From Chelativorans sp. (GTDB lineage: Bacteria; Pseudomonadota; Alphaproteobacteria; Rhizobiales; Rhizobiaceae): DNA of 64,000 bases. The stretch is taken from positions 124,001 to 188,000 of the forward strand of contig NZ_JAPSLH010000001.1 of NCBI RefSeq assembly GCF_031180965.1, written 5' to 3'. The translations under genes and the position numbers were made by a program. Positions 1-64,000 of the stretch are shown here, in pieces. Below the pieces are notes generated by a model. It did not search any database. It was not told where the DNA came from and saw only the letters and a list, made by a program, of their open reading frames with translations. Positions within the stretch are counted from its first letter, which is position 1; the number at the start of each line of letters is the position of its first letter.

Positions 1-37
1 GTACCGCGTACGCGGCGCCGGACAGATCCGGCCCTGA
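1..37 (+). CDS. proA: Glutamate-5-semialdehyde dehydrogenase, 3' end (partial)
   Basis: The first 37 bases read in frame 2 as YRVRGAGQIRP followed by a TGA stop at 35-37. This matches the conserved C-terminal tail of rhizobial ProA (proline biosynthesis, gamma-glutamyl phosphate reductase), and proA directly upstream of nadD is a common order in Hyphomicrobiales. Only 11 residues are visible, so the call rests on this short tail plus context. The stop lies three bases before the nadD ATG. Confidence 0.6.
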   Translation, partial: YRVRGAGQIRP

Positions 38-40
38 CGG

Positions 41-685
41 ATGGTCTCGTTCGAGGAGGACGTTCCGCCGCAATATTTCCGCATGCCCCATGTGGAAAAG
101 GGCATGGCCGTCGGGCTTTTCGGCGGCTCCTTCAATCCGCCTCATGCGGGCCACGCGCTTGTCGCTGAAACGGCGCTGCGCCGCCTGAAACTCGATCAGA
201 TCTGGTGGATTGTCACCCCCGGCAATCCTCTGAAGGACCATCGCGGCCTTGCTCCACTGCCGCATCGTATCGCACTTTCCGAAGCGCTTGTCGGCGATCC
301 GAGGATCAAGGTGACCGCCTTCGAGGCGAAGCATCGGATCCGTTTCACGGCCGATACCATCGGGCTCGTGCGGGCCCGTAACCCCGGCGTCCATTTCGTC
401 TGGATCATGGGCGCCGACAGTCTGCGCAGCTTCCATCGCTGGGAACGCTGGCGGAAGATTGCGCAGAGCGTGCCTATCGCGGTGGTGGACCGACCCGGCG
501 CCACCCTTTCCTTCCTCTCCTCCACCATGGCCAAGGCGTTCGACCACGCACGGATCGACGAATCGGACGCCGCCAAGCTTGCCCGGACGATGCCGCCAGC
601 TTGGACCTTCATCCACGGCCCGCGTTCATCGCTTTCCTCCACCGCGTTGCGGGCGGCATCGAAAGCCGGGAAGGCTTTGGGCTGA
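41..685 (+). CDS. nadD: Nicotinate-nucleotide adenylyltransferase
   Basis: NadD transfers AMP from ATP to nicotinate mononucleotide, making deamido-NAD in cytosolic NAD synthesis. The 214-residue product carries the nucleotidyltransferase signature GGSFNPPHAGH near residues 28-38, the WWIVTPGNPLK segment that follows it, and a C-terminal SSTALR motif (family I/SSTxIR). Length fits the family. The ATG at 41 is three bases after the stop of the proA tail, suggesting translational coupling; the N-terminal ~20 residues before the Rossmann core are typical of rhizobial NadD. Confidence 0.95.
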   Translation: MVSFEEDVPPQYFRMPHVEKGMAVGLFGGSFNPPHAGHALVAETALRRLKLDQIWWIVTPGNPLKDHRGLAPLPHRIALSEALVGDPRIKVTAFEAKHRIRFTADTIGLVRARNPGVHFVWIMGADSLRSFHRWERWRKIAQSVPIAVVDRPGATLSFLSSTMAKAFDHARIDESDAAKLARTMPPAWTFIHGPRSSLSSTALRAASKAGKALG

Positions 686-836
686 GTTCCCGCGTCGCAT
701 GGCGAAACACCTCCACGACCGGCCTCCGCTTCTGGACAGGTGCGTGCCTTGCCCATCAAGAAATCATGAAAGCCCGGCGAGGCGTGGGAACACTGCTATC
801 GCCGACGCGTTTTTATGATCGGAGGAACAAGCTGTC

Positions 837-865
837 TTGAAACTTACAAGCTTGTCTGCCTATCT
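837..865 (+). promoter_or_regulatory. Candidate sigma-70 promoter for the rsfS operon
   Basis: TTGAAA at 837-842 and CTATCT at 860-865 are separated by 17 bp, close to the rhizobial consensus CTTGAC-N17-CTATAT. It sits in the 270-bp gap between nadD and rsfS, about 90 bp before the rsfS start. Assigned by eye. Confidence 0.45.
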
Positions 866-955
866 ATAGTTGTCTGGCGGCGTACCGCCTGACATCGTTG
901 TTCTTGTCGGAAAGGAAAGACACTGAGAACAGCACTTCAGAGGAAGGCAGCCATA

Positions 956-1330
956 TTGCCTTCACCGGCCGGGACAGGTGATCTGAGCTTGTCTCGAGCC
1001 TTGGAAACAACGCTCCGGAGTCTTGAAGACTCGAAAGCGGAAAACATCGTTCCCATCGACATTCAGGGCAAGTCGCCGCTGGCGGACTACATGATCGTAG
1101 CCTCCGGCCGGTCGCACCGTCACGTTGCGGCTGTGGCGGACCACCTGATCCGCGCCTTGAAGGATGCCGGGTTCGGCAATGCGCGGGTGGAAGGCCTGTC
1201 GAGCGCCGACTGGGTGTTGATCGACGCGGGCGACATCATTGTCCACGTGTTTCGCCCGGAGGTCCGGGAGTTCTACAACATCGAGAAGATGTGGCAGACT
1301 CCTGACCTGGAGGACGAGACGCTGCACTAA
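956..1330 (+). CDS. rsfS: Ribosome silencing factor RsfS (Iojap/YbeB)
   Basis: RsfS binds ribosomal protein L14 on the 50S subunit and blocks subunit joining when nutrients are scarce. The 124-residue product shows the family hallmarks: SKAENIVPIDI, the ADYMIVASGRS segment around residues 46-56, and the C-terminal DWVLIDAGDIIVHVF and FYNIEKMW blocks. The usable start is TTG at 956; no ATG precedes the conserved region, so the exact start is uncertain. rsfS-rlmH-envC-ctpA-yibQ-rppH is a common rhizobial order and probably one transcription unit. Confidence 0.93.
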   Translation: MPSPAGTGDLSLSRALETTLRSLEDSKAENIVPIDIQGKSPLADYMIVASGRSHRHVAAVADHLIRALKDAGFGNARVEGLSSADWVLIDAGDIIVHVFRPEVREFYNIEKMWQTPDLEDETLH

Positions 1331-1505
1331 GGCGGAATGCCGCCGGTGACGCCCGGAAGGGCCTGAGGCCTCGACGCGGTGCGCTCGCGCGCTGAAGAAC
1401 TAGGGGGCGTTAGGCGCGGCTCTACGCTTGGGAGGCTGGTGGCCGGCGGTTGGTCGGCACCGGCCCTACGCCGCAGCACGGCCACCGAAACCGGACGAGG
1501 CGCCG

Positions 1506-1985
1506 ATTCGCATTTCCATTCACGCTGTGGGCAGCTTGAAAGCCGGCCCGGAACGGGAGCTTGCCGAGCGCTACCTGAAGCGTCTCGCCAAGGCCGGACC
1601 TGCTGTCGGCCTGGAATTTTCTGGCGTCAGAGAAATCGCCGAAAGTCGTGCCAGAACGGATCTCGAGCGCAAGCGCGAGGAAGGCCGCAGGCTGCTTGAT
1701 TTTCTCGGCGACGGCACCCTCTTGTTGCTTGACGAGAAGGGCAGGAATTTTTCCTCGCGGGAGATCGGCGGACGGCTCGCCGGCTTTCGCGACAGAGGCG
1801 TTCGGCACCTTGTCATAGCCATAGGCGGCGCGGACGGTCACGACGAGGAGTTGCGGTCGAGAGCCGATTTGTGGCTTTCCTTCGGCGCCCAGACCTGGCC
1901 ACATCAGCTCGTCCGCGTCATGCTCGCCGAGCAGCTCTATCGCGCGACCACCATCCTTTCCGGTCACCCCTATCACCGGGAATGA
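1506..1985 (+). CDS. rlmH: 23S rRNA (pseudouridine1915-N3)-methyltransferase RlmH, probable ATT start
   Basis: SPOUT-fold methyltransferase that methylates pseudouridine 1915 of 23S rRNA. Visible family features are RISIHAVGSLKAGPE at the N-terminus, LLLDEKGRNFSSREI, the AdoMet-binding segment VIAIGGADGHDEEL, and the C-terminal LAEQLYRATTILSGHPYHRE. The conserved protein begins at MRI in relatives; here that codon is ATT (1506-1508), preceded by GAGG at 1497-1500. Starting at ATT gives 159 residues, the usual length. The only upstream alternative is TTG at 1428, which would add 26 atypical residues. Function is secure, start is not. Confidence 0.9.
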   Translation: MRISIHAVGSLKAGPERELAERYLKRLAKAGPAVGLEFSGVREIAESRARTDLERKREEGRRLLDFLGDGTLLLLDEKGRNFSSREIGGRLAGFRDRGVRHLVIAIGGADGHDEELRSRADLWLSFGAQTWPHQLVRVMLAEQLYRATTILSGHPYHRE

Positions 1986-2119
1986 CCGCCGGCCGCCCGT
2001 TGTGGAGAACAATCGGTCGGCGAGTTGTCGATTGCGGTTGCGGGGCAGGCATGGTTGATGCTTCGTTAACGATCTATTTCTAGGTTGGGGTGCCTCGAGA
2101 TCACGACGGAGAGGGGAAC

Positions 2120-3394
2120 GTGCCATCGGTCAGCTATCCTGGAGGAGCCATGTTCGCGGCGGCTCTCGTGCTGACTGGGGTTTTCTCCACGCTCTCCTCT
2201 GCGCAGACCGTGGACAGTCTCGAACTGCGTCAGACGGAAAGTGTTGAGGAGTATCGCCGCCTCTCGCAAGAAATCGCGCTGTCGGAGAAACGCCAGGCCG
2301 AAATCGCGGCGGAGATCGCGGCCGTGAAAGACGACAGCGCCGCCCTGACCGCCTCCCTAATCCAGGCGGTGAAGACCGAGCGGAAGCTCGGCGAGGACAT
2401 AGCCGAAATCCAAGGCCGGCTCAAAGACCTCGGCCGCCAGGAACAGGAAGTCCGGCTGTCGCTGGCCAGCCGCAGCGCCACGCTCGCGGAAGTGCTCGGC
2501 GCCTTGCAGCGGATGGGGCTCAATCCGCCGCCCGCCATTCTGGTGCGGCCGGAGGATGCCCTCTCCTCCGTGCGCAGCGCCATCCTTCTCGGTGCCGTCG
2601 TGCCTGAGCTGCGCGGCGAGACGGAGCTGCTCGCCGCCGACCTCGACGCGCTCACCCGGGTGAAGGTGTCGATAGCCGCCGAGCAGCAGCGGCTGCAGCT
2701 GAAGCGCACCGAGCAGGCGGAGGAGAAGCAGCGGCTTTCCCTTCTTCTGGCAGAGAAGCGGCGCATGCAGGGCGAAGCGGAACAACGCATGGAGGCGGAG
2801 CGCAAGCAGGCACAGGAGCTCGCGGAGCGCGCAACAAGCCTGCAGGAGCTGATCAGTTCGCTCGAAGGCGAGATCGAGGCGCTGCAGAAGGTGCTGGAGG
2901 CGCGGCAAAGCGCAGACGAGGGAAATCTGCTCTCCGATGTCCTGCCCTTCGCCCGGCGCGCTGGGCTTTTGCCGCTGCCGGTTTCCGGCGAATTCGCCAA
3001 GCATTTCGGCGAGGAGGACGGAACCGGGAGTACCCTTAAAGGCGACATTCTAAGGACACAATCGGGCGCAATCGTCACCGCGCCGGTGGACGGCACGGTG
3101 CTTTATGCGGGACCTTTCCGATCATACGGACAGCTATTGATACTGAACCCGGGCGATGGCTATCATATAGTGCTTGCCGGGATGGATCGGCTGAATGTTT
3201 CGCTGGGGCAATCGGTCCTGGCTGGCGAGCCGGTAGGCATGATGGGCGAGGCGCGGCTGGCGAGCATTGCTGCTTCAACTCTGGATGGCACCGTGCCGGA
3301 ATTGTATGTGGAATTCAGGAAAGACGGGAAACCCATCGACCCGAAGCTCTGGTGGGCTCGGGAACTCTCTGGAAGGACGGGAAATGATACGTAA
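2120..3394 (+). CDS. EnvC-like murein hydrolase activator with degenerate LytM domain
   Basis: Periplasmic factor expected to activate amidases for septal peptidoglycan splitting. From the GTG at 2120 (preceded by GAGAGGGG) the product has 424 residues: a signal peptide ending near SSAQT, a long Glu/Gln/Lys/Ala-rich coiled coil over roughly residues 30-260, and a C-terminal M23/LytM domain (about 280-410). The domain keeps the fold (APVDGTVLYAGPF, GQLLILNPGDGYHIVLAG) but lacks the HxxxD and HxH zinc ligands of active LytM enzymes, as in EnvC. An in-frame GTG at 2090 is possible. Its stop overlaps the ctpA start by 11 bp. Confidence 0.88.
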   Translation: MPSVSYPGGAMFAAALVLTGVFSTLSSAQTVDSLELRQTESVEEYRRLSQEIALSEKRQAEIAAEIAAVKDDSAALTASLIQAVKTERKLGEDIAEIQGRLKDLGRQEQEVRLSLASRSATLAEVLGALQRMGLNPPPAILVRPEDALSSVRSAILLGAVVPELRGETELLAADLDALTRVKVSIAAEQQRLQLKRTEQAEEKQRLSLLLAEKRRMQGEAEQRMEAERKQAQELAERATSLQELISSLEGEIEALQKVLEARQSADEGNLLSDVLPFARRAGLLPLPVSGEFAKHFGEEDGTGSTLKGDILRTQSGAIVTAPVDGTVLYAGPFRSYGQLLILNPGDGYHIVLAGMDRLNVSLGQSVLAGEPVGMMGEARLASIAASTLDGTVPELYVEFRKDGKPIDPKLWWARELSGRTGNDT

Positions 3395-4709
3395 ATTGTC
3401 GCTCTTGTTTGCCGGCGCGCTGATGGGTGCGTCTGCCGTAAGCCTCGTCTACGGGACGAACGGCACGGCAGCCAACGCGGCAGGATCGGAGACCTATCGC
3501 CAGCTTGCCATTTTCGGCGACATTTTCGAGCGCGTGCGCGCCCAATATGTGACGCCGCCGGACGAGAAGCAGCTGGTCGAGAACGCGATCAACGGCATGC
3601 TTACCGCGCTTGATCCCCACTCGTCCTACCTCAATGCAGACGCCGCGCAGGATATGCGCGTGCAGACCAAGGGCGAGTTCGGCGGGCTCGGCATCGAGGT
3701 CACGATGGAGAACGAGCTGGTCAAGGTGGTGGCGCCCATCGACGACACGCCCGCAGCGCGCGCAGGCATCCTTTCCGGCGACCTCATCGAGAAGATCGAC
3801 GGGGAGGAAGTGCGCGGGCTGACGCTTGAGGACGCTGTCGACAAGATGCGCGGCCTCGTCAACACGCCGATCGAGCTCACCGTCCTGCGCGAGGGGCAGT
3901 CGAAGCCGCTCACCTTCACCATCGTCCGCGACATCATCAAGGTGCAGGCGGTCAAGTCCCGCGTCGAGGGCGACGTGGGCTATATCAAGATCTCCACCTT
4001 CAACGAGAACACGTCGGACGATCTGAAGAAGGCGATCGAGAGGATTGAGCAGGAGGTTCCGGCCGACAAGCTGAAGGGCTTTGTGCTCGATCTGCGTCTC
4101 AACCCCGGCGGCCTGCTCGACCAGGCGGTGGCCGTATCCGACGCCTTCCTGGAGCGCGGCGAGATCGTGTCCACGCGCGGTCGCGAGGCGACGGACATCG
4201 CCCGCTTCGGATCGGAGCCCGGCGACCTGACGCAAGGTAAGCCCGTGGTGGTGCTCATCAATGGCGGCTCCGCCAGCGCCTCGGAGATCGTCGCCGGCGC
4301 CCTGCAGGACCATCGCCGCGCCACCCTGGTCGGCACCCGCTCCTTCGGCAAGGGGTCGGTGCAGACGATCATCCCGCTCGGCGAGAACGGCGCCCTGCGG
4401 CTGACCACGGCGCTCTACTACACGCCGTCCGGCCAATCCATCCAGGGCAAGGGCATCACGCCCGACATCAAGGTCGAGCAGCCGCTCCCGGAGGAACTGC
4501 AGGAGGACGTAGCGACCCGTGGCGAGTCCGATCTTCGCGGGCATATCCGCGGCGAGGGCGAAACCGACGAAGGCTCGGGCTCCATCGCCTATGTGCCGCA
4601 GGATCCGGCGGAGGATGAGCAGCTGAAATACGCCCTCGACCTCGTGCGAGGCGTCAAGACCGACCCGGCCTTCCCGCCGAGCCCCGACAAGGCGGTCCTC
4701 AACCAGTAA
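3384..4709 (+). CDS. ctpA: S41 family C-terminal processing peptidase
   Basis: Exported serine protease that removes C-terminal segments of envelope proteins and, in relatives, controls peptidoglycan hydrolases. From the ATG at 3384 the product has 441 residues: a signal anchor (LSLLFAGALMGASAVSLV), a PDZ domain around residues 90-170 (GEFGGLGIEV, DDTPAARAGI), and the S41 catalytic domain with NGGSASASEIVAGALQDH (nucleophile serine) and GTRSFGKGSVQ (catalytic lysine). The start overlaps the end of envC, indicating coupling. The acidic C-terminal tail is variable in the family. Confidence 0.94.
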   Translation: MIRKLSLLFAGALMGASAVSLVYGTNGTAANAAGSETYRQLAIFGDIFERVRAQYVTPPDEKQLVENAINGMLTALDPHSSYLNADAAQDMRVQTKGEFGGLGIEVTMENELVKVVAPIDDTPAARAGILSGDLIEKIDGEEVRGLTLEDAVDKMRGLVNTPIELTVLREGQSKPLTFTIVRDIIKVQAVKSRVEGDVGYIKISTFNENTSDDLKKAIERIEQEVPADKLKGFVLDLRLNPGGLLDQAVAVSDAFLERGEIVSTRGREATDIARFGSEPGDLTQGKPVVVLINGGSASASEIVAGALQDHRRATLVGTRSFGKGSVQTIIPLGENGALRLTTALYYTPSGQSIQGKGITPDIKVEQPLPEELQEDVATRGESDLRGHIRGEGETDEGSGSIAYVPQDPAEDEQLKYALDLVRGVKTDPAFPPSPDKAVLNQ

Positions 4710-4781
4710 GCAAAGCCGGCGCATCCCGAAGTCGGGGTGCGCCGCCGCTCGCGCGCGGGCAACGGGGTATCGCGGGGGCGC

Positions 4782-5951
4782 ATGGAACCGGGTCGCACCG
4801 AAATCGATGAGCCGCTCGGCCTTGACGGGCCGCCGCAGCGCCCTTCCGGCTGGCGGCGCGCCGGCGCCGCCGTCCTGATCTTCTGCGCCGTAGCGGCAAT
4901 AGGGGGTGTGGGCGCAATCGCCTGGGATGGCTGGCGTGTCTCGACCCCGCCCTCCGTAGCCGTGTCGGCCCTGCGGACAGCGCCTGCCAAACCGGCTGAG
5001 CTGGCCGAGGCCGAACCCGTCCTACCGACCGCCGAAAGCACCTCCGTCCGGCCGAGCCCCTCCATCATCCGCGTCGATCCGGCCGAACCGCCAGCCGGCG
5101 AAAACGTCATCGTCATCCGCGACCCGTCCAGCCACGGCCAGAATCCGCGCGTTGCGCACCTGCCGGACCGGGCTCTCATCGAACATTCCGAACTCGGCCC
5201 TCTTCCGGCGCGGGGCGCGGGCGGGCGGCGTCCTTTCGACGCCTATGCCCGGCCATGGTCCGGCGCGCGCGGCGCGCGCATCGCCATCGTGATCGGCGGG
5301 CTCGGCATATCGCAAACGGGCACCCAGGAGGCGATCGAGAAACTGCCGCCCGAGATTACCCTCGCTTTCGCTCCCCTCGGCAACAGCCTGTCGCGCTGGA
5401 TGCAGACGGCCCGGCGCGACGGCCACGAGATCATCATGCAGGTGCCGCTCGAGCCGATCGGCTACCCCGCGAGCAATCCGGGTCGCTACACGCTCCTCAC
5501 CGGCGCCGATCCCGACACCAACCTGGTCAATCTGCATCGTGTGCTTGCGCGCATCACCAACTATACCGGCGTCATGAACTATATGGGCGCGCGCTTCACG
5601 TCGGATCCCGAAGCCATGGACCTGCTCATGGGCGAGCTCGCGCAGCGCGGGCTTCTCTATGTGGACGACGGCTCCTCGGCCCGCAGCCTGGCGGAGCAGG
5701 TCGCGCTCGCGAAAGGCGTTCCCTTTGCCGCCAGCGATGAAATCATCGATCAGGAGCGTGAGCGCGGCGCGATTCTGGCCAAGCTCGACGAGCTGGAGCG
5801 CATCGCGCGGGCGCGGGGTTTTGCCGTGGGCAGCGGTTCGGCCCTGGAAGCAACGGTCGAGACCGTCTCTGCCTGGGCCGACGAGGTCAGGAAACGCGGC
5901 ATCGAGCTCGTTCCGATCTCGGCGGTGGCATTCGATCCGGAGCGGAGTTGA
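4782..5951 (+). CDS. Divergent polysaccharide deacetylase family protein (YibQ-like)
   Basis: Member of the divergent polysaccharide deacetylase family (COG2861/YibQ); substrate unknown. From the ATG at 4782 it has 389 residues: one N-terminal membrane segment ([20 protein letters not shown]), a Pro/Ala-rich linker to about residue 165, then the NodB-like domain beginning [11 protein letters not shown] with [26 protein letters not shown] and [10 protein letters not shown]. It lies between ctpA and rppH, as in many rhizobia, supporting an envelope role. GTG at 4737 is an alternative start; the ATG has a GGGGGC upstream. Confidence 0.85.
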
Positions 5952-5955
5952 GCCG

Positions 5956-6471
5956 ATGGCAAGCGTGGTGAAGCCCGATGATCTGCCTTATCGTCCCTGT
6001 GTGGGCGTGATGGTGCTCAACTCCGCCGGGCAGGTCTGGGCCGGGCGGCGCATTCGGGAGACGGCCACGGAGTTGGACGGCGCCACCATGCTCTGGCAGA
6101 TGCCGCAGGGCGGCATCGACGAAGGCGAGGACCCGCTCGAAGCGGCGCGCCGGGAGCTCTATGAGGAGACCGGCATCCGCAGCGTCTCCTTCCTAGCCGA
6201 GGCGCCCGGCTGGATCACCTATGACCTGCCGGAGCACCTCGTCGGCAAGGCGCTGAAGGGCCGCTATCGCGGGCAGAAGCAGAAATGGTTCGCCTTCCGC
6301 TTCGAGGGCGAGGAGAGCGAGATCGTCATCAACCCGCCGCCCGGAAACAACGAGGCGGAATTCGACGCCTGGGCTTGGAAGCCCATGGAGGAGCTTCCGA
6401 AGCTGATCGTGCCGTTCAAGCGCCGCGTTTACGAGGAAGTCGTCGCGGCCTTCAGCCATCTGGTGAGGTAG
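5956..6471 (+). CDS. rppH: RNA 5'-pyrophosphohydrolase RppH (Nudix)
   Basis: RppH removes pyrophosphate from mRNA 5' ends and so triggers RNase E decay. The 171-residue product starts [19 protein letters not shown] and has the Nudix box beginning [17 protein letters not shown] and ending YEETGI near residues 50-72, then KWFAFRF and ENEAEFDAW-type segments (here [11 protein letters not shown]) of RppH. The ATG at 5956 is five bases after the yibQ stop. It is convergent with leuC, 41 bp away. Confidence 0.93.
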
Positions 6472-6512
6472 GCACCTCTAAATCCCGACGGGAGATAGAG
6501 ATGCCAGACCGT

Positions 6513-7922
6513 CTACCGCCACTCCCTGATATCGACAAAGTGCCCGGCGATCGCGGCCGCCGCCGCCATGGCCGGCGAGACCAGATGCGTACGCCCCTTG
6601 AAACCCTGGCGGCCCTCGAAGTTGCGGTTCGAGGTGGAGGCGCAGCGCTCGCCCGGCTTTAGCCGGTCGTCGTTCATGGCAAGGCACATGGAGCAGCCGG
6701 GCTCGCGCCAATCGAACCCTGCCTCGATGAAGATCTTGTCCAGCCCCTCAGCCTCGGCCTGCGCCTTCACGAGGCCCGAGCCCGGCACGATCATGGCGTT
6801 GACGCGCTCATTCACCTTTCGGCCTTCCACGACCTTGGCGACGGCGCGCAGATCTTCGATGCGGCCATTGGTGCAGGAGCCGATGAAGACACGGTCAAGG
6901 GCGATATCGGTGATCTTCGTGCCTGGTGTCAGCCCCATATATTCCAGCGCGCGCTTCTTCGACATGCGCTTGTTCTCGTCCTCGATCTGGTCCGGATCGG
7001 GGACATAACCGGTGACCGAAACCACGTCCTCAGGGGACGACCCCCAGGTCACGATGGGCGGCAGCGTGGCCGCATCCAGCTTCACCACGCGGTCGAAATG
7101 TGCGCCCTCGTCCGTATGCAGCGTCTCCCAATAGGCGCGGGCCATGTCCCAGGCCTGTCCCTTGGGCGCGCGCGGGCGGTCCTTGATATAGGCATAGGTC
7201 GTCTCGTCCGGCGCGATCATGCCGGCCCGGGCGCCGCCCTCGATCGACATGTTGCAGATCGTCATGCGGCCTTCCATCGAGAGCGAACGGATCGCCTCGC
7301 CGGCGTATTCGATCACGTGGCCGGTACCGCCCGCCGTGCCGATCTCGCCGATGATGGCGAGGATGATGTCCTTGGCGGTGACGCCCTCCGGCAGCTTCCC
7401 GTCCACTTGGACGAGCATGTTCTTCGCCTTGCGCTGGATCAGCGTCTGGGTGGCCAGCACGTGCTCCACCTCAGATGTGCCGATGCCGTGCGCCAGCGCG
7501 CCGAAGGCGCCGTGTGTCGAGGTGTGGCTGTCGCCGCAGACGATCGTCATCCCCGGCAGGGTGAAGCCCTGCTCGGGCCCGACGATATGCACGATGCCCT
7601 GGCGGCGGTCGGCCTCGTTATAATATTCGATGCCGAAATCCACGGCGTTCCTCGCCAGCGCCTCGACCTGAATGCGGCTTTCCTCGTTCTTGATGCCGAA
7701 TTTCCGGTCCGGCGACGTGGGCACGTTGTGGTCGACGACGGCGAGGGTCTTTTCCGGGTGGCGGACGGCGCGGCCGGCCATGCGCAGACCCTCGAAGGCC
7801 TGCGGGCTGGTCACCTCATGTACCAGATGCCGGTCGATATAGAGGAGACAGGTGCCGTCGTCCTGCCGGTCGACCACATGGTCGTCGAAAATCTTGTCAT
7901 AGAGCGTGCGCGGTGCGGTCAT
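6513..7922 (-). CDS. leuC: 3-isopropylmalate dehydratase large subunit
   Basis: Catalytic [4Fe-4S] subunit of isopropylmalate isomerase (leucine biosynthesis), working with LeuD, which is not in this window. 469 residues, the usual length. Cluster ligands are seen in FIGSCTNGR and in [11 protein letters not shown]; the aconitase signature [30 protein letters not shown] is present in two consecutive blocks, and the C-terminus has [10 protein letters not shown]. It begins at ATG 7922 and is preceded on its strand by a 227-bp gap with a small ORF. Confidence 0.97.
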
Positions 7923-7976
7923 GTCAGAAATCCTGGAAGCGGAGAAGGAATGCCCAAAGGGCGGCGTCTTGTCCGC

Positions 7977-8093
7977 TCAGGGAAGTCGGCAGAGCAGCGC
8001 GCCGGAAATGCGCGCGAAGAAGCGGCCGGGCAGGCGCTTTACGTCCTGCAGCACGAATGCCTTGGCAGCTTCTGTGGCCAGTTCTTGTTCCAT
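7977..8093 (-). CDS. Small ORF, 38 codons, unknown, upstream of leuC
   Basis: An uninterrupted ATG-to-TGA frame encodes 38 residues starting MEQELATEAAKAFVLQDV and ending GALLCRLP. The ATG directly follows an inverted repeat CTGGT-ATTA-ACCAG. No family is recognised. It could be a small protein, a remnant of a larger gene, or a leader peptide for leuC (six Leu codons, not clustered as in classic leader peptides). It may equally be chance. Confidence 0.2.
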   Translation of the reverse strand: MEQELATEAAKAFVLQDVKRLPGRFFARISGALLCRLP

Positions 8094-8149
8094 GACTGGT
8101 TAATACCAGCCTTTTGCATTTTCGGCAATCGGAGCGACGTTCCGCCGCG

Positions 8150-8641
8150 TCATTCCTCGGGAGACTTCTTCATCGACAGCCTCACCTCCAGCTGCCGAAG
8201 CAAGGCGAGCACGATGGTGCCGAGAACGCAGGAGAGCAGCGCGATCAACCACAGGCCGAGACCGGCGGCAAGGCCCGTTGCCGCGGCAAGCCACATGCCC
8301 GCGCCCGTGGTAAGTCCGTGCACCTCGCCCCGCCTCAGGATGATGAAGCCGGCGGCGAGGAAGGCGACACCCGAGGTGATCGCCTCCACCAGGCGGATCG
8401 GGTCGGACTGCACGTGATCGTCCACGAAGACCCCCATCGTGACGATCTCGATCGAGACGAGGGCGAAGGTGGCGGACGCAAGGCACACCATCATATGCGT
8501 CCTGAGGCCCGCAGGCCGTTCCGCCAGCTCCCGTTCGAAGCCGAGAATGCCGCCAAGGAGGATAGCAGCCAGCAGCCGGGCGGCAATCACTTGCCAGGGC
8601 AGCGTTGTACGCAGGGTGAATTCGTCAAGCAGTACATCCAT
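8150..8641 (-). CDS. MgtC/SapB (YhiD) family membrane protein
   Basis: 163-residue integral membrane protein with four to five hydrophobic segments. Diagnostic MgtC-family signatures are AILLGGILGFERELAERPAGLRTHMMVCLASATFALVS (given here as one family block split by GFEREL and GLRTH), GVAFLAAGFIILRRG and GLTTGAGMW. It has only the membrane domain and lacks the C-terminal cytosolic domain of full-length Salmonella MgtC. Family members are linked to growth at low magnesium and in host cells; the role here is unknown. It lies 34 bp downstream of the ABC permease. Confidence 0.85.
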   Translation of the reverse strand: MDVLLDEFTLRTTLPWQVIAARLLAAILLGGILGFERELAERPAGLRTHMMVCLASATFALVSIEIVTMGVFVDDHVQSDPIRLVEAITSGVAFLAAGFIILRRGEVHGLTTGAGMWLAAATGLAAGLGLWLIALLSCVLGTIVLALLRQLEVRLSMKKSPEE

Positions 8642-8675
8642 GGCGCCTGCAACGCAGCGCGGCGGCCTGGGTTCC

Positions 8676-9494
8676 CTAGCCGGCTTTGCTGTTGCGCAGC
8701 CTGCGCTCGAGCGCGCGAAGGGCCAGCGACAGGCTTATGGTGAGAAGCAGATACACATAGGCGACGATGGAGTAGGTTTCGAAAAAGCGGAAGGAGCCTG
8801 TCGAATAGATCTTTCCCATCTGAGTGATGTCGGCCACCCCGAGGACCGAAACGAGGGAGGAATCCTTCACCATGGCGATAAAATCATTGCCGAGCGGCGG
8901 CAGGATCGTTCTGAGCGCCTGCGGCATCACGATGAGGCGGAAGCGCTGAAAAGTCGACAGGCCGAGTGCTTTTGCCGCCTCGATCTGTCCCGCGTCCACC
9001 GACTGTATTCCGGCGCGGAAAACCTCCGCGAGGAAGGCGGAATAGCCCACCGTGAGCGCAATGATGGCGCGCCAAAGCAAGGAAACGTCGCGCACCTGCA
9101 GCGTTGAGATCAAGCCGGCGGCCTGCAGCGGCGCGGTCACCGTGTTCCACGCTGCCACCAGGGCCGGCACGCCGGCAAAGGCGATCCAGAACAGGAGCAC
9201 CAGGATCGGCACGCCGCGGATGATCTCGACATAGAAGCGCGCCGTCTGGCGCAGGACCCGGTATGCGGAAAGAGCCATCAGCGCCAGGAGCAGGCCGAGC
9301 GCGGATGCGAGCGCGAACGCGGTGACGGTGACGAAGACGGTGACGAGAACGCCCCGCGCGATGGTCGACAGGATCTGGCTGTAGAGTTCGCTCGATGCCA
9401 CATAGACGGCGACGGCGGCACCGAGCACCCCGGCAGCAACCAACCACCAGGGGAATTCCTTGTCCGGCACGGCTGGGGCGGGAGGAGGGATCAT
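8676..9494 (-). CDS. Polar amino-acid ABC transporter permease (HisM/GlnP type)
   Basis: 272-residue inner-membrane permease with about six membrane segments. The His/Glu/Gln/Arg permease N-terminal signature appears as GVLVTVFVTVTAFALASALG, and the EAA loop as EAAKALGLSTFQRFRLIVMPQA. It has an extra N-terminal membrane segment (WWLVAAGVLGAAVAVYVA). It sits 67 bp downstream of a binding-protein gene that carries a premature stop; no ATPase gene is adjacent, so the transporter must share one encoded elsewhere or be incomplete. Confidence 0.88.
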   Translation of the reverse strand: MIPPPAPAVPDKEFPWWLVAAGVLGAAVAVYVASSELYSQILSTIARGVLVTVFVTVTAFALASALGLLLALMALSAYRVLRQTARFYVEIIRGVPILVLLFWIAFAGVPALVAAWNTVTAPLQAAGLISTLQVRDVSLLWRAIIALTVGYSAFLAEVFRAGIQSVDAGQIEAAKALGLSTFQRFRLIVMPQALRTILPPLGNDFIAMVKDSSLVSVLGVADITQMGKIYSTGSFRFFETYSIVAYVYLLLTISLSLALRALERRLRNSKAG

Positions 9495-9561
9495 CCGCGA
9501 GGGCAGCCAGCGTTGTTAATGCTCGCGCGCCGATGCACGAGCATCCGTCGCTTGCGTCCGG

Positions 9562-10356
9562 CTACTGGCCCATCTTGTAGTCGAGGAACCATTTCTTGTT
9601 CAGCGCATCGAGCGTGCCGTCTGCCATGAGGGCGGCAATCCCGGCATTGATGGGCGCCACGAGATCCGAGCCCTTCCTGAAGATAAAACCGAAATCCTCC
9701 GTGCCGAGGGGTTCGCCGATCAGCTTCAAGGCGCCGTCCGAAGCGTCGGCGTAGCCTTTGCCTGCTGTGCCGTCGGTCAGCACCAGGTCCACGTCGCCCG
9801 CTCGCAGCGCCTGGACAGCCGCGCCAAACGTCTCGAAAGCCTTGATGCGCGGGTTAGCCTCGTCCCCATCGAGCACCTCATACACGGCCACATAGAACGG
9901 CGTGGTGCCCGGCTGCGCTCCGATGAGCCCCTCCTCGAACGCGGCAAAGCTCTTCGCGTCGGTGAAGCGGTCCTCATCGCCGCGCACCAGCATATACATC
10001 TCGGATCGCATATAGGGATCAGAGAAGTCCACTTTCTCCTTGCGGTCGTCGCGGATGGTGATGCCGGTCATGCCGATGTCGTACTGGCCGTCAGAGACCG
10101 CCTGTATCATGGCGTCCCAGCTGATGTTGTGGTACTCGACGTGGAAGTTGAGCCGCCTGGCGATCTCATTCATCGCATCTTATTCCCAGCCGATCTGCTT
10201 GCCCGTCCCAGGATCGACGAACTGCAGCGGCGGATAGGCGTTTTCCGTCACCACGGTTACCTTGCGGCCCCCAAGATCAGGCAAATCCTGCCCCCCCGCA
10301 GCCGTTGCAGCGAGGATGGCAAACGTGGCGGCAAGCAACGCTTTTCGAAACGACAT
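9562..10356 (-). pseudogene. Amino-acid ABC transporter substrate-binding protein, interrupted by an in-frame TAA
   Basis: Periplasmic binding protein family 3 (SBP_bac_3). Reading from ATG at 10354-10356 gives a signal peptide (RKALLAATFAILAATAAG), TVVTENAYPPLQFVDP, and IGWE, then TAA at 10180-10182, then DAMNEIARRLNFHVEY with the rest of a normal domain (GMTGITIRDDRKEKVDFS, GFIFRKGSDL). Family members read GWEYDAM here, so a Tyr codon (TAT/TAC) appears changed to TAA. Without it the gene has 264 codons. The in-frame ATG at 10173 would make a protein lacking its signal peptide. This is a recent pseudogene, a suppressed stop, or a sequencing error. Confidence 0.85.
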
Positions 10357-10472
10357 CTAGCGCTCCCTTCACTTCGCTCTGCGACCGGCGGACCGCAGCA
10401 CGAGGGATGACCCGGCAAAGGTGGATAGCCTTCCCAGCGCGAAAATCGCTTGAGCTGCGGGCAGCCGTCAAC

Positions 10473-10500
10473 AAAAAAGGGAGCGCTGTCGAGCGCTCCC
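10473..10500 (-). terminator. Rho-independent terminator of the rplS operon
   Basis: On the minus strand GGGAGCGCT, a CGAC loop, and AGCGCTCCC form a perfect 9-bp stem followed by TTTTTT. It lies 32 bp beyond the rplS stop. Confidence 0.9.
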
Positions 10501-10531
10501 GGACTTGTAGGATGTTCGCGGCTGCGACGGC

Positions 10532-11047
10532 CTATTCGCCCTTCGGCTCCGCGGCCTCCTTCTCGGCGGCTTCGGCGGCTGCCTTCTCGGCGGCGAGCGC
10601 CTGGGCCGCGGCTACCTTTTCGGCCTCGATGCGCGCCTTTTCCTCGGCGGCGGCCTCGCGCTCGGCATCATTCAGCTTGCGGGCGCGGGCGCCCGTATTC
10701 TCGCCGATGCGGGCGGATTTGCCGCGGCGGTCACGCAGGTAATAAAGCTTGGCGCGGCGCACCTTGCCGCGGCGCACCACTTCGACCGCCTCGACCAGCG
10801 GCGAATAGACCGGGAACACGCGTTCCACGCCCTCTCCGTAGGAAATCTTGCGGACGGTGAAATTCTCGTGCAGGCCGGCACCCGAGCGGGCGATGCAAAC
10901 GCCCTCGAAGGCCTGCACGCGGGTGCGGTTGCCTTCGGTCACGCGGACCTGGACGCGCAACGTGTCGCCGGGTGAAAATTCTGGAAGGGTCCGCTTGGCT
11001 GCAATCTTCTGGGCCTGCTCGGCCTCGAGCTGACGGATAAGGTCCAT
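10532..11047 (-). CDS. rplS: 50S ribosomal protein L19 with Ala/Glu-rich tail
   Basis: L19 sits at the interface of the 30S and 50S subunits. The 171-residue product has the L19 core ([61 protein letters not shown]) in about the first 125 residues, then a roughly 45-residue charged tail of Ala, Glu and Lys, longer than the 115-120 residues of E. coli L19 but common in Rhizobiales. It is separated from trmD by 318 bp and ends at a strong terminator. Confidence 0.97.
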
Positions 11048-11365
11048 CTTTCTGTCCTCTTGTTCTTCTCGAAGCGTCAGAGCGCTCGTCTCACCGGCAG
11101 TTCCTTACCGCCTGAAGAGCGCGCTCAAGGAGCGCAGGAGCGAATGCACGTTCTTTGCTTGAAAGGCAGGCCATGGACCCTCCATGGCAGCCATGCGCGC
11201 ACATACACCACATCGGAGAGCAAATCAACGCCGGGGACGGAAGTGCCGATGCTGCTTTCTCCGTGCGCGGCGCCCGGCACGCTCAGCAGGATCAGCGGTG
11301 GACCAAGGCGGGTACCATTAGCGCTGCCAGAAGCAGAGTCGCGTTTTCGACCCCGAGCAGCAGGT
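11048..11365 (-). other. Spacer between trmD and rplS with a short palindrome
   Basis: No ORF with coding character is seen. On the minus strand this should hold the rplS leader and probably its own promoter. A perfect inverted repeat, GCCATGGA-ccc-TCCATGGC, lies at 11170-11188. The trmD stop is at 11366-11368. Confidence 0.4.
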
Positions 11366-12073
11366 TCACTTCTTCCCCCTCGCTTCTTCGTACGCGCGCC
11401 AGAGGTCCGGCCGCCGCTCCTTCGTAAGCTTCTCCGCCTCCGCAAGTCGCCACTCGACGATCTTTTTGTGGTTGCCGGAAACGAGCACCTCCGGGATCTC
11501 GCGCCCCTCGAACACTTGCGGCCGGGTGTACTGCGGATGCTCCAGGAGTCCGCTTTCAAAACTCTCCTCGGCGCCGGAGCTTTCGTTCCCCATCACACCT
11601 GGCAAGAGCCGCACCACCGCATCGAGCAGGACGATCGCCGCCGGCTCGCCGCCCGAAAGGATGTAGTCGCCGACCGAGACCTCCTGCAGTGCCCGCGCCT
11701 CGATGACGCGCTGATCCACGCCTTCGAATCGACCGCAGACGATCACCGCGCCGGGTCCAGCGGCGAGTTCGCGGACCAGCCTCTGGGTGAGCGGCTTTCC
11801 GCGCGGGCTCATGAGCAGCCGGGGGCGCGGGTCGTCCTCGGGCGAAGCATGGTCGATGGCGCGCGCAAGCACGTCGGCGCGCATTACCATTCCCGCCCCG
11901 CCGCCCGCCGGCGTGTCGTCGACGCTGCGGTGCTTGTCGGCAGCGAAGTCGCGGATCTGCACCGTCTCCAGCGACCAGGTGCCGGCGACCCGCGCGCGCC
12001 CCGCGAGAGACACGTCGAGCGGGCCCGGAAACATTTCGGGATAGAGCGTCAGCACCGTTGCGCGGAAACTCAA
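11366..12073 (-). CDS. trmD: tRNA (guanine37-N1)-methyltransferase
   Basis: TrmD makes m1G37 in tRNAs and prevents +1 frameshifting. 235 residues; SPOUT signatures [19 protein letters not shown] at the start, the knot motif [24 protein letters not shown] and [18 protein letters not shown]. Its ATG overlaps the rimM stop by 4 bp, so the two are translationally coupled. Confidence 0.97.
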
Positions 12074-12696
12074 CGGTTGCCTCCGGCCGATTTCGGCCCG
12101 CGCGGGCGCGCGCCGCGGTCGAAGCCGTGCCGGCTCCTGCTTTGCTCCTCCGCTTCCGCCTCCTGATTATCGAGCCCGGCGGCGAGGCTGTCGATGCGCA
12201 AAATACCCTCGGCGAGATCGATTTCCGGCACGGCATCACGCGTGAAGGGAATCATCCGCGTAATACCGGAGCTGGGGCGGATCTCGAGGATGTCGCCGGC
12301 GCCGAAATTGTGCACCGCCACGACCCGCCCAAGGCTTTCGCCGGTCTCGTCGAAAGCGGCGAGCCCGACGAGATCGGCGTGATAGAATTCCTCTTCCTCC
12401 AGCTCCCGAGGCAGGGCCGAGCGGTCGACGAACAGGGCCACGCCATTGAGCGCCTCGGCCGCGCTGCGGTCGTTCACGCCTTCAAAACGGATGATGACCA
12501 GGTCTTTGGCGGGGCGGATATGCGCGACTGTGAGCGCGCGTCCGTCGGCGGTATGCAGCGGACCGTAGCCGCCAAGCGCCAGCGGATCGTCGGTAAACGC
12601 CTTTACCCGAACCTCGCCCTTGAGGCCGTGCGCGGCGCCGATCACGCCCAGCTGCACGGGGTTCTCCAGCCGCGTCGGATTGTTTGATCTAGCCAT
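12070..12696 (-). CDS. rimM: Ribosome maturation factor RimM
   Basis: RimM binds S19 and helps 30S assembly. The 208-residue product has the RimM N-domain ([21 protein letters not shown]) and the PRC-barrel domain ([45 protein letters not shown]). The C-terminal ~35 residues are polar and disordered. It overlaps trmD by 4 bp. Unusually rpsP is not next to it; zapA is immediately upstream (39 bp). Confidence 0.95.
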
Positions 12697-12735
12697 GCGC
12701 TGCCGTCCTGGCCCGTCGATCGGGCACGGCTTTTC

Positions 12736-13095
12736 TTACGAGTGGGCGAGCTTTGCGGCAACCATCTCGATGCGCTCGGCCAGCTGTCCCAGCGCCCCGA
12801 TGAGCGCCGCGTCGTTCTTGTCCGCCTTCAGCAGGGCGTCGTCACGGGTCTTGCGCAGCGTGGCGATCTCACTCTCCATCCCGCGCACGCGCTTCTGCAG
12901 CTCCGCCAACTCGTCCATCACCATGATGCCGGCCATCACGGTCAGCCGCTGGTCGCCGATCTCGCCGAACGAATCCTTCAGATGCGCCACATAGCGGTCG
13001 AAGCGCTCGGCGAGGGCGATGAGATGCTCCTCCTGGCCCTCGTCGCATGCCATGCGGTAGGCCTTGCCGTCGATCGTGACCGTTACCTGCGCCAT
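12736..13095 (-). CDS. zapA: Cell division protein ZapA
   Basis: ZapA cross-links FtsZ filaments at the Z-ring. 119 residues with the family pattern VTVTIDGKAYRMACDEGQEEHL at the N-terminus (in two parts: VTVTIDGKAYRM and GQEEHLIALAERFD), QRLTVMAGIMVMDELAELQ, and a C-terminal coiled coil. It lies 19 bp downstream of a DUF4164 gene, the usual rhizobial pair, and leads into rimM-trmD-rplS. Confidence 0.92.
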   Translation of the reverse strand: MAQVTVTIDGKAYRMACDEGQEEHLIALAERFDRYVAHLKDSFGEIGDQRLTVMAGIMVMDELAELQKRVRGMESEIATLRKTRDDALLKADKNDAALIGALGQLAERIEMVAAKLAHS

Positions 13096-13114
13096 ATCCG
13101 AATCCCAACAGCCT

Positions 13115-13387
13115 CTAACGGTCCAATACGGCGCGGATCGTCTCCATTGCCGTCACCAGTCTGCGCGACACCTCGCGATTGACCTCGGCCAACCGCTCGG
13201 CGCGGGCCTCCGATTTGTCGATCTCCTGCGCCAGGCGCGCGCGGTCGGCGGCCATGCGCTGCACCTCGGCCTCCGCTTCGAAGAAGTCACGCTCCTTCTC
13301 CAGCCGGGTTTCCGCCGCAAGCTCGAGGCTCTCGACGGCTTTTCCCAGGCGCACAAGCACTTCCCTCAGGGTGGTCTCCCCGCTCAT
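13115..13387 (-). CDS. DUF4164 family coiled-coil protein
   Basis: 90-residue, highly charged and almost entirely helical protein (LREVLVRLGKAVESLELAAE, then ARLAQEIDKSEARAERLAEV). In rhizobia a DUF4164 protein precedes zapA, so a division-related role is plausible but unproven. First gene of the minus-strand unit; it diverges from tkt across 271 bp. Confidence 0.75.
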   Translation of the reverse strand: MSGETTLREVLVRLGKAVESLELAAETRLEKERDFFEAEAEVQRMAADRARLAQEIDKSEARAERLAEVNREVSRRLVTAMETIRAVLDR

Positions 13388-13567
13388 TTGCCAGCTTCCC
13401 CGCCCGCCCCGGCTCGAATAGCACGCAATCAGAAGATTTTACCGGCGAAAGATTACGCGGCGGGTGAAACCGGCGTCAACACGGGCCGCATCTATTCCCC
13501 TGATTGCTGCGCTTGCCTCCATACAATTCATCCGATCAGCCGAACCTTCGGGCTTCGCGGCTGTTTA

Positions 13568-13595
13568 TTGACTTGGGCAGAGCAACTGATATGTC
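13568..13595 (+). promoter_or_regulatory. Candidate promoter of tkt
   Basis: TTGACT at 13568-13573 and TATGTC at 13590-13595 with a 16-bp spacer, in the divergent gap between the DUF4164 gene and tkt and about 65 bp before the tkt ATG. Assigned by eye. Confidence 0.4.
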
Positions 13596-13658
13596 TCCCC
13601 TGCCTTTCGGGCTCGAGCCCGCAAAAAGCCTCAAACGGCAGCCGACCAGCGAGCGCAC

Positions 13659-15647
13659 ATGATCTCACGCGAAAAACACGATCGGATGGCGAACGCGATT
13701 CGCTTTCTCTCGATGGATGCCGTCGAGAAGGCGAAGTCCGGCCATCCCGGCCTGCCTATGGGCGCCGCGGACATCGCGACGGTCCTCTTCACACGCTTCA
13801 TGACGCATGACCCGAAGAACCCGCATTGGCCGGACCGCGACCGCTTCGTGCTTTCGGCCGGGCACGGCTCCATGCTGCTCTACTCGCTCCTCTACCTGCT
13901 CGGCTACGAGGATATCACCATCGAGGAGATCAAGAATTTCCGCCAGCTCGGCTCGCGCACGGCTGGCCATCCCGAATACGGTTTTGCCGCCGGCATCGAG
14001 ACGACCACCGGCCCCCTCGGCCAGGGCTTTGCCAATGCGGTCGGCATGGCGCTCGCCGAGCGCCTGCTCAATGCCCGCTTCGGCGACGACCTCGTCGACC
14101 ACTACACCTATGCCTTTGTCGGCGACGGCTGCCTGATGGAAGGCATCAGCCAGGAGGCGCTCACCCTGGCGGGGCATCTGAGGCTTTCCAAACTGATCGT
14201 CCTGTTCGACGACAACCAGATCTCCATCGACGGCCCGGTGTCGCTGGCCGACTCCACGGATCAGTGCGCCCGCTTCGCCGCCTCCGGCTGGAACACGCTA
14301 CGCGCCGACGGCCATGATCCGGACGCCATTGCCTCGGCCATCGAGACCGCGCGCCAGTCCGACCGGCCGACGCTCATCGCCTTCCGCACCACCATCGGCC
14401 GCGGCGCCCCGACAAAGGCCGGCACCAACAAGGTGCATGGCTCGCCTCTCGGCGCCGATGAGATCGCCAAGACGCGCGAGGCGCTGGGCTGGGATGCCCC
14501 GCCCTTCGTCATACCCTCTGACATCCTCGATGACTGGCGGCTTGCCGGCCTGCGCTCGGCCAAGGAGCGCGTCGCGTGGGAGAAGCGGCTTGCTGCCGCC
14601 GATACCGAGACGCGGGCTCAGTTCGAGCGCCGCATGCGCGGCGACCTGCCGGAAGCGTTTCCGAGCGTCCTCGTCGAATACAAGCGCAAGCTGGCGCGCG
14701 AAAATCCCCCGGTGGCCACGCGAAACGCGTCCGAGATGGCGCTCGAGGTGATCAATGACTGCCTCTCTGAAACAGTGGGCGGCTCGGCGGACCTGACCGG
14801 CTCGAACAACACCAAGACCAGCCAGACCAAGCCGGTGACGCCGACGGATTTCTCAGGCCGCTACATCCACTACGGCATCCGCGAGCACGCTATGGCGGCA
14901 GCCATCAACGGCATCGCGCTGCATGGCGGGCTGATCCCCTATGGGGGCACCTTCCTCACTTTTTCGGATTATGCGCGGCCGGCCATGCGGCTCGCCTCGC
15001 TGATGCATATCCGCTCCATCTTCGTGATGACGCATGACTCGATCGGCCTCGGCGAGGACGGTCCGACGCATCAGCCGGTCGAGCATCTGGCCGCGCTGCG
15101 CGCTATCCCGAACCATCTGGTTCTGCGTCCTGCCGATGCGACGGAAACCGCGGAGTGCTGGCAGGTCGCCCTTGAATCGAGGACGACGCCCTCCACCCTT
15201 GCCCTGACGCGGCAGAAGCTGCAGCCCGTGCGCATCGAGTTCGAGGAGGAGAACCTCTGCGCCCGCGGCGCCTACGAGCTCCTGCCCGCCAGCGACGAAG
15301 CGCAGGTTACGATCTTCGCCAGCGGGTCCGAAGTCGAGATCGCCGTACACGCCAGGACGATGCTCGAGGAGCGCGGCCGCCCCACGCGCGTCGTATCGGT
15401 GCCCTGTTTCGAGCTTTTCGAGCGCCAGCCGCAGGACTATCAGGAGGCGATCCTCGGCCGTGCCCCTGTCCGCATCGCCATCGAGGCCGGCGTGCGCCAG
15501 GGCTGGGACCGCTTCATCGGTACCGACGGCATCTTCATCGGCATGCATGGCTTTGGCGCGAGCGGTCAGGCGCCCGCCCTTTACAAGCATTTCGGCATCA
15601 CGGCGGAAGCGGCGGTGGAAGCGGCCGAGGCGCGGCTCCGCGCATAG
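13659..15647 (+). CDS. tkt: Transketolase
   Basis: Thiamine-diphosphate enzyme moving two-carbon units between sugar phosphates in the pentose phosphate pathway. 662 residues, normal length. Visible motifs: [19 protein letters not shown], the ThDP/Mg motif [19 protein letters not shown] with DNQISIDG, and the pyrimidine-binding domain ([43 protein letters not shown] read in blocks). It opens the tkt-gap-(antiporter)-pgk-fba carbon block typical of Rhizobiales. Confidence 0.97.
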
Positions 15648-15659
15648 AAAATTTGTGCC

Positions 15660-15681
15660 GGAGGCTGCAGCGCCAGCCTCC
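15660..15681 (+). terminator. Hairpin after tkt, weak terminator or attenuator
   Basis: GGAGGCTG and CAGCCTCC form an 8-bp stem with a 6-base loop 12 bp after the tkt stop. The only following T tract is TTTT eleven bases on, so termination is likely partial at best. Confidence 0.35.
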
Positions 15682-15773
15682 GCTGACTGGTTTTGTCATC
15701 GGACGCCGTTCATTTCGACGGCGTCGTTCTGTTCCGCCGCAAGGGGACAGATCAAGCTCGCCGGAGGTAGTTC

Positions 15774-16787
15774 ATGACCGTCAAAGTAGCCATCAACGGA
15801 TTTGGCCGCATCGGCCGCAACATCGTGCGTGCGATCTACGAATCCGGGCGCAAGGACATCGATGTCGTCGCCGTCAACGATCTAGGGCCCGTGGAAAGCA
15901 ACGCGCATCTGCTGCGCTACGACAGCGTCCATGGCCGCTTCCCCGGCGAAGTGACCGTGGAAGGCGACAGCATTCGCATCGACTCCGAATCCTTCAAGGT
16001 GCTTGCCGAACGCGATCCGTCCAAGCTGCCCTGGAAGGACCTCGGCGTCGACATCGTGCTCGAATGCACGGGCATCTTCACCTCCAAGGAGAAGGCTTCC
16101 GCCCATCTTGCCGCCGGCGCGAAGCGCGTGCTGGTGTCCGCGCCCGCCGACGGGGCTGACCTCACCGTGGTCTATGGCGTCAACCACGACAAGATCACCA
16201 GGGAGCATATCGTCCTCTCCAATGCCTCCTGCACCACCAATTGCCTTGCCCCTATCGCCAAGGTGCTGAACGACGCGATCGGCATCGAGAAGGGTTTCAT
16301 GACGACGGTGCATGCCTATACGGGCGATCAGCCGACGCTTGATACCATGCACAAGGATCTCTACCGGGCCCGCGCGGCAGCCATGTCGATGATCCCCACC
16401 TCCACGGGCGCCGCGAAGGCCGTCGGCCTGGTCCTGCCCGAGCTCAAGGGCAAGCTCGACGGGGTCTCGATCCGCGTCCCCACCCCCAACGTCTCGGTCA
16501 TCGATTTCAAGTTCGTGGCAAAGCGTACCGTCACGCCCGACGAGGTGAACCAGGCGCTGGTTTCCGCTGCGACGGAAGGTCCGCTGAAGGGCATCCTCAA
16601 CTATACGAAGGAGCCCCTGGTCTCGATCGACATGAACCACAACCCCGCCTCTTCCACCTTCGCGCTCGACCAGACCAAGGTGATCGAGGGAAACCTCGTC
16701 CGCGTTATGTCCTGGTACGACAACGAATGGGGCTTTTCGAACCGCATGGCCGACGTGACGGCGGTGATCGCCAAGACGCTGGGCTGA
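15774..16787 (+). CDS. gap: Glyceraldehyde-3-phosphate dehydrogenase, type I
   Basis: Oxidises glyceraldehyde-3-phosphate to 1,3-bisphosphoglycerate with NAD. 337 residues. NAD domain [16 protein letters not shown]; catalytic site [17 protein letters not shown] containing the nucleophile Cys; C-terminal [14 protein letters not shown]. An AGG-type ribosome site lies just before the ATG. A strong terminator follows at 16810. Confidence 0.98.
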
Positions 16788-16809
16788 ACCGGACGGCCGC
16801 TCGATCCCA

Positions 16810-16839
16810 GGCCCGGCAGCGATGCCGGGCCTTTTCTTT
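16810..16839 (+). terminator. Rho-independent terminator after gap
   Basis: GGCCCGGC, a six-base loop, and GCCGGGCC (8-bp perfect stem) are followed by TTTTCTTT, 23 bp beyond the gap stop. Confidence 0.88.
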
Positions 16840-16907
16840 GTCGTGGCGCTTGCTTTAAGCGCTGAGCCTGCCGCACTTTGGCCGTCAACGACTCGTCCAG
16901 AGGAGCC

Positions 16908-18770
16908 ATGGACCAGGCGATCTATGTCATAACCCTTGTCGGCACGGCGCTGGTCCTCCTCGCCGCCTTCTCCAGCCTCGTCGCGTTCCGCTTTGGCGCA
17001 CCGCTGCTGCTCGTCTTCCTCGGCATCGGCCTTGCTGCGGGAACGAACGGGCTGGGGCTGGACTTCGACAATGCTCCCGTGGCCTTTTTCGTCGGCTCCC
17101 TCGCCCTCGCCGTCATTCTCTTCGATTCAGGCTTCGGCACCTCGGCCGCCAGCTTTCGCTCCGCCTCCGCCCCCGCCATCGTCCTTGCCACCGCTGGCGT
17201 CCTCGTAACTGCCGGACTTGTCGGCCTCGTCGCCTATTATGTCGCCGACCTTGGCTGGCTGGAGTCGCTGCTTTTGGGCGCGGCGGTGGCCTCAACGGAC
17301 GCCGCGGCCGTCTTCTTCCTGCTGCGCGTCGGTAATATTTCCGTGCGCGACCGCGTGCGCTCGACCCTTGAGGTCGAATCGGGCTCCAACGATCCAATGG
17401 CGATCTTCCTCACCCTTGCGCTCGTGAACCTGATCGAGACAGGAGGAGCGCTGCAGCCCGGAGCGCTCGCGGGGGAGATCCTTCTCGGCTTCTTGCAGCA
17501 GATGGGGATCGGCCTCGTGGCGGGCTTTGCCGGAGGCTATCTCATCGTGCGGCTGGTGGAGCGGCTGCATCTGGAGCAGGGTCTGCTGCCGATCTTTGTC
17601 CTGGCGCTCTCCCTTCTCGTCTTTGCGGTGACGGGCGCGATCGGCGGCTCTGGCTTCCTCGCGGTCTATGTTGCCGGCATGGTGGCGGGCAACGCCCGGA
17701 TGCGCTCCACGGGTATGCTGAAGCGTTTCCAGGACGGGGTGACGTGGCTCGCCCAGATCATCATGTTCCTGGTCCTCGGCCTCTTCGCCACGCCTTCGCA
17801 ATTTGCCGACATCCTTTTCCCCGCCTTGTTCATCGGGCTGTTCCTTATCTTTATCGCGCGCCCGCTGGCCGTGTCGCTTTGTCTGGCGCCGTTCCGCTTC
17901 TCGCGGGCGGAAACAGCCTTCATCTCCTGGGTCGGCCTGCGCGGCGCCGTCTCCATCCTTCTGGCGCTCCTGCCGATCATGGAGGGGATCGAAGGCGGCA
18001 GGACGATCTTCAACATCGTCTTCATCGTCGTGCTTGTCTCGCTGGTGCTCCAGGGCTGGAGCATCGGACCGGTCGCCCGCAGGCTGGGCATGACCGTGCC
18101 GCCGCGCACCGGCCTGGTGGACAAGGTGGAACTGGAATTGCCCGGTTCCGCGCATCACGAACTTCTTGCTTTCCGCGTCGTCGCAGGCAGCCCGGTTGCG
18201 CGCGGCGAGCGCATCCCCCGCTGGGCCAGGCCGGCGCTGGTCATCCGCGACGGGCGATCCATGGCCTTCCAATATGCAGGGCGGCTGATGGCGGGCGATC
18301 GCGTCTATATCTTCGTCCCCGACCGTTATCCGCGGCTCCTCGACCGGCTGTTTGCCAGCCCCACGGAGGTCGATCCGGAAGACGCGGACTTTTTCGGTGC
18401 CTTTGCGGTGGACCCGGAAAGGCCCATGGCGGACATGGAGGCTGCCTATGGGCTGGGCCTCAGCCAGGAGGACCAGGATCTCACCATCGCCGATTTCGTC
18501 CGCATGCGGCTTGGCGGGCGCGCTGAATATGGCGACCGGCTGCCTCTCGGCAACGTTGAGCTGATCGTGCGCGATACGGATGAGGACGGCCGGATTACCT
18601 CCATCGGCCTCTCCGTCGACCCGCCGGCGCCGGGCCCGCCCGTGCCAGCCTATATCAGCGTCGGCGAGGCGCTCAGCCGGCTGGGCGTCTCTCTCAACCG
18701 GTGGCGTGAGAACCGGCGCGAGGAGGAGCCGCTGGGGGGCGCGGGCGAGGCGGCGAAGGACCAGAGTTGA
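16908..18770 (+). CDS. Potassium/proton antiporter (CvrA/NhaP2 family)
   Basis: CPA1-type cation/proton antiporter of 620 residues from the ATG at 16908 (GAGGAG just upstream; an in-frame ATG-like start at 16878 is less likely). The first ~400 residues hold about 12 membrane segments including SGSNDPMAIFL and FISWVGLRGAVSILLALLP. Then follow an RCK_C (TrkA-C) domain around 415-495 (SPVARGERIP, MAGDRVYIFVP) and a CorC/HlyC-type transporter-associated domain. It interrupts the gap-pgk pair but is bounded by its own terminator upstream. Likely role: K+ efflux and pH or osmotic homeostasis. Confidence 0.9.
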   Translation: MDQAIYVITLVGTALVLLAAFSSLVAFRFGAPLLLVFLGIGLAAGTNGLGLDFDNAPVAFFVGSLALAVILFDSGFGTSAASFRSASAPAIVLATAGVLVTAGLVGLVAYYVADLGWLESLLLGAAVASTDAAAVFFLLRVGNISVRDRVRSTLEVESGSNDPMAIFLTLALVNLIETGGALQPGALAGEILLGFLQQMGIGLVAGFAGGYLIVRLVERLHLEQGLLPIFVLALSLLVFAVTGAIGGSGFLAVYVAGMVAGNARMRSTGMLKRFQDGVTWLAQIIMFLVLGLFATPSQFADILFPALFIGLFLIFIARPLAVSLCLAPFRFSRAETAFISWVGLRGAVSILLALLPIMEGIEGGRTIFNIVFIVVLVSLVLQGWSIGPVARRLGMTVPPRTGLVDKVELELPGSAHHELLAFRVVAGSPVARGERIPRWARPALVIRDGRSMAFQYAGRLMAGDRVYIFVPDRYPRLLDRLFASPTEVDPEDADFFGAFAVDPERPMADMEAAYGLGLSQEDQDLTIADFVRMRLGGRAEYGDRLPLGNVELIVRDTDEDGRITSIGLSVDPPAPGPPVPAYISVGEALSRLGVSLNRWRENRREEEPLGGAGEAAKDQS

Positions 18771-18829
18771 GCCTTGCCTCGTGCGTGGCGGATTGTATGT
18801 TCGCGCCTGCTCATTGAGGAGAGAAGCAG

Positions 18830-20032
18830 ATGGCCGGTTTCAAGACCCTGGACGACCTGACCGATGTGGCCGGAAAGCGCGTGCTCGTGCGCGTGGACCT
18901 CAACGTACCGGTGAAGGACGGGGAGGTTACCGATACGACCCGCATCGAGCGCATCGCGCCCACCATAGCCGAGCTCTCGGACAAGGGCGCCAAGGTCGTC
19001 CTGCTCGCCCATTTCGGCCGCCCGAAGGGCAAGCCGGATCCGGAGTTCTCCCTGCGACCCATCGCCCATGCGGTGGAAGCGGTGCTCGACCGGCGCGTCC
19101 ATTTCGCCTCGGACTGCATCGGCGGGCAGGCGAGGAGCGCTATAGCCGAAATGATCGATGGAGATATCCTGCTGCTCGAGAACACCCGCTTCCATGCGGG
19201 CGAGGAGAAGAACGATCCGGATTTCGCCAAAGCGCTGGCCGAGAACGGCGACATTTATGTCAATGACGCCTTCTCCGCCGCCCATCGCGCGCATGCCTCG
19301 ACCGAAGGGCTGGCGCACCTCCTGCCCGCCTATGCCGGGCGCACCATGCAGGCCGAGCTGGAGGCCCTTGAAAAAGGACTGGGCAATCCGCAGCGTCCGG
19401 TCGTGGCCATCGTCGGCGGTGCCAAGGTCTCGACCAAGATCGACCTCCTCCTCAATCTGGTGAAAAAGGTCGACGGGCTGGTGATCGGCGGCGGCATGGC
19501 GAACACGTTCCTCGCCGCGCGCGGCACGGCAGTAGGCAAATCGCTCCGCGAGCATGAGCTGGCCGACACGGCGAGGCAGATCATGATCGATGCGGCCTCC
19601 GCCGGCTGCGCGATCATCCTGCCCGTCGACGCAGTGGTGGCTCGGAAATTCGAGGCCGGCGCGCAAAGCGAGACGGTCGGAATCGATGCCGTCCCGCAGG
19701 ATGCGATGATCCTCGATGTCGGACCGAAATCCGTCGAGAAGGTGAAGGAATGGCTCGACCGTGCCCGCACGCTGGTGTGGAATGGTCCGCTCGGCGCTTT
19801 CGAGATCGAGCCTTTCGATCGGGCCACCGTCGCCGCTGCAAGGCACGCCGCCCAGCGCACGCGCGAGGGGCTGCTTGTTTCCGTCGCGGGCGGAGGCGAC
19901 ACGGTTGCCGCACTCAATCAGGCGGGCGTGGCCGATGATTTCACTTATGTTTCGACCGCCGGCGGGGCCTTCCTGGAATGGATGGAAGGCAAGGAGCTTC
20001 CCGGCGTGGCGGCCCTGACGATTGAGCAATAA
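18830..20032 (+). CDS. pgk: Phosphoglycerate kinase
   Basis: Transfers phosphate between 1,3-bisphosphoglycerate and ADP. 400 residues. Signature [16 protein letters not shown] near residue 17, [42 protein letters not shown] and the nucleotide-binding [13 protein letters not shown] near the C-terminus. Preceded by GAGGAG. Belongs to the carbon block with tkt, gap and fba. Confidence 0.97.
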
Positions 20033-20127
20033 ATCTTTTCTTTCAAACGATTAGGGAACTTTGGCCGGCATTCCGTTTTTACCGGCCTTCTGCTATTCGG
20101 CGTGTATGACAGACAGGAGGAATCAGG

Positions 20128-21153
20128 ATGAGCGAACGGCTGGAAGACATCGCGGCCAGGATGGTCGCCGACGGCAAAGGCATACTGGCGGCGGACGAGA
20201 GCAGCGGCACGATCAAGAAGCGCTTCGACACGATCGGCCTTGAGTCGACGGCGGACAGCCGCCGCGATTACCGCGAGATGCTGTTCCGCGCCGAAGAGGG
20301 CATGCGCAACTACATCTCCGGCGTCATCCTCTACGACGAGACGTTGCGCCAGCAGGCCAAGGACGGCACGCCGCTCGCCGAGATCATCAACAACGCAGGC
20401 GCGGTGCCCGGCATCAAGGTGGATGCGGGCGCCAAGCCGCTGGCGGGTTTCCCCGGCGAGACCATCACCGAAGGCCTCGACGGCCTGCGCGAGCGGCTCG
20501 AGGAATATTACGGCCTCGGCGCGCGTTTCGCCAAATGGCGCGGCGTCATCGCCATTTCGGACGATCTTCCCAACTGGGGCGCGGTGAAGCAGAATGCCCA
20601 GGCGCTCGCCCGCTATGCCGCGCTCTGCCAGGAGGCCGGCATCGTGCCCATCGTCGAGCCCGAAGTGCTGATGGACGGAACGCCCGCCACCCATTCCATC
20701 GACCGCTGCTACGAAGTCACCGAATGGGTGCTGAAGACGACCTTCACCGAGCTCTACGACGCGCGCGTGAAGCTCGAGGGCATGGTGCTCAAGCCCAATA
20801 TGGTCATCGACGGCAAGAACGCGCGCAAGGCTTCGCGCGAGGAGGTGGCTGAAAAGACCGTGCGCTGCCTGAAGGCCACGGTGCCTGCGGCCGTGCCCGG
20901 CATCGCCTTCCTTTCCGGCGGCCAGTCCGACGAGGAGGCCACGGCGCATCTTTCCATCATGAACGCCTCCTACCAGGTGCCGTGGAAGCTGACCTTCTCC
21001 TATGGCCGCGCCCTCCAGGCGGCGGCGCTGAAGGCATGGGGCGGAAAGAGCGAGAACGTCGCCGCCGGCCAGCGCGCCTTCGCGCACCGCGCGCGCATGA
21101 ACGCGCTCGCCGCGCGCGGCGACTGGAAGCAGGAGATGGAGCAGGCTGCCTGA
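20128..21153 (+). CDS. Class I fructose-bisphosphate aldolase
   Basis: Schiff-base aldolase cleaving fructose-1,6-bisphosphate. 341 residues of the eukaryote-like class I family: GKGILAADESSGTIKKRF, GVILYDETLRQ, GIVPIVEPEVLMDG, and KLEGMVLKPNMV with the active-site lysine, then FLSGGQSDEEATAHLS. The class I family normally replaces the metal-dependent class II enzyme. A GAGGAATCAGG ribosome site precedes the ATG. No terminator is evident after it. Confidence 0.95.
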   Translation: MSERLEDIAARMVADGKGILAADESSGTIKKRFDTIGLESTADSRRDYREMLFRAEEGMRNYISGVILYDETLRQQAKDGTPLAEIINNAGAVPGIKVDAGAKPLAGFPGETITEGLDGLRERLEEYYGLGARFAKWRGVIAISDDLPNWGAVKQNAQALARYAALCQEAGIVPIVEPEVLMDGTPATHSIDRCYEVTEWVLKTTFTELYDARVKLEGMVLKPNMVIDGKNARKASREEVAEKTVRCLKATVPAAVPGIAFLSGGQSDEEATAHLSIMNASYQVPWKLTFSYGRALQAAALKAWGGKSENVAAGQRAFAHRARMNALAARGDWKQEMEQAA

Positions 21154-21209
21154 GGGCGCCTGCCCTGCCCCACAAGGTGATGGAGGCGCCGGGACTGCGG
21201 CCGGCGCAT

Positions 21210-21275
21210 CCTCTTCCCCACGCAAAGTGGGGGGAGAGGTGTCGAGGCAAAGCCGAGACGGAGAGGGAGAAGGTG
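21210..21275. repeat. Intergenic palindromic repeat
   Basis: CCTCTTCCCCAC-GCAAA-GTGGGGGGAGAGG forms a long near-perfect hairpin at 21210-21239, followed by purine-rich GGCAAAGCCGAGACGGAGAG. This resembles the dispersed intergenic palindromes common in Mesorhizobium-type genomes. It could act as a transcript end for fba, although no U tract is present. Confidence 0.5.
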
Positions 21276-21373
21276 AAGCGCATGCGATCGCCTGCACCCG
21301 AGGGAGAGTCGATCCGCGGACATCGGTGGGGATCGTTGCGCTGGATCGCGTTGGTAGGCAGTTGCCCCGCAAC

Positions 21374-21538
21374 TCACCCGCGCATGTGGCTGAGCCCCAC
21401 CGTCACCGCCATCGCGGCGAGCGCCAGCACCGCGAGCTTCCACGCGTCGCGGCGGTGCCTGAGACCCGGCAAACCCAGCGGCCGTATGAGATGCAGGACC
21501 ATGGCGGCCACGATAAGCAGCGATAGGACTTTGGTCAT
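21374..21538 (-). CDS. Small membrane protein, unknown
   Basis: From the ATG at 21538 the product has 54 residues with two hydrophobic stretches (VLSLLIVAAMVLHLIRPLGL and AVLALAAMAVTVGL) flanking a basic loop RHRRDAW. No named family recognised; similar short two-helix proteins are annotated as hypothetical in Phyllobacteriaceae. The longer frame from 21595 adds 19 residues with little coding character. Confidence 0.6.
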   Translation of the reverse strand: MTKVLSLLIVAAMVLHLIRPLGLPGLRHRRDAWKLAVLALAAMAVTVGLSHMRG

Positions 21539-21684
21539 CGGCGCGCCGGCAGGTAAGGGACCAGCCGCTTTGACAGCATTTTGCCGGCCTGTCAAAGCCG
21601 CGCCTTCGCCGCAAGTTCAGTTTACGGGGACGACGGCGATTCGATAGAACGGAGCGGTGGACGACAGCCAGGGAGGAAGGCTGC

Positions 21685-23574
21685 ATGACTTCGCGCTATC
21701 ACGAGACCTATCGCCGCTGGAAGGAAGATCCCGAGGCATTCTGGGCGGAAGCAGCCGCGGAGATCGACTGGTTCAAGCCCTTCGACAGGGTTTTTGATCC
21801 CCGGCAGGGCGTCTATGGCCGCTGGTTCCCCGGTGGCCTCTGCAACACCTGCTACAATGCGCTCGATCGCCACATCGAGCGCGGGCGCGGCGGCCAGCTC
21901 GCCCTCATCCATGACAGCCCGCTCACCGGCCGCAAGCAAAGCTTCACCTATGCTGAGGTGAAGGCCGAGGTCGAGGCTCTTGCCGCGGTGCTGCAGAAGG
22001 AGGGCATCGGCAAGGGCGACCGCGTGATCATCTATATGCCCATGGTGCCGGAGGCCGTCTTCTCCATGCTCGCCTGCGCCCGCATCGGCGCGGTCCATTC
22101 TGTCGTCTTCGGCGGCTTCGCCGCGCCCGAGCTTGCCGCGCGCATCAACGATGCCCGGCCGAAGCTCGTCATCTCCGCTTCCTGTGGAATCGAGCCAGGC
22201 CGCATCCTCGCCTATAAGCCGCTGCTCGACCGGGCGATCGAGCTCGCCGAAACCAAGCCCACGCGCTGCATCATCCTGCAGCGCGAGCAGCAGGTCTGCG
22301 AGCTCATCCCCGGGCGCGATCTGGACTATGCGGAAGCGGTCTCCGCCGCGCGCGGCACAAAGATCCCCTGCGTGCCCGTTGCGGCGACGGATCCGCTTTA
22401 TGTCCTCTACACCTCCGGCACGACCGGGCGTCCCAAGGGGATCGTGCGCGACAATGGCGGCCATATGGTCATGCTCAAATGGAGCATGCAGAACGAGTTC
22501 GGCGTCAAGCCGGGCGAGGTGTTCTGGGCGGCCTCCGATGTCGGCTGGGTGGTCGGCCACTCCTATATCGTCTACGGGCCGCTGCTGCACGGCTGCACGA
22601 CCATCCTCTTCGAGGGCAAGCCGGTGGGCACGCCCGACGCCGGCGTCTATTGGCGCGTCATCGCCGAACACGGTGTCGTCGCCCTCTTCACCGCGCCGAC
22701 TGCCTTCCGCGCAATCCGCACCGCCGATCCGGACGGCGCCTTCATCCGCAGGCACGACCTCTCGCGCTTCCGCACCTTGTTCCTGGCCGGCGAGCGCGCC
22801 GATCCGGAAACGGTCAAATGGGCCGAGAGGCACCTGGAAAAGCCGGTCATCGACCACTGGTGGCAGACGGAGACCGGCGCGCCCATCAGCCAGAATCCCG
22901 TCGGGCTGGGCATGCTGCCGGTGAAATACGGCTCGCCCGGCGTGGCGATGCCGGGCTTTGATGTTCAGGTGCTCGACGACTACGGAAAGCCCGCTCCTCC
23001 CGGCACGCTCGGCAATGTCGTGATCAAGCTGCCGCTGCCGCCCGGCTCACTACCCACGCTCTGGAATGCCGACGAGCGCTTCCGCGAGGCTTATCTGACC
23101 GCCTTCCCCGGCTACTACAAGACGGCCGATGCCGGCTATATCGACGAGGACGGCTACATCTTCATCATGTCGCGCACGGACGACATCATCAATGTCGCCG
23201 GCCACCGGCTTTCCACCGGCGCCATGGAGGAGGTGGTCGCCGAGCACCCCGACGTGGCCGAATGCGCCGTCATCGGCATCGCCGACGCTGTGAAGGGGCA
23301 GGTGCCCTGCGGCTTCGTAGTGCTGCGTGCGGGCAGCTCGCGCGACATTGCCGAGATCGAATCGGAGCTCATCGGCATGGTCCGTGAGCGCATCGGCCCC
23401 GTCGCCGCCTTCAAGCGCGTCGTCGCCGTGAAGCGCCTGCCGAAGACCCGGTCGGGAAAGATCCTGCGCGCCACCATGCAGAAGATCGCCGATGGCGAGG
23501 CGTGGACCCTGCCCGCCACCATCGATGACCCCGCCATCCTCGATGAGATCTCCGCCGCGCTTGGCCGGCGCTGA
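21685..23574 (+). CDS. prpE: Propionyl-CoA synthetase
   Basis: AMP-forming acyl-CoA synthetase of the PrpE group, activating propionate for the methylcitrate or methylmalonyl route. 629 residues. Markers: N-terminal YHETYRRWKEDPEAFW, GGLCNTCYNALDRH (PrpE instead of the Acs VNVAYNCIDRH type), the P-loop YTSGTTGRPKG, DHWWQTETG and the acylation-site lysine in KTRSGKILRATM. A separate acs gene lies at 29-31 kb, consistent with PrpE specificity here. Confidence 0.92.
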   Translation: MTSRYHETYRRWKEDPEAFWAEAAAEIDWFKPFDRVFDPRQGVYGRWFPGGLCNTCYNALDRHIERGRGGQLALIHDSPLTGRKQSFTYAEVKAEVEALAAVLQKEGIGKGDRVIIYMPMVPEAVFSMLACARIGAVHSVVFGGFAAPELAARINDARPKLVISASCGIEPGRILAYKPLLDRAIELAETKPTRCIILQREQQVCELIPGRDLDYAEAVSAARGTKIPCVPVAATDPLYVLYTSGTTGRPKGIVRDNGGHMVMLKWSMQNEFGVKPGEVFWAASDVGWVVGHSYIVYGPLLHGCTTILFEGKPVGTPDAGVYWRVIAEHGVVALFTAPTAFRAIRTADPDGAFIRRHDLSRFRTLFLAGERADPETVKWAERHLEKPVIDHWWQTETGAPISQNPVGLGMLPVKYGSPGVAMPGFDVQVLDDYGKPAPPGTLGNVVIKLPLPPGSLPTLWNADERFREAYLTAFPGYYKTADAGYIDEDGYIFIMSRTDDIINVAGHRLSTGAMEEVVAEHPDVAECAVIGIADAVKGQVPCGFVVLRAGSSRDIAEIESELIGMVRERIGPVAAFKRVVAVKRLPKTRSGKILRATMQKIADGEAWTLPATIDDPAILDEISAALGRR

Positions 23575-23637
23575 CGGCACTTGACCTTGGCCGAGCGGAG
23601 GGCCAGTTTCCGCGCGAGCAACAGTCGGGGAAGAACC

Positions 23638-24429
23638 ATGGCATTGGACGGCAAGACGGCGATCGTGACGGGCGCTGCGAGCGGCATCGGCTATGCCATC
23701 GCCGAGCGCTATCTGCACGAGGGCGTGCGCGTGGTGATCGCCGATATCGACGCCGAGAAGGGCATGAGGGCGATCAGGGACCTGGAGAAGCTCGGCGAGG
23801 CCCGCTTCGTGAAGGCGGATATCGGCAAGAGCCTCGACGTGCACAATCTCGTCGCCTCCACCATCGACGCGCTGGGCGACATCGACATCCTCGTCAACAA
23901 TGCCGGCATCGTGCACGGGGCGGATTTCCTCGATCTGAAAGAGGAGGATTTCGACCGCGTTCTCAATGTGAACCTCAAGGGCGCCTTCCTCGTCGGCCAG
24001 GCCGTCGCCCGCTACATGGTGGAGAAGGTGCAAAATAGCGGGCCGGCGGGCGCAATCATCAACATGTCTTCGGTCAACGCGGTCTTCGCCATCGCCAACC
24101 AGGTGCCCTATTCGGTGTCCAAGGGCGGCGTGAACCAGCTCACCAAGGCCATGGCCCTCTCGCTGGCGCCCTATGGCATCCGTGTCAACGCGATCGGGCC
24201 GGGCTCGATCATGACCGACATGCTGGCAAGCGTGAACAATGATCCGGCCGCGCGCGACCGCATCCTCTCGCGCACGCCCCTCGGGCGAATTGGCGATCCG
24301 AGGGAGATCGCCTCCATCGCCGCCTTCCTCGCCTCCGACGATGCCAGCTACATCACCGGCCAGACCATCTATGCCGATGGCGGCCGCCTGCCCCTCAACT
24401 ACACCGTGCCGGTGCGTTCGCAGGAATAA
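23638..24429 (+). CDS. SDR family NAD(P)-dependent oxidoreductase
   Basis: Classical short-chain dehydrogenase, 263 residues from the ATG at 23638 (GGGGAAG upstream). Cofactor motif TGAASGIG at residues 12-19, NNAG, catalytic Ser in NMSSVNAVF, and YSVSKGG with catalytic Tyr and Lys. Asp/Asp-Ile after the second strand (IADIDAEKG) suggests NAD preference. Substrate not predictable. It follows prpE by 63 bp and may be co-transcribed. Confidence 0.9.
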   Translation: MALDGKTAIVTGAASGIGYAIAERYLHEGVRVVIADIDAEKGMRAIRDLEKLGEARFVKADIGKSLDVHNLVASTIDALGDIDILVNNAGIVHGADFLDLKEEDFDRVLNVNLKGAFLVGQAVARYMVEKVQNSGPAGAIINMSSVNAVFAIANQVPYSVSKGGVNQLTKAMALSLAPYGIRVNAIGPGSIMTDMLASVNNDPAARDRILSRTPLGRIGDPREIASIAAFLASDDASYITGQTIYADGGRLPLNYTVPVRSQE

Positions 24430-24448
24430 GGAAAAACCCGGCGCGCTC

Positions 24449-24465
24449 CTGACAAGACGCTGTCA
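24449..24465. promoter_or_regulatory. Inverted repeat, putative operator (site 1)
   Basis: CTGACAA-GACGC-TGTCA contains the 5-bp inverted repeat TGACA/TGTCA. It lies 45 bp before the DUF1127-like gene and resembles the site at 24712 before the VOC-WYL gene pair. Confidence 0.3.
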
Positions 24466-24509
24466 CCACGGCGGTGGGATAATCCTCCGGTCAATCTGGA
24501 GGACGAATC

Positions 24510-24677
24510 ATGACAGCCATCCGCCATTCCCTGGCACGCACCCTCGGGCGGTGGGCAAGCAGCCTGCAGCAGCGCCGGCGCAGGAAGCTTGCGGAACGTA
24601 TCATGAACGATCTGCCGCAGGAGCTGCAGCGCGATATTGGCTGGGCTCCGGCCGGCCCGCGCCGGCGCCGGCTCTGA
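24510..24677 (+). CDS. DUF1127-like small basic protein
   Basis: A 55-residue ORF: MTAIRHSLARTLGRWASSLQ, an Arg/Lys-rich block, then LAERIMNDLPQELQRDIG and an Arg-rich end. The pattern (aromatic/basic helix, then L-x-x-L...DIG) fits DUF1127/YjiS-like proteins, several of which affect small-RNA turnover, phosphate or stress responses in alphaproteobacteria. GGAGGAC lies 7 bp before the ATG. The terminal GWAPAGPRRRRRL-type tail is not typical. Confidence 0.7.
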   Translation: MTAIRHSLARTLGRWASSLQQRRRRKLAERIMNDLPQELQRDIGWAPAGPRRRRL

Positions 24678-24711
24678 CACTGAAAGCCGTCCCGCTACGC
24701 CGCTCGCCCTA

Positions 24712-24729
24712 CTGACGCAATGTTGTCAG
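24712..24729. promoter_or_regulatory. Inverted repeat, putative operator (site 2)
   Basis: CTGACGCAATGTTGTCAG; on the minus strand it reads CTGACAA-CATTG-CGTCAG, so it shares the CTGACAA half-site with 24449-24465. It lies 44 bp before the VOC gene, whose downstream neighbour encodes a WYL-type regulator, so autoregulation is plausible. Confidence 0.35.
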
Positions 24730-24772
24730 GAGCGCTGTGGCATCTTCCGCCCCATCATCGAGAGGAGCGCGC

Positions 24773-25141
24773 ATGTCGCCGTTTTTGCCTGCCCAGGCCG
24801 CAGTCTGGTTCGAGATCCCGGTCACCGACATGAACCGCGCGAGAACGTTTTACGGCGCGGTGCTGCAGAACGAGCTTGCCGATATGGAGGGGCCGAATCC
24901 GATGGCCCGCTTTGCCGCCCGCGATGAGGACTCCGTTGCCGGCCACATCTATCCCGGCAAGCCTGCACCCGAGGGCACCGGCATCACGATTCACCTCGCC
25001 GTCGCCGCGCCGCTCGAGGCGGCGATGGAGCGCGTGACCGCCAATGGCGGCAAGGTCGTCTCCCCCATCATCCCTATTCCCGCCGGCCGTTTCGTGTATT
25101 GTCTCGACCCCGACGGCAACAGCTTCGGGCTGTTCGCTTGA
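24773..25141 (+). CDS. VOC family (glyoxalase/bleomycin resistance-like) protein
   Basis: 122 residues from the ATG at 24773 (GAGAGGAG upstream). It begins AAVWFEIPVTDMNRARTFYG, a VOC hallmark, and ends FVYCLDPDGNSFGLFA; it has one beta-alpha-beta-beta-beta duplication, as expected for a dimeric VOC protein. Function unknown. The stop is 12 bp before the WYL regulator start, so the two form a pair; this VOC-YafY pairing is common. Confidence 0.88.
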   Translation: MSPFLPAQAAVWFEIPVTDMNRARTFYGAVLQNELADMEGPNPMARFAARDEDSVAGHIYPGKPAPEGTGITIHLAVAAPLEAAMERVTANGGKVVSPIIPIPAGRFVYCLDPDGNSFGLFA

Positions 25142-25153
25142 GGAGAAGCGTCC

Positions 25154-25858
25154 ATGCGGCGTGCCGACCGTCTGTTCCAGATCGTTCAGCACTTGCGCGG
25201 CGGCCGTCTCGTCACCGCGCGCATGCTGTCGGAGCGGCTGGAGGTTTCAGAGCGCACGATCTACCGCGACATCGCCGACCTGCAGTCAACGGGTGTGCCG
25301 ATCGACGGCGAGGCGGGTGTCGGCTATCTGATGCGCGAAGGCTTCGAGCTGCCGCCCCTCATGTTCACGCGTGACGAGATCGTCGCACTGGTGGCCGGCG
25401 CCCGCATGGTGCGCGCCTTCGGCGGTGCCGCGATGGCGCGGGCGGCCGAGGAGGCGCTGATCAAGATCGGCGCCGTCCTGCCGGAGCCGGAGCGCGAGCG
25501 CATCTCCCGCACCGAGATCCACACGCCGAGCTGGGGCATCAGCGATGCGGAGCGCCAGGCGATCGACGTCATGGAGCGGGCGGTCGAGCAGCGGCGCGTG
25601 CTCAGGCTCGACTATCGCGACGAGCTCGGCCGCGTCACGCAGCGCGAGGTGCGCCCGCTCGGCCTCTGGTTCTGGGGCAAGGTTTGGACCCTGGTGGGCT
25701 GGTGCGAGCTGCGCGATGATTTCCGCACCTTCCGCATCGACCGCATCGCCGTGATGGAGGATGCGGGACGCACCTTCAAGCCGGAGCGCGGCAAGCAGCT
25801 CGCCGACTTCTACCGCCGTATGGAATTGCGCGAAGGCGGCGGCAACGGGCACGCGTGA
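25154..25858 (+). CDS. YafY family transcriptional regulator (HTH_11 + WYL)
   Basis: 234 residues. An N-terminal winged helix (RLFQIVQHLRGGRLVTARML, ERTIYRDIADLQ) is followed by a WYL domain (RVLRLDYRDELGRVTQREVRPLGLWFWGK in blocks; WTLVGWCELRDDFRTFRIDRI) that usually binds a nucleic-acid or small ligand. Likely regulator of its VOC partner and possibly of the upstream DUF1127-like gene through the shared CTGACAA repeats. Confidence 0.9.
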   Translation: MRRADRLFQIVQHLRGGRLVTARMLSERLEVSERTIYRDIADLQSTGVPIDGEAGVGYLMREGFELPPLMFTRDEIVALVAGARMVRAFGGAAMARAAEEALIKIGAVLPEPERERISRTEIHTPSWGISDAERQAIDVMERAVEQRRVLRLDYRDELGRVTQREVRPLGLWFWGKVWTLVGWCELRDDFRTFRIDRIAVMEDAGRTFKPERGKQLADFYRRMELREGGGNGHA

Positions 25859-25917
25859 CGGCGGTACGCTCCCGTAACCGGCCGAGAACCAATCTCCGCT
25901 TTGGCCGTTGATAGGCC

Positions 25918-26418
25918 ATGCACGAAGTGATCGATCCGAAAACCCTGTTCCTGGAGGAAGACGAGCTTGTCCCGAACAACCCCGTCTTCCCGGTCCTGAT
26001 CTACCTGCAGGTCCTCGACAGGCAAGCCGAGGCGAAGGACAGGATTTTTCAGGACCGTTTCGCCGCCAATGGCTGGGCCGGCATCTGGCGCAACGGCATC
26101 TTCACCTATCACCATTTTCACCCCGACGCGCATGAAGCCCTGGGCATCGCCCGCGGCCGGGTCGAGGTGCAGCTCGGCGGCCCGTCCGGCCAGCGCCTGA
26201 GCCTTCAGGAAGGCGACCTCCTCGTGCTCCCCGCCGGGACCGGGCACAGGAACCTGTCGGCGAGCGAGGACCTTTTGGTCATCGGCGCCTATCCGAAGGG
26301 GCAGGAGGAGTATACGACTTTGCGCGAGAAGATCGCGCGCGCGGCGGTGGCAAAGGTGCCAAGGCCGCAGACCGATCCATTCTACGGGAAGGACGGCCCC
26401 CTCCTGCGGGCCTGGTGA
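25918..26418 (+). CDS. Cupin domain protein
   Basis: 166 residues. Cupin motif 1 is HHFHPDAHEALGIARGRVEV and motif 2 GDLLVLPAGTGHRNL, giving potential metal ligands His, His, Glu and His. It resembles the uncharacterised YjlB-like single-cupin family. Stand-alone gene about 60 bp downstream of the YafY regulator; substrate unknown. Confidence 0.82.
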   Translation: MHEVIDPKTLFLEEDELVPNNPVFPVLIYLQVLDRQAEAKDRIFQDRFAANGWAGIWRNGIFTYHHFHPDAHEALGIARGRVEVQLGGPSGQRLSLQEGDLLVLPAGTGHRNLSASEDLLVIGAYPKGQEEYTTLREKIARAAVAKVPRPQTDPFYGKDGPLLRAW

Positions 26419-26434
26419 GCTGGCCCAGGCCTTG

Positions 26435-26530
26435 CGGAGCGGGGGCAGAGGTCGGCGAAGCCGACCGGAGCGGGGGTCGACTTATATACGGTCCCTCCCC
26501 CTTGTAAGGAGCGAGCAAAGCCGGGAAAAG
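26435..26530. repeat. Intergenic palindromic repeats
   Basis: A perfect hairpin GGTCGGC-GAA-GCCGACC at 26450-26466 sits within GGAGCGGGGG direct repeats (26436 and 26468), followed by a CCCTCCCCCTTGTAAGGAGCG motif given here in two parts: CCCTCCCCCTTG and TAAGGAGCG. Similar boxes are frequent in Phyllobacteriaceae intergenic DNA. No gene. Confidence 0.45.
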
Positions 26531-26567
26531 AAGAGACCCGCCGGCGCGCCTCTCAGCGCTTTCCCCA

Positions 26568-26599
26568 AAGAAAAAGGGCCGCCCCATTGGGACGGCCCC
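26568..26599 (-). terminator. Rho-independent terminator of the 22-codon transcript
   Basis: On the minus strand GGGGCCGTCCC-AAT-GGGGCGGCCC, with one mismatch in the stem, is followed by TTTTTCTTT. It lies about 60 bp after the stop of the small ORF at 26662. Confidence 0.85.
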
Positions 26600-26661
26600 G
26601 TGTATTCCATTCCTGACGCGGCCAGCGGCTTGAGCGTTCGCCGCACCGCGCGTCCTGCGCT

Positions 26662-26730
26662 TTAGCCGAGAGGCTGCTCCCGGGAAAGGCAATCCGCCGA
26701 GGCCACGCTGGAATTGAAATCACTCGACAT
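26662..26730 (-). CDS. 22-codon ORF with extended Shine-Dalgarno
   Basis: ATG at 26728-26730 opens a frame encoding MSSDFNSSVASADCLSREQPL plus Gly, then TAA at 26662-26664. The leader is perfectly complementary to the 16S rRNA 3' tail over about 14 nt, and a strong terminator follows, so it looks like a discrete transcript of roughly 170-200 nt. No protein family recognised. Either a translated small protein or an RNA whose anti-anti-SD element is functional. Upstream CTTGCA and CACATT (18-bp spacer) could be its promoter. Confidence 0.55.
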   Translation of the reverse strand: MSSDFNSSVASADCLSREQPLG

Positions 26731-26731
26731 T

Positions 26732-26748
26732 GGATCACCTCCTTTCAG
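26732..26748 (-). promoter_or_regulatory. Extended ribosome binding site, near-complete complement of the 16S 3' end
   Basis: On the minus strand CTGAAAGGAGGTGATCC ends one base before the ATG at 26730. GAAAGGAGGTGATCC is the exact complement of the bacterial 16S 3' tail (GGATCACCTCCTTTC). Ordinary sites in this window match 4-7 bases. Confidence 0.85.
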
Positions 26749-26888
26749 TTGTTGCTGTTGGCGCCAATGTGGAGGGTGAAGGCGGGTGGTGCAAGGGTAA
26801 AAATTTCCCGGAGGGCAGAAATCTGTCCCAGAGCAAGCCGGCTTCCAGGCGCGCCCGCCGCCGTAAGGGAGACTGGAGAATGCCCCCT

Positions 26889-28148
26889 TCATTCGCCGAA
26901 CTTGCGCCAGGCGTCCAGGGCGAGGCCGAGCCCGACACTGCCGAACATATCGCCCATCACCACGGACGCCGAGGGGAACATGCTCAGCACGCTTTCCTTG
27001 AGGAGAGGGATGGCCGAGGAGCCGCCGGTCAGGAACAGCGCTGTGATCTGCGCCGGCTCGATGCCTGCATCGGCAAGTGTGCTCATCACGGCCCTCCGCA
27101 CGCGCTCGACGGTCGTCCCGATCGCCTCGTCCAGCTGAGCGCGGGTGACCGGCACCTGCAGTTCCTCCCGCCCCAGCGAAACCTCGATGGCGCTCTCCAT
27201 CCTTTCGGTAAGGGCGATCTTTGCCTGTTCCACTTTGGCCGCCGCTGCGTGCCCTTGCCGGTTGCCGACGATCTCGATCATCCGCTCCACCAGCTCCGGG
27301 CGAGCGGCTTCGTAGCGGATCTGCCGCAGATCGCTCATGACCTTGTTGGTGTAGAGCAGATGAATGCGCTGCCAGGTGGCGAGATCGTTGTAGTATCCGA
27401 CGGGCAGGTTCCGCCTGCCGTCCTTTGTCGGGGATCCGTAGCCCAGTTCCGGCATGAGATGGGCAATGCTGACGAGCCGGTCGAAATCCGTCCCGCCTAT
27501 ATGGACACCGTGGCTGGAGAGGATATCGTCCTTCCGGGTGGCTGATTTCGCCCGTTCCGGGGAGACGCGGACGATGGAGAAATCGGAGGTCCCGCCGCCG
27601 ATATCGATGATCAGCGCCAGCTCTTCCTTCACGACCTGCTGCTCATAGTCGAGCGCAGCGGCAATCGGTTCGAACTGGAACTCCACGTTCCGGAAGCCGC
27701 GCCTGCGCACCGCCTTTTCAAGCTCGTCCTGCGCCCGCATATCCGCCGCCGGATCGTCATCGACGAAATGCACCGGACGGCCAAGCACGATATTGTCCAC
27801 GGCCTCGCCGGCATGCGTGTCCAAGCGCTCCTTCAGATAATGCAGAAACGAGCCGATGATGTCGGAGAAGGCGATCGAATGGGCCTTGATGCGTGTTTTT
27901 TCTTCTATGAGCGAGGATCCCAGCACGCTCTTGAGTGCGCGCAGCAGCCGGCCCTCGACGTTCTCCGTATAGCAGGCGATCGCGCTGCGGCCGAAATAGG
28001 TACGGTCGTCCTCGAAATTGAAGAAGACGGCGCTGGGCATCGTGGCCTCTCCGCGCTCCAGCTCGACGAGCCGTGGCCGGCCGTTTTCGACACAACCGAC
28101 CGTAGAATTGGACGTGCCAAAATCAATGCCGCCGCTCACCGCCCGCAT
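26889..28148 (-). CDS. Hsp70 family protein (YegD-like), ATPase domain only
   Basis: 419 residues. DnaK-type ATPase motifs: GIDFGTSNSTVG (phosphate 1), a connect region and IIDIGGGTSDFSIV (phosphate 2), then TALFLTGGSSAIPLL (adenosine). The C-terminal substrate-binding and lid domains of DnaK are absent; the protein stops shortly after the ATPase domain, as in E. coli YegD. Client and partners unknown. Upstream lies an 858-bp non-coding gap with hairpins; a 22-codon ORF follows on the same strand after about 160 bp. Confidence 0.9.
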   Translation of the reverse strand: MRAVSGGIDFGTSNSTVGCVENGRPRLVELERGEATMPSAVFFNFEDDRTYFGRSAIACYTENVEGRLLRALKSVLGSSLIEEKTRIKAHSIAFSDIIGSFLHYLKERLDTHAGEAVDNIVLGRPVHFVDDDPAADMRAQDELEKAVRRRGFRNVEFQFEPIAAALDYEQQVVKEELALIIDIGGGTSDFSIVRVSPERAKSATRKDDILSSHGVHIGGTDFDRLVSIAHLMPELGYGSPTKDGRRNLPVGYYNDLATWQRIHLLYTNKVMSDLRQIRYEAARPELVERMIEIVGNRQGHAAAAKVEQAKIALTERMESAIEVSLGREELQVPVTRAQLDEAIGTTVERVRRAVMSTLADAGIEPAQITALFLTGGSSAIPLLKESVLSMFPSASVVMGDMFGSVGLGLALDAWRKFGE

Positions 28149-28526
28149 GGTCTGTCCTTCGGAAGGGGTTGTCTGTGTCTCTTGGGGAGCGGCGCTAATA
28201 CATAACTGCTGTGGCCGTGTCGATGCTAACTCGGTCCTTTCACGTTCAAAAGTGAGTCACGCTAAGACGCGCCTCGCGCTTTCGCTTAGCGCCTGTAGGC
28301 TCGCCTGCGCATGAACTGTCTACCGCCAGGCGCGCACTCCAAAGGCGGGGATAGGTTTGTCCCCCCGCAAAAAAAATTCGCCAGCAAAAACAATGGCCCA
28401 CTCACTTTTTTTGCCCTTTCCGCCTGTTTTTTATCCACCCCTTTCCGGCCTCCCTTATCATCACCCCATCGCTCTTGCGGGAACCGGATGCGCACCGGGT
28501 GTTCGGGAGAGCGGCGGCAACCTCCC
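28149..28526. other. Non-coding gap upstream of the Hsp70-like gene
   Basis: No convincing ORF on either strand. The Hsp70 promoter should lie here on the minus strand; TATGTA at about 28187-28192 is a possible -10. A hairpin GCTAAG...CTTAGC spans 28260-28289. Positions 28370-28440 are rich in A and T runs (eight A at 28371-28378, seven T at 28405-28412), unusual for this GC-rich window. Confidence 0.4.
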
Positions 28527-28823
28527 CCTCCAGGGTCGGTACCTGGAGGCATGATGAGGGCCCGCGACAGGCCGGCGGTGCCGGGGTGCTGGGTGACAGA
28601 CAGCGCTTCGGAAAAACGGATGCTGGGTGAGAGACAGCATCGCGGAAACCGCGGAGAAGCCGCTAGGGCTTCTCCTTCGGCCCGGCAAAGACCACCCCCT
28701 CCATTGGGTGCAGCCGGGACGGAAGAGAGACCCGAGTGACCGGCCAATGTCGGGACAGCGGCCGGCGGGGCGCGTGAGACGCGCCACGTAAACTAACAGA
28801 GAGGCACGGATCACGCGCCCCGC
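28527..28823. ncRNA. Candidate structured RNA of unknown class
   Basis: About 300 bp of back-to-back perfect or near-perfect stems: CCTCCAGG/CCTGGAGG (28527-28549); two 6-bp hairpins with nearly identical 9-nt loops, GGTGACAGA (28586-28606) and GGTGAGAGA (28620-28640); CGCGG-AAA-CCGCG (28641); a 9-bp stem at 28653-28675; nested stems at 28681-28718 and 28740-28765; GGCGCGT-GAG-ACGCGCC (28769-28785), which competes with a 13-bp repeat pairing 28765-28777 to 28811-28823. Sense strand undetermined. I do not see signatures of RNase P, tmRNA, 6S, SRP or a known riboswitch. Confidence 0.4.
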
Positions 28824-29006
28824 TTCCCACCTTCTTCAATGGCCAGACGGCGAAAGCCGGCCGTGGCGGCGATGACGCGCGCCTTCTTTCTTCCCACACG
28901 TGCACAGCCGCGGAGCGGCCTCAAACCCATCCCGGCCGGGCGGAGAGAGAGCTACGACGCCGGCGACCTCCGCAGAAGGAGCCACGATGTTGAAGCTGCA
29001 AACAGC

Positions 29007-30962
29007 CTATGCCCGCTTGTTCTGCCGGTTCTCCACCAGATCCTCGACCACCGCCGGATCTGCGAGCGTGGACGTGTCGCCCAGGGCTTTGAAATCGTCC
29101 TCGGCGATTTTGCGCAGGATGCGGCGCATGATCTTGCCGGAGCGCGTCTTAGGCAGGCCGGGGGCGAACTGGAGCTTGTCCGGCGTGGCGATCGGCCCGA
29201 TCTCCTTGCGCACATGCTCTACGAGCTCCTTCTTGAGCTCCTCGGATCCCTTTTCGCCGGCCATCAGCGTGACGTAGCAGTAGATGCCCTGCCCCTTGAT
29301 GTCGTGCGGATATCCCACCACCGCGGCCTCGGCCACTTTCGGGTGCGAGACCAGGGCCGATTCGACCTCGGCCGTGCCGAGCCGGTGTCCCGACACGTTC
29401 AGCACGTCGTCGACGCGGCCGGTGATCCAGTAATAGCCGTCTTCGTCCCTGCGGCAGCCGTCCCCGGTGAAATACTTGCCCTTATAGGTGGAAAAATAGG
29501 TCTGAACGAAGCGCTCGTGGTCGCCATAGACGGTGCGCATCTGCCCAGGCCAGGATTCGGTGATGCAGAGATTGCCGGCGCCCGGTCCCTCGATCGGCTT
29601 GCCGTCGCCGTCGACCAGCTGCGGCTGCACGCCGAAGAAGGGCAGCGTGGCGGACCCCGCTTTGAGGTCGATGGCGCCCGGCAGCGGCGTGATCATGATG
29701 CCGCCCGTCTCGGTCTGCCACCAGGTGTCGACGATGGGGCAGCGCTTCTCGCCCACCACATTATAGTACCATTCCCAGGCCTCGGGATTGATGGGCTCGC
29801 CGACCGAGCCCATCACGCGCAGGGACTTGCGCGAGGTCCTCGTCACGAAATCGTTGCCCGCGCCCATCAGCGCGCGGATGGCCGTCGGGGCCGTGTAGAA
29901 GATGTTGACCTGATGCTTGTCGACCACCTCCCAGAGGCGGGAGGCATCGGGATAGTTGGGCACCCCCTCGAACATGAGCGTGGTTGCGCCGTTGGCGAGC
30001 GGCCCGTAGACGATGTAGCTGTGGCCGGTCACCCAGCCCACATCGGCCGTGCACCAGTAGATGTCGCCGTCATGGTAGTCGAAGACATACTGGTGCGTCA
30101 TGGAGACATAGACGAGGTAGCCACCGGTCGTGTGCAGCACACCCTTGGGCTTGCCCGTGGAGCCCGAAGTGTAGAGGATGAAGAGCGGGTCCTCCGCCTT
30201 CATCGGCTCCGGCTTGCAGTCCGCCTTCGCGGTCCTGATCTCGTCGTGGTACCAGAGATCGCGGCCCTCCACCCAGTCGATCTTGCCGCCGGTGCGGCGC
30301 ACCACCAGCACGTGGCGTACCTTGGCGCCCGCCTTCTCGGCGATGGCGATCGCCTTGTCGGTGTTCTCCTTGAGCGGGATCGTCTTGCCGCCGCGCAGGC
30401 CCTGGTCGGCGGTGATGACGAAGTCCGACCTGCCGTCCTCGATGCGGCCGGCGAGCGAATCGGGCGAGAAGCCGCCGAAGACCACCGAATGGACGGCGCC
30501 GATGCGCGCGCAGGCGAGCATCGCATAGGCCGCTTCCGGGATCATCGGCATGTAGATGGTGACGCGGTCGCCCTTCCTGACGCCGCGCGCCTTCAGTACA
30601 TTGGCGAGCCGGCAGACGTGACCGTAAAGCTCACGATAGGTGATCTTCCGGTCCTCATAAGGGTTGTCGCCTTCCCAGATGATGGCCACCTGGTCGCCGC
30701 GCTTCTTCAGATGCCGGTCGATGCAGTTATGCGCGACATTGGTGACGCCGTCCTCGAACCACTTGATCGACACCTTGCCCTTGAAGGAGGCGTTCTTCAC
30801 CTTCGTATAGGGCTTGAACCAGTCGATGCGCTTGCCGTGCTTGCCCCAGAATTTTTCCGGATCCTTGATGCTGTCCCTGTACCATTTCCTGTAGGTGTCG
30901 GCATCGAGCAGCGCGTTCTTCTTCCACGCGGTCTTGACGCGGTGGACATGCACTTCGGACAT
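29007..30962 (-). CDS. acs: Acetyl-CoA synthetase
   Basis: AMP-forming enzyme activating acetate. 651 residues from the ATG at 30962, preceded by GGAGGAGAATA. Markers: FNVAYNCIDRH-type segment (here [15 protein letters not shown]), [12 protein letters not shown]-loop, [12 protein letters not shown], and the acetylation-site lysine in [14 protein letters not shown]. Diverges from usg over 282 bp. The longer frame back to 31073 has no ribosome site. Together with prpE and the pha genes it indicates active short-chain acyl-CoA metabolism. Confidence 0.97.
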
Positions 30963-31113
30963 TATTCTCCTCCGGATGGATGTCGGCAGGCGCGATATTT
31001 CGGGCCCGTGGGCGGCCCTTTCGCGGTTGCGCGCATTATTACCATTCTGCCCGCAACGGCAATATCCGACCAATGGCGAGGCGTCCTCGCGCCTGCCACA
31101 CAGCCAGACGCTG

Positions 31114-31140
31114 TTAGCACTCGTTTAGGTTTGCTGCTAA
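31114..31140. promoter_or_regulatory. Inverted repeat between acs and usg
   Basis: TTAGCA at 31114-31119 and TGCTAA at 31135-31140 form a 6-bp inverted repeat spaced 15 bp apart, in the 282-bp divergent gap that must carry the promoters of acs and usg. A dimeric regulator is possible; no known consensus recognised. Confidence 0.25.
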
Positions 31141-31244
31141 GATGTTGGTTTCAAAGGAACTTCCGCGCTGCAGAAGCATTTTTTTACTGGACGGTCAACT
31201 TGTCACGGGACAAATTGAACCGGCAACGGCTTGAAAGGACTGCA

Positions 31245-31517
31245 ATGCAGAACACCCGCGAAACCGAAATGATGCTGAAGGGCTACGGCCTCACCACCGC
31301 ACAGTTTCTGTATCATCTTCCAGACCACCCGCATCTTCTGCAAAGCTTCATCTGGCAGCACTACGACATAGCCCCGAAATTCCCCGAACTGCGCAAATTC
31401 GTCGAGTTCTGGCGCGACACGCTCGACGGTCCGCTGCATTCGGTGACCTATACGCACCGCCAGCTCATCTCGCCGAGCGAATGGCGCAATGTGACGGGCG
31501 AGCTCGTGCTGCAATAG
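31245..31517 (+). CDS. usg: Usg family protein
   Basis: 90 residues beginning MQNTRETEMMLKGYGLTTAQ, with FLYHLPDHPHLLQSFIWQ and YTHRQLISPSEWR, which match the conserved alphaproteobacterial Usg protein. Usg was named for a gene near trpF; its function is unknown. GAAAGGA lies 7 bp before the ATG. Here it is a neighbour of acs. The open frame continues far upstream through acs on the opposite strand, but only this last segment has coding character. Confidence 0.9.
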   Translation: MQNTRETEMMLKGYGLTTAQFLYHLPDHPHLLQSFIWQHYDIAPKFPELRKFVEFWRDTLDGPLHSVTYTHRQLISPSEWRNVTGELVLQ

Positions 31518-31548
31518 GATTTTCACCGGCAGGCCGGCTGCTGCGGCG

Positions 31549-32451
31549 TCAGCGCGTCCGTTCGGCCACGAAGCGGGCGGCCTGGCGCAGCACCGCGGCC
31601 TTTTCGCCATAGGGCTCCAGCAGCTCCTCGGCCTGGGAGACCAGACCTTTCAGCTGCCGGCGCGCCCATGCCTCGCCATGCAAGGCGGCGAGGGTCGCCT
31701 TGCCTGCCGCCCTGTCCTTGCCCGTCGCCTTCCCCACCGTTTCCGGGGTGGCGGTCAGGTCGAGAAGATCGTCCGCCAGCTGGAAGGCAAGGCCGATCGC
31801 GGCCCCGAAGGAGGACAGGCGCTCGCGGTCCGGCGCGCTGGCTCCGCCGACAATGGCACCGGCCTCGCAGGCGAAGCGGATGAGAGCGCCGGTCTTCATG
31901 GCCTGTAGCTGGACGATGCCCGCCTCGTCCGGCGGCTCCTTTTCCGCGCGGAGGTCCAACGCCTGGCCGCCGACCATGCCGCCAAGACCGGCCGCGCGGG
32001 CCAGCCGCAGCACCAGCTCCGATCGCACCGGCGCAGGGAGCTCGGTCTCCCCGTCGGCGATGATGTCGAAGGCGTAGGTGAGCAGGGCATCGCCCGCCAG
32101 GATAGCCGTCGCCTCGTCGAAGGCGCGATGTACCGTCGGCTGGCCCCGGCGCAGGTCATCGTCGTCCATCGCCGGCAGATCGTCATGGATGAGCGAATAG
32201 CAGTGGACGCATTCGAGCGCCGCCGCCACGCGCATGGCGGCGGCTCCCGGCGCCTCGAACAGCGCCGCGCTCTCCAGGAGGAGAAACGGCCGCAGCCTCT
32301 TGCCGCCGTTGAGCACGCCGTGCCGCATGGCCGCAAGCAGATGCGCCGGGCGCAGGATTTCGCCTTCGCGAAACCGCTCGTCGAGGAGACGGCGCAGCAT
32401 ATCCTCCACCGCTCCCGCCGTCAGGGCGAGCAGCTCTTCGAAAGCAGGCAT
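31549..32451 (-). CDS. Polyprenyl (farnesyl/geranyl) diphosphate synthase
   Basis: Head-to-tail prenyltransferase supplying C15-C20 isoprenoid diphosphates for quinones and undecaprenyl phosphate. 300 residues from the ATG at 32451. First Asp-rich motif DDLPAMDDDDLRRGQPT, second QLADDLLD, with GKRLRPFLLLES upstream and GGMVGGQALDL. The insertion in the first motif (DDLPAMDDDD) is the bacterial IspA type. An ATG at 32502 gives a 17-residue extension. Confidence 0.92.
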   Translation of the reverse strand: MPAFEELLALTAGAVEDMLRRLLDERFREGEILRPAHLLAAMRHGVLNGGKRLRPFLLLESAALFEAPGAAAMRVAAALECVHCYSLIHDDLPAMDDDDLRRGQPTVHRAFDEATAILAGDALLTYAFDIIADGETELPAPVRSELVLRLARAAGLGGMVGGQALDLRAEKEPPDEAGIVQLQAMKTGALIRFACEAGAIVGGASAPDRERLSSFGAAIGLAFQLADDLLDLTATPETVGKATGKDRAAGKATLAALHGEAWARRQLKGLVSQAEELLEPYGEKAAVLRQAARFVAERTR

Positions 32452-32578
32452 GGTCGCTTCTTCCATGGGCGGAGCGATGGCGGCATTCGCGCCCAAGGTC
32501 AAGGACGCGTCTCCGGGTCTTTGCGGTTGCCAGCTGGACTGCCTGCCGGTATGCCGAAGGAGAATTTAGGAGAAGGGT

Positions 32579-33319
32579 GTGGAGGCACCGGCGGTGGAAT
32601 CGGAAGGGCGGCCCCGAAGGGCACGCACAGGGAAACGGTTCCGCCCGGCCGGACGCCTCCTGCGCGGGCTCATGCGCATCGCCGCGGTTGTCGTTCTCCT
32701 TCCGCTGGTTCTGACGCTTCTTTACATTCCCTCCTTCGTGCATCCCGTCTCCACCTTGATGCTGGGCGATCTGGCGACCCTGCGCGGGTATGAGCGCCGC
32801 TGGGTGCCCCTCGAGGCGATGGGGGACAATGTGGTGCATGCGGTGATGATGTCGGAGGACGGGCAGTTCTGCTCCCATCCAGGCATCGACTTCGGCGAGC
32901 TCAAGGCGGTCATCGATGAGGCGCTCTCCGGCGAGAGGACGCGCGGCGCATCCACCATCCCCATGCAGACGGTGAAGAACCTTTTCCTGTGGCCGGGCCG
33001 CTCCTTCATACGCAAGGCGCTGGAGGCGCCGCTCGCGGTGTATCTGGATATCGTGATGCCGAAGAGGCGCATCATGGAGATCTATCTCAACATCGCCGAA
33101 TGGGGCCCCGGCATCTACGGCGCCGAGGCCGCCGCACGGCACTATTTCGGGCAATCGGCGCGCGACCTGTCGCGCCGGCAGGCCGCGCTGCTTGCGGTCA
33201 CCTTGCCCAATCCCTATGAGCGCAATCCTGCCCGGCCCTCGGCGGGGCTCCGCCGCATCGCCTCGGTGATCGAGGCGCGCGCGCGGCGGGCCGGCGGCTA
33301 TGTCGGCTGTCTCGGGTGA
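32579..33319 (+). CDS. mtgA: Monofunctional peptidoglycan glycosyltransferase
   Basis: GT51 enzyme polymerising lipid II into glycan strands, without a transpeptidase domain. 246 residues from GTG at 32579 (AGGAGAAGG upstream). An Arg-rich cytosolic tail, one membrane segment ([17 protein letters not shown]), then motifs [14 protein letters not shown] (catalytic Glu), [16 protein letters not shown], and [15 protein letters not shown] with [14 protein letters not shown]. Followed by a small unknown gene and rpmF, the rhizobial order. Confidence 0.95.
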
Positions 33320-33335
33320 GCGCAGGGGTCACTCA

Positions 33336-33740
33336 ATGGTGAAGCGCGGCGCCTCCATCGGGTTCTTCGGGATTTTCGGCCGCTCGGAGGATATGCGCCT
33401 CCTTGACGAGGCGCTGAGGCAGGCAGGGCTCAACCCCGGCGCAGTGCCTGAGGGCGCGAAGCTTGCCGCGGTGACATTGATGAACAGGGACGTGCCCGAG
33501 CCGCCTGCCGAAGCCTATCCGCCCGTGGGCGAATTGATGGCCCTCTGCGCTCTTGGGGCCGGCGGGTTCGGCGAGGTGAACGGAGAGGCGCGTCTTACGG
33601 CTGCGCTGGCGCGTATGGAGGCGGCGCTCGAGGCGGGCGGCGGGCAGGATGCCGAGCTCATCCTTTTGATGCTGCATGCCAAGCTGATGGACCCGGAGCT
33701 GGTCGACCGCTACGACATCCGCGCCGAAGGGGCGGATTGA
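33336..33740 (+). CDS. Conserved hypothetical protein between mtgA and rpmF
   Basis: 134 residues from the ATG at 33336. It starts MVKRGASIGFFGIFGRSEDM, then is mostly helical and acidic (LLDEALRQAGLNPGAVPEG, LTAALARMEAALEAGGG). No family recognised beyond being a neighbour of mtgA in related genomes. The first part overlaps nothing; mtgA ends 16 bp before. Codon pattern is consistent with coding. Confidence 0.65.
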   Translation: MVKRGASIGFFGIFGRSEDMRLLDEALRQAGLNPGAVPEGAKLAAVTLMNRDVPEPPAEAYPPVGELMALCALGAGGFGEVNGEARLTAALARMEAALEAGGGQDAELILLMLHAKLMDPELVDRYDIRAEGAD

Positions 33741-33884
33741 CGGCGCTGATCGGCGCGAAAAATCGCCGCGCCCCACTGGCCAAGCATGACTTTCCCGTGT
33801 ATAGGCGGGCCCGAATTGCGAGATCAGAGGCGGTTGCGGGCTGTTTGCAAAACCGCGCGCCCTCGACCGACACCGGAGAGTAAG

Positions 33885-34067
33885 ATGGCTGTTCCTAAAA
33901 GAAAAACCTCGCCGTCGAAGCGCGGCATGCGCCGCTCGGCTGACGCGCTGAAGGCACCCACCTATGTGGAAGACAAGAATTCCGGCGAGCTGCGCCGCCC
34001 GCACCACATCGACCTGAAGACGGGCATGTATCGCGGCCGCCAGGTGCTCGAGCCCAAGGAATCCTGA
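33885..34067 (+). CDS. rpmF: 50S ribosomal protein L32
   Basis: 60 residues beginning [20 protein letters not shown] with CPxCG replaced by the Cys-less form ([16 protein letters not shown]), typical of alphaproteobacteria. CCGGAGAG precedes the ATG. A strong terminator follows 26 bp after the stop. Confidence 0.98.
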
Positions 34068-34093
34068 ACTTCTAGTTCTCAGGCAACGCGATG

Positions 34094-34121
34094 AAAAGAC
34101 CGGCCTTTGGGCCGGTCTTTT
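34094..34121. terminator. Bidirectional terminator between rpmF and the cyclic-nucleotide-binding gene
   Basis: AAAAGACCGGCC-TTTG-GGCCGGTCTTTT is a symmetric 12-bp hairpin with T runs in both directions, located between two convergent genes. Confidence 0.92.
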
Positions 34122-34136
34122 CTGTTTGGGCGGGCC

Positions 34137-34592
34137 TCATTTGGCAAGCTTCGCCGCGACGGCGGTGATGCGGGCGAGCAGGGCCTGCAGATCGGCAGCG
34201 ATGCGGTTGCGCAGATTGATCGCCGTTTCCGGGAATTCCTCCAGGATGCGGCGGAACATCGAGCGGCTCAGCCGGATCACCGTAACATCCGTCTGCGCGA
34301 CGGCGCTTGTGAGCCGCTCCGTATCCGCGATCAGCGCCAGTTCGCCGAGAATGGCGCCTGGGCCATGGACGGAGATAAGCTCGCGGCCCTCCTTCCCCTG
34401 GTGAAACAGAGCGACCTCGCCCGAGGCCACCACGAAGGCGCAGTCCGCCGGCGCCCCTTCCGAGTAAAGCTTCCGCCCCGCGCTGAGCGAGATGGTCTCG
34501 GCTCCGAAGGCCAGGAGGCGTAACTGCTCGCGCGTGAAGCCCTCGAAGAGTCTCACGCCGGACAAAACGCGTATGTCATCGTCCAGCGCCAT
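34137..34592 (-). CDS. Cyclic nucleotide-binding domain protein
   Basis: 151 residues, a single CRP-like cNMP domain: VRLFEGFTREQLRLLAF, the phosphate-binding cassette GAILGELALIADTERLTSAVA (Glu and Arg positions present), then a C-terminal helix. There is no helix-turn-helix, so it is not a DNA-binding CRP; it may be a stand-alone sensor. It lies 55 bp downstream of an OmpR-type regulator on the same strand. Confidence 0.87.
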   Translation of the reverse strand: MALDDDIRVLSGVRLFEGFTREQLRLLAFGAETISLSAGRKLYSEGAPADCAFVVASGEVALFHQGKEGRELISVHGPGAILGELALIADTERLTSAVAQTDVTVIRLSRSMFRRILEEFPETAINLRNRIAADLQALLARITAVAAKLAK

Positions 34593-34647
34593 GGCGGTCT
34601 CGTCCCCGGGGTCGACCCCGTTATTGTTATGCTCCCGCCCGGCCGCC

Positions 34648-35331
34648 TCAAGGAACGAGCTTGTACCCGCCGCTTTCTGTCACAAGAATTTCGGCTTTGG
34701 AAGGATCGCGCTCGATCTTTTGCCTGAGGCGATAGACATGCGTCTCCAGCGTGTGCGTGGTCACGCCGGAATTGTAGCCCCACACTTCCTCCAGCAGCAC
34801 GTCGCGCGTCACCACCTTCTGCTCGGCCCGGTAGAGATATTTGATGATCGCCGCCTCCTTCTCCGTCAGGCGGATCTTGCTGCCGCGCGGGTCTGTCAGG
34901 AGTTTCTGGCTCGGGAGGAAGGTGTAGGGGCCGACGGTAAACTTCGCATCCTCACTCTGCTCGTGCTGGCGCAGCTGGGCGCGGATGCGCGCCAGAAGCA
35001 CGGCGAAGCGGAACGGCTTGGTTACATAGTCGTTGGCGCCTGCTTCCAGGCCGAGGATGGTATCGGAATCGGTGTCCTGGGCTGTGAGCATGATGATGGG
35101 CGCGCGATACCCGCCCTTGCGCAACAGCTTCACAGCCTCGCGTCCGTCCATGTCGGGAAGGCCGACATCCATGATGGTGAGATCCACGGTCGAGCTGCGG
35201 GCGGCCTGGATGCCCTTGGTCGCCGTGGCCTCGTGAAGGAGGTCGAACTCGTCATAAAGCGCCAGCTGCTCGACCAAAGTGGCGCGCAGGTCGTCGTCGT
35301 CATCGACAATCAGGATGGTGCGCGGCGTCAT
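34648..35331 (-). CDS. OmpR-family response regulator
   Basis: 227 residues. Receiver domain 1-120 with acidic pocket DDDDD, phosphoacceptor Asp in TIMDVGLPDMDGRE and conserved Lys in YVTKPFR; then a winged-helix effector (LTEKEAAIIKYLYRAEQKVV, TTHTLETHVYRLRQKIE, GGYKLVP). No kinase gene adjacent. Similar orphan regulators in this order include CenR-type envelope regulators, but identity cannot be fixed from sequence alone. Confidence 0.9.
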   Translation of the reverse strand: MTPRTILIVDDDDDLRATLVEQLALYDEFDLLHEATATKGIQAARSSTVDLTIMDVGLPDMDGREAVKLLRKGGYRAPIIMLTAQDTDSDTILGLEAGANDYVTKPFRFAVLLARIRAQLRQHEQSEDAKFTVGPYTFLPSQKLLTDPRGSKIRLTEKEAAIIKYLYRAEQKVVTRDVLLEEVWGYNSGVTTHTLETHVYRLRQKIERDPSKAEILVTESGGYKLVP

Positions 35332-35403
35332 GTCAATCTATCCGTCCAGCTTCAACATACACGGGCAGCCCGCTTGGCAGAATGTCCCACTTTGCGCAAT
35401 AAG

Positions 35404-36024
35404 ATGAAGATGAAACCCTCCCGCGATTCCCTTCCAGACAGTGCGAGTATAGCCCGGAAAAGGCGGCAAAGCATTCTTCCGGAAAAATTGGGCCGAAAAG
35501 GACACGCCATTTCTGTCCGGCGGCGCCCCAACAGCCCGTCGCAGGGCATACTGGCGGTTGGCTCCTGCACCTTCCGGTGCGCATTGGGGCGCTCGGGCAT
35601 TTCGGCGTTCAAGCGCGAAGGCGACGGGGCCACGCCCCTCGCCTCAATGCGGCCGATCAGAATTCTCTTCAGGCGCGACCGGCGCCCCTCCGGCATCGGC
35701 CCAGCGCGCCTTCCCGCCGCCGTCATCCGGCAGGATTTCGGCTGGTGCGACGCACCCCAAAGCCCCAGCTACAACCGCCTCGTACGCCTGCCTTTCGCGG
35801 CAAGCCATGAGAAGATGCTGCGCGATGACCGGCTCTACGACGTCTGCGTGGTGCTGGATTGGAATTTCCTGCCGCGCAAGCGCGGCGGCGGCAGCGCCAT
35901 CTTCCTGCATGTAGCCCGCCCCGGATTTGAGCCGACGGAAGGTTGCATAGCCGTGGCGCCGGGGACCATGGCGCGGCTCCTGCCTCTTCTGTCCCGCCAA
36001 ACGCGCATCATCGTCAGGCGGTGA
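35404..36024 (+). CDS. L,D-transpeptidase (YkuD) fold protein
   Basis: The C-terminal ~170 residues match the short alphaproteobacterial YkuD family: ILAVGSCTFRCALGRSGI, KREGDGATPLASM, DFGWCDAPQSPSYN, AIFLHVARPGF and the active-site TEGCIAVAP (HxxxG...S/TxGC). No signal peptide is evident. Start uncertain: ATG 35404 gives 206 residues but the first ~28 look non-coding; TTG 35488 would give 178. Family members are linked to peptidoglycan cross-linking. It ends one base before the convergent AhpD-like gene. Confidence 0.78.
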   Translation: MKMKPSRDSLPDSASIARKRRQSILPEKLGRKGHAISVRRRPNSPSQGILAVGSCTFRCALGRSGISAFKREGDGATPLASMRPIRILFRRDRRPSGIGPARLPAAVIRQDFGWCDAPQSPSYNRLVRLPFAASHEKMLRDDRLYDVCVVLDWNFLPRKRGGGSAIFLHVARPGFEPTEGCIAVAPGTMARLLPLLSRQTRIIVRR

Positions 36025-36590
36025 TCACCGGGCCATGGCGTGGTATTCGTCATTGGGGCGCATATCCACGGCGGAAGCCACGCGGTTCGACATGTTGAAG
36101 AAGGCGCGACGGAGGCGATGTCCCAGATATCGCGGTCGGAAAATCCGGCTTTGCGCAGCGCCTCCCTGTCCGCCTCCTCGATCTTCGCAGGCGCCTCGGT
36201 CAGCTTGGCGGCGAAATCCAGCATGGCTTGGTGTCTCGGCGAGAGGGGGGCCGCGCGGTAGTTCATCACCATCATCTCGCCCAGGGCCGGGTCGCCCGAA
36301 AGCTGGCGCACAGCCGCGCCGTGGGCCGTGAGGCAATAATAGCAGTGGTTGATGCTGGAGACGGCGACGGCGATCATCTCGCGTTCAAGCTTCGTCAATC
36401 CGGAATCGCCCAGCATCAGGTCGTTGTACATTTCCGAGAAGGCGCGCAGCTTCCTTTCCTCGAACGCATAGGCGAGAAGCACGTTGGGAACGAGGCCGAG
36501 CTTTTCCCGGCACTTTGCGAAATAGGCCTCCGTTTCCGGGGTGAGGGGTTCGGCTGGAGGAATATCGAGGGCGGTGATACGGCTTGTCAT
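36025..36590 (-). pseudogene. AhpD-like/carboxymuconolactone decarboxylase family protein with a frameshift
   Basis: From ATG 36590 (GGAAAGGTG upstream) the frame encodes a peroxidase-related AhpD-fold protein: LTPETEAYFAKCREKLGLVPNVLLAYA (read in blocks), the redox motif CYYCLTAHG, and SDRDIWDIASV. At about 36103-36107 the frame shifts: the normal end AFFNMSNRVASAVDMRPNDE and YHAMAR continues in the -1 frame to a TGA at 36025-36027. GTCGCGCCTTC would be GTCGC(G)GCCTTC, so one G or C appears lost. Unshifted reading runs on into the convergent gene. True frameshift or sequencing error. Confidence 0.85.
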
Positions 36591-36676
36591 GATTGTTACA
36601 CCTTTCCGGGGGAAGAGCGGAGCCGCCTTCGGCGGAGATACACAATGACCAGAGCGCATTTGGTGGGAGGGGACCG

Positions 36677-39600
36677 ATGAGCGTCAAGGCCAGTGCCACG
36701 TGGAGCCCGGGCCAGGCCGGAAGCGATATCGGCCAGTTGCGGGAACTCCTGGTCTCGCGGACCCCGGAGGAGGATCTCGCGACCTACGAGCCGGCGGCCC
36801 TCGACCGCGCGGCCGAACTGGCCCTTGCCGCGCTCAAGAAGCACCGGCGCGGCGAGAGCGTCATCGTCATAGAAGCCGATTCCGGCATCGAGCGCGCCGG
36901 CCGCCCCATCACGGCCGTTACGGTCGTCAACGACAACATGCCCTTCCTGTTCGATTCGGTGATGGGGGAGATCACCCAATCGGCGCCAGAGCCGAGCCTT
37001 GTCGTGCATCCGGTGTTTTCCGTCCGGCATCACTCCCACGGCGTCAGCGAGATCCTGGGTGCTGCCGGTCCGAAATCCTCCCGGGAGGGGGATAAGGTGA
37101 GCCTCATCCATGTGCATCTGCCGCGCCTTTCGGCGGAGCAATGCGAGGCGTTGAGGGAGCAGCTGACAAGAACCCTTGGCCAGGTGCGCGCCGCGGTGAG
37201 GGACTGGAAGCCCATGCTGGCGCGCCTTCAAGAAGAGATTTCCTCGCTCCGGGCCGCGCCGGTGCCGCTCGACCCGGACGAGATGCAAGAGGCGATCGCC
37301 TTCCTCGAATGGCTGCGCGACGACAACTTCATCTTCCTCGGTATGCGCGAGTTCACCTATGTGGGAGGCGAGGAGAGCGGCACGCTGGAGCGGTCTGAAA
37401 AGACTGGGCTGGGCATTCTTGCCGACCCCGATGTGCGCGTGCTCCGCCGCGGCGGAGAGCCGGCAACTACCACGCCGGAGATCCGCGCATTCCTGCACGG
37501 GCCGGACCCGCTGATCGTGACCAAGGCGAATGCAAAGTCTGTGGTCCACCGCCGCGCCTATCTCGATTACATCGGCGTCAAAACCTTCGACCAACAGGGA
37601 CGGCTTACGGGCGAGCTGCGCATCGTGGGGCTCTTCGCCTCCACCGCCTATACCAGCTCTGTCCTGAAGATCCCCCATTTGCGCTCGAAGGCGCAGGCGG
37701 TGATCGCGCGCTCCGGCTTCTCGCCGACGGACCATTCGGGCAAGGCGCTGATCAATGTGCTCGAATCCTTCCCGCGCGACGAGCTTTTCCAGATCAGCAT
37801 TCCGCGGCTGCGCAAGCATGCGGAGGCGATCCTTGCCCTGGGCGAGCGGCCGCGCGTCCGCGTCCTCTACCGTATCGACCAGTTCGACCGGTTCGTGTCG
37901 GTCCTCGTCTTCGTCCCTCGCGACCGCTACGATTCGCGCGTGCGCGAGCGGATCGGCGACTATCTCAGGACCGTCTTCGACGGCCGGCTTTCCGCCTTCT
38001 ATCCTGCTTTCCCGGAAGGCTCGCTGGCTCGCGTCCATTTCATTATTGGGCGCTCGGGCGGCAAGACACCGCGCATCGCGGCGGAGGAACTGGAAGCTAC
38101 CGTCCGCGGCATCGTCCGCACCTGGGACGACTCGCTGCGCGAAGCTGTGGAGGACGAAGGCGCCGCACCGAGCGCCGCTGCCATCGCAGCGCGCTTTCCA
38201 GAGGGCTATCGCAACAGCTTCGAACCCGGAACGGCCCTTGCCGACGCCGGCCGCCTTGCCGGCCTCTCGCCTGAAAGCCCCATCGCGATCGATTTTTATC
38301 GCCACCTGGAACAGCGGGAAGATCAGGCAGCGCTGAAGATCTACCACTTCGGCGCGCCAGTCGCCCTTAGCCGTCGCGTGCCTCTGCTGGAGAATATGGG
38401 CTTCCGCGTCATCAGCGAACGCACCTTCGAGATCGGCGCGCCGGGCGAAGAGCAGTTCTTCCTGCACGACATGGAGCTTGAAAACGCCTTCGGCGAACCG
38501 ATCGGACTTTCCGACAATGGTTCGCTCTTCGAAGAAGTCTTCCTCGCAGTCTGGCGCGGAGAGGAGGACAATGACGGGCTGAACGCGCTTGCCCAGCGGG
38601 CGCGGCTGCGCGCGGCGGAGATCGGCGTCCTGCGGGCCTATAGCCGCTATCTGCACCAGGCCGGCATTCCGCAGAGCCAGGGCTTCATCGCCGAGACGCT
38701 CAACCGGTATCCGGGGATCGCAAGAAGCCTCTTCGGGCTGTTCACCGCCATGTTCGACCCCGAACGGGCGCCGCACGGCGAAGCGGAGGCGAAAAAGATC
38801 GAGGAGGAGATCCTCGCCGCGCTGGAAGCGGTTCCAAATCTCGACGATGACACCATCATCCGGCGCTTCCTCAACCTCATCCGATCGACCCTGCGCACGA
38901 ATTTCTTCGCCGAGGCCGGCCGCCGCTCGCTGGCGTTCAAGCTCGATTCGCGCAGCGTGGAGGGGCTGCCGCAGCCACGCCCCTGGCGCGAGATTTTCGT
39001 CTACGGCCCGGAGGTGGAAGGCGTTCATCTCCGCTTCGGGCCTGTTGCGCGCGGCGGGCTGCGCTGGTCCGACCGGGCTCAGGACTACCGCACCGAGGTG
39101 CTCGGCCTGGTCAAGGCGCAGCAGGTGAAGAACAGCGTCATCGTGCCTGTCGGCGCAAAGGGAGGCTTCTATCCGCGCCGGCTGCCGTTCGGGGCCGACC
39201 GCCAGCAAATATTCGAGGCCGGGCGCCGAGCCTATATCAACTTCGTGTCCACCTTGCTCTCGCTCACCGACAATCTTCGGGGCGACGAGGTCGTTCCGCC
39301 GCCGGGCGTTCTGCGCCGCGACGGGGACGACCCCTATTTCGTCGTTGCCGCCGACAAGGGTACGGCCACCTTCTCCGACACAGCGAACGAGATCAGCCAG
39401 GCGCATGGTTTCTGGCTCGACGACGCCTTCGCCTCGGGCGGCTCGGCCGGCTATGACCACAAGAAGATGGGCATCACCGCGCGCGGAGCATGGGAGGCAG
39501 TGAAGCGCCATTTCCGGGAGATGAACCGGGACATCCAGAGCGAGCCCTTCACCGTGGTCGGCGTCGGCGACATGTCGGGCGACGTCTTCGGCAACGGCAT

Positions 39601-41434
39601 GCTGCTTTCGCCCTGCATCAGGCTGGTAGCGGCCTTCGACCACCGCGACATCTTCATCGACCCCGATCCGGATCCGGCCGTCTCGCTTGCTGAGCGCAGG
39701 CGCCTCTTCGAGCTGCCGCGGTCCAGCTGGCAAGACTACGACAAGTCCAAGCTTTCCAAGGGGGGCATGATCGTCTCCCGATCGCAGAAGCAGATAACGC
39801 TCACGCGGGAAGCGGCGGCGGCCATCGGCATGGCCACCCTCACCGGGTCGCCGGCGGACATCATGCGCGCCATCCTGAAGGCGCAGGCCGATCTGCTCTG
39901 GTTCGGCGGTATCGGCACCTATGTGCGCGCCACCCAGGAATCCGACCAGGAGGCTGGCGACCGCGCCAATGACCCGATCCGGGTCACGGCGGCGGAGCTA
40001 AGGGCGAAGGTGATCGGCGAGGGCGCCAATCTGGGCATGACCCAGCGCGCGCGCATCGAGTTCAACCTGAAGGGCGGACGCTGCAACTCTGACGCCATCG
40101 ACAATTCAGGCGGCGTCAACTCGTCCGACCTTGAGGTGAACATCAAGATCGCGCTGGCCGCCGCCATGCGCACCGGCTCGCTGACGCGGCCGGTGCGCAA
40201 CGAGCTGCTTGCCTCGATGACGGACCAGGTGGCCGAACTGGTGCTCGACAACAACTATCTTCAGACGCTCGCAATCTCGCTGGTCGAAAAGGGCGGCGTG
40301 TCCGAACTTCCGCATCAGGCCCGCATGATGAGCCTGTTCGAAAGCGAGGGTCATCTCGACCGGGCCGTGGAGTTCCTGCCCGGTCCCGAAGCGATCGCCG
40401 AGCGCCAGAGCCGCGGGGAAGGTCTTACCCGGGCCGAGATCGGCGTGTTGCTCGCATACGCAAAGCTCGTGCTGTTTCGCGACCTGGTGCAAAGCCGGCT
40501 TGCAGACGAGCCCTATTTTGAGGCCGATCTCATCTCCTATTTCCCGGGGCGGATGCGGGAGAAATACGTGGCCGAGATCCGCGGCCACCGGCTGCGCCGC
40601 GAGATCATCGCCACGGAGCTTGCCAACGACGTCATCGACAGGGGCGGCCCGACCTTCGTGACCCGGCTGCAGGACATAACGGGCAGGCCCGCCCGTGAAA
40701 TCGTCGAGGCTTATGCAGTTGTGCGCGACGGCTTCGACCTGCGCTCGACCTTTTCGGCCATCGATCAGCTGGACAACAGGATCGACGGCCAGGTGCAGCT
40801 TGCACTCTACGGCCGTGTCACGGCGCTCATACGTTCCGCCACAGCCTGGCAGCTCAAGAACGGGACGGGCCAGGGCGCGGTGGGCGAGCGTGTCGGTCAT
40901 CTTGTTCGGGCCCGGGAGGAACTCCAGCCGGTGCTGAAGTCGCTCCTGCCGCATGGCCATGCCGAAGCCATGGCCGCCACGGCCGCGAAGTTCACCGCGG
41001 CGGGCGTGCCCGCCCCGCTCGCCGAGCGGCTTGCCTCGCTCGATGTCCTCACCCTGGTGCCCGACATCGCGCTCGCCGCCGATCTCGCCGAGACAGGCAT
41101 TGCAAGGGCGGCCAGCGCCTTCTTCGCCGTGAGCGAAGCCTTCCGGCTCAGCCGTATCGAGGATGCGGCCGGCTTGCTTACCCCGTCCGACTATTATGAC
41201 GGGCTGGCGCTCGCCCGTGCCATGGACACGATCGACGCCAGCCGGCGGGGCATTGCCGTCGCCGCCCTGTCGAGCTATCCCGAGGCGAGCGATCCTGCCA
41301 CGCGGTGGATGGAGGCGGGCGGCGAGCGCGTGGCGCGCGTTCGCGAGAGGCTCCAGTCGCTGACCGAAAGCGGCGAACTCACCGTCTCCCGTCTCACGGT
41401 CGCCGCCGGGCTAATGGCAGATCTCAGCGCTTGA
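36677..41434 (+). CDS. Large NAD-dependent glutamate dehydrogenase (GDH-180 type)
   Basis: Deaminates glutamate to 2-oxoglutarate with NAD. 1585 residues from the ATG at 36677, in the range of the ~180-kDa bacterial class. The N-terminal ~600 residues are ACT-like regulatory repeats (VVNDNMPFLFDSVMGEI, HPVFSVRHH). The catalytic half has PVARGGLRWSDRAQDYRTEVLGLVKAQ and KNSVIVPVGAKGGF with the substrate lysine, DKGTATFSDTAN and GVGDMSGDVFGNGML. Stand-alone gene; the MFS gene starts 14 bp after its stop. Confidence 0.96.
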   Translation: MSVKASATWSPGQAGSDIGQLRELLVSRTPEEDLATYEPAALDRAAELALAALKKHRRGESVIVIEADSGIERAGRPITAVTVVNDNMPFLFDSVMGEITQSAPEPSLVVHPVFSVRHHSHGVSEILGAAGPKSSREGDKVSLIHVHLPRLSAEQCEALREQLTRTLGQVRAAVRDWKPMLARLQEEISSLRAAPVPLDPDEMQEAIAFLEWLRDDNFIFLGMREFTYVGGEESGTLERSEKTGLGILADPDVRVLRRGGEPATTTPEIRAFLHGPDPLIVTKANAKSVVHRRAYLDYIGVKTFDQQGRLTGELRIVGLFASTAYTSSVLKIPHLRSKAQAVIARSGFSPTDHSGKALINVLESFPRDELFQISIPRLRKHAEAILALGERPRVRVLYRIDQFDRFVSVLVFVPRDRYDSRVRERIGDYLRTVFDGRLSAFYPAFPEGSLARVHFIIGRSGGKTPRIAAEELEATVRGIVRTWDDSLREAVEDEGAAPSAAAIAARFPEGYRNSFEPGTALADAGRLAGLSPESPIAIDFYRHLEQREDQAALKIYHFGAPVALSRRVPLLENMGFRVISERTFEIGAPGEEQFFLHDMELENAFGEPIGLSDNGSLFEEVFLAVWRGEEDNDGLNALAQRARLRAAEIGVLRAYSRYLHQAGIPQSQGFIAETLNRYPGIARSLFGLFTAMFDPERAPHGEAEAKKIEEEILAALEAVPNLDDDTIIRRFLNLIRSTLRTNFFAEAGRRSLAFKLDSRSVEGLPQPRPWREIFVYGPEVEGVHLRFGPVARGGLRWSDRAQDYRTEVLGLVKAQQVKNSVIVPVGAKGGFYPRRLPFGADRQQIFEAGRRAYINFVSTLLSLTDNLRGDEVVPPPGVLRRDGDDPYFVVAADKGTATFSDTANEISQAHGFWLDDAFASGGSAGYDHKKMGITARGAWEAVKRHFREMNRDIQSEPFTVVGVGDMSGDVFGNGMLLSPCIRLVAAFDHRDIFIDPDPDPAVSLAERRRLFELPRSSWQDYDKSKLSKGGMIVSRSQKQITLTREAAAAIGMATLTGSPADIMRAILKAQADLLWFGGIGTYVRATQESDQEAGDRANDPIRVTAAELRAKVIGEGANLGMTQRARIEFNLKGGRCNSDAIDNSGGVNSSDLEVNIKIALAAAMRTGSLTRPVRNELLASMTDQVAELVLDNNYLQTLAISLVEKGGVSELPHQARMMSLFESEGHLDRAVEFLPGPEAIAERQSRGEGLTRAEIGVLLAYAKLVLFRDLVQSRLADEPYFEADLISYFPGRMREKYVAEIRGHRLRREIIATELANDVIDRGGPTFVTRLQDITGRPAREIVEAYAVVRDGFDLRSTFSAIDQLDNRIDGQVQLALYGRVTALIRSATAWQLKNGTGQGAVGERVGHLVRAREELQPVLKSLLPHGHAEAMAATAAKFTAAGVPAPLAERLASLDVLTLVPDIALAADLAETGIARAASAFFAVSEAFRLSRIEDAAGLLTPSDYYDGLALARAMDTIDASRRGIAVAALSSYPEASDPATRWMEAGGERVARVRERLQSLTESGELTVSRLTVAAGLMADLSA

Positions 41435-41448
41435 GCGGCCCTCAGGAA

Positions 41449-42831
41449 ATGAGTGGCGGAGGGGTACGCGCTGCTGCTGGCCGTCGCGGCGTCTGGGCAT
41501 GGATGCTCTTCGACTGGGCGCAGCAGCCCTTTCACACGCTGGTGATCACCTTCGTCTTTGCGCCCTATTTCGCCTCGACCGTCGCTCCCGACGCGGCGCG
41601 CGGGCAGGAGCTTTGGGGACTAGCGACAGGGATAGGCGGCCTCCTGATCGCGCTGTCCTCGCCGGTTCTGGGCGCGATCGCCGATGCATCCGGCGCGCGA
41701 AAGCCATGGATCCTCGCCTTCTCCATAGTGGGCGTGCTTGCCTGTGCGGCGCTCTGGTTCGCGGCGCCGGGCATGGACAATCTCGCACCGGTGCTGCTCG
41801 CCATCGCCCTGGCGGTGTTCGGCATGGAATTCGCTGCGGTCTTCAACAACGCCATGATGCCCGATCTCGTCCCACGCTCCGAGCTCGGCCGGCTCTCCGG
41901 CTCCGCCTGGGGGCTTGGCTATGTCGGCGGGCTCATCTCGCTGGTGCTCGTGCTGGGCTTCATGGCCGCATCGCCCGAGACCGGCCGGACCCTGATCGGC
42001 ATGGAGCCGATCTTAGGCCTTGATCCTGGCGCTCATGAGGGCGACCGCGCTTCCGGCCCTCTCGCCGCGCTATGGTATATCGTGTTCGTGCTGCCGCTGT
42101 TCCTGTTCACACCGGACCGGCCGCGCCGGCGCGTTGCCGGCGCCGTGCGGCAGGGTCTGCGTCAGCTCGGATCGACGCTTCGCCGCCTGCCCTCCGAGCG
42201 CAGCTATTTCGGTTTCCTTCTCTCATCCATGTTCTATCGCGATGCACTCAATGCGCTTTACGCCTTCGGCGGCATCTATGCCGCCGGCGTGCTCGGCTGG
42301 TCTATCGTGCAAATCGGCATCTTCGGCATCATCGCCAATGTTACCGGCGCGCTGGGCGCCTGGATCGGCGGGCGCATGGATCAGGCCCGGGGACCCAAGT
42401 CCGTCGTGAGCGGTTCTATCCTGATCCTGGCCTTCTGCTGCTTTCTGGTGATCTCGACCACCCGCACAGAGGTCTTCTTCATGCCGGTCGGTGGCGCCGT
42501 CTCGCTCCCGGACATGGTCTTCTTCGCCGCCGGGGCGCTGATCGGCGCGGCAGGCGGATCGATCCAGGCGGCTTCGCGCACACTGCTGGTCGACCAGGTA
42601 CCCCGCGGGCAGGTGACGGAGGCTTTCGGCCTCTACGCGCTGTCGGGAAAGGCGACGACTTTTATCGGCCCGCTAGCCGTTGCCGCCGCGACCGCCTATT
42701 TCACCGGCGCGGCATTCTCGCCGGAAAACGCGCAGAGACTGGGCGTCGCGCCCATTCTGGCGCTGTTTCTGATCGGGCTGGCGCTCCTACCCATGGTCCG
42801 CAACTCTGCTCAGCCCGAGCGCCCCAGCTAG
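41449..42831 (+). CDS. MFS transporter, UMF1 (Atg22-like) family
   Basis: 460 residues, 11-12 membrane segments. Starts after AGGAA at ATG 41449; N-terminal [22 protein letters not shown] with the DWA(NQ)xx(F/Y) signature of the UMF1 family. Substrate unknown; family members are linked to amino-acid or sugar efflux. It ends tail-to-tail with purH, both stops sharing CTAG at 42828-42831. Confidence 0.85.
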
Positions 42832-44444
42832 TGCCGAAAATGCCGCATACCGGTGAAGACCATGGCGATGCCGTGCTCGTCGGCGGCCTTGATCACCTCG
42901 TCGTCGCGCATGGAGCCACCGGGCTGGATGACTGCCGTGGCGCCGGCTTCCACCGCGGAGAGGAGCCCGTCGGCGAAGGGAAAGAACGCATCCGACGCCA
43001 CCACCGAGCCTTTCGTGAGCGGCTCCCCGATGCCGGTCGCCTCCGCTGCGTCCTGCGCCTTTCGGGCGGCGATGCGCGCCGAATCCACTCGGCTCATCTG
43101 TCCTGCTCCGATACCGACGGTGGCGAGATTCCTGGCGTAAACGATTGCGTTGGATTTGACGTGCTTGGCGACCCGGAAGGCAAATTTTAGGTCCGCCATT
43201 TCATCTTCGCTCGGTGCCCGCTTGGTGACGATCTTGAGCTCCAGGTCATCCACCACGCCATTGTCCCGCGTCTGCACGAGCAGCGCGCCGGAGACGGTCT
43301 TGGCGGACAGTCCGGGCTGACGCGGATCGGCGACGCCGCCCGTCACAAGCAGGCGCAGATTCTTCTTCGCCGCGATGACCGCCTGCGCCTCCTTGGTCGC
43401 ATCAGGCGCGATGATCACCTCGGTGAAGATCTTTGCGATCTCCTCGGCAGCCTCTGCATCGAGGGTGCGGTTGAGCGCCACGATCCCGCCGAAGGCGGAG
43501 ACAGGATCGCAGGCGAGCGCCTTGCGGTAGGCCTCGGCGAGGGAAGCGCCCACCGCCACGCCGCAGGGATTGGCGTGCTTGATGATGGCCACCGCGGCAC
43601 TCTTCTTTGGGTCGAATTCGGACACCAGCTCGAAAGCGGCGTCCGTATCGTTGATGTTGTTGTAGGAAAGCTGCTTGCCCTGTAGCTGCCGGGCCGTCGC
43701 CACGCCCGGCCGCCTCTCGCCGGTCACGTAGAACCCCGCCTGCTGGTGCGGATTCTCGCCGTAACGCATCACCTGCGCCAGCCTGCCGCCGAAGGCGCGC
43801 CACTCCGGCTCAGAAACCGGCAGCGTCTCAGCAAACCATTGTGAGATCGCGGCGTCATAGGCGGCAGTCCTCGCATAAGCCTTCGCTGCAAGCTCCTGGC
43901 GCGTGCGGTAGGGCAGCGCTCCTCCATGCGCATCGATCGCCGCGAGCACCCGCGCGTAGTCGCCCGTATCAGTAACGACCGCCACATAGGCGTGGTTCTT
44001 GGCGGCAGCGCGCAGCATAGCCGGCCCGCCGATGTCGATGTTCTCGATCGTTGCGGCGTAATCCGCGCCGCCAAAGCGGACCTCTTCGAAGGGATAGAGG
44101 TTGATCACCACGAGATCGATCGGCTCGATACCGTGGTGTTCCATGGCCGCGCGATGCTCCGCATCGTTGCGGATGCCGAGCAGCCCGCCATGGACGGACG
44201 GGTGGAGCGTCTTTACGCGCCCGTCCATGATCTCGGGGAAGCCGGTCAGCTCGGACACGTCGCGCACGGAAAGGCCACCCTGCGCGAGGGCGGCGGCCGT
44301 GCCCCCGGTCGAAACCAGCTCGACCCCGTGTCCTGCAAGGGCGCGCGCGAAGTCGAGGATGCCCGTCTTGTCGGAAACCGAGATGAGCGCCCGCCGCACA
44401 GGCACGAGATCCGGCGCTGGAATGTTTTTGGCGGAAACGGTCAT
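42828..44444 (-). CDS. purH: Bifunctional AICAR formyltransferase / IMP cyclohydrolase
   Basis: Catalyses the last two steps of IMP synthesis. 538 residues from ATG 44444 (CTGGAGG upstream). IMP cyclohydrolase domain first ([42 protein letters not shown]), then AICARFT domain ([38 protein letters not shown]). Part of the rhizobial htpX-rsmB-heparinase-purH order. Confidence 0.97.
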
Positions 44445-44525
44445 GGCAAACCTCCAGGCAGGCTGCTGGCCTAGCACAGGACCACACCAAATCAACCCGC
44501 AGCACGGCCCAATCGCTGACCGGCC

Positions 44526-46238
44526 CTAGCTTCGCGTGAGGATGCTGTGGGTGCGGGCGAGTTGCCACCGCACTTCATGCCGTTCCGCAGCATTGAAGTG
44601 CAGCACGATCTGGCGGCTGCGGCAGGGGCCGGCTATGGCCGCGAAGAAGATGGACTCCTCCACCACCGGCTCCACATCGCTGCAGGAGAAGACCCAGGTG
44701 TCCGTGGCATCTCCAGCAAGGATCAACAGGCCGTGTTCGTCGCGATAGAGCTCTATGTCGGGATGGATGTGGAAGCGCACGGCGATCGCCACTGAGCGCT
44801 CCGGCGGCGCTCCGCCCGGTGCCAGAAAGCGGTCGAGCCCGCGCACGATCGTGCCTTCCTGCATCAGCGCCAGCTCGCGTTCATGCACGATGCCGAACCG
44901 CGAGACATAGCCGTCGTGCCTGGCCACGAAAGCCTGGACGCCTGCGGAATCGACGCGCCGGCATTCCACCTTGCGGGGGCCGCCCACCAACGGTGTGCCG
45001 ACCCATTCGCCCCAGCCTGCCGGCAGCGCAAAACGTGCTTGCGACGTGTCGTTGACCGTCGCCGTGGAATGCGCCGCCGTCGCGCGTGCGAGCGGCCGAA
45101 AAGCCTCCGCCCCAAAGCTGTCGACCCCACAATTGACGACGAATTGGTGCCTGCCGGAGGAAAGCTCGAAGGAGAGGCAGCCCGCGTGGGCCATATTGGA
45201 GAGCTCCAGCGGCGGCGGCGGCGCCGTATCGGCAATGATGGTGGTGCCGCCCATGGAAAGCCGCTCATAGCCCGAATGCGGCGCATGGGAGAGGGGCGCG
45301 CCGCCGGTGTCGTCCTGGCGCAGGATGACGGCGACCCGGTCGTGGATGGTGATTCCCATGCCGTTGAAACGGGCGAGGCTCCCGTCCTGATGGCGGAAGA
45401 AGCGCAGCGCCGGCAGCATGCGTTCCACGGCGCTGACCAACGCTTCGGGCGGCGGCTCGGCCTGGCTGGCGTAGCTATGACGCAGCGGCAGGAGATCGGT
45501 AAGGAGCTCCATCACGGCGCGGGGGTTGCGCGAGATATGACCGCCGTCGGGCAGGATCTGCCGCTCGAGCTCGGCGCTGAGACTGCGCGTCGCGGTGCGC
45601 AATGTGGCGGAGGAGGTTGGGAGCGAGAGCGCGGCAAAGGCAAGGGCGATGCGGGCGCGCAGCTTCTCCTCGCCATCCGGCATCTCCCCTGCCACCGCGC
45701 GCAGATAGCGGACCTGGATGGCGAGCAGCTTCAGGTATCGGCGATAGCCGACAAGGTCGGCGCCCTGCAGCACGACCGCCGAATGCTGCAGCCAGGCGAT
45801 GATGCGCCGCGCAGTGATCGCCGGCTGCCATGGCAGGCCGGCAATGCGCCGGCCGTAAAGGGCGATCCAGTCGGCGACAAGCGCGCGGGCATTGGCCGAA
45901 GCAAGCTCCGTATGTGCGGCGTGGAGGTGGCGCAGCCAGCGGAAGCCGTGCAGCTCCTCGAGCCAGGCTTGGTTACGGACGGCCATGTGGAACGGGGATT
46001 GTCCGCCCGTCTCGACCAGGTATCCGGCGAGCAGAATGCGCCCGTGATAAATTTCCTTCGCAATTTCCGGGTCGCCGAGGCGCAGGTCGGGAGGGGCGAT
46101 CAGCAGCCGCTCGGGCGTGCGGCCGGAATAGCGCCACCGCCAGGCCGGACCGGCGCGCAGCCGTCGGCGCAGGCGCTTCCACGCCTGGCGCGCCGCTAAA
46201 TCCCAAAGGAGCGGGCTGAAGCCGCCGGCCATCTCCAA
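44526..46238 (-). CDS. Heparinase II/III family protein
   Basis: 570 residues. An alpha-helical N-terminal half (toroid domain) is followed by a beta-rich heparinase II/III-like domain with HDGYVSRFGIVHERELAL and SYERLSMGGTTIIAD-type segments (here SGYERLSMGGTTII). Such genes sit beside purH and rsmB in most Rhizobiales; substrate not known, an envelope or exopolysaccharide polysaccharide lyase is inferred. Start: TTG 46238 or ATG 46232, the latter with GGAG almost abutting it. Stop lies 81 bp before the purH start. Confidence 0.85.
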   Translation of the reverse strand: MEMAGGFSPLLWDLAARQAWKRLRRRLRAGPAWRWRYSGRTPERLLIAPPDLRLGDPEIAKEIYHGRILLAGYLVETGGQSPFHMAVRNQAWLEELHGFRWLRHLHAAHTELASANARALVADWIALYGRRIAGLPWQPAITARRIIAWLQHSAVVLQGADLVGYRRYLKLLAIQVRYLRAVAGEMPDGEEKLRARIALAFAALSLPTSSATLRTATRSLSAELERQILPDGGHISRNPRAVMELLTDLLPLRHSYASQAEPPPEALVSAVERMLPALRFFRHQDGSLARFNGMGITIHDRVAVILRQDDTGGAPLSHAPHSGYERLSMGGTTIIADTAPPPPLELSNMAHAGCLSFELSSGRHQFVVNCGVDSFGAEAFRPLARATAAHSTATVNDTSQARFALPAGWGEWVGTPLVGGPRKVECRRVDSAGVQAFVARHDGYVSRFGIVHERELALMQEGTIVRGLDRFLAPGGAPPERSVAIAVRFHIHPDIELYRDEHGLLILAGDATDTWVFSCSDVEPVVEESIFFAAIAGPCRSRQIVLHFNAAERHEVRWQLARTHSILTRS

Positions 46239-46328
46239 ATACCGTATCGACGAATTCTCCCCTGGACCGCCCGCGAATCCAACCGGGACACTAGATGATT
46301 CAAGGGTTTGTGCGAAGGATTAATTCGC

Positions 46329-47717
46329 TCACAAGGGTCTGAGCCGCGCGGCGCAGAAGCCGTCGACCTCGCCGAGCCGGCCCTCGCCGTCTCCAGTGGC
46401 CGGCGTGGTGCGCAGAAACCCCTCGGCCGTGACGAAATGCTCGGCCCCCGGCAGTTCCTGGGGGAGTATCGGCTCGAGCGCCACATCCGGCCGCTCGGCA
46501 AGCAATTGCCGGAGAAGGTCCTCTCCTTCGGCGGGGTCGAGCGAGCAGTTGGAAAAGACGACAAGCCCTCCTGGACGAACGAGGCGCAACGCGCTTTCGA
46601 GGAACTTTCTTTGCAGCTGCGCGAGCTTGGCTATGTCCTCCGGGCTCTTGGTCCAGGGCACGTCCGGGTGGCGCCGCACAGTGCCCGTCGAGGAACAGGG
46701 CGCATCGAGCAGGACCGCGTCAAATTTCCGATCTGGGTTCCAGACCAGCAGATCCGCCTTCACGATATCGGCGGAGAGCCGCAGCCGCTCCAGGTTGGTG
46801 TTCAGGCGCTTCAGCCGGCTTGCGGAGATATCCACCGCAGTCACGCGCGCGCCGGCAAGCGCAAGCTGGGCCGTCTTCCCGCCCGGCGCGGCGCAGAGGT
46901 CGGCGACCGCCAGGCCGGCGACATCGCCCAACAGCCGCGCCGGCAGGCTGGCGGCGGCATCCTGCACCCACCACTCCCCTTCCGCATAGCCCGGAAGCTC
47001 AGGGACGGACGCAGTCAGCCTTTGGATGCGCACCGACCCATTCGGAAGCACACGACCGCCCAGCCGCTCCGCCCAAAGCTGCGGGTCGGACTTTACCGTA
47101 AAGTCGACCGGAGGCTCGATCCGGTGCGCCTCAAGGACCGCATCGGCATGCTCCCTGCCATAGATGGCTTCGAGCCGTTCGGCGAACCAGACGGGCGCGT
47201 CGCGCGTGCTGGCAAGCGCCTCCGGCAGGGCGACTTCCTTCTGGCGGGCGATGTTGCGCAAGACGCCGTTGACCAGACCGGAAAAGCGCTGCGCGCGCGG
47301 ATCATCCTTGGCCTGCGCCACGGCAAGATCGACCGCCGCGCTGTCCGGCACGTCGAGGAAGAGGATCTGTGCCGCCGCGACATGGAGGATATGCGAAAGC
47401 GAGTGCGCGTTTGGCGGCAGCGGCCGCTCCAGCCTTTGCGTGATGAGCTTTTCGACGGTGCAGCGATGGCGCAGGGCGCTCACGAGGATGGCGCGGACCA
47501 GCGCCCGGTCACGCTGGTCGAGGCTCAGGAATTGCGGGTGACCATGCTCGCCATCGGTCAGGGCGTCGAGCGGCGTGCGCGCGTCGATCACCGCACCAAG
47601 AAGCCTCGCCGCCGCCTTGCGCGCGGGAAGGCCGGGCTTATCTTCCGTCTGCGGCCGCCCGGCGGGCGGCTTCGTCCGGTGGGGTCTGGTTCGCTGCGAC
47701 GCCCCCTGCCCGCTCAC
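46329..47717 (-). CDS. RsmB-type 16S rRNA (cytosine-C5)-methyltransferase
   Basis: 462 residues: an N-terminal NusB-like RNA-binding domain ([43 protein letters not shown]) and a C-terminal RsmB/NOP methyltransferase ([30 protein letters not shown], and [13 protein letters not shown] with the catalytic Cys). Architecture equals E. coli RsmB (m5C967), but the target in this organism is inferred. The start overlaps the htpX stop by 4 bp. Confidence 0.92.
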
Positions 47718-48661
47718 GACCAGGGGCCTCTCCTGGCCCGCCGCGCCGTCATGGCCCAGGGGCCTTCCACGTCCGGCTCACCCGTTGGGAAACTGGTGGC
47801 GGATGCAGCCGCCGGCCCGAACTCGTGAGCCATGGCCCGAAGGGCTGCGATCCGGTTCTCCGTGTTTGGATGGGTGGAGAACAGGTTGTCCATCCGCTCG
47901 CCCGATAGCGGGTTGATGATGAAGAGATGTGCCGTGGCTGGATTGCGCTCCGCCTGTGGGTTGACGATCTGGTGGGCGCTGCGGGCGATCTTGTTGAGCG
48001 CGGAGGCAAGCCACAGGGGCTGCCCGCAGATCTCCGCACCGCGCCGGTCAGCTGCGTATTCGCGCGTGCGGCTGATCGCCATCTGCACCAGCATGGCCGC
48101 AAGCGGCGCGACGATCATGGCGATCAGGATGCCGATGAAGCCGAGCGGATTGTTGTTGTCCCGGTTGCCGCCGAAGAAGAAGGCGAAATTGCCGAGCATC
48201 GAGATCGCGCCTGCGAGTGTTGCGGTGATCGTCATGGTCAGCGTGTCACGGTGCTGTACATGGGCAAGCTCGTGCGCCATCACGCCGGCCACTTCCTCGG
48301 GCGTAAGACGATGCAGCAGGCCGGTGGTGGCCGCCACCGCCGCATTCTGCGGGTTGCGGCCGGTGGCGAAGGCATTGGGCTGCGGATTGTTGATGAGATA
48401 GACGCGCGGCATGGGCAGCCCGGCCCTTTGGGCAAGGTCGTGCACGATGCGGTAATATTCCGGTGCCGTGCGCTCATCCACCTCCACCGCGCCATACATC
48501 CGCAGCACCATCTTGTCGGCGTTCCAGTAGCTGAAGAGGTTCATCGCCGCCGCGATGAAGAAGGCGATCATCATGCCGCCGCTGCCGCCGATGACATAGC
48601 CGACGGCCATGAACAGCGCCGTCATGAACGCCAGAAGCATTGCCGTGCGAATCATGTTCAT
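47714..48661 (-). CDS. htpX: Protease HtpX homologue
   Basis: Membrane zinc metalloprotease of envelope quality control. 315 residues from ATG 48661. Two N-terminal membrane helices, the zinc site HELAHVQH in [14 protein letters not shown], two further helices, then a third ligand in [11 protein letters not shown]. Upstream in the minus unit htpX-rsmB-heparinase; overlaps rsmB by 4 bp. The C-terminal ~25 residues are variable. Confidence 0.95.
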
Positions 48662-48782
48662 CCAAGTGGCTCCGTTTCTCCGCAGGCGCCGGTCCATTGC
48701 CCTACGGGCCGCCGCACGCCTATATGATGGGAAGCGCTTTGTGCATATTCAACAAGGGTGCGCGCAGCCCGAGGGAGCCGCG

Positions 48783-48995
48783 TTGAGAGAAGACCAAAAG
48801 ACGCATTCCGTTCCAGCCGATCGCGGCCGGGTTCTCCCGCCGGCCGCCCAGCGGGCCCTGCAAGAGGCGGAAGAGCGGCGAAAAAGAGAGGCCGAGCAGC
48901 AGGCGACAGCCCCGCGCGAGATCGGCGGCCGAAAGGGGCTCGATCCGGCCCGCTATGGCGACTGGGAAGTCAAAGGCATTGCCAGCGACTTTTGA
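48783..48995 (+). CDS. DUF1674 (SdhAF4-like) protein
   Basis: From TTG 48783 the product has 70 residues: a charged helical N-terminus and the conserved tail GGRKGLDPARYGDWEVKG followed by IASDF. That tail defines DUF1674, homologous to the succinate dehydrogenase assembly factor SdhAF4, which binds the flavinylated SdhA. It diverges from htpX, as in related genomes; sdh genes are not nearby. Start codon is uncertain. Confidence 0.85.
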   Translation: MREDQKTHSVPADRGRVLPPAAQRALQEAEERRKREAEQQATAPREIGGRKGLDPARYGDWEVKGIASDF

Positions 48996-49017
48996 GGCCG
49001 CTTGCATCGGAGAGCAT

Positions 49018-49037
49018 GTAGGAATATAGTCCTACAC
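49018..49037. promoter_or_regulatory. Perfect inverted repeat before the thermonuclease gene
   Basis: TGTAGGA-ATATAG-TCCTACA is a perfect 7-bp inverted repeat with a 6-base centre, ending at the base before an ATG at 49038. It looks like an operator for a dimeric repressor overlapping a promoter or ribosome site, or a 5'-UTR hairpin. Confidence 0.45.
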
Positions 49038-49116
49038 ATGCAGATTCGCAGCTTCGATAGCCTCCTCGGCACTGGCGGCCGCGCCCGTTCTTGCCGGCGA
49101 GACGATCATTGGCCCT

Positions 49117-49467
49117 GTGGAAGCCGACGTGGTGCGGGTGATCGACGGCGACACGTTCGTGGCGGAGGCGCGGATCTGGCCGGGACAGACGATTACGGTG
49201 AGCGTCCGTATCCGCGGCGTGGATGCGCCGGAATTGAGAAGCCGCTGCGCCATCGAGAAGGCGGCCGCGGATGAAGCGCGCCTGGCGCTCGAAGAGATGA
49301 TCGGCGGCTCAACCGTCAGAATCCGCAATATCAGCGGCGACAAATATTTCGGCCGGGTGGTCGCCGATGTGAGCACGACGCAGGAAGTGCCTGTAGGCGA
49401 AAGCCTGCTCGTTCGGACGCTCGCCAGCTCCTATGACGGTGGCGAGCGCGTTGCCTATTGTGGCTGA
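49117..49467 (+). CDS. Thermonuclease-like (SNase fold) protein with a damaged or atypical N-terminus
   Basis: From GTG 49117 the frame gives 116 residues with VEADVVRVIDGDTFVAEARIWPGQ (in blocks), RIRGVDAPELRSRC and KYFGRVVADV, the core of the staphylococcal-nuclease family. Upstream the same frame is open to 49030 and reads like a signal peptide (IASSALAAAPVLAGETIIGP), but has no ATG, GTG or TTG. The ATG at 49038 is one base out of frame. A single-base indel near 49056 would restore MQIRSF plus the signal peptide. Catalytic Arg/Glu pair (R..DAPE) is retained. Confidence 0.75.
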   Translation: MEADVVRVIDGDTFVAEARIWPGQTITVSVRIRGVDAPELRSRCAIEKAAADEARLALEEMIGGSTVRIRNISGDKYFGRVVADVSTTQEVPVGESLLVRTLASSYDGGERVAYCG

Positions 49468-49473
49468 GGAGCT

Positions 49474-50166
49474 TTACTCCTCCTGGTCATCCCGCTTCGA
49501 GCGCAGTGAAGAGAGCTTTGCGAAGACGGCATCCGCGTCCAGCTCCTTCTCCTCCGGTTCCTCGCGGTCGATGTCATCCACCGGCAGCTTTTCCGTCTGC
49601 GAGGCGGGCAGCAGCGTATCCCCGGCGGGGGCGGCCGGCGGTGCTCCACGGGAAGCGCGCTGCACCTCGATGTCGAGGTCGATCTGCGAACACAGGCCCA
49701 GCGTCACGGGGTCCATCGGCACCAGATTTGCGGAATTCCAGTGAGTCCGGTTGCGGATCTGCTCGATGGTCGACTTGGTCGTGCCTACCAGACGGGAGAT
49801 CTGCGCGTCCTTGAGCTCGGGATGGTTGCGCACCAGCCAGAGGATGGCATTCGGCCGGTCCTGCCGCTTCGACAGAGGCGTGTAGCGCGGCCCCTTGCGC
49901 TTGGTCTCGGGCACCCGCACCTTCGGCTCCGACAGCTTGAGGCGATGGTTCGGATCGGCCTCGCCCCGGGCGATCTCCTCGCGCGTGAGCTGACCGGTGA
50001 TCACCGGGTCCATGCCCTTAATGCCCTGCGCCGCATCGCCGTCGGCGATGGCGCTCACCTCCAGCGGGTGGAGTTTGCAGAACTCGGCGATTTGATCGAA
50101 GGTGAGCGCCGTGTTTTCCACCAGCCAGACGGCGGTCGCCTTGGGCATGAGAAGCGTATTGGCCAT
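49474..50166 (-). CDS. trcR: Cell cycle transcriptional regulator TrcR (DUF1013)
   Basis: 230 residues from ATG 50166: [20 protein letters not shown], then [31 protein letters not shown]-like [20 protein letters not shown], and [20 protein letters not shown] followed by a helix-turn-helix ([20 protein letters not shown]). It matches the alphaproteobacterial DUF1013 protein called TrcR, implicated in cell-cycle transcription. The acidic C-terminal 60 residues are disordered. Divergent from the thiamine operon. Confidence 0.92.
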
Positions 50167-50373
50167 CGCGAAATATCCTATGTTCGCCCGCGTCCCCGGC
50201 GCGGGCGGTGGTAAACCACCGATGTATGGGAATGCCCGGCTATATAGTTGCATTCGGCGATCGAGGCAAGGAAGTATACGCCTCGGCAGTTATTTGCCCC
50301 ATCGGGCATGGCGGATGCGAGTGTTGCGCCTACTTGCGCCTCCATTCGGTCCGGCCTATTTTCGCTCCGCTCT

Positions 50374-50464
50374 AACGGGGTGCCGGTTTGCGGGAGCAGG
50401 CCGGCTGAGAGGCGTTCCCGCCAACCCGCTGAACCTGATCCGGATCGTACCGGCGGAGGGATTA
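50374..50464 (+). promoter_or_regulatory. TPP (THI-element) riboswitch
   Basis: The conserved elements occur in order: GGGGTGCC at 50377-50384, GGCTGAGA at 50403-50410, AACCCGCTGAACCTGATCCGGAT around 50423-50445 (given as family box CTGAACCTGATC-CGG), then CGGCGGAGGGA. It lies 50 bp before thiB and should lower thiBPQ expression when thiamine pyrophosphate is plentiful. Confidence 0.95.
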
Positions 50465-50512
50465 GACGCTGATGCCTGGCGCCTCATTCCCCTGGACAAA
50501 AGGAGGCGCCGA

Positions 50513-51514
50513 ATGCGCATGAAACTATTCCTTCCGGCATTGGCGTTGGGCTTTCTCGCGGCCCTGCCCGCGGCGGCCCAGGAAAAGCTCACTGTCTATA
50601 CCTATGAAAGCTTCACGTCCGAGTGGGGTCCGGGACCGGTCGTCGAAAAGGCGTTCGAAGCCGAATGCGGCTGCGACCTCGAATTCGTGTCGGTGGCCGA
50701 CGGCGTGGCCCTCCTCAACCGGCTGCGGCTCGAGGGCGGCAGTACGAAGGCGGATATCGTCCTCGGACTCGACACCAACCTCACCCACGAGGCCAAGCAG
50801 ACTGGCCTCTTCGCCCCGCACGGCATCGACCTCGGTATTATCGATATACCCGGCGGGTTTCAGGACGACACGTTCGTTCCCTTCGACTACGGCTATTTCG
50901 CTTTCGTCTATGACACGCAAGCGCTCGACAGCCCTCCGCAAAGCCTCAAGGATCTCGTGGAGAGCGACAGCGATCTGAAGATCGCCATCCAGGATCCGCG
51001 CACCTCCACGCCCGGGCTTGGCCTGCTCCTCTGGATGAAGGCTGTCTATGGGGATCAGGCGGCGGACGCCTGGGCCAAGCTCCAGGACAAGGTGCTGACG
51101 GTCACACCGGGTTGGAGCGAGTCCTATGGCCTCTTCACCAATGGTGAGGTGCCGATGGTGCTGTCCTATACGACCTCGCCCGCCTATCACCGCATTGCGG
51201 ACGGTTCGGAGCGCTACAAGGCGGCGCCCTTCTCCGAAGGACATTATCTGCAGATCGAAGTTGCCGGACGCACCAAGAAGGCCGCCGACAACGCGCTGGC
51301 GGCAAGATTCCTCTCTTTCATGACCGGCCCCGGCTTCCAGGACGCCATTCCCGAGAGGAACTGGATGTTCCCGGCGGGGAAGACCTCGAACCCGCTCAAC
51401 CCTGTCTTTCAGGAACTGGTCCAGCCGGCCAAGACCCTGCTCTTCCCGCCCGAAGAAGTGGCGGAGAACCGCAAAGCCTGGGTGGACGAGTGGCTCTCCG
51501 TCATGAGCCGGTGA
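50513..51514 (+). CDS. thiB: Thiamine ABC transporter substrate-binding protein
   Basis: 333 residues from ATG 50513 with AAAGGAGG upstream. Signal peptide [19 protein letters not shown] then AAAQ. Mature protein: [52 protein letters not shown], and YTTSPAYH of the ThiB/TbpA family. It is downstream of a TPP riboswitch and its stop overlaps the thiP start, so the function is well supported. Confidence 0.96.
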
Positions 51515-53133
51515 CGGCGCACCGGTCGCAGCAGGGCCGCGTCGCTGCCGGCGCCCTGGCGCTGGCCGCGATTGGTATCCTCATCGGGGGCGCATTCGCC
51601 GGACTTGCCGTGGAGGCGGTCCAGTCGTGGCAAGGGGCCATTGCCGCCTTCGATTCCTACCTCCTCAGAGCGGCCCGGTTCACGCTGGTGCAAGCCGGCC
51701 TTTCCACGTTGCTCTCGGTGATACCGGCAATTTTCGTGGCCCGGGCGCTTGCCCGTCACCCGCGTTTTCCGGGGCGCGGCCTCATCCTTCAGCTTTTTGC
51801 CGTCCCGCTCGCCCTGCCCGGCATCGTCGCGGCACTGGGCGTACTCGCGCTCTATGGCCGGGCCGGCCTGCTGGCGCCGCCGCTTTCCTGGATTACCGGC
51901 GAAACATGGCAGGGCATCTACGGGCTTTCGGGCATTCTGGTTGCCCACGTTTTTTTCAACATGCCGCTTGCCGCCCGCTTGTTCCTCGCCGCGCTGGAAG
52001 CGGTGCCGGCCGACCAGTGGAAGCTGTCCGCCCAGCTCGGCATGGGGCCAGGCGCCATTTTCCGCCTGATCGAATGGCCGGCGATCAGGGCGGCCCTGCC
52101 AGGCGTGGCCACCCTCGTCTTCATGATCTGCGCCATCTCCTTCACTGTCGTTTTGACCCTGGGGGGCGGCCCCCGCGCGACCACGCTTGAAGTTGCGATT
52201 TACCAGGCGCTGCGTTTCGACTTCGATCCCGCGCGGGCGATCGCGCTGACCCTGGTGCAGGTGATTTTGACTGCCGGGATTATCATCGTTCTTGCCCGGC
52301 TCGGCGCCTCCATGACCGGCGACGCCAACCTGCCGACGACATCGCGCCGGGCGGTCTTTCCAAGCTCCGGCGAGACCGGCCTCAATGCGGCTGTCATTCT
52401 TCTGGCGCTGGCCTTTGTGGCAGGTCCCATGGCGGCGACGGTGATTGCCGGTCTGGTCGCCGACCTGTCGCGCCTCGCGCGCGAACCGGCCGTTCATGCT
52501 GCCACGGCGACGAGCCTCATCCTGGCGGCGCTCGCCGCTTTTCTCTGCCTCCTCCTTTCCATAGCGTTGGTCGCCGCCCGGCGTGCGCTCGAGATCGCGC
52601 GCGGCAGCCCCAGCCCGGGGCCGCTCGAGCGGCTGACCGATACCGGCGCAAGCCTGGTGTTGATCGTGCCGCCCATCGTCATCGGCGCGGGATGGTTCAT
52701 ACTCCTGCGCCGCTTCGGCGACGTCTTTGTCTTCGCTCCGCTCATGGTGGTGACCGTCAACGCCGTCATGGCCATGCCCTTCGCCATGCGTGCCATTCGG
52801 CCGGCTTACGACGCGGCGAGCGCGCGGCACGAGAAGCTCTGCCTTACTCTCGGCATCACCGGCCTCGATCGCTTTCGCCTCGTCGACTGGCCGGGTCTGA
52901 AGCGGCCTGCCGCGACTGGCTTCGCCTTCGCGATGGCGTTGTCGCTCGGCGATCTGGGCGTGATCGCACTCTTCGGCAGCGATCAGGTGAAGACTCTGCC
53001 CTATCTGCTGCTTGAGCGCATGGGCAGCTACCGGACGGCGGATGCCGCGGGCCTTGCGCTTTTTCTCGGCTTGTTTTGCCTGGCGCTGATGTTCTTCGCC
53101 GCCCACTGGGCAAGGGAAAAGCCATGGCGCTGA
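51511..53133 (+). CDS. thiP: Thiamine ABC transporter permease
   Basis: 540 residues, a fused two-domain permease with about 12 membrane segments and two EAA loops: one near [22 protein letters not shown], the other near [23 protein letters not shown] (each split here). GTG 51511 overlaps the thiB stop (GTGA); a GTG at 51490 is an alternative. Works with ThiB and ThiQ to import thiamine and its phosphates. Confidence 0.95.
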
Positions 53134-53867
53134 CCAGCTCGAAAGGCGCTGCCGTCGAACTCGCGTCTGTCGCCTTCGCCTATCCGGGCGGCGCACCGCT
53201 GCGGTTCGACCTCGCTGTCGGCCCATCGCAGATCGTCGCATTGATGGGGCCGAGCGGTTCCGGAAAGTCGACATTGCTCAACCTCATCGCCGGCTTCGAG
53301 ACACCGTTGTCCGGGCGAGTGATGATCGGCGGAGAGGATGTCACCCGCCTGCCGCCCTATGGCCGGCCGGTTTCGATGATCTTCCAGGAGAACAACCTCT
53401 TCGGGCACTTGACCGTGGAGCAGAATGTGGGGCTTGGCCGTTCGCCGTCTCTCCGCCTTGCGGCAGAAGACAGGGTGGCGGTCGGGGAAGCGCTGGCGCG
53501 GACAGAGCTTTCGGGAAAAGAGGCGCGACTGCCGCACGCCCTGTCCGGCGGCGAGCGGCAGAGGGTCGCTTTGGCGCGCGTGCTTGTGCGACGGCAGCCG
53601 GTTCTTCTCCTCGACGAGCCCTTCGCCTCGCTAGGCCCCGCTTTGCGGGACGAGATGCTGGACCTGCTTTCGGAGCTTCACCGGGAGCACGCCATGACGA
53701 TCCTCATGGCGACCCACGACCCCCATGACGCCGAGCGGCTGGCTGAAACCCTCGTCTTCATCGAAAACGGCAGCATCGCAGGCGCGGGCGGCGCGGGGGA
53801 ATTTCTGTCCGGGCAAGGGTCTGCAGCCTTCGACCGCTATCTCGGGGAGAGAAAGCTGCGAAGATGA
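53124..53867 (+). CDS. thiQ: Thiamine ABC transporter ATP-binding protein
   Basis: 247 residues from ATG 53124, overlapping thiP by 10 bp. ABC motifs: Walker [17 protein letters not shown]-loop [15 protein letters not shown], signature [13 protein letters not shown], Walker [13 protein letters not shown], and ATHD. Third gene of the riboswitch-controlled thiBPQ operon. Confidence 0.95.
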
Positions 53868-54015
53868 ATCGCGGGCATTGTCCGGCGCGATTTGGTCATT
53901 ATTTACCGGCAGAACGGCGGCGGCATTACACCTCGCAACTGTGGCGCGCAAATCATTGTCTTTGATCGAGGACTATGGCTAGGTCGCCGCGAATGAAGTT
54001 CCGGACCCCTCGAAG

Positions 54016-55521
54016 ATGCCTGCCCTGCCGTCAAGCACAGCCATGAGACCGAACAGCGCGGCAAAGCTTCGTCTTCGCGCGGCAATGCTTGCGGGCGCGG
54101 CCTTGCTCGCGCTTTCGGGATGCCAATCCTTCAGCGCGGGCGATGCAGGTTTCAGGCCGTCCTCGAACCCGGTGACGGTCGACACCGTGACGCGGGGTGA
54201 TTCGCTGGCAAACCTTGCCCGCCGCCAGCATCCAAAGATCCTGCAGACCTATGGCGGCGAGTATTCCGATCCCAAAGTGGAGCGCATGCTTGCGCGGGTG
54301 GTAGGCAGGCTGTCGCAGGATCCGCAGAACCCGTCGCAGAGCTACCGCATCACCATACTGAATTCGCCGAACATCAACGCGTTCGCGCTCCCCGGCGGCT
54401 ATCTCTACATCACGCGCGGCATACTGGCGCTGGCCAACGATTCGGCCGAGATCGCGGCGGTCCTGTCGCATGAGATGGCGCATGTGACCGCCAATCACGG
54501 GCTGGAGCGGCAGAGGCGGGAAGCCGAAGCGACCCTTGCCTCGCGCGTGGTTGAGGAGGTGGTGAGCACCGACACCAGAGCCCGTGCGGCGGTCGTGCGC
54601 GGCAAGCTCCAGCTCGCGCAGTTCTCACGCAATCAGGAGCTGGAGGCGGACGCCATCGGCATCGGCACGATCGGCCGGGTGGGCTACGATCCCTACGCGG
54701 CAGCGCGTTTCCTGCGCTCCATGGACGCCTATCAGAAGTTTTACAGCGTTGGGGGAGAGCACGACACCAGCCTTGACTTCCTTGCGAGCCATCCCAACGC
54801 GCCGCGGCGCATAGAGCTGGCGCAGCGTCACGCGCGGCAGTTCGGTATGCCCGGCACGGGAGTGCGCGATCGGGACGCTTTTCTTGAAGGCGTTGACGGT
54901 CTTCTGTTCGGCGACAAGCCCGATCAAGGCTATGTGCGCGGGCGCAATTTCCTGCACCCCACCCTCGGCATCGCTTTTTCCGTGCCGGAAGGCTTTGTAA
55001 TTGACAATTCGGCCGGTGAAGTGGTGGCCGCAGGGCCCGGCGATCTCGCCTTCCGTTTCGACGGCGCCACTGTGTCGCGTTCGCTTTCGCTCACTGACTA
55101 TCTTCAGGAAGGATGGCTGGCCGGGCTCGACCCCGCTTCCATTCGCACGACGACGATCAATGGCCATCAGGCCGCATCCGCCCGCGCCTATGCGGACGAG
55201 TGGCAGTTCGACGTGACGGTGGTAAGGGTCGGCGACCAGGTCTACCGGTTGCTCACCGGCGCCCCCCGAAACGGCCAGCTCGACGCGGTAGCACGTTCGA
55301 TCACCAGCAGTTTCCGTGTCCTGAGCCAGGCGGAGATCGCCTCCTTGCGTCCGCTGCGCATCCGCGTTGTCGAGGTTCGGCCCGGCGATACGGTGGCAAC
55401 GCTGGCCAGCCAGATGGTCGGGGTGGACCGCAACCTGGAGCTCTTCCGCCTGTTGAACGGGTTGGGCCCTGGGGGCACTGTTTCGGCGGGCGACAAGGTC
55501 AAGATCGTCACGGACCGCTAG
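54016..55521 (+). CDS. M48 family metalloprotease lipoprotein (BepA/LoiP-like) with C-terminal LysM-like segment
   Basis: 501 residues. Lipobox LSGCQSF follows a hydrophobic stretch; the start may instead be ATG 54043, which gives a cleaner lipoprotein signal. Metalloprotease domain about 70-290 with VLSHEMAHVTANHG (HExxH) and the distal ligand in NQELEADAIGIGTI. A middle region and a C-terminal LysM-like module (VVEVRPGDTVATLASQ, FRLLNGLGPGGTVSAGDKVK) suggest cell-wall anchoring. Likely periplasmic protein quality control. Confidence 0.9.
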   Translation: MPALPSSTAMRPNSAAKLRLRAAMLAGAALLALSGCQSFSAGDAGFRPSSNPVTVDTVTRGDSLANLARRQHPKILQTYGGEYSDPKVERMLARVVGRLSQDPQNPSQSYRITILNSPNINAFALPGGYLYITRGILALANDSAEIAAVLSHEMAHVTANHGLERQRREAEATLASRVVEEVVSTDTRARAAVVRGKLQLAQFSRNQELEADAIGIGTIGRVGYDPYAAARFLRSMDAYQKFYSVGGEHDTSLDFLASHPNAPRRIELAQRHARQFGMPGTGVRDRDAFLEGVDGLLFGDKPDQGYVRGRNFLHPTLGIAFSVPEGFVIDNSAGEVVAAGPGDLAFRFDGATVSRSLSLTDYLQEGWLAGLDPASIRTTTINGHQAASARAYADEWQFDVTVVRVGDQVYRLLTGAPRNGQLDAVARSITSSFRVLSQAEIASLRPLRIRVVEVRPGDTVATLASQMVGVDRNLELFRLLNGLGPGGTVSAGDKVKIVTDR

Positions 55522-55598
55522 TGGCCCATCGGCAGCGAGCGGGCGAGAACGGCCACACGTGGCAAGCACGTTCCCCAGGACAAGGTCGTGCAGAAGCG

Positions 55599-56453
55599 CT
55601 ACGCAGCCAGTTCCGGATGCCGCTTCACCAGTGCGGTACGCAGCTTTTCCAGCGCCCGGGATTCGATCTGCCGCACTCGCTCCTTGGAGATGCCCAAAGT
55701 GGCGCCAAGCGATTCCAAGGTGGCGCCGTCTTCGGAGAGCCGCCGCTCGCGCAGGATCGTAAGCTCGCGGCCGTTCAGCGTTCCCAAGGCTTGACGCAGC
55801 CACTGGGCCCGCCGCTCGCCATCGATCGTATCGCGCACCACCTCGTCGGGCTGAGGCGCATCGCATACCAGGAAATCGATGCGTTCCGACGCCGGATCGT
55901 TGTCGCTCCTGAGGGGTGCGTTGAGCGAGGCGTCGTGGCTGGCCAGCCTTGCGTCCATCATCGCCACGTCGCTTTCGGAAACGCGCAGCGCCTGTGCGAC
56001 CTCGCGGTATACGTCCTCGGTGGGGGTCGCGCCGCCGGCCTTCTGCAGCTTCATGCGCAGCCGCCGCAGGTTGAAGAATAGCGCTTTCTGGGCGGAACTG
56101 GTTCCGCCACGCACGATGGACCAGTTGCGCAAGATGTAATCCTGCATGGAAGCGCGGATCCACCAGGTAGCATAGGTGGAGAAGCGCACGTCGCGCGACG
56201 GATCGAACCGCGCAGCCGCCTCCAGAAGGCCCACATGGCCCTCCTGGATGAGATCGCTCATGGACAGGCCGAAATTGCGGAACTTTCCCGCCATGGCGAT
56301 GACGAGGCGCATATGCGCCATGATCATGCGGTGAAGCGCCTGCTGATCCTGGTTTTCCTTCCACTGCACCGCCAAATCGTGCTCCTCCTCGCGGGCGAGG
56401 TAGGGTGCCGTCATGGCTGCCTTGATCAGTTTCCGCCTGGCGTCTTCCTGCAT
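55599..56453 (-). CDS. rpoH2: RNA polymerase sigma factor, RpoH2 type (sigma-32 family)
   Basis: Heat/general-stress sigma factor. From ATG 56453 (CGGAG upstream) the product has 284 residues: region 1.2 start RKLIKAAMTAPYLAREEEHDL (split), region 2 SMSDLIQEGHVGLLEAAARFDP and FSTYATWWIRASMQDYILRNWSIVR (family FSTYAxWWI), the RpoH-box area near FFNLRRLRMKL, and region 4 SLGATLGISKERVRQIESRA. A GTG at 56516 would add 21 residues. Upstream is an EcfG/RpoE2-type promoter, as known for S. meliloti rpoH2. Confidence 0.9.
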   Translation of the reverse strand: MQEDARRKLIKAAMTAPYLAREEEHDLAVQWKENQDQQALHRMIMAHMRLVIAMAGKFRNFGLSMSDLIQEGHVGLLEAAARFDPSRDVRFSTYATWWIRASMQDYILRNWSIVRGGTSSAQKALFFNLRRLRMKLQKAGGATPTEDVYREVAQALRVSESDVAMMDARLASHDASLNAPLRSDNDPASERIDFLVCDAPQPDEVVRDTIDGERRAQWLRQALGTLNGRELTILRERRLSEDGATLESLGATLGISKERVRQIESRALEKLRTALVKRHPELAA

Positions 56454-56546
56454 CTTGGGCGCTCCGAATTCCACCGCACGGCCAGCCTCCGGTGGTGGAC
56501 CGGGGTTCCCGGTCACGCCCGCGCACGGGGCGGCATCGCTTCGTGT

Positions 56547-56572
56547 AACAAGGCTGAAACATAAAAGGTTCC
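56547..56572 (-). promoter_or_regulatory. EcfG/RpoE2-type stress promoter of rpoH2
   Basis: On the minus strand GGAAC (56568-56572) and TGTT (56547-56550) are 17 bp apart, close to the EcfG consensus GGAAC-N16/17-CGTT and to the S. meliloti RpoE2 consensus GGAAC-N18/19-TT. It lies 31 bp before the upstream GTG and 94 bp before the ATG. Confidence 0.6.
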
Positions 56573-56605
56573 CGCCCGCTAAAAGGGCAAAATTCCTAGC
56601 CGGAA

Positions 56606-56638
56606 AACAAAAAGCCCGGCCGTTGGGACGGCCGGGCT
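56606..56638 (-). terminator. Rho-independent terminator of carD
   Basis: AGCCCGGCCGT-CCCA-ACGGCCGGGCT, a perfect 11-bp stem, followed by TTTTTGTTTT on the minus strand, 31 bp after the carD stop. Confidence 0.93.
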
Positions 56639-56668
56639 CTGCAAAAACCTGATGCTGGAAGTGGCGGC

Positions 56669-57241
56669 TTATGCGGCCTCTTCCTTCTCCGTGTCGTCGT
56701 TCTCCGCCTTGGCGCCGCGGCGCGGGCCCTTGTTGAGGTTGACCTCGATCAGCCGCACGGCCTCGGTTTCGGACATACGATTGACCGCGGCGATCTCGCG
56801 CGCCATGCGGTCGAGCGCGGCTTCATAGAGCTGCCGCTCAGAATAGGACTGCTCCGGCTGATTGTCGGCGCGGTAGAGATCGCGCACCACTTCCGAAATC
56901 GAGATCAGATCGCCGGAATTGATCTTCGCGTCATATTCCTGCGCCCGGCGAGACCACATCGTGCGCTTCACGCGCGCCCGGCCCTGCACCACTTTCAGAG
57001 CCCGATCGACATAGTCCGTCTCCGACAGCTTGCGCATGCCGATGGAGGTCGCCTTGGCGACCGGCACTTTCAAGCGCATCTTGTCCTTCTGGAAATCGAT
57101 GACGAACAGCTCCAGCTTGTGTCCGGCCACTTCCTGTTCCTCGATGGCGACGATCTGCCCGACGCCATGCGCCGGATAGACGATGAACTCGCCCGTCTTG
57201 AAACCCTGCCGCGTTGCCGATTTTTTCTGCTGGGTCGCCAT
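56669..57241 (-). CDS. carD: CarD family transcriptional regulator
   Basis: 190 residues from ATG 57241 (AGGAGTGG upstream). N-terminal RNA polymerase-interacting domain (FIVYPAHGVGQIVAIEEQEV) and C-terminal helical domain (VKRTMWSRRAQEYDAKINSG, EVVRDLYRADNQPEQSYSER). CarD-type proteins bind RNA polymerase beta and open promoters, rRNA promoters included. Ends at a strong terminator. Confidence 0.93.
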   Translation of the reverse strand: MATQQKKSATRQGFKTGEFIVYPAHGVGQIVAIEEQEVAGHKLELFVIDFQKDKMRLKVPVAKATSIGMRKLSETDYVDRALKVVQGRARVKRTMWSRRAQEYDAKINSGDLISISEVVRDLYRADNQPEQSYSERQLYEAALDRMAREIAAVNRMSETEAVRLIEVNLNKGPRRGAKAENDDTEKEEAA

Positions 57242-57597
57242 ACGCCTACCACTCCTGTTCTTGATGGGGCGGGATGAAATCCACTCCGCCCGAGGCCGCG
57301 TGCCGGTGCAATTCAAAAGCGCTGGAGGCGGATCCGGAGGATTTATTCGCAAGCTCGGCAAAAACCATCTGGCGCCAAGCTGCCCTGGTCCGGAAAGAAA
57401 ACCCCACCTTCAGTGATTGTTCGTCTGCGCCTTCAAAAAGACGATAGTCTCCGGCATGTCACATATAGGTAACACAAAAAGCCGAGAGAATCAAGTATTT
57501 GCCGCAGCTGCACAGCAGCGGCCGGAGTGTGCCTCTCCGCCCGGCTTCAATGCGGCATTACGACGCGGCCGCCATCATCAGGCAAAACGCACCCTGC
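57242..57597. other. Gap between carD and fdxA
   Basis: 356 bp without a convincing ORF. On the minus strand a consensus -10 CTATAT lies at 57463-57468, probably the carD promoter; the best -35-like CTTGAT (57490-57495) is 21 bp away, longer than optimal. The AT-rich stretch 57430-57500 is unlike the rest of the gap. Confidence 0.4.
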
Positions 57598-57936
57598 TCA
57601 ATTCCCCTCTCCCGGGGAGGGAGAGAAGTATTTCTCAAACTTACCTTCGACGCCGTCGTAGTCCTTGGCGTCGGCGGGAGGTTCCTTCTTCGCGGTGATG
57701 TTCGGCCACTTATCGGCGAATTCCGCATTGATCTGAAGCCATTGATCCAGACCCGGCTCCGTATCGGGCTTGATCGCTTCGGCCGGGCATTCGGGCTCGC
57801 AGACGCCGCAATCGATGCATTCATCCGGGTGGATGACGAGCATGTTCTCGCCCTCGTAGAAGCAGTCGACCGGACACACCTCGATGCAATCCATGTATTT
57901 GCACTTGATGCAGTTGTCGGTCACGACATAGGTCAT
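57598..57936 (-). CDS. fdxA: Ferredoxin FdxA (7Fe, [3Fe-4S][4Fe-4S])
   Basis: 112 residues from ATG 57936 (GGGAG upstream): [40 protein letters not shown] and [15 protein letters not shown] provide the eight-Cys arrangement of bacterial 7Fe ferredoxins. The C-terminal tail is the usual FdxA length. Small electron carrier; conserved next to carD and the S4/helicase pair. Confidence 0.95.
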
Positions 57937-58075
57937 CTGGAGCTCCCGGCTATTCCGGTCTGGCAATCAACGGCGGGTGAGGTAGACCCTTTGCCGCGCC
58001 GTGGCAAGGTGCGCCATTCCGCTGCCCAACGTCGCAGGAGAACAGCTTTGCGGAACAGCCGAGCCTGTGCCGGCG

Positions 58076-58456
58076 TCAGCCGTCGCCCTGCCAATCGTCG
58101 AGGGCGCGCCGGTCTTTCTTGGTGGGGCGTCCGGCGCCGGCGTCGCGGTGCGGAGCTAAATTGAGCGGCGCGGCGGGCGCCGGTGGCGTCAGATCCTCAT
58201 AGAGCAGCCGCGCCTCCTCCGCAGGCCCGCGCCGCGTACCGGGACCGACGACGCGATAGACGAGGATCCGCCGGTCGAGCGTGATGGTGAGCACATCGCC
58301 CGGGCGCACGATCTGCGAGGCCTGGTCGATTTTTTCGCGGTTGACCCGCACCCGTCCCGCCTGCGCCAATTTCGCGGCCAGCGAGCGCGACTTGACCACC
58401 CGCGCGAAGAACAGCCATTTGTCGATTCGCTGGCGTTCCTCGGCGGCCAAGGACAA
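58076..58456 (-). CDS. S4 domain RNA-binding protein (Hsp15-like)
   Basis: 126 residues: RIDKWLFFARVVKSRSLAAKLAQAG with VRVNREKIDQASQIVRPGDVL, an S4 fold like heat shock protein Hsp15 (HslR), which recycles stalled 50S subunits in E. coli. The C-terminus is basic. It starts 2 bp after the Suv3-like helicase stop, so the two are almost certainly co-translated. Confidence 0.9.
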   Translation of the reverse strand: MSLAAEERQRIDKWLFFARVVKSRSLAAKLAQAGRVRVNREKIDQASQIVRPGDVLTITLDRRILVYRVVGPGTRRGPAEEARLLYEDLTPPAPAAPLNLAPHRDAGAGRPTKKDRRALDDWQGDG

Positions 58457-58458
58457 CC

Positions 58459-61400
58459 CTACTTCCTGAGCTGGTCGCGGAGCGCGGCGAGCTTGGCGAA
58501 GGGCGAATTGGGATCGATCTTGGCCGGCCTTTCCTCGCGCCGTTGCGGCCGCTCGTCGCGACGCTGCAGCCGGTTCTGCTGGCCTTCACGGCCCTCCCGG
58601 CTCTTCACGCCGCCGTTCCGCTCCCGCCCCGCTTCGGCCTGGCGGGAATGACGGGGCTTGCCCGTCGCCTGCCGCGGGCCCTCTTGCCCCTGCTGCCGCC
58701 CGTGCTTCTCCTGCCTCTGACCAGGCCGCCGCTCAAACCGCGCCTGCCGCCATATGAGCACAGGCTTTGGCACTTCGTCGGAAGCGGGTGCTGCTTCGGG
58801 AACAGTGGTTTCGGACAGCGCAGGAGAGGCTTCGCCCGCAAAATGGCTCGGCGTTTCGGCGTCGGCCGGCGTGGATGCCGTGTCCGCTACGGGAGTGGGC
58901 TCATTCACATCCGCTGGCTGCGCCGGCCCGAGGCCGGTGGCAAGCCCGCCGGTTGCAGGTTGGGTCGGCGCCGAGGTCTGATCCCGCGCCTCCCCGATGG
59001 CTTCGTGCTCGGGTGCGGAGGGCTGATCCGCTGCTGGCGATGCCTCAGAAGAAGGATCGGCCGGCCCGGCCGGATCGCCAGGCTCTTCAGAGCCGCCATC
59101 GCCGGCCGAAGCTCCAGCCTCGGCCGGATCTTCGGGCGCCGCCTCCGCCTGCGCGGGCCGATCGAGATCTGCCAGCCGGGCGCTAACCTCCTCGGCAGGT
59201 TTCGGCTCGGCGCGATAGCCCAGCCCCTTGAGGATGGCCTCCATGTCGTCCGCCGTGGCGCCGAGAATCGACATCATGGCAGGCGTGACGACAAAAGCCT
59301 CGCCGCCCAACGCGCCTTCCGGCCGCTTCCCGGTGCCCGCCTTCCAGGCGATCGCCGGGCGGATCAGGTCCGCCAGCCGCTCCAATATGTCGATGCGCAC
59401 CGCTCGCCGGCCCAGATTGCGGAAGCCTGCAAGGCGATAGAAAGCCCGCTCGAAACTCGGGTCCGTGACTACGGATGTGCGCCCCGCCGCGAGGGCGGCG
59501 ACCACGTCGCCGTAGCCGGGCTTGTCCTTGGCGTCGTTCTTGAGCGCCCATAGAAGCGTGGCCAGGCCCGCGGGCGCCGGCTTGATGAGCGTGGGGATGA
59601 AGATGTGATAGGCGCCGAACCGCACGCCCAGCCTGCGCAAGGCCGCGCGCGCCTCCTGGTCGAGCGCACGCACCTCCTCCGCCACGTCGCGGCGATTAAG
59701 AAGACCGAAATTCTCGACGAGCTGGAAAGCGAGCCCGCGCGCAATCCCGGAGAGCATCTCCGCCTGGCGCAGATCGAGCAGCGGCTTCAGCAGGCTCTCC
59801 ACCTGGAAATTGACGAAGCGTTCCGCCCTCGCGGCGACCTTGTCGCGCGCCGGCCCGGTCAGCTGCTCGTCGGCAAGCAGGACAATGCGCGGCTTCAGGG
59901 CGTCCTCGCCCGCGGTCAGCGTCGCAACGGGAGCGCCGATCCAGCGCAGCAGGCCGTCCGAGCCGAGTGCCAGATCGCCATTGGGCGCTGCGGAGAAACG
60001 CTCGGCGCGCAGGTCGAACTCGGCAGCCAGCGCCTTCTGCGCCGCCGCTTTGACGGCCCGCGCATCCTCGCCTTCCGCAGTCCTGTCGGCGGTGAAGCGG
60101 AATCCCTGCATCTCCCCCACATGATGGCCCTCGACCAGGACCTCTCCGCTAGGGCTGACCTCTGCTTCCGGCATCGCATTCTCTCTAAGGCGCTTCATCA
60201 GCACGGAAGTCCTGCGATCAACGAAGCGTTTCGTCAATCTCTCATGCAGCGCATCGGATAGCCTGTCTTCGATCTCGCGTGTTTTTTCCTGCCAGTGTGT
60301 CGGATCGGACAGCCATCCGGGTCGATGCGAGACGAACGTCCAGGTGCGGATCTGGGCGATGCGCGCCGAAAGCGTGTCGATCTCGCCCTCTGTCGGAGAA
60401 GCCCGCTCCACCTGCTCGGCCATGTAGTCTTCGTCCACATGACCGTCGCGCGCCAGGTCCATGAAAATGGAGCTGACCAGCTCGGCATGCTGGGCGGGCG
60501 CGATCTTGCGATAGTCGGGGAGCGCGCAGGCATCCCACAGGAGCGCGACTTTCGTGCGGGTGGTCGCCAGGGCGCGCACGTCGTCGTCCCGCGAAAGATG
60601 TTCCAGCACGCGCATATCCGCGGCCGGCAAGGCTCGCGTGAGACCCTCCACCGGAGGCGCTGCTTCCAGCGATGCTTTCAGGGCGTCGATGCTCGAAATG
60701 TCGATCTCGGCCGAGCGCCACTGCAGCACCTTCACCGGCTCGAATTGATGCGTCTCTATCCGCTCCACGAGCGCATCGGGGAAAGGATCGACCTGGCCCG
60801 TCACGCCGAAAGTGCCGTCCCGCACGTGCCGGCCCGCACGACCTGCGATTTGGCCAAGCTCGGCCGCCGTCAGCTCGCGATACTGAAAGCCGTCGAATTT
60901 GTGGTTCTGGGCGAAGGCCACATGATCGACGTCGAGGTTGAGCCCCATGCCGATCGCATCGGTGGCCACCAGATAGTCCACGTCGCCCGATTGATAGAGC
61001 GCAACCTGGGCATTGCGCGTGCGGGGGCTCAGCGCCCCGAGCACGATGGCCGCGCCGCCGCGCTGGCGGCGGATCAGCTCGCCGATGGCATAGACCTCGT
61101 CCGCCGAGAAGGCGACGATCGCCGAGCGGCGCGGCAGCCGCGTGATCTTCTTTGACCCAGCATAGGTGAGCACCGACATGCGCGGTCGGGTCACCACCGA
61201 AATGCCCTTGAGTAGCCTTTCCAGTATGCCCCGCATCGTGGCTGCGCCCAGGAGCAGGGTTTCCTCCCGGCCGCGCAGATGCAAGAGCCGGTCGGTGAAG
61301 ATGTGCCCGCGCTCCAGGTCCCCCGCCAGTTGCACCTCGTCGATCGCGACAAAGGCGGCGTCCGTCTCGCGCGGCATGGCCTCCACCGTGCAGACCGAGT

Positions 61401-61653
61401 AACGCGCGCCGGGCGGGATGATCTTCTCCTCGCCCGTGATCAGCGCCACGTCACGCTCGCCAACACGCGCGGCAACGCGGTGATAGACCTCACGCGCCAG
61501 CAGCCGCAGCGGCAGGCCAATAATGCCCGACGAATGCGCGACCATGCGCTCGATCGCCAGATGGGTCTTCCCCGTATTCGTCGGCCCCAGGACCGCCGTA
61601 ACCCCTCGCCCGTCGAGCCTGGCGAGATCGCTTTTCGTCGGCTGAATATTCAT
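58459..61653 (-). CDS. Suv3-like DEAD/DEAH-box RNA helicase with long disordered tail
   Basis: 1064 residues from ATG 61653. Helicase core in the first ~400: AVLGPTNTGKTHLAIERM (Walker A), AFVAIDEVQLAGD (motif II), LLGAATMRG, TDAIGMGLNLDVDH and QIAGRAGRHVRDGTFG (motif VI). Similar to mitochondrial SUV3, which degrades RNA with PNPase. Residues ~840-1064 are Pro/Ala/Glu-rich and then Gln/Arg/Glu-rich, low complexity and probably disordered. A GANTC-rich region precedes it. The ORF also opens at 61683. Confidence 0.9.
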   Translation of the reverse strand: MNIQPTKSDLARLDGRGVTAVLGPTNTGKTHLAIERMVAHSSGIIGLPLRLLAREVYHRVAARVGERDVALITGEEKIIPPGARYSVCTVEAMPRETDAAFVAIDEVQLAGDLERGHIFTDRLLHLRGREETLLLGAATMRGILERLLKGISVVTRPRMSVLTYAGSKKITRLPRRSAIVAFSADEVYAIGELIRRQRGGAAIVLGALSPRTRNAQVALYQSGDVDYLVATDAIGMGLNLDVDHVAFAQNHKFDGFQYRELTAAELGQIAGRAGRHVRDGTFGVTGQVDPFPDALVERIETHQFEPVKVLQWRSAEIDISSIDALKASLEAAPPVEGLTRALPAADMRVLEHLSRDDDVRALATTRTKVALLWDACALPDYRKIAPAQHAELVSSIFMDLARDGHVDEDYMAEQVERASPTEGEIDTLSARIAQIRTWTFVSHRPGWLSDPTHWQEKTREIEDRLSDALHERLTKRFVDRRTSVLMKRLRENAMPEAEVSPSGEVLVEGHHVGEMQGFRFTADRTAEGEDARAVKAAAQKALAAEFDLRAERFSAAPNGDLALGSDGLLRWIGAPVATLTAGEDALKPRIVLLADEQLTGPARDKVAARAERFVNFQVESLLKPLLDLRQAEMLSGIARGLAFQLVENFGLLNRRDVAEEVRALDQEARAALRRLGVRFGAYHIFIPTLIKPAPAGLATLLWALKNDAKDKPGYGDVVAALAAGRTSVVTDPSFERAFYRLAGFRNLGRRAVRIDILERLADLIRPAIAWKAGTGKRPEGALGGEAFVVTPAMMSILGATADDMEAILKGLGYRAEPKPAEEVSARLADLDRPAQAEAAPEDPAEAGASAGDGGSEEPGDPAGPADPSSEASPAADQPSAPEHEAIGEARDQTSAPTQPATGGLATGLGPAQPADVNEPTPVADTASTPADAETPSHFAGEASPALSETTVPEAAPASDEVPKPVLIWRQARFERRPGQRQEKHGRQQGQEGPRQATGKPRHSRQAEAGRERNGGVKSREGREGQQNRLQRRDERPQRREERPAKIDPNSPFAKLAALRDQLRK

Positions 61654-61772
61654 ACACGGAATCTCGCATGCAGAACTTGCCAAGAGCGCAAGTCCACCGC
61701 TCTTGCCGCCTCCATATAGGAAGGCCGAGAAGGAGCAAAAGGCAAAATAGCCACCCTGTTAATCCTTGGAAC

Positions 61773-61877
61773 GACTCTGGAACGAATCGGCGACGAATCA
61801 CTGACTCGCATTGATTCACTCTTTGTTCGGCACCAGAGTTGGTCCCGCCGCCGAGGAATCCAACCAGATGCTGAATC
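61773..61877. promoter_or_regulatory. Cluster of seven GANTC (CcrM) methylation sites
   Basis: GANTC occurs at 61773, 61784, 61795, 61803, 61813, 61856 and 61873; the first five start 11, 11, 8 and 10 bp apart. The first part is an imperfect 11-bp tandem repeat (GGAACGACTCT, GGAACGAATCG, GCGACGAATCA). Upstream of the Suv3-like helicase on the minus strand, 120-220 bp before its start. Confidence 0.8.
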
Positions 61878-62051
61878 GGGTTTCGCTCTAGTGAGAAGAT
61901 CGCGTGGCGCCGCATTAAGATTTGACGGGCGCGGGTCGCTCCGGTTCTGGATCGGAAGAGGCAACCCTAAGGATTTGTTCATGTTTCTTAACGGAAGCTT
62001 CCACCGAAAGCGCGTCGCCCGGTCGGAGGCGTTAACCTTCCGGCCAAAGCC

Positions 62052-62073
62052 GGAACGAATGGGCGACGAATCA
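62052..62073. repeat. Second copy of the GANTC-containing 22-bp unit
   Basis: GGAACGAATGG-GCGACGAATCA matches 61779-61800 (GGAACGAATCG-GCGACGAATCA) at 21 of 22 positions, in direct orientation, 273 bp apart. It retains one GANTC (62068). Confidence 0.85.
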
Positions 62074-62228
62074 TTGTTTCGCGGAGGTTCTTGAAAGGTT
62101 CTGCACAACATGCTGTGGCCTCCACCGCCTATCAACCGATCGTGCACAGCTTTTCCACAGGCGTCGAAACATGAAAGGGCCTCGGCGTTAACAATGCCGT
62201 CCCATTTTGACGCGGTCGGCCGCTTCTC

Positions 62229-62951
62229 TCAGGCGATGTATTGGCCGCCATTGGCCGTCAGCGTCGAGCCGGTGATGAACCCGGCCTCATCGGCTGCAAG
62301 GAACACCACGCAGCGGGCGATCTCCTGAACTTCACCCAGCCTGCCGACCGGGATTTGTGCGATGATCTTTTCGCGCACGGTGTCAGGCACCGCCATGACC
62401 ATGTCGGTGGCAACGTAACCGGGGCAGATCACGTTGGCTGTGATATTGGCCCGCGCGCCCTCCTGCGCCAGCGCCTTGACGAAACCGATCTCCCCTGCCT
62501 TGGACGCCGAGTAATTCGCCTGGCCGGCCTGTCCCTTTTGGGCGTTGATGGAGGAGATCACGATTACGCGGCCGAATTTGCGGTCGCGCATGCCGGGCCA
62601 CAGGGGATGCGTCATGTTGAAGACGCCGGAGAGGTTGGTGTCGATGACCTCGCGCCACTGCGCCGGCGTCATCTTGTGGAACATCGCGTCGCGCGCGATC
62701 CCCGCATTGTTCACCAGCACGTCCACCGGGCCGAGCGCGGCTTCCACCGCCCTTATGCCGGCTACGCAGGCATCGTAGTCGGCCACCGACCAGCGGAAGG
62801 TCGGAATCCCGGTCTCCTCGTTGAAGCGTTTGGCCGCCTCTTCATTGCCGGCATAGTTTGCCGCGACGTTATAGCCGGCCTGCTTCAGCGCGATCGAGAT
62901 GGCGGCGCCGATGCCGCGCGTGCCGCCCGTCACAAGTGCCGTTCTTGGCAT
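62229..62951 (-). CDS. phaB: Acetoacetyl-CoA reductase
   Basis: NADPH-dependent step of polyhydroxybutyrate synthesis. 240 residues. SDR motifs TGGTRGIGAAI at residues 8-18, NNAG, catalytic SSINAQKGQAGQANYSASKAG (Ser, then Tyr and Lys; split here) and ATDMVMAVPDTVREKI typical of PhaB. It lies 227 bp downstream of phaA on the same strand. Confidence 0.95.
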   Translation of the reverse strand: MPRTALVTGGTRGIGAAISIALKQAGYNVAANYAGNEEAAKRFNEETGIPTFRWSVADYDACVAGIRAVEAALGPVDVLVNNAGIARDAMFHKMTPAQWREVIDTNLSGVFNMTHPLWPGMRDRKFGRVIVISSINAQKGQAGQANYSASKAGEIGFVKALAQEGARANITANVICPGYVATDMVMAVPDTVREKIIAQIPVGRLGEVQEIARCVVFLAADEAGFITGSTLTANGGQYIA

Positions 62952-63178
62952 GCAGGTCTCCCATTGAAGCCGTCATGAGCAGCCGAGCATGACCAGCCGT
63001 TATGAAAAGCAGGTGACGCGGAGGCAGCCCTGTTTCGCGCTCTGTTGGCCTATTCACCGCCTGTGCAACCCCCATAGGTCGCCGGATGGTCTAACGCCAC
63101 CCCTTGGCCGCTCCCGCAGCTTTTGCAATTCTCCGGCTCGCACACCTCCTCGATGGCTGCCGTTCCCGGTCGGCGCGG

Positions 63179-64000
63179 TCAGCGCTCGACGCACATGGCG
63201 ACACCCATACCGCCACCGATGCAGAGGGTCGCAAGGCCCTTTTTGGCGCCGCGCCGGCGCATCTCGAAGAGCAGCGTGTTGAGTATCCGCGCGCCCGACG
63301 CGCCGATAGGGTGGCCGATCGCGATCGCGCCGCCATTGACATTCACGATTTCCGGATTCCACCCCATATCCTTGTTCACGGCGCAGGCCTGTGCGGCAAA
63401 TGCCTCATTCGCCTCGACCAGGTCGAGATCGTCGGCCCGCCAGCCTGCCTTTTCCAGCGCCTTGCGCGAGGCGGGGATCGGGCCCGTGCCCATCACCGCA
63501 GGATCGACGCCGGCCGTAGCCCAGGAGGCGATGCGCGCCAGAGGCTCGATGCCTCGGCGTGAAGCCTCCTCCTCGCTCATCAGAACCATGACGGCAGCGC
63601 CATCATTGATCCCGGAGGCGCTGCCCGCGGTCACCGTTCCTTCCTTGTCGAAGGCGGGGCGGAGCTTCTGCATGGCCTCGAGCGTGGCGCCGTGACGGAT
63701 ATACTCGTCGCTGTCGACGACCAGATCGCCCTTGCGCGTCTTCACCGTGACCGGGGCGATTTCGTCCCTGAAGCGGCCGGCCTTCTGGGCGGCTTCCGCC
63801 TTGTTCTGCGAGGCGAGCGCGAAGCGGTCCTGCTCCTCGCGGGTGATCTGGAACGCACGCGCCACGTTCTCCGCCGTCATGCCCATATGGTAGCCGTTGA
63901 AGGCATCCCACAGCCCGTCACGGATCATGGTGTCAACCATGGCGTAGTCGCCCATTTTCACCCCGCCGCGCAGATGCGCGCAGTGGGGGGAAAGGGACAT
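63179..64000 (-). CDS. phaA: Acetyl-CoA C-acetyltransferase (beta-ketothiolase), 5' end outside the window
   Basis: The visible 273 residues are the C-terminal two thirds of a thiolase: [48 protein letters not shown], then the catalytic [16 protein letters not shown] (His) and [16 protein letters not shown] (Cys). The frame runs off the end at 64000, so the N-terminal part with the acyl-accepting Cys is beyond the window. Condenses two acetyl-CoA for PhaB. Confidence 0.95.

Follow-up and report, generated by a model that had tools for sequence, protein, structure and literature searches.

In most discussions, CcrM methylation acts by way of GcrA and of a small number of GANTC sites, one or a few also being usual in GcrA/CcrM promoters. 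In enterobacteria, SeqA binds clusters of GATC, which are the sites of an orphan adenine methylase and are helically phased there, and we know of no SeqA relative in the class to which our locus belongs. The origin of Caulobacter carries CtrA and DnaA sites. Excerpts of two reports describe upstream GANTC of GcrA/CcrM promoters as conserved between species, and hemi- or full methylation as a possible replication clock (PMC3667746, PMC3973325); in an excerpt of the second, the chromosomal origin of Caulobacter is also said to hold several GANTC sites (PMC3973325). The locus reported here resembles the methylation-dependent promoters of Caulobacter and relatives in having GANTC upstream of a gene and conserved between species. 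However, up to seven GANTC are packed into 105 bp here, some of them within a 90-bp module that occurs in several copies and has further invariant letters. With SeqA clusters it shares the clustering and helical phasing of sites of an orphan adenine methylase, but the methylase is a different one and the module is not at oriC.

The seven GANTC sites start at 61773, 61784, 61795, 61803, 61813, 61856 and 61873 of the window, which is the whole 64-kb stretch of DNA analysed, and span 61773–61877 without strand. Re-counting of positions agreed with the original prediction on the seven sites and on the spacing of the first five, successive gaps being 11, 11, 8, 10, 43 and 17 bp. The imperfect 11-bp tandem repeat that it had pointed out was also recovered (GAACGACTCTG, GAACGAATCGG and CGACGAATCAC). 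However, its chance rate of one site per 250–300 bp misfits the window, which holds 93 GANTC or one per ~690 bp. Dinucleotide shuffles of the window contained 314.84 GANTC on average, so the pentamer is depleted here (~3.4-fold), and excerpts of earlier reports mention GANTC depletion in Ensifer (PMC8725594) and as a general trait of Alphaproteobacteria (PMC3973325). When 93 sites were placed at random in 20,000 trials, at most five fell within 101 bp (29 trials), and six or seven never did; the densest GANTC group in the rest of the window has three. Random placement and conservation in relatives together rule out a chance origin, and the cluster is kept in the close relatives where the original prediction proposed to look for it. 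Helical phasing was predicted as well, and for the first five sites alone the mean resultant length was 0.88 at a period of 9.95 bp and 0.77 at one of 10.5 bp. For all seven sites the best period was 10.05 bp (0.78, matched by 1.5% of 4,000 random sets), but the value at 10.5 bp was only 0.56, and phasing of the seven window sites is therefore moderate.

The cluster belongs to a ~90-bp DNA module that is present twice in the window, with the copies 273 bp apart, and its first five sites lie inside the helicase-proximal copy A (61751–61842, + strand). The distal copy B (62024–62113, + strand) contains one GANTC (62068). A direct repeat of 52 bp, 73% identical, runs through both copies (61758–61809 and 62031–62082), and DNA searches with the intergenic region returned copies A and B as its conserved parts. 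The module was defined by aligning 52 copies (alignment A1), and a sequence-only model, R1, was built from it; R1 matches copy A at 61754–61837 (73 bits, E 8.3e-22) and copy B at 62028–62112 (63.5 bits, E 7.6e-19). The layout is TTAA, GAAC-N7-GAACRAA-N7-CGAATC, TTC-N7-GTTC and a palindrome, the GAAC repeat reading GGAAC-N6-GGAACRAA when its leading G is included. Conserved TTAA columns mark the left edge, which reads GTTAAT in copy A (61758–61763, + strand) and GTTAAC in copy B (at 62031). The hexamer CGAATC (61794–61799, + strand) holds the third GANTC site and is the sole six-letter block invariant in 52/52 rows of an alignment spanning orders (A4), a conservation that is partly built in because R1 and the retrieval pattern, with which such rows were found, contain this core. 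TTC-N7-GTTC (61815–61828, + strand), the inverted counterpart of the GAAC repeat, is kept in 130/140 proximal and 117/138 distal copies. A coding sequence was rejected since the 11-bp period is no multiple of three and the alignments, on inspection, contain indels.

Copy A lies upstream of the gene of a Suv3-like DEXQ-box helicase (58459–61653, − strand; Pfam DEXQc_Suv3 E 1.7e-26, Helicase_C E 1.4e-8), here called mgpS. Between module and gene, CTATATG (61713–61719, − strand), part of a CATATAGGAAG block conserved in most rows of the genus, is a candidate −10 element of the helicase promoter, a role proposed from its likeness to a consensus. The intergenic stretch of about 575 bp is bounded on the other side by the end of phbB (acetoacetyl-CoA reductase, 62229–62951, − strand; NCBIfam TIGR01829 E 3.3e-106, above its cut-off). 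One or two DnaA-box-like sequences, e.g. TTATCCACAGG and TACCCACAGG, occur beyond copy B in many members of the genus, the window having TTTTCCACAGG at 62150–62162, and several GTTAAC motifs share this intergenic region of genus members. According to an excerpt of PMC4941405, SMc03877 is mgpS, an RNA helicase, and we infer that the window helicase is its equivalent.

The predicted position upstream of the helicase is confirmed, with an orientation that is fixed across the compared loci. A matrix scan of 170 helicase loci, in which some genomes are repeated, gave 336 module hits and none reversed relative to the helicase. Among distinct copies, 140 are proximal and 138 distal, and the proximal ones lie 39–372 bp from the start codon as placed by alignment. 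Copy number varies from one to four: 122 of 169 loci (some incomplete) have two copies, 29 have one, 10 have three and 8 have four. The gene on the far side differs between clades, being phbB, DUF3108, FAD monooxygenase-like, transglycosylase or NAD synthase. As to S4 and fdxA, which the original prediction had included in its proposed switch, no tie to the module was found beyond their location downstream of the helicase.

At E≤0.1, R1 matched 49/61 genomes, namely our own, in which copies A and B are the sole matches, 15/15 of the same genus with two matches each, 15/21 of the same family and 18/24 of other families of the order. These counts were used instead of a plain DNA search, which gave 52/61 genomes at E≤1 with many weak matches due to chance. 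The best match adjoins the Suv3-like helicase gene in 46/49 genomes, and two others (G045 and G058) have weak matches (E 0.07 and 0.04) on a contig other than that of the helicase. In a sample of the class, R1 at E≤0.001 matched 26/289 genomes, of which 23 belong to other orders, two belong to the same order and one is our own, and 15 of 17 other-order loci examined contain the helicase. The core GAACRAA-N7-CGAATC has 82 matches in 45/61 genomes, 73 of them beside the helicase, compared with 2 matches of a reversed control pattern. It is therefore not a regulon-wide operator, and an ordinary regulon motif was rejected. A pattern scan of named genomes returned at least 118 stretches, and those listed come, judged by title, from alphaproteobacterial or proteobacterial MAGs or from Hyphomicrobiales, with one titled Marinicella sp. 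W31 as the exception.

Plasmid records contained no module match at the sensitivity used, and phage records gave four matches of 24–31 bases (E 0.01), which we read as chance. In IMG/VR, one contig had the core pattern with a 13-bit partial R1 match and none had the longer pattern. A mobile, plasmid or phage element was rejected on these searches. Searches of the open-licence literature gave no description of the element among the matches listed, and the intergenic region is not described in excerpts of PMC11514494, PMC4433202, PMC8725594, PMC3667746, PMC7987155, PMC3973325 and PMC12051234, nor in those of PMC12186491, PMC4941405, PMC9855851, PMC7717549, PMC9110341 and PMC4409342. The module is real and old, and it is not described in the literature searched.

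Parts of the module resemble operators of known repressors. The direct repeat GAAC-N7-GAAC of copy A (61769–61783, + strand) has the letters and spacing of the alphaproteobacterial LexA box; mgpS might thus be an SOS gene under LexA, with GANTC incidental. The repeat is kept in 137/140 proximal copies, and the same spacing occurs upstream of recA in 3/6 genomes. However, it is mostly lost in distal copies (kept in 18/138), several loci of other orders read GATC-N7-GAAC or GAAC-N7-AAAC, and the recA locus of our own genome is without an exact box. A strict LexA box was rejected, the repeat not being kept in all copies and clades. Moreover, the module is far larger than a LexA box, CGAATC and the palindromes are left unexplained, and the core does not show the distribution of a regulon motif. 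We consider a LexA operator improbable.

Two palindromes give copy A a second resemblance. Palindrome 1 (61830–61845, no strand), with the core C-n-A-n-A-T-n-T-n-G, and palindrome 2 (61861–61876, no strand), which lies 31 bp from it and overlaps the GANTC at 61873, each have 5/6 fixed letters in the window. Their letters are only partly like those of the NrdR box. All six letters of palindrome 1 are found in 119/139 proximal and 118/138 distal copies, and at least five in 32/37 distant copies (36 loci, four copies from our own family), about 1.7% being expected by chance. Palindrome 2, with at least five letters exactly 31 bp on, is found in 113/139 proximal copies compared with 21/9,140 background positions. 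The pair, at three helical turns, is similar in geometry to NrdR box pairs, which are described in an excerpt of PMC12051234 as 16-bp palindromes, usually 15–16 bp apart and best bound at whole helical turns. If these palindromes bind the dATP-sensing repressor NrdR, mgpS would belong to a deoxynucleotide regulon and the rest of the module would be an activator site. However, no ribonucleotide reductase gene adjoins the module, palindrome 2 is present in only 14/138 distal copies and, at +30 to +33, in 11/37 distant copies, and the most conserved part of the module falls outside the palindromes. An NrdR operator appears unlikely as an account of the module.

Spacing between copies suggests another explanation, in which each copy would be the promoter of a small non-coding RNA, read away from the helicase and belonging to a gene family. 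Neighbouring copies are 196–300 bp apart in 158/166 pairs, and some copies lie between convergent genes. However, conservation is much lower between the copies than within them. When the module alone was modelled, 0 pairs of a consensus RNA fold were predicted from the 52 aligned rows on both strands, and Rfam gave no match at E≤1 within 61000–63500. A structured RNA was rejected on these results, and a family of RNA genes seems very unlikely. The commonest A–B spacings are 272–273 and 282–283 bp, about one helical turn apart, in counts that ignore kinship.

Whether GANTC itself is selected can be judged from the sites in the copies. In 140 proximal rows, sites 1–5 read GANTC in 81, 127, 140, 110 and 88, and in 138 distal rows in 0, 114, 129, 12 and 6, so that distal copies mostly have two sites; counts for sites 2 and 3 are inflated because 107/170 loci were retrieved by a pattern containing them. 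The proximal counts show that upstream GANTC are conserved among relatives, as in GcrA/CcrM promoters. The cluster of the original prediction is kept in close relatives, but beyond the nearest genera many proximal copies contain fewer than five GANTC, and the number varies between clades. Site 1 is intact in 81 of 140 rows, with one mismatch in 1, two in 5 and three or four in 53 (kinship ignored), and its middle base varies (66 G, 15 C). This nearly all-or-none pattern with a variable middle base fits the expectation for a methylation site. At sites 2 and 3, where intact, the middle base is always A, which fits the expectation for protein recognition. Protein recognition shaping the module is further indicated because GANTC number varies by clade and CGAATC alone is invariant. 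Outside the proximal module, 36 distant loci contain 89 GANTC where 33.5 are expected from the rest of each locus, an excess that includes distal copies and general intergenic enrichment.

We favour, with a probability of roughly 0.45, the view that several proteins occupy the module to control mgpS from upstream, and that CcrM methylation determines this occupancy; that proteins bind, that methylation is sensed and that mgpS is the target are all inferred. According to this model, one to four copies of the ~90-bp module would act in cis upstream of mgpS as the binding site of a multi-protein complex. Through the 11-bp repeats, the half-sites GAAC, CGAATC and TTC-N7-GTTC would come to lie on one face of the helix, which would allow cooperative binding, and the palindrome pair of copy A, three turns apart, would offer a second site with a geometry like that of an NrdR operator. 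Since several half-sites overlap CcrM sites, passage of replication would leave them hemimethylated and alter occupancy, and transcription of mgpS may in this way be tuned to the cell cycle. More generally, the module is probably a place where proteins read the replication or methylation state of the cell.

The link to the helicase is not without exceptions. R1 had no match in 12/61 genomes, 11 of which have the helicase, and thus the helicase can do without the module. Genomes whose R1 match was weak or lacking supplied 14 regions upstream of the helicase for a full-model search, in which the module was absent from 13 and present in one (L231), in which an AT-rich upstream region (427–591, genome G043) holds two degenerate copies about 100 bp apart. 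In two genomes (G020 and G114) the module is present and the helicase was not detected, and in G262 both are on one contig but some 4.7 kb apart, separated by a MerT gene. In G055, a genome of another family, three degenerate copies (L185 8901–9675) lie between convergent ribonuclease T2 and transketolase-like genes. The parS-like sites are about 130 kb away, with the helicase locus on their opposite side, and one more weak copy is elsewhere in the genome. One copy in G020 lies between convergent flavoprotein (DFP) and nitroreductase genes. In L194 of this genome, a module copy is just upstream of a repeat array (~10000–13682), which reads in frame as repetitive ORFs and looks CRISPR-like by inspection, and of a 577-aa protein beside it, which has an RNxxxH-type (HEPN-like) motif but matches no Pfam family; a flavoprotein/DFP (coaBC-like) protein of L194 (550–3024) has an N-terminal FitA-like ribbon-helix-helix domain. 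A pure promoter role is uncertain, because no helicase was detected in G020 and G114 despite their module, and because copies in G055 and G020 lie between convergent genes, where a promoter is not required.

These exceptions bear on the main rival of the mgpS control element. The module may instead be a chromosomal site and not a promoter, i.e. a methylation- or protein-binding element of titration or sequestration type on the origin side, which stays beside mgpS mainly by shared descent. SeqA-bound GATC clusters and datA follow comparable logic. Such a site would be consistent with the retention in G020 and G114, with the copies between convergent genes, with a core that is nearly one locus per genome (73/82 matches) and with the phased GANTC of G055 described below. 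In addition, TTAAC and DnaA-box-like motifs share the intergenic region, giving with GANTC a mix like that of the Caulobacter origin, and in the nine genomes that carry module and parS-like sites on a single contig, the two are 46–598 kb apart. However, this distance varies more than tenfold, and in the compared loci the module strictly adjoins the helicase start in one orientation, though shared descent could give the same. The plasmid searches, with no match, also speak against it. An origin proper was rejected because parS-like sites, at the distances above, and hemE, likewise distant in five genomes, lie elsewhere, unlike the Caulobacter origin. We rate a chromosomal site without promoter function as somewhat unlikely.

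An indication that phased sites matter comes from G055, where nine GANTC beyond the module lie over 180 bp of intergenic DNA (L184 9742–10098). Their gaps of 21, 22, 21, 31, 31, 11, 21 and 21 are near whole multiples of 10.5 bp, and the mean resultant length R at this period is 0.976, which was reached by 0/20,000 random sets (best 0.937). A tenth GANTC, inside the end of the neighbouring kinase gene, is in phase too (R 0.978). The array is the sole 250-bp bin with at least three GANTC in this 19-kb locus. Flanks of the nine sites have a mean identity of 28% (maximum 56%), and the array is therefore not a duplicated unit; the middle base of its sites varies. That sites with unrelated flanks keep a 10.5-bp register argues that helically phased CcrM-type sites can themselves be selected. 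This array was found in one genome and is one of eight loci tested for phase; at the other seven, which also have extra GANTC, phasing did not reach significance after correction (L234 p 0.041 before). In view of the G055 array, the idea of phased methylation in the original prediction deserves to be tested directly.

The boldest form of this idea is a dedicated alphaproteobacterial chromosomal site, in which CcrM sites on one face of the helix would be read by a phase-sensitive, SeqA-like complex that couples passage of replication to control of the helicase or of replication. We hold it to be doubtful. A conserved module in several copies with GANTC at helical spacing, together with the 180-bp stretch in one family (that of G055) where GANTC alone recurs in phase, would make the spacing of methyl groups a signal in its own right, with a reader protein still to be sought. 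The region upstream of mgpS, which is expected in S. meliloti, offers an easily mapped target. For the mgpS control element that we favour, the module would give a first handle on the control of a widespread and little-studied bacterial Suv3-like helicase.
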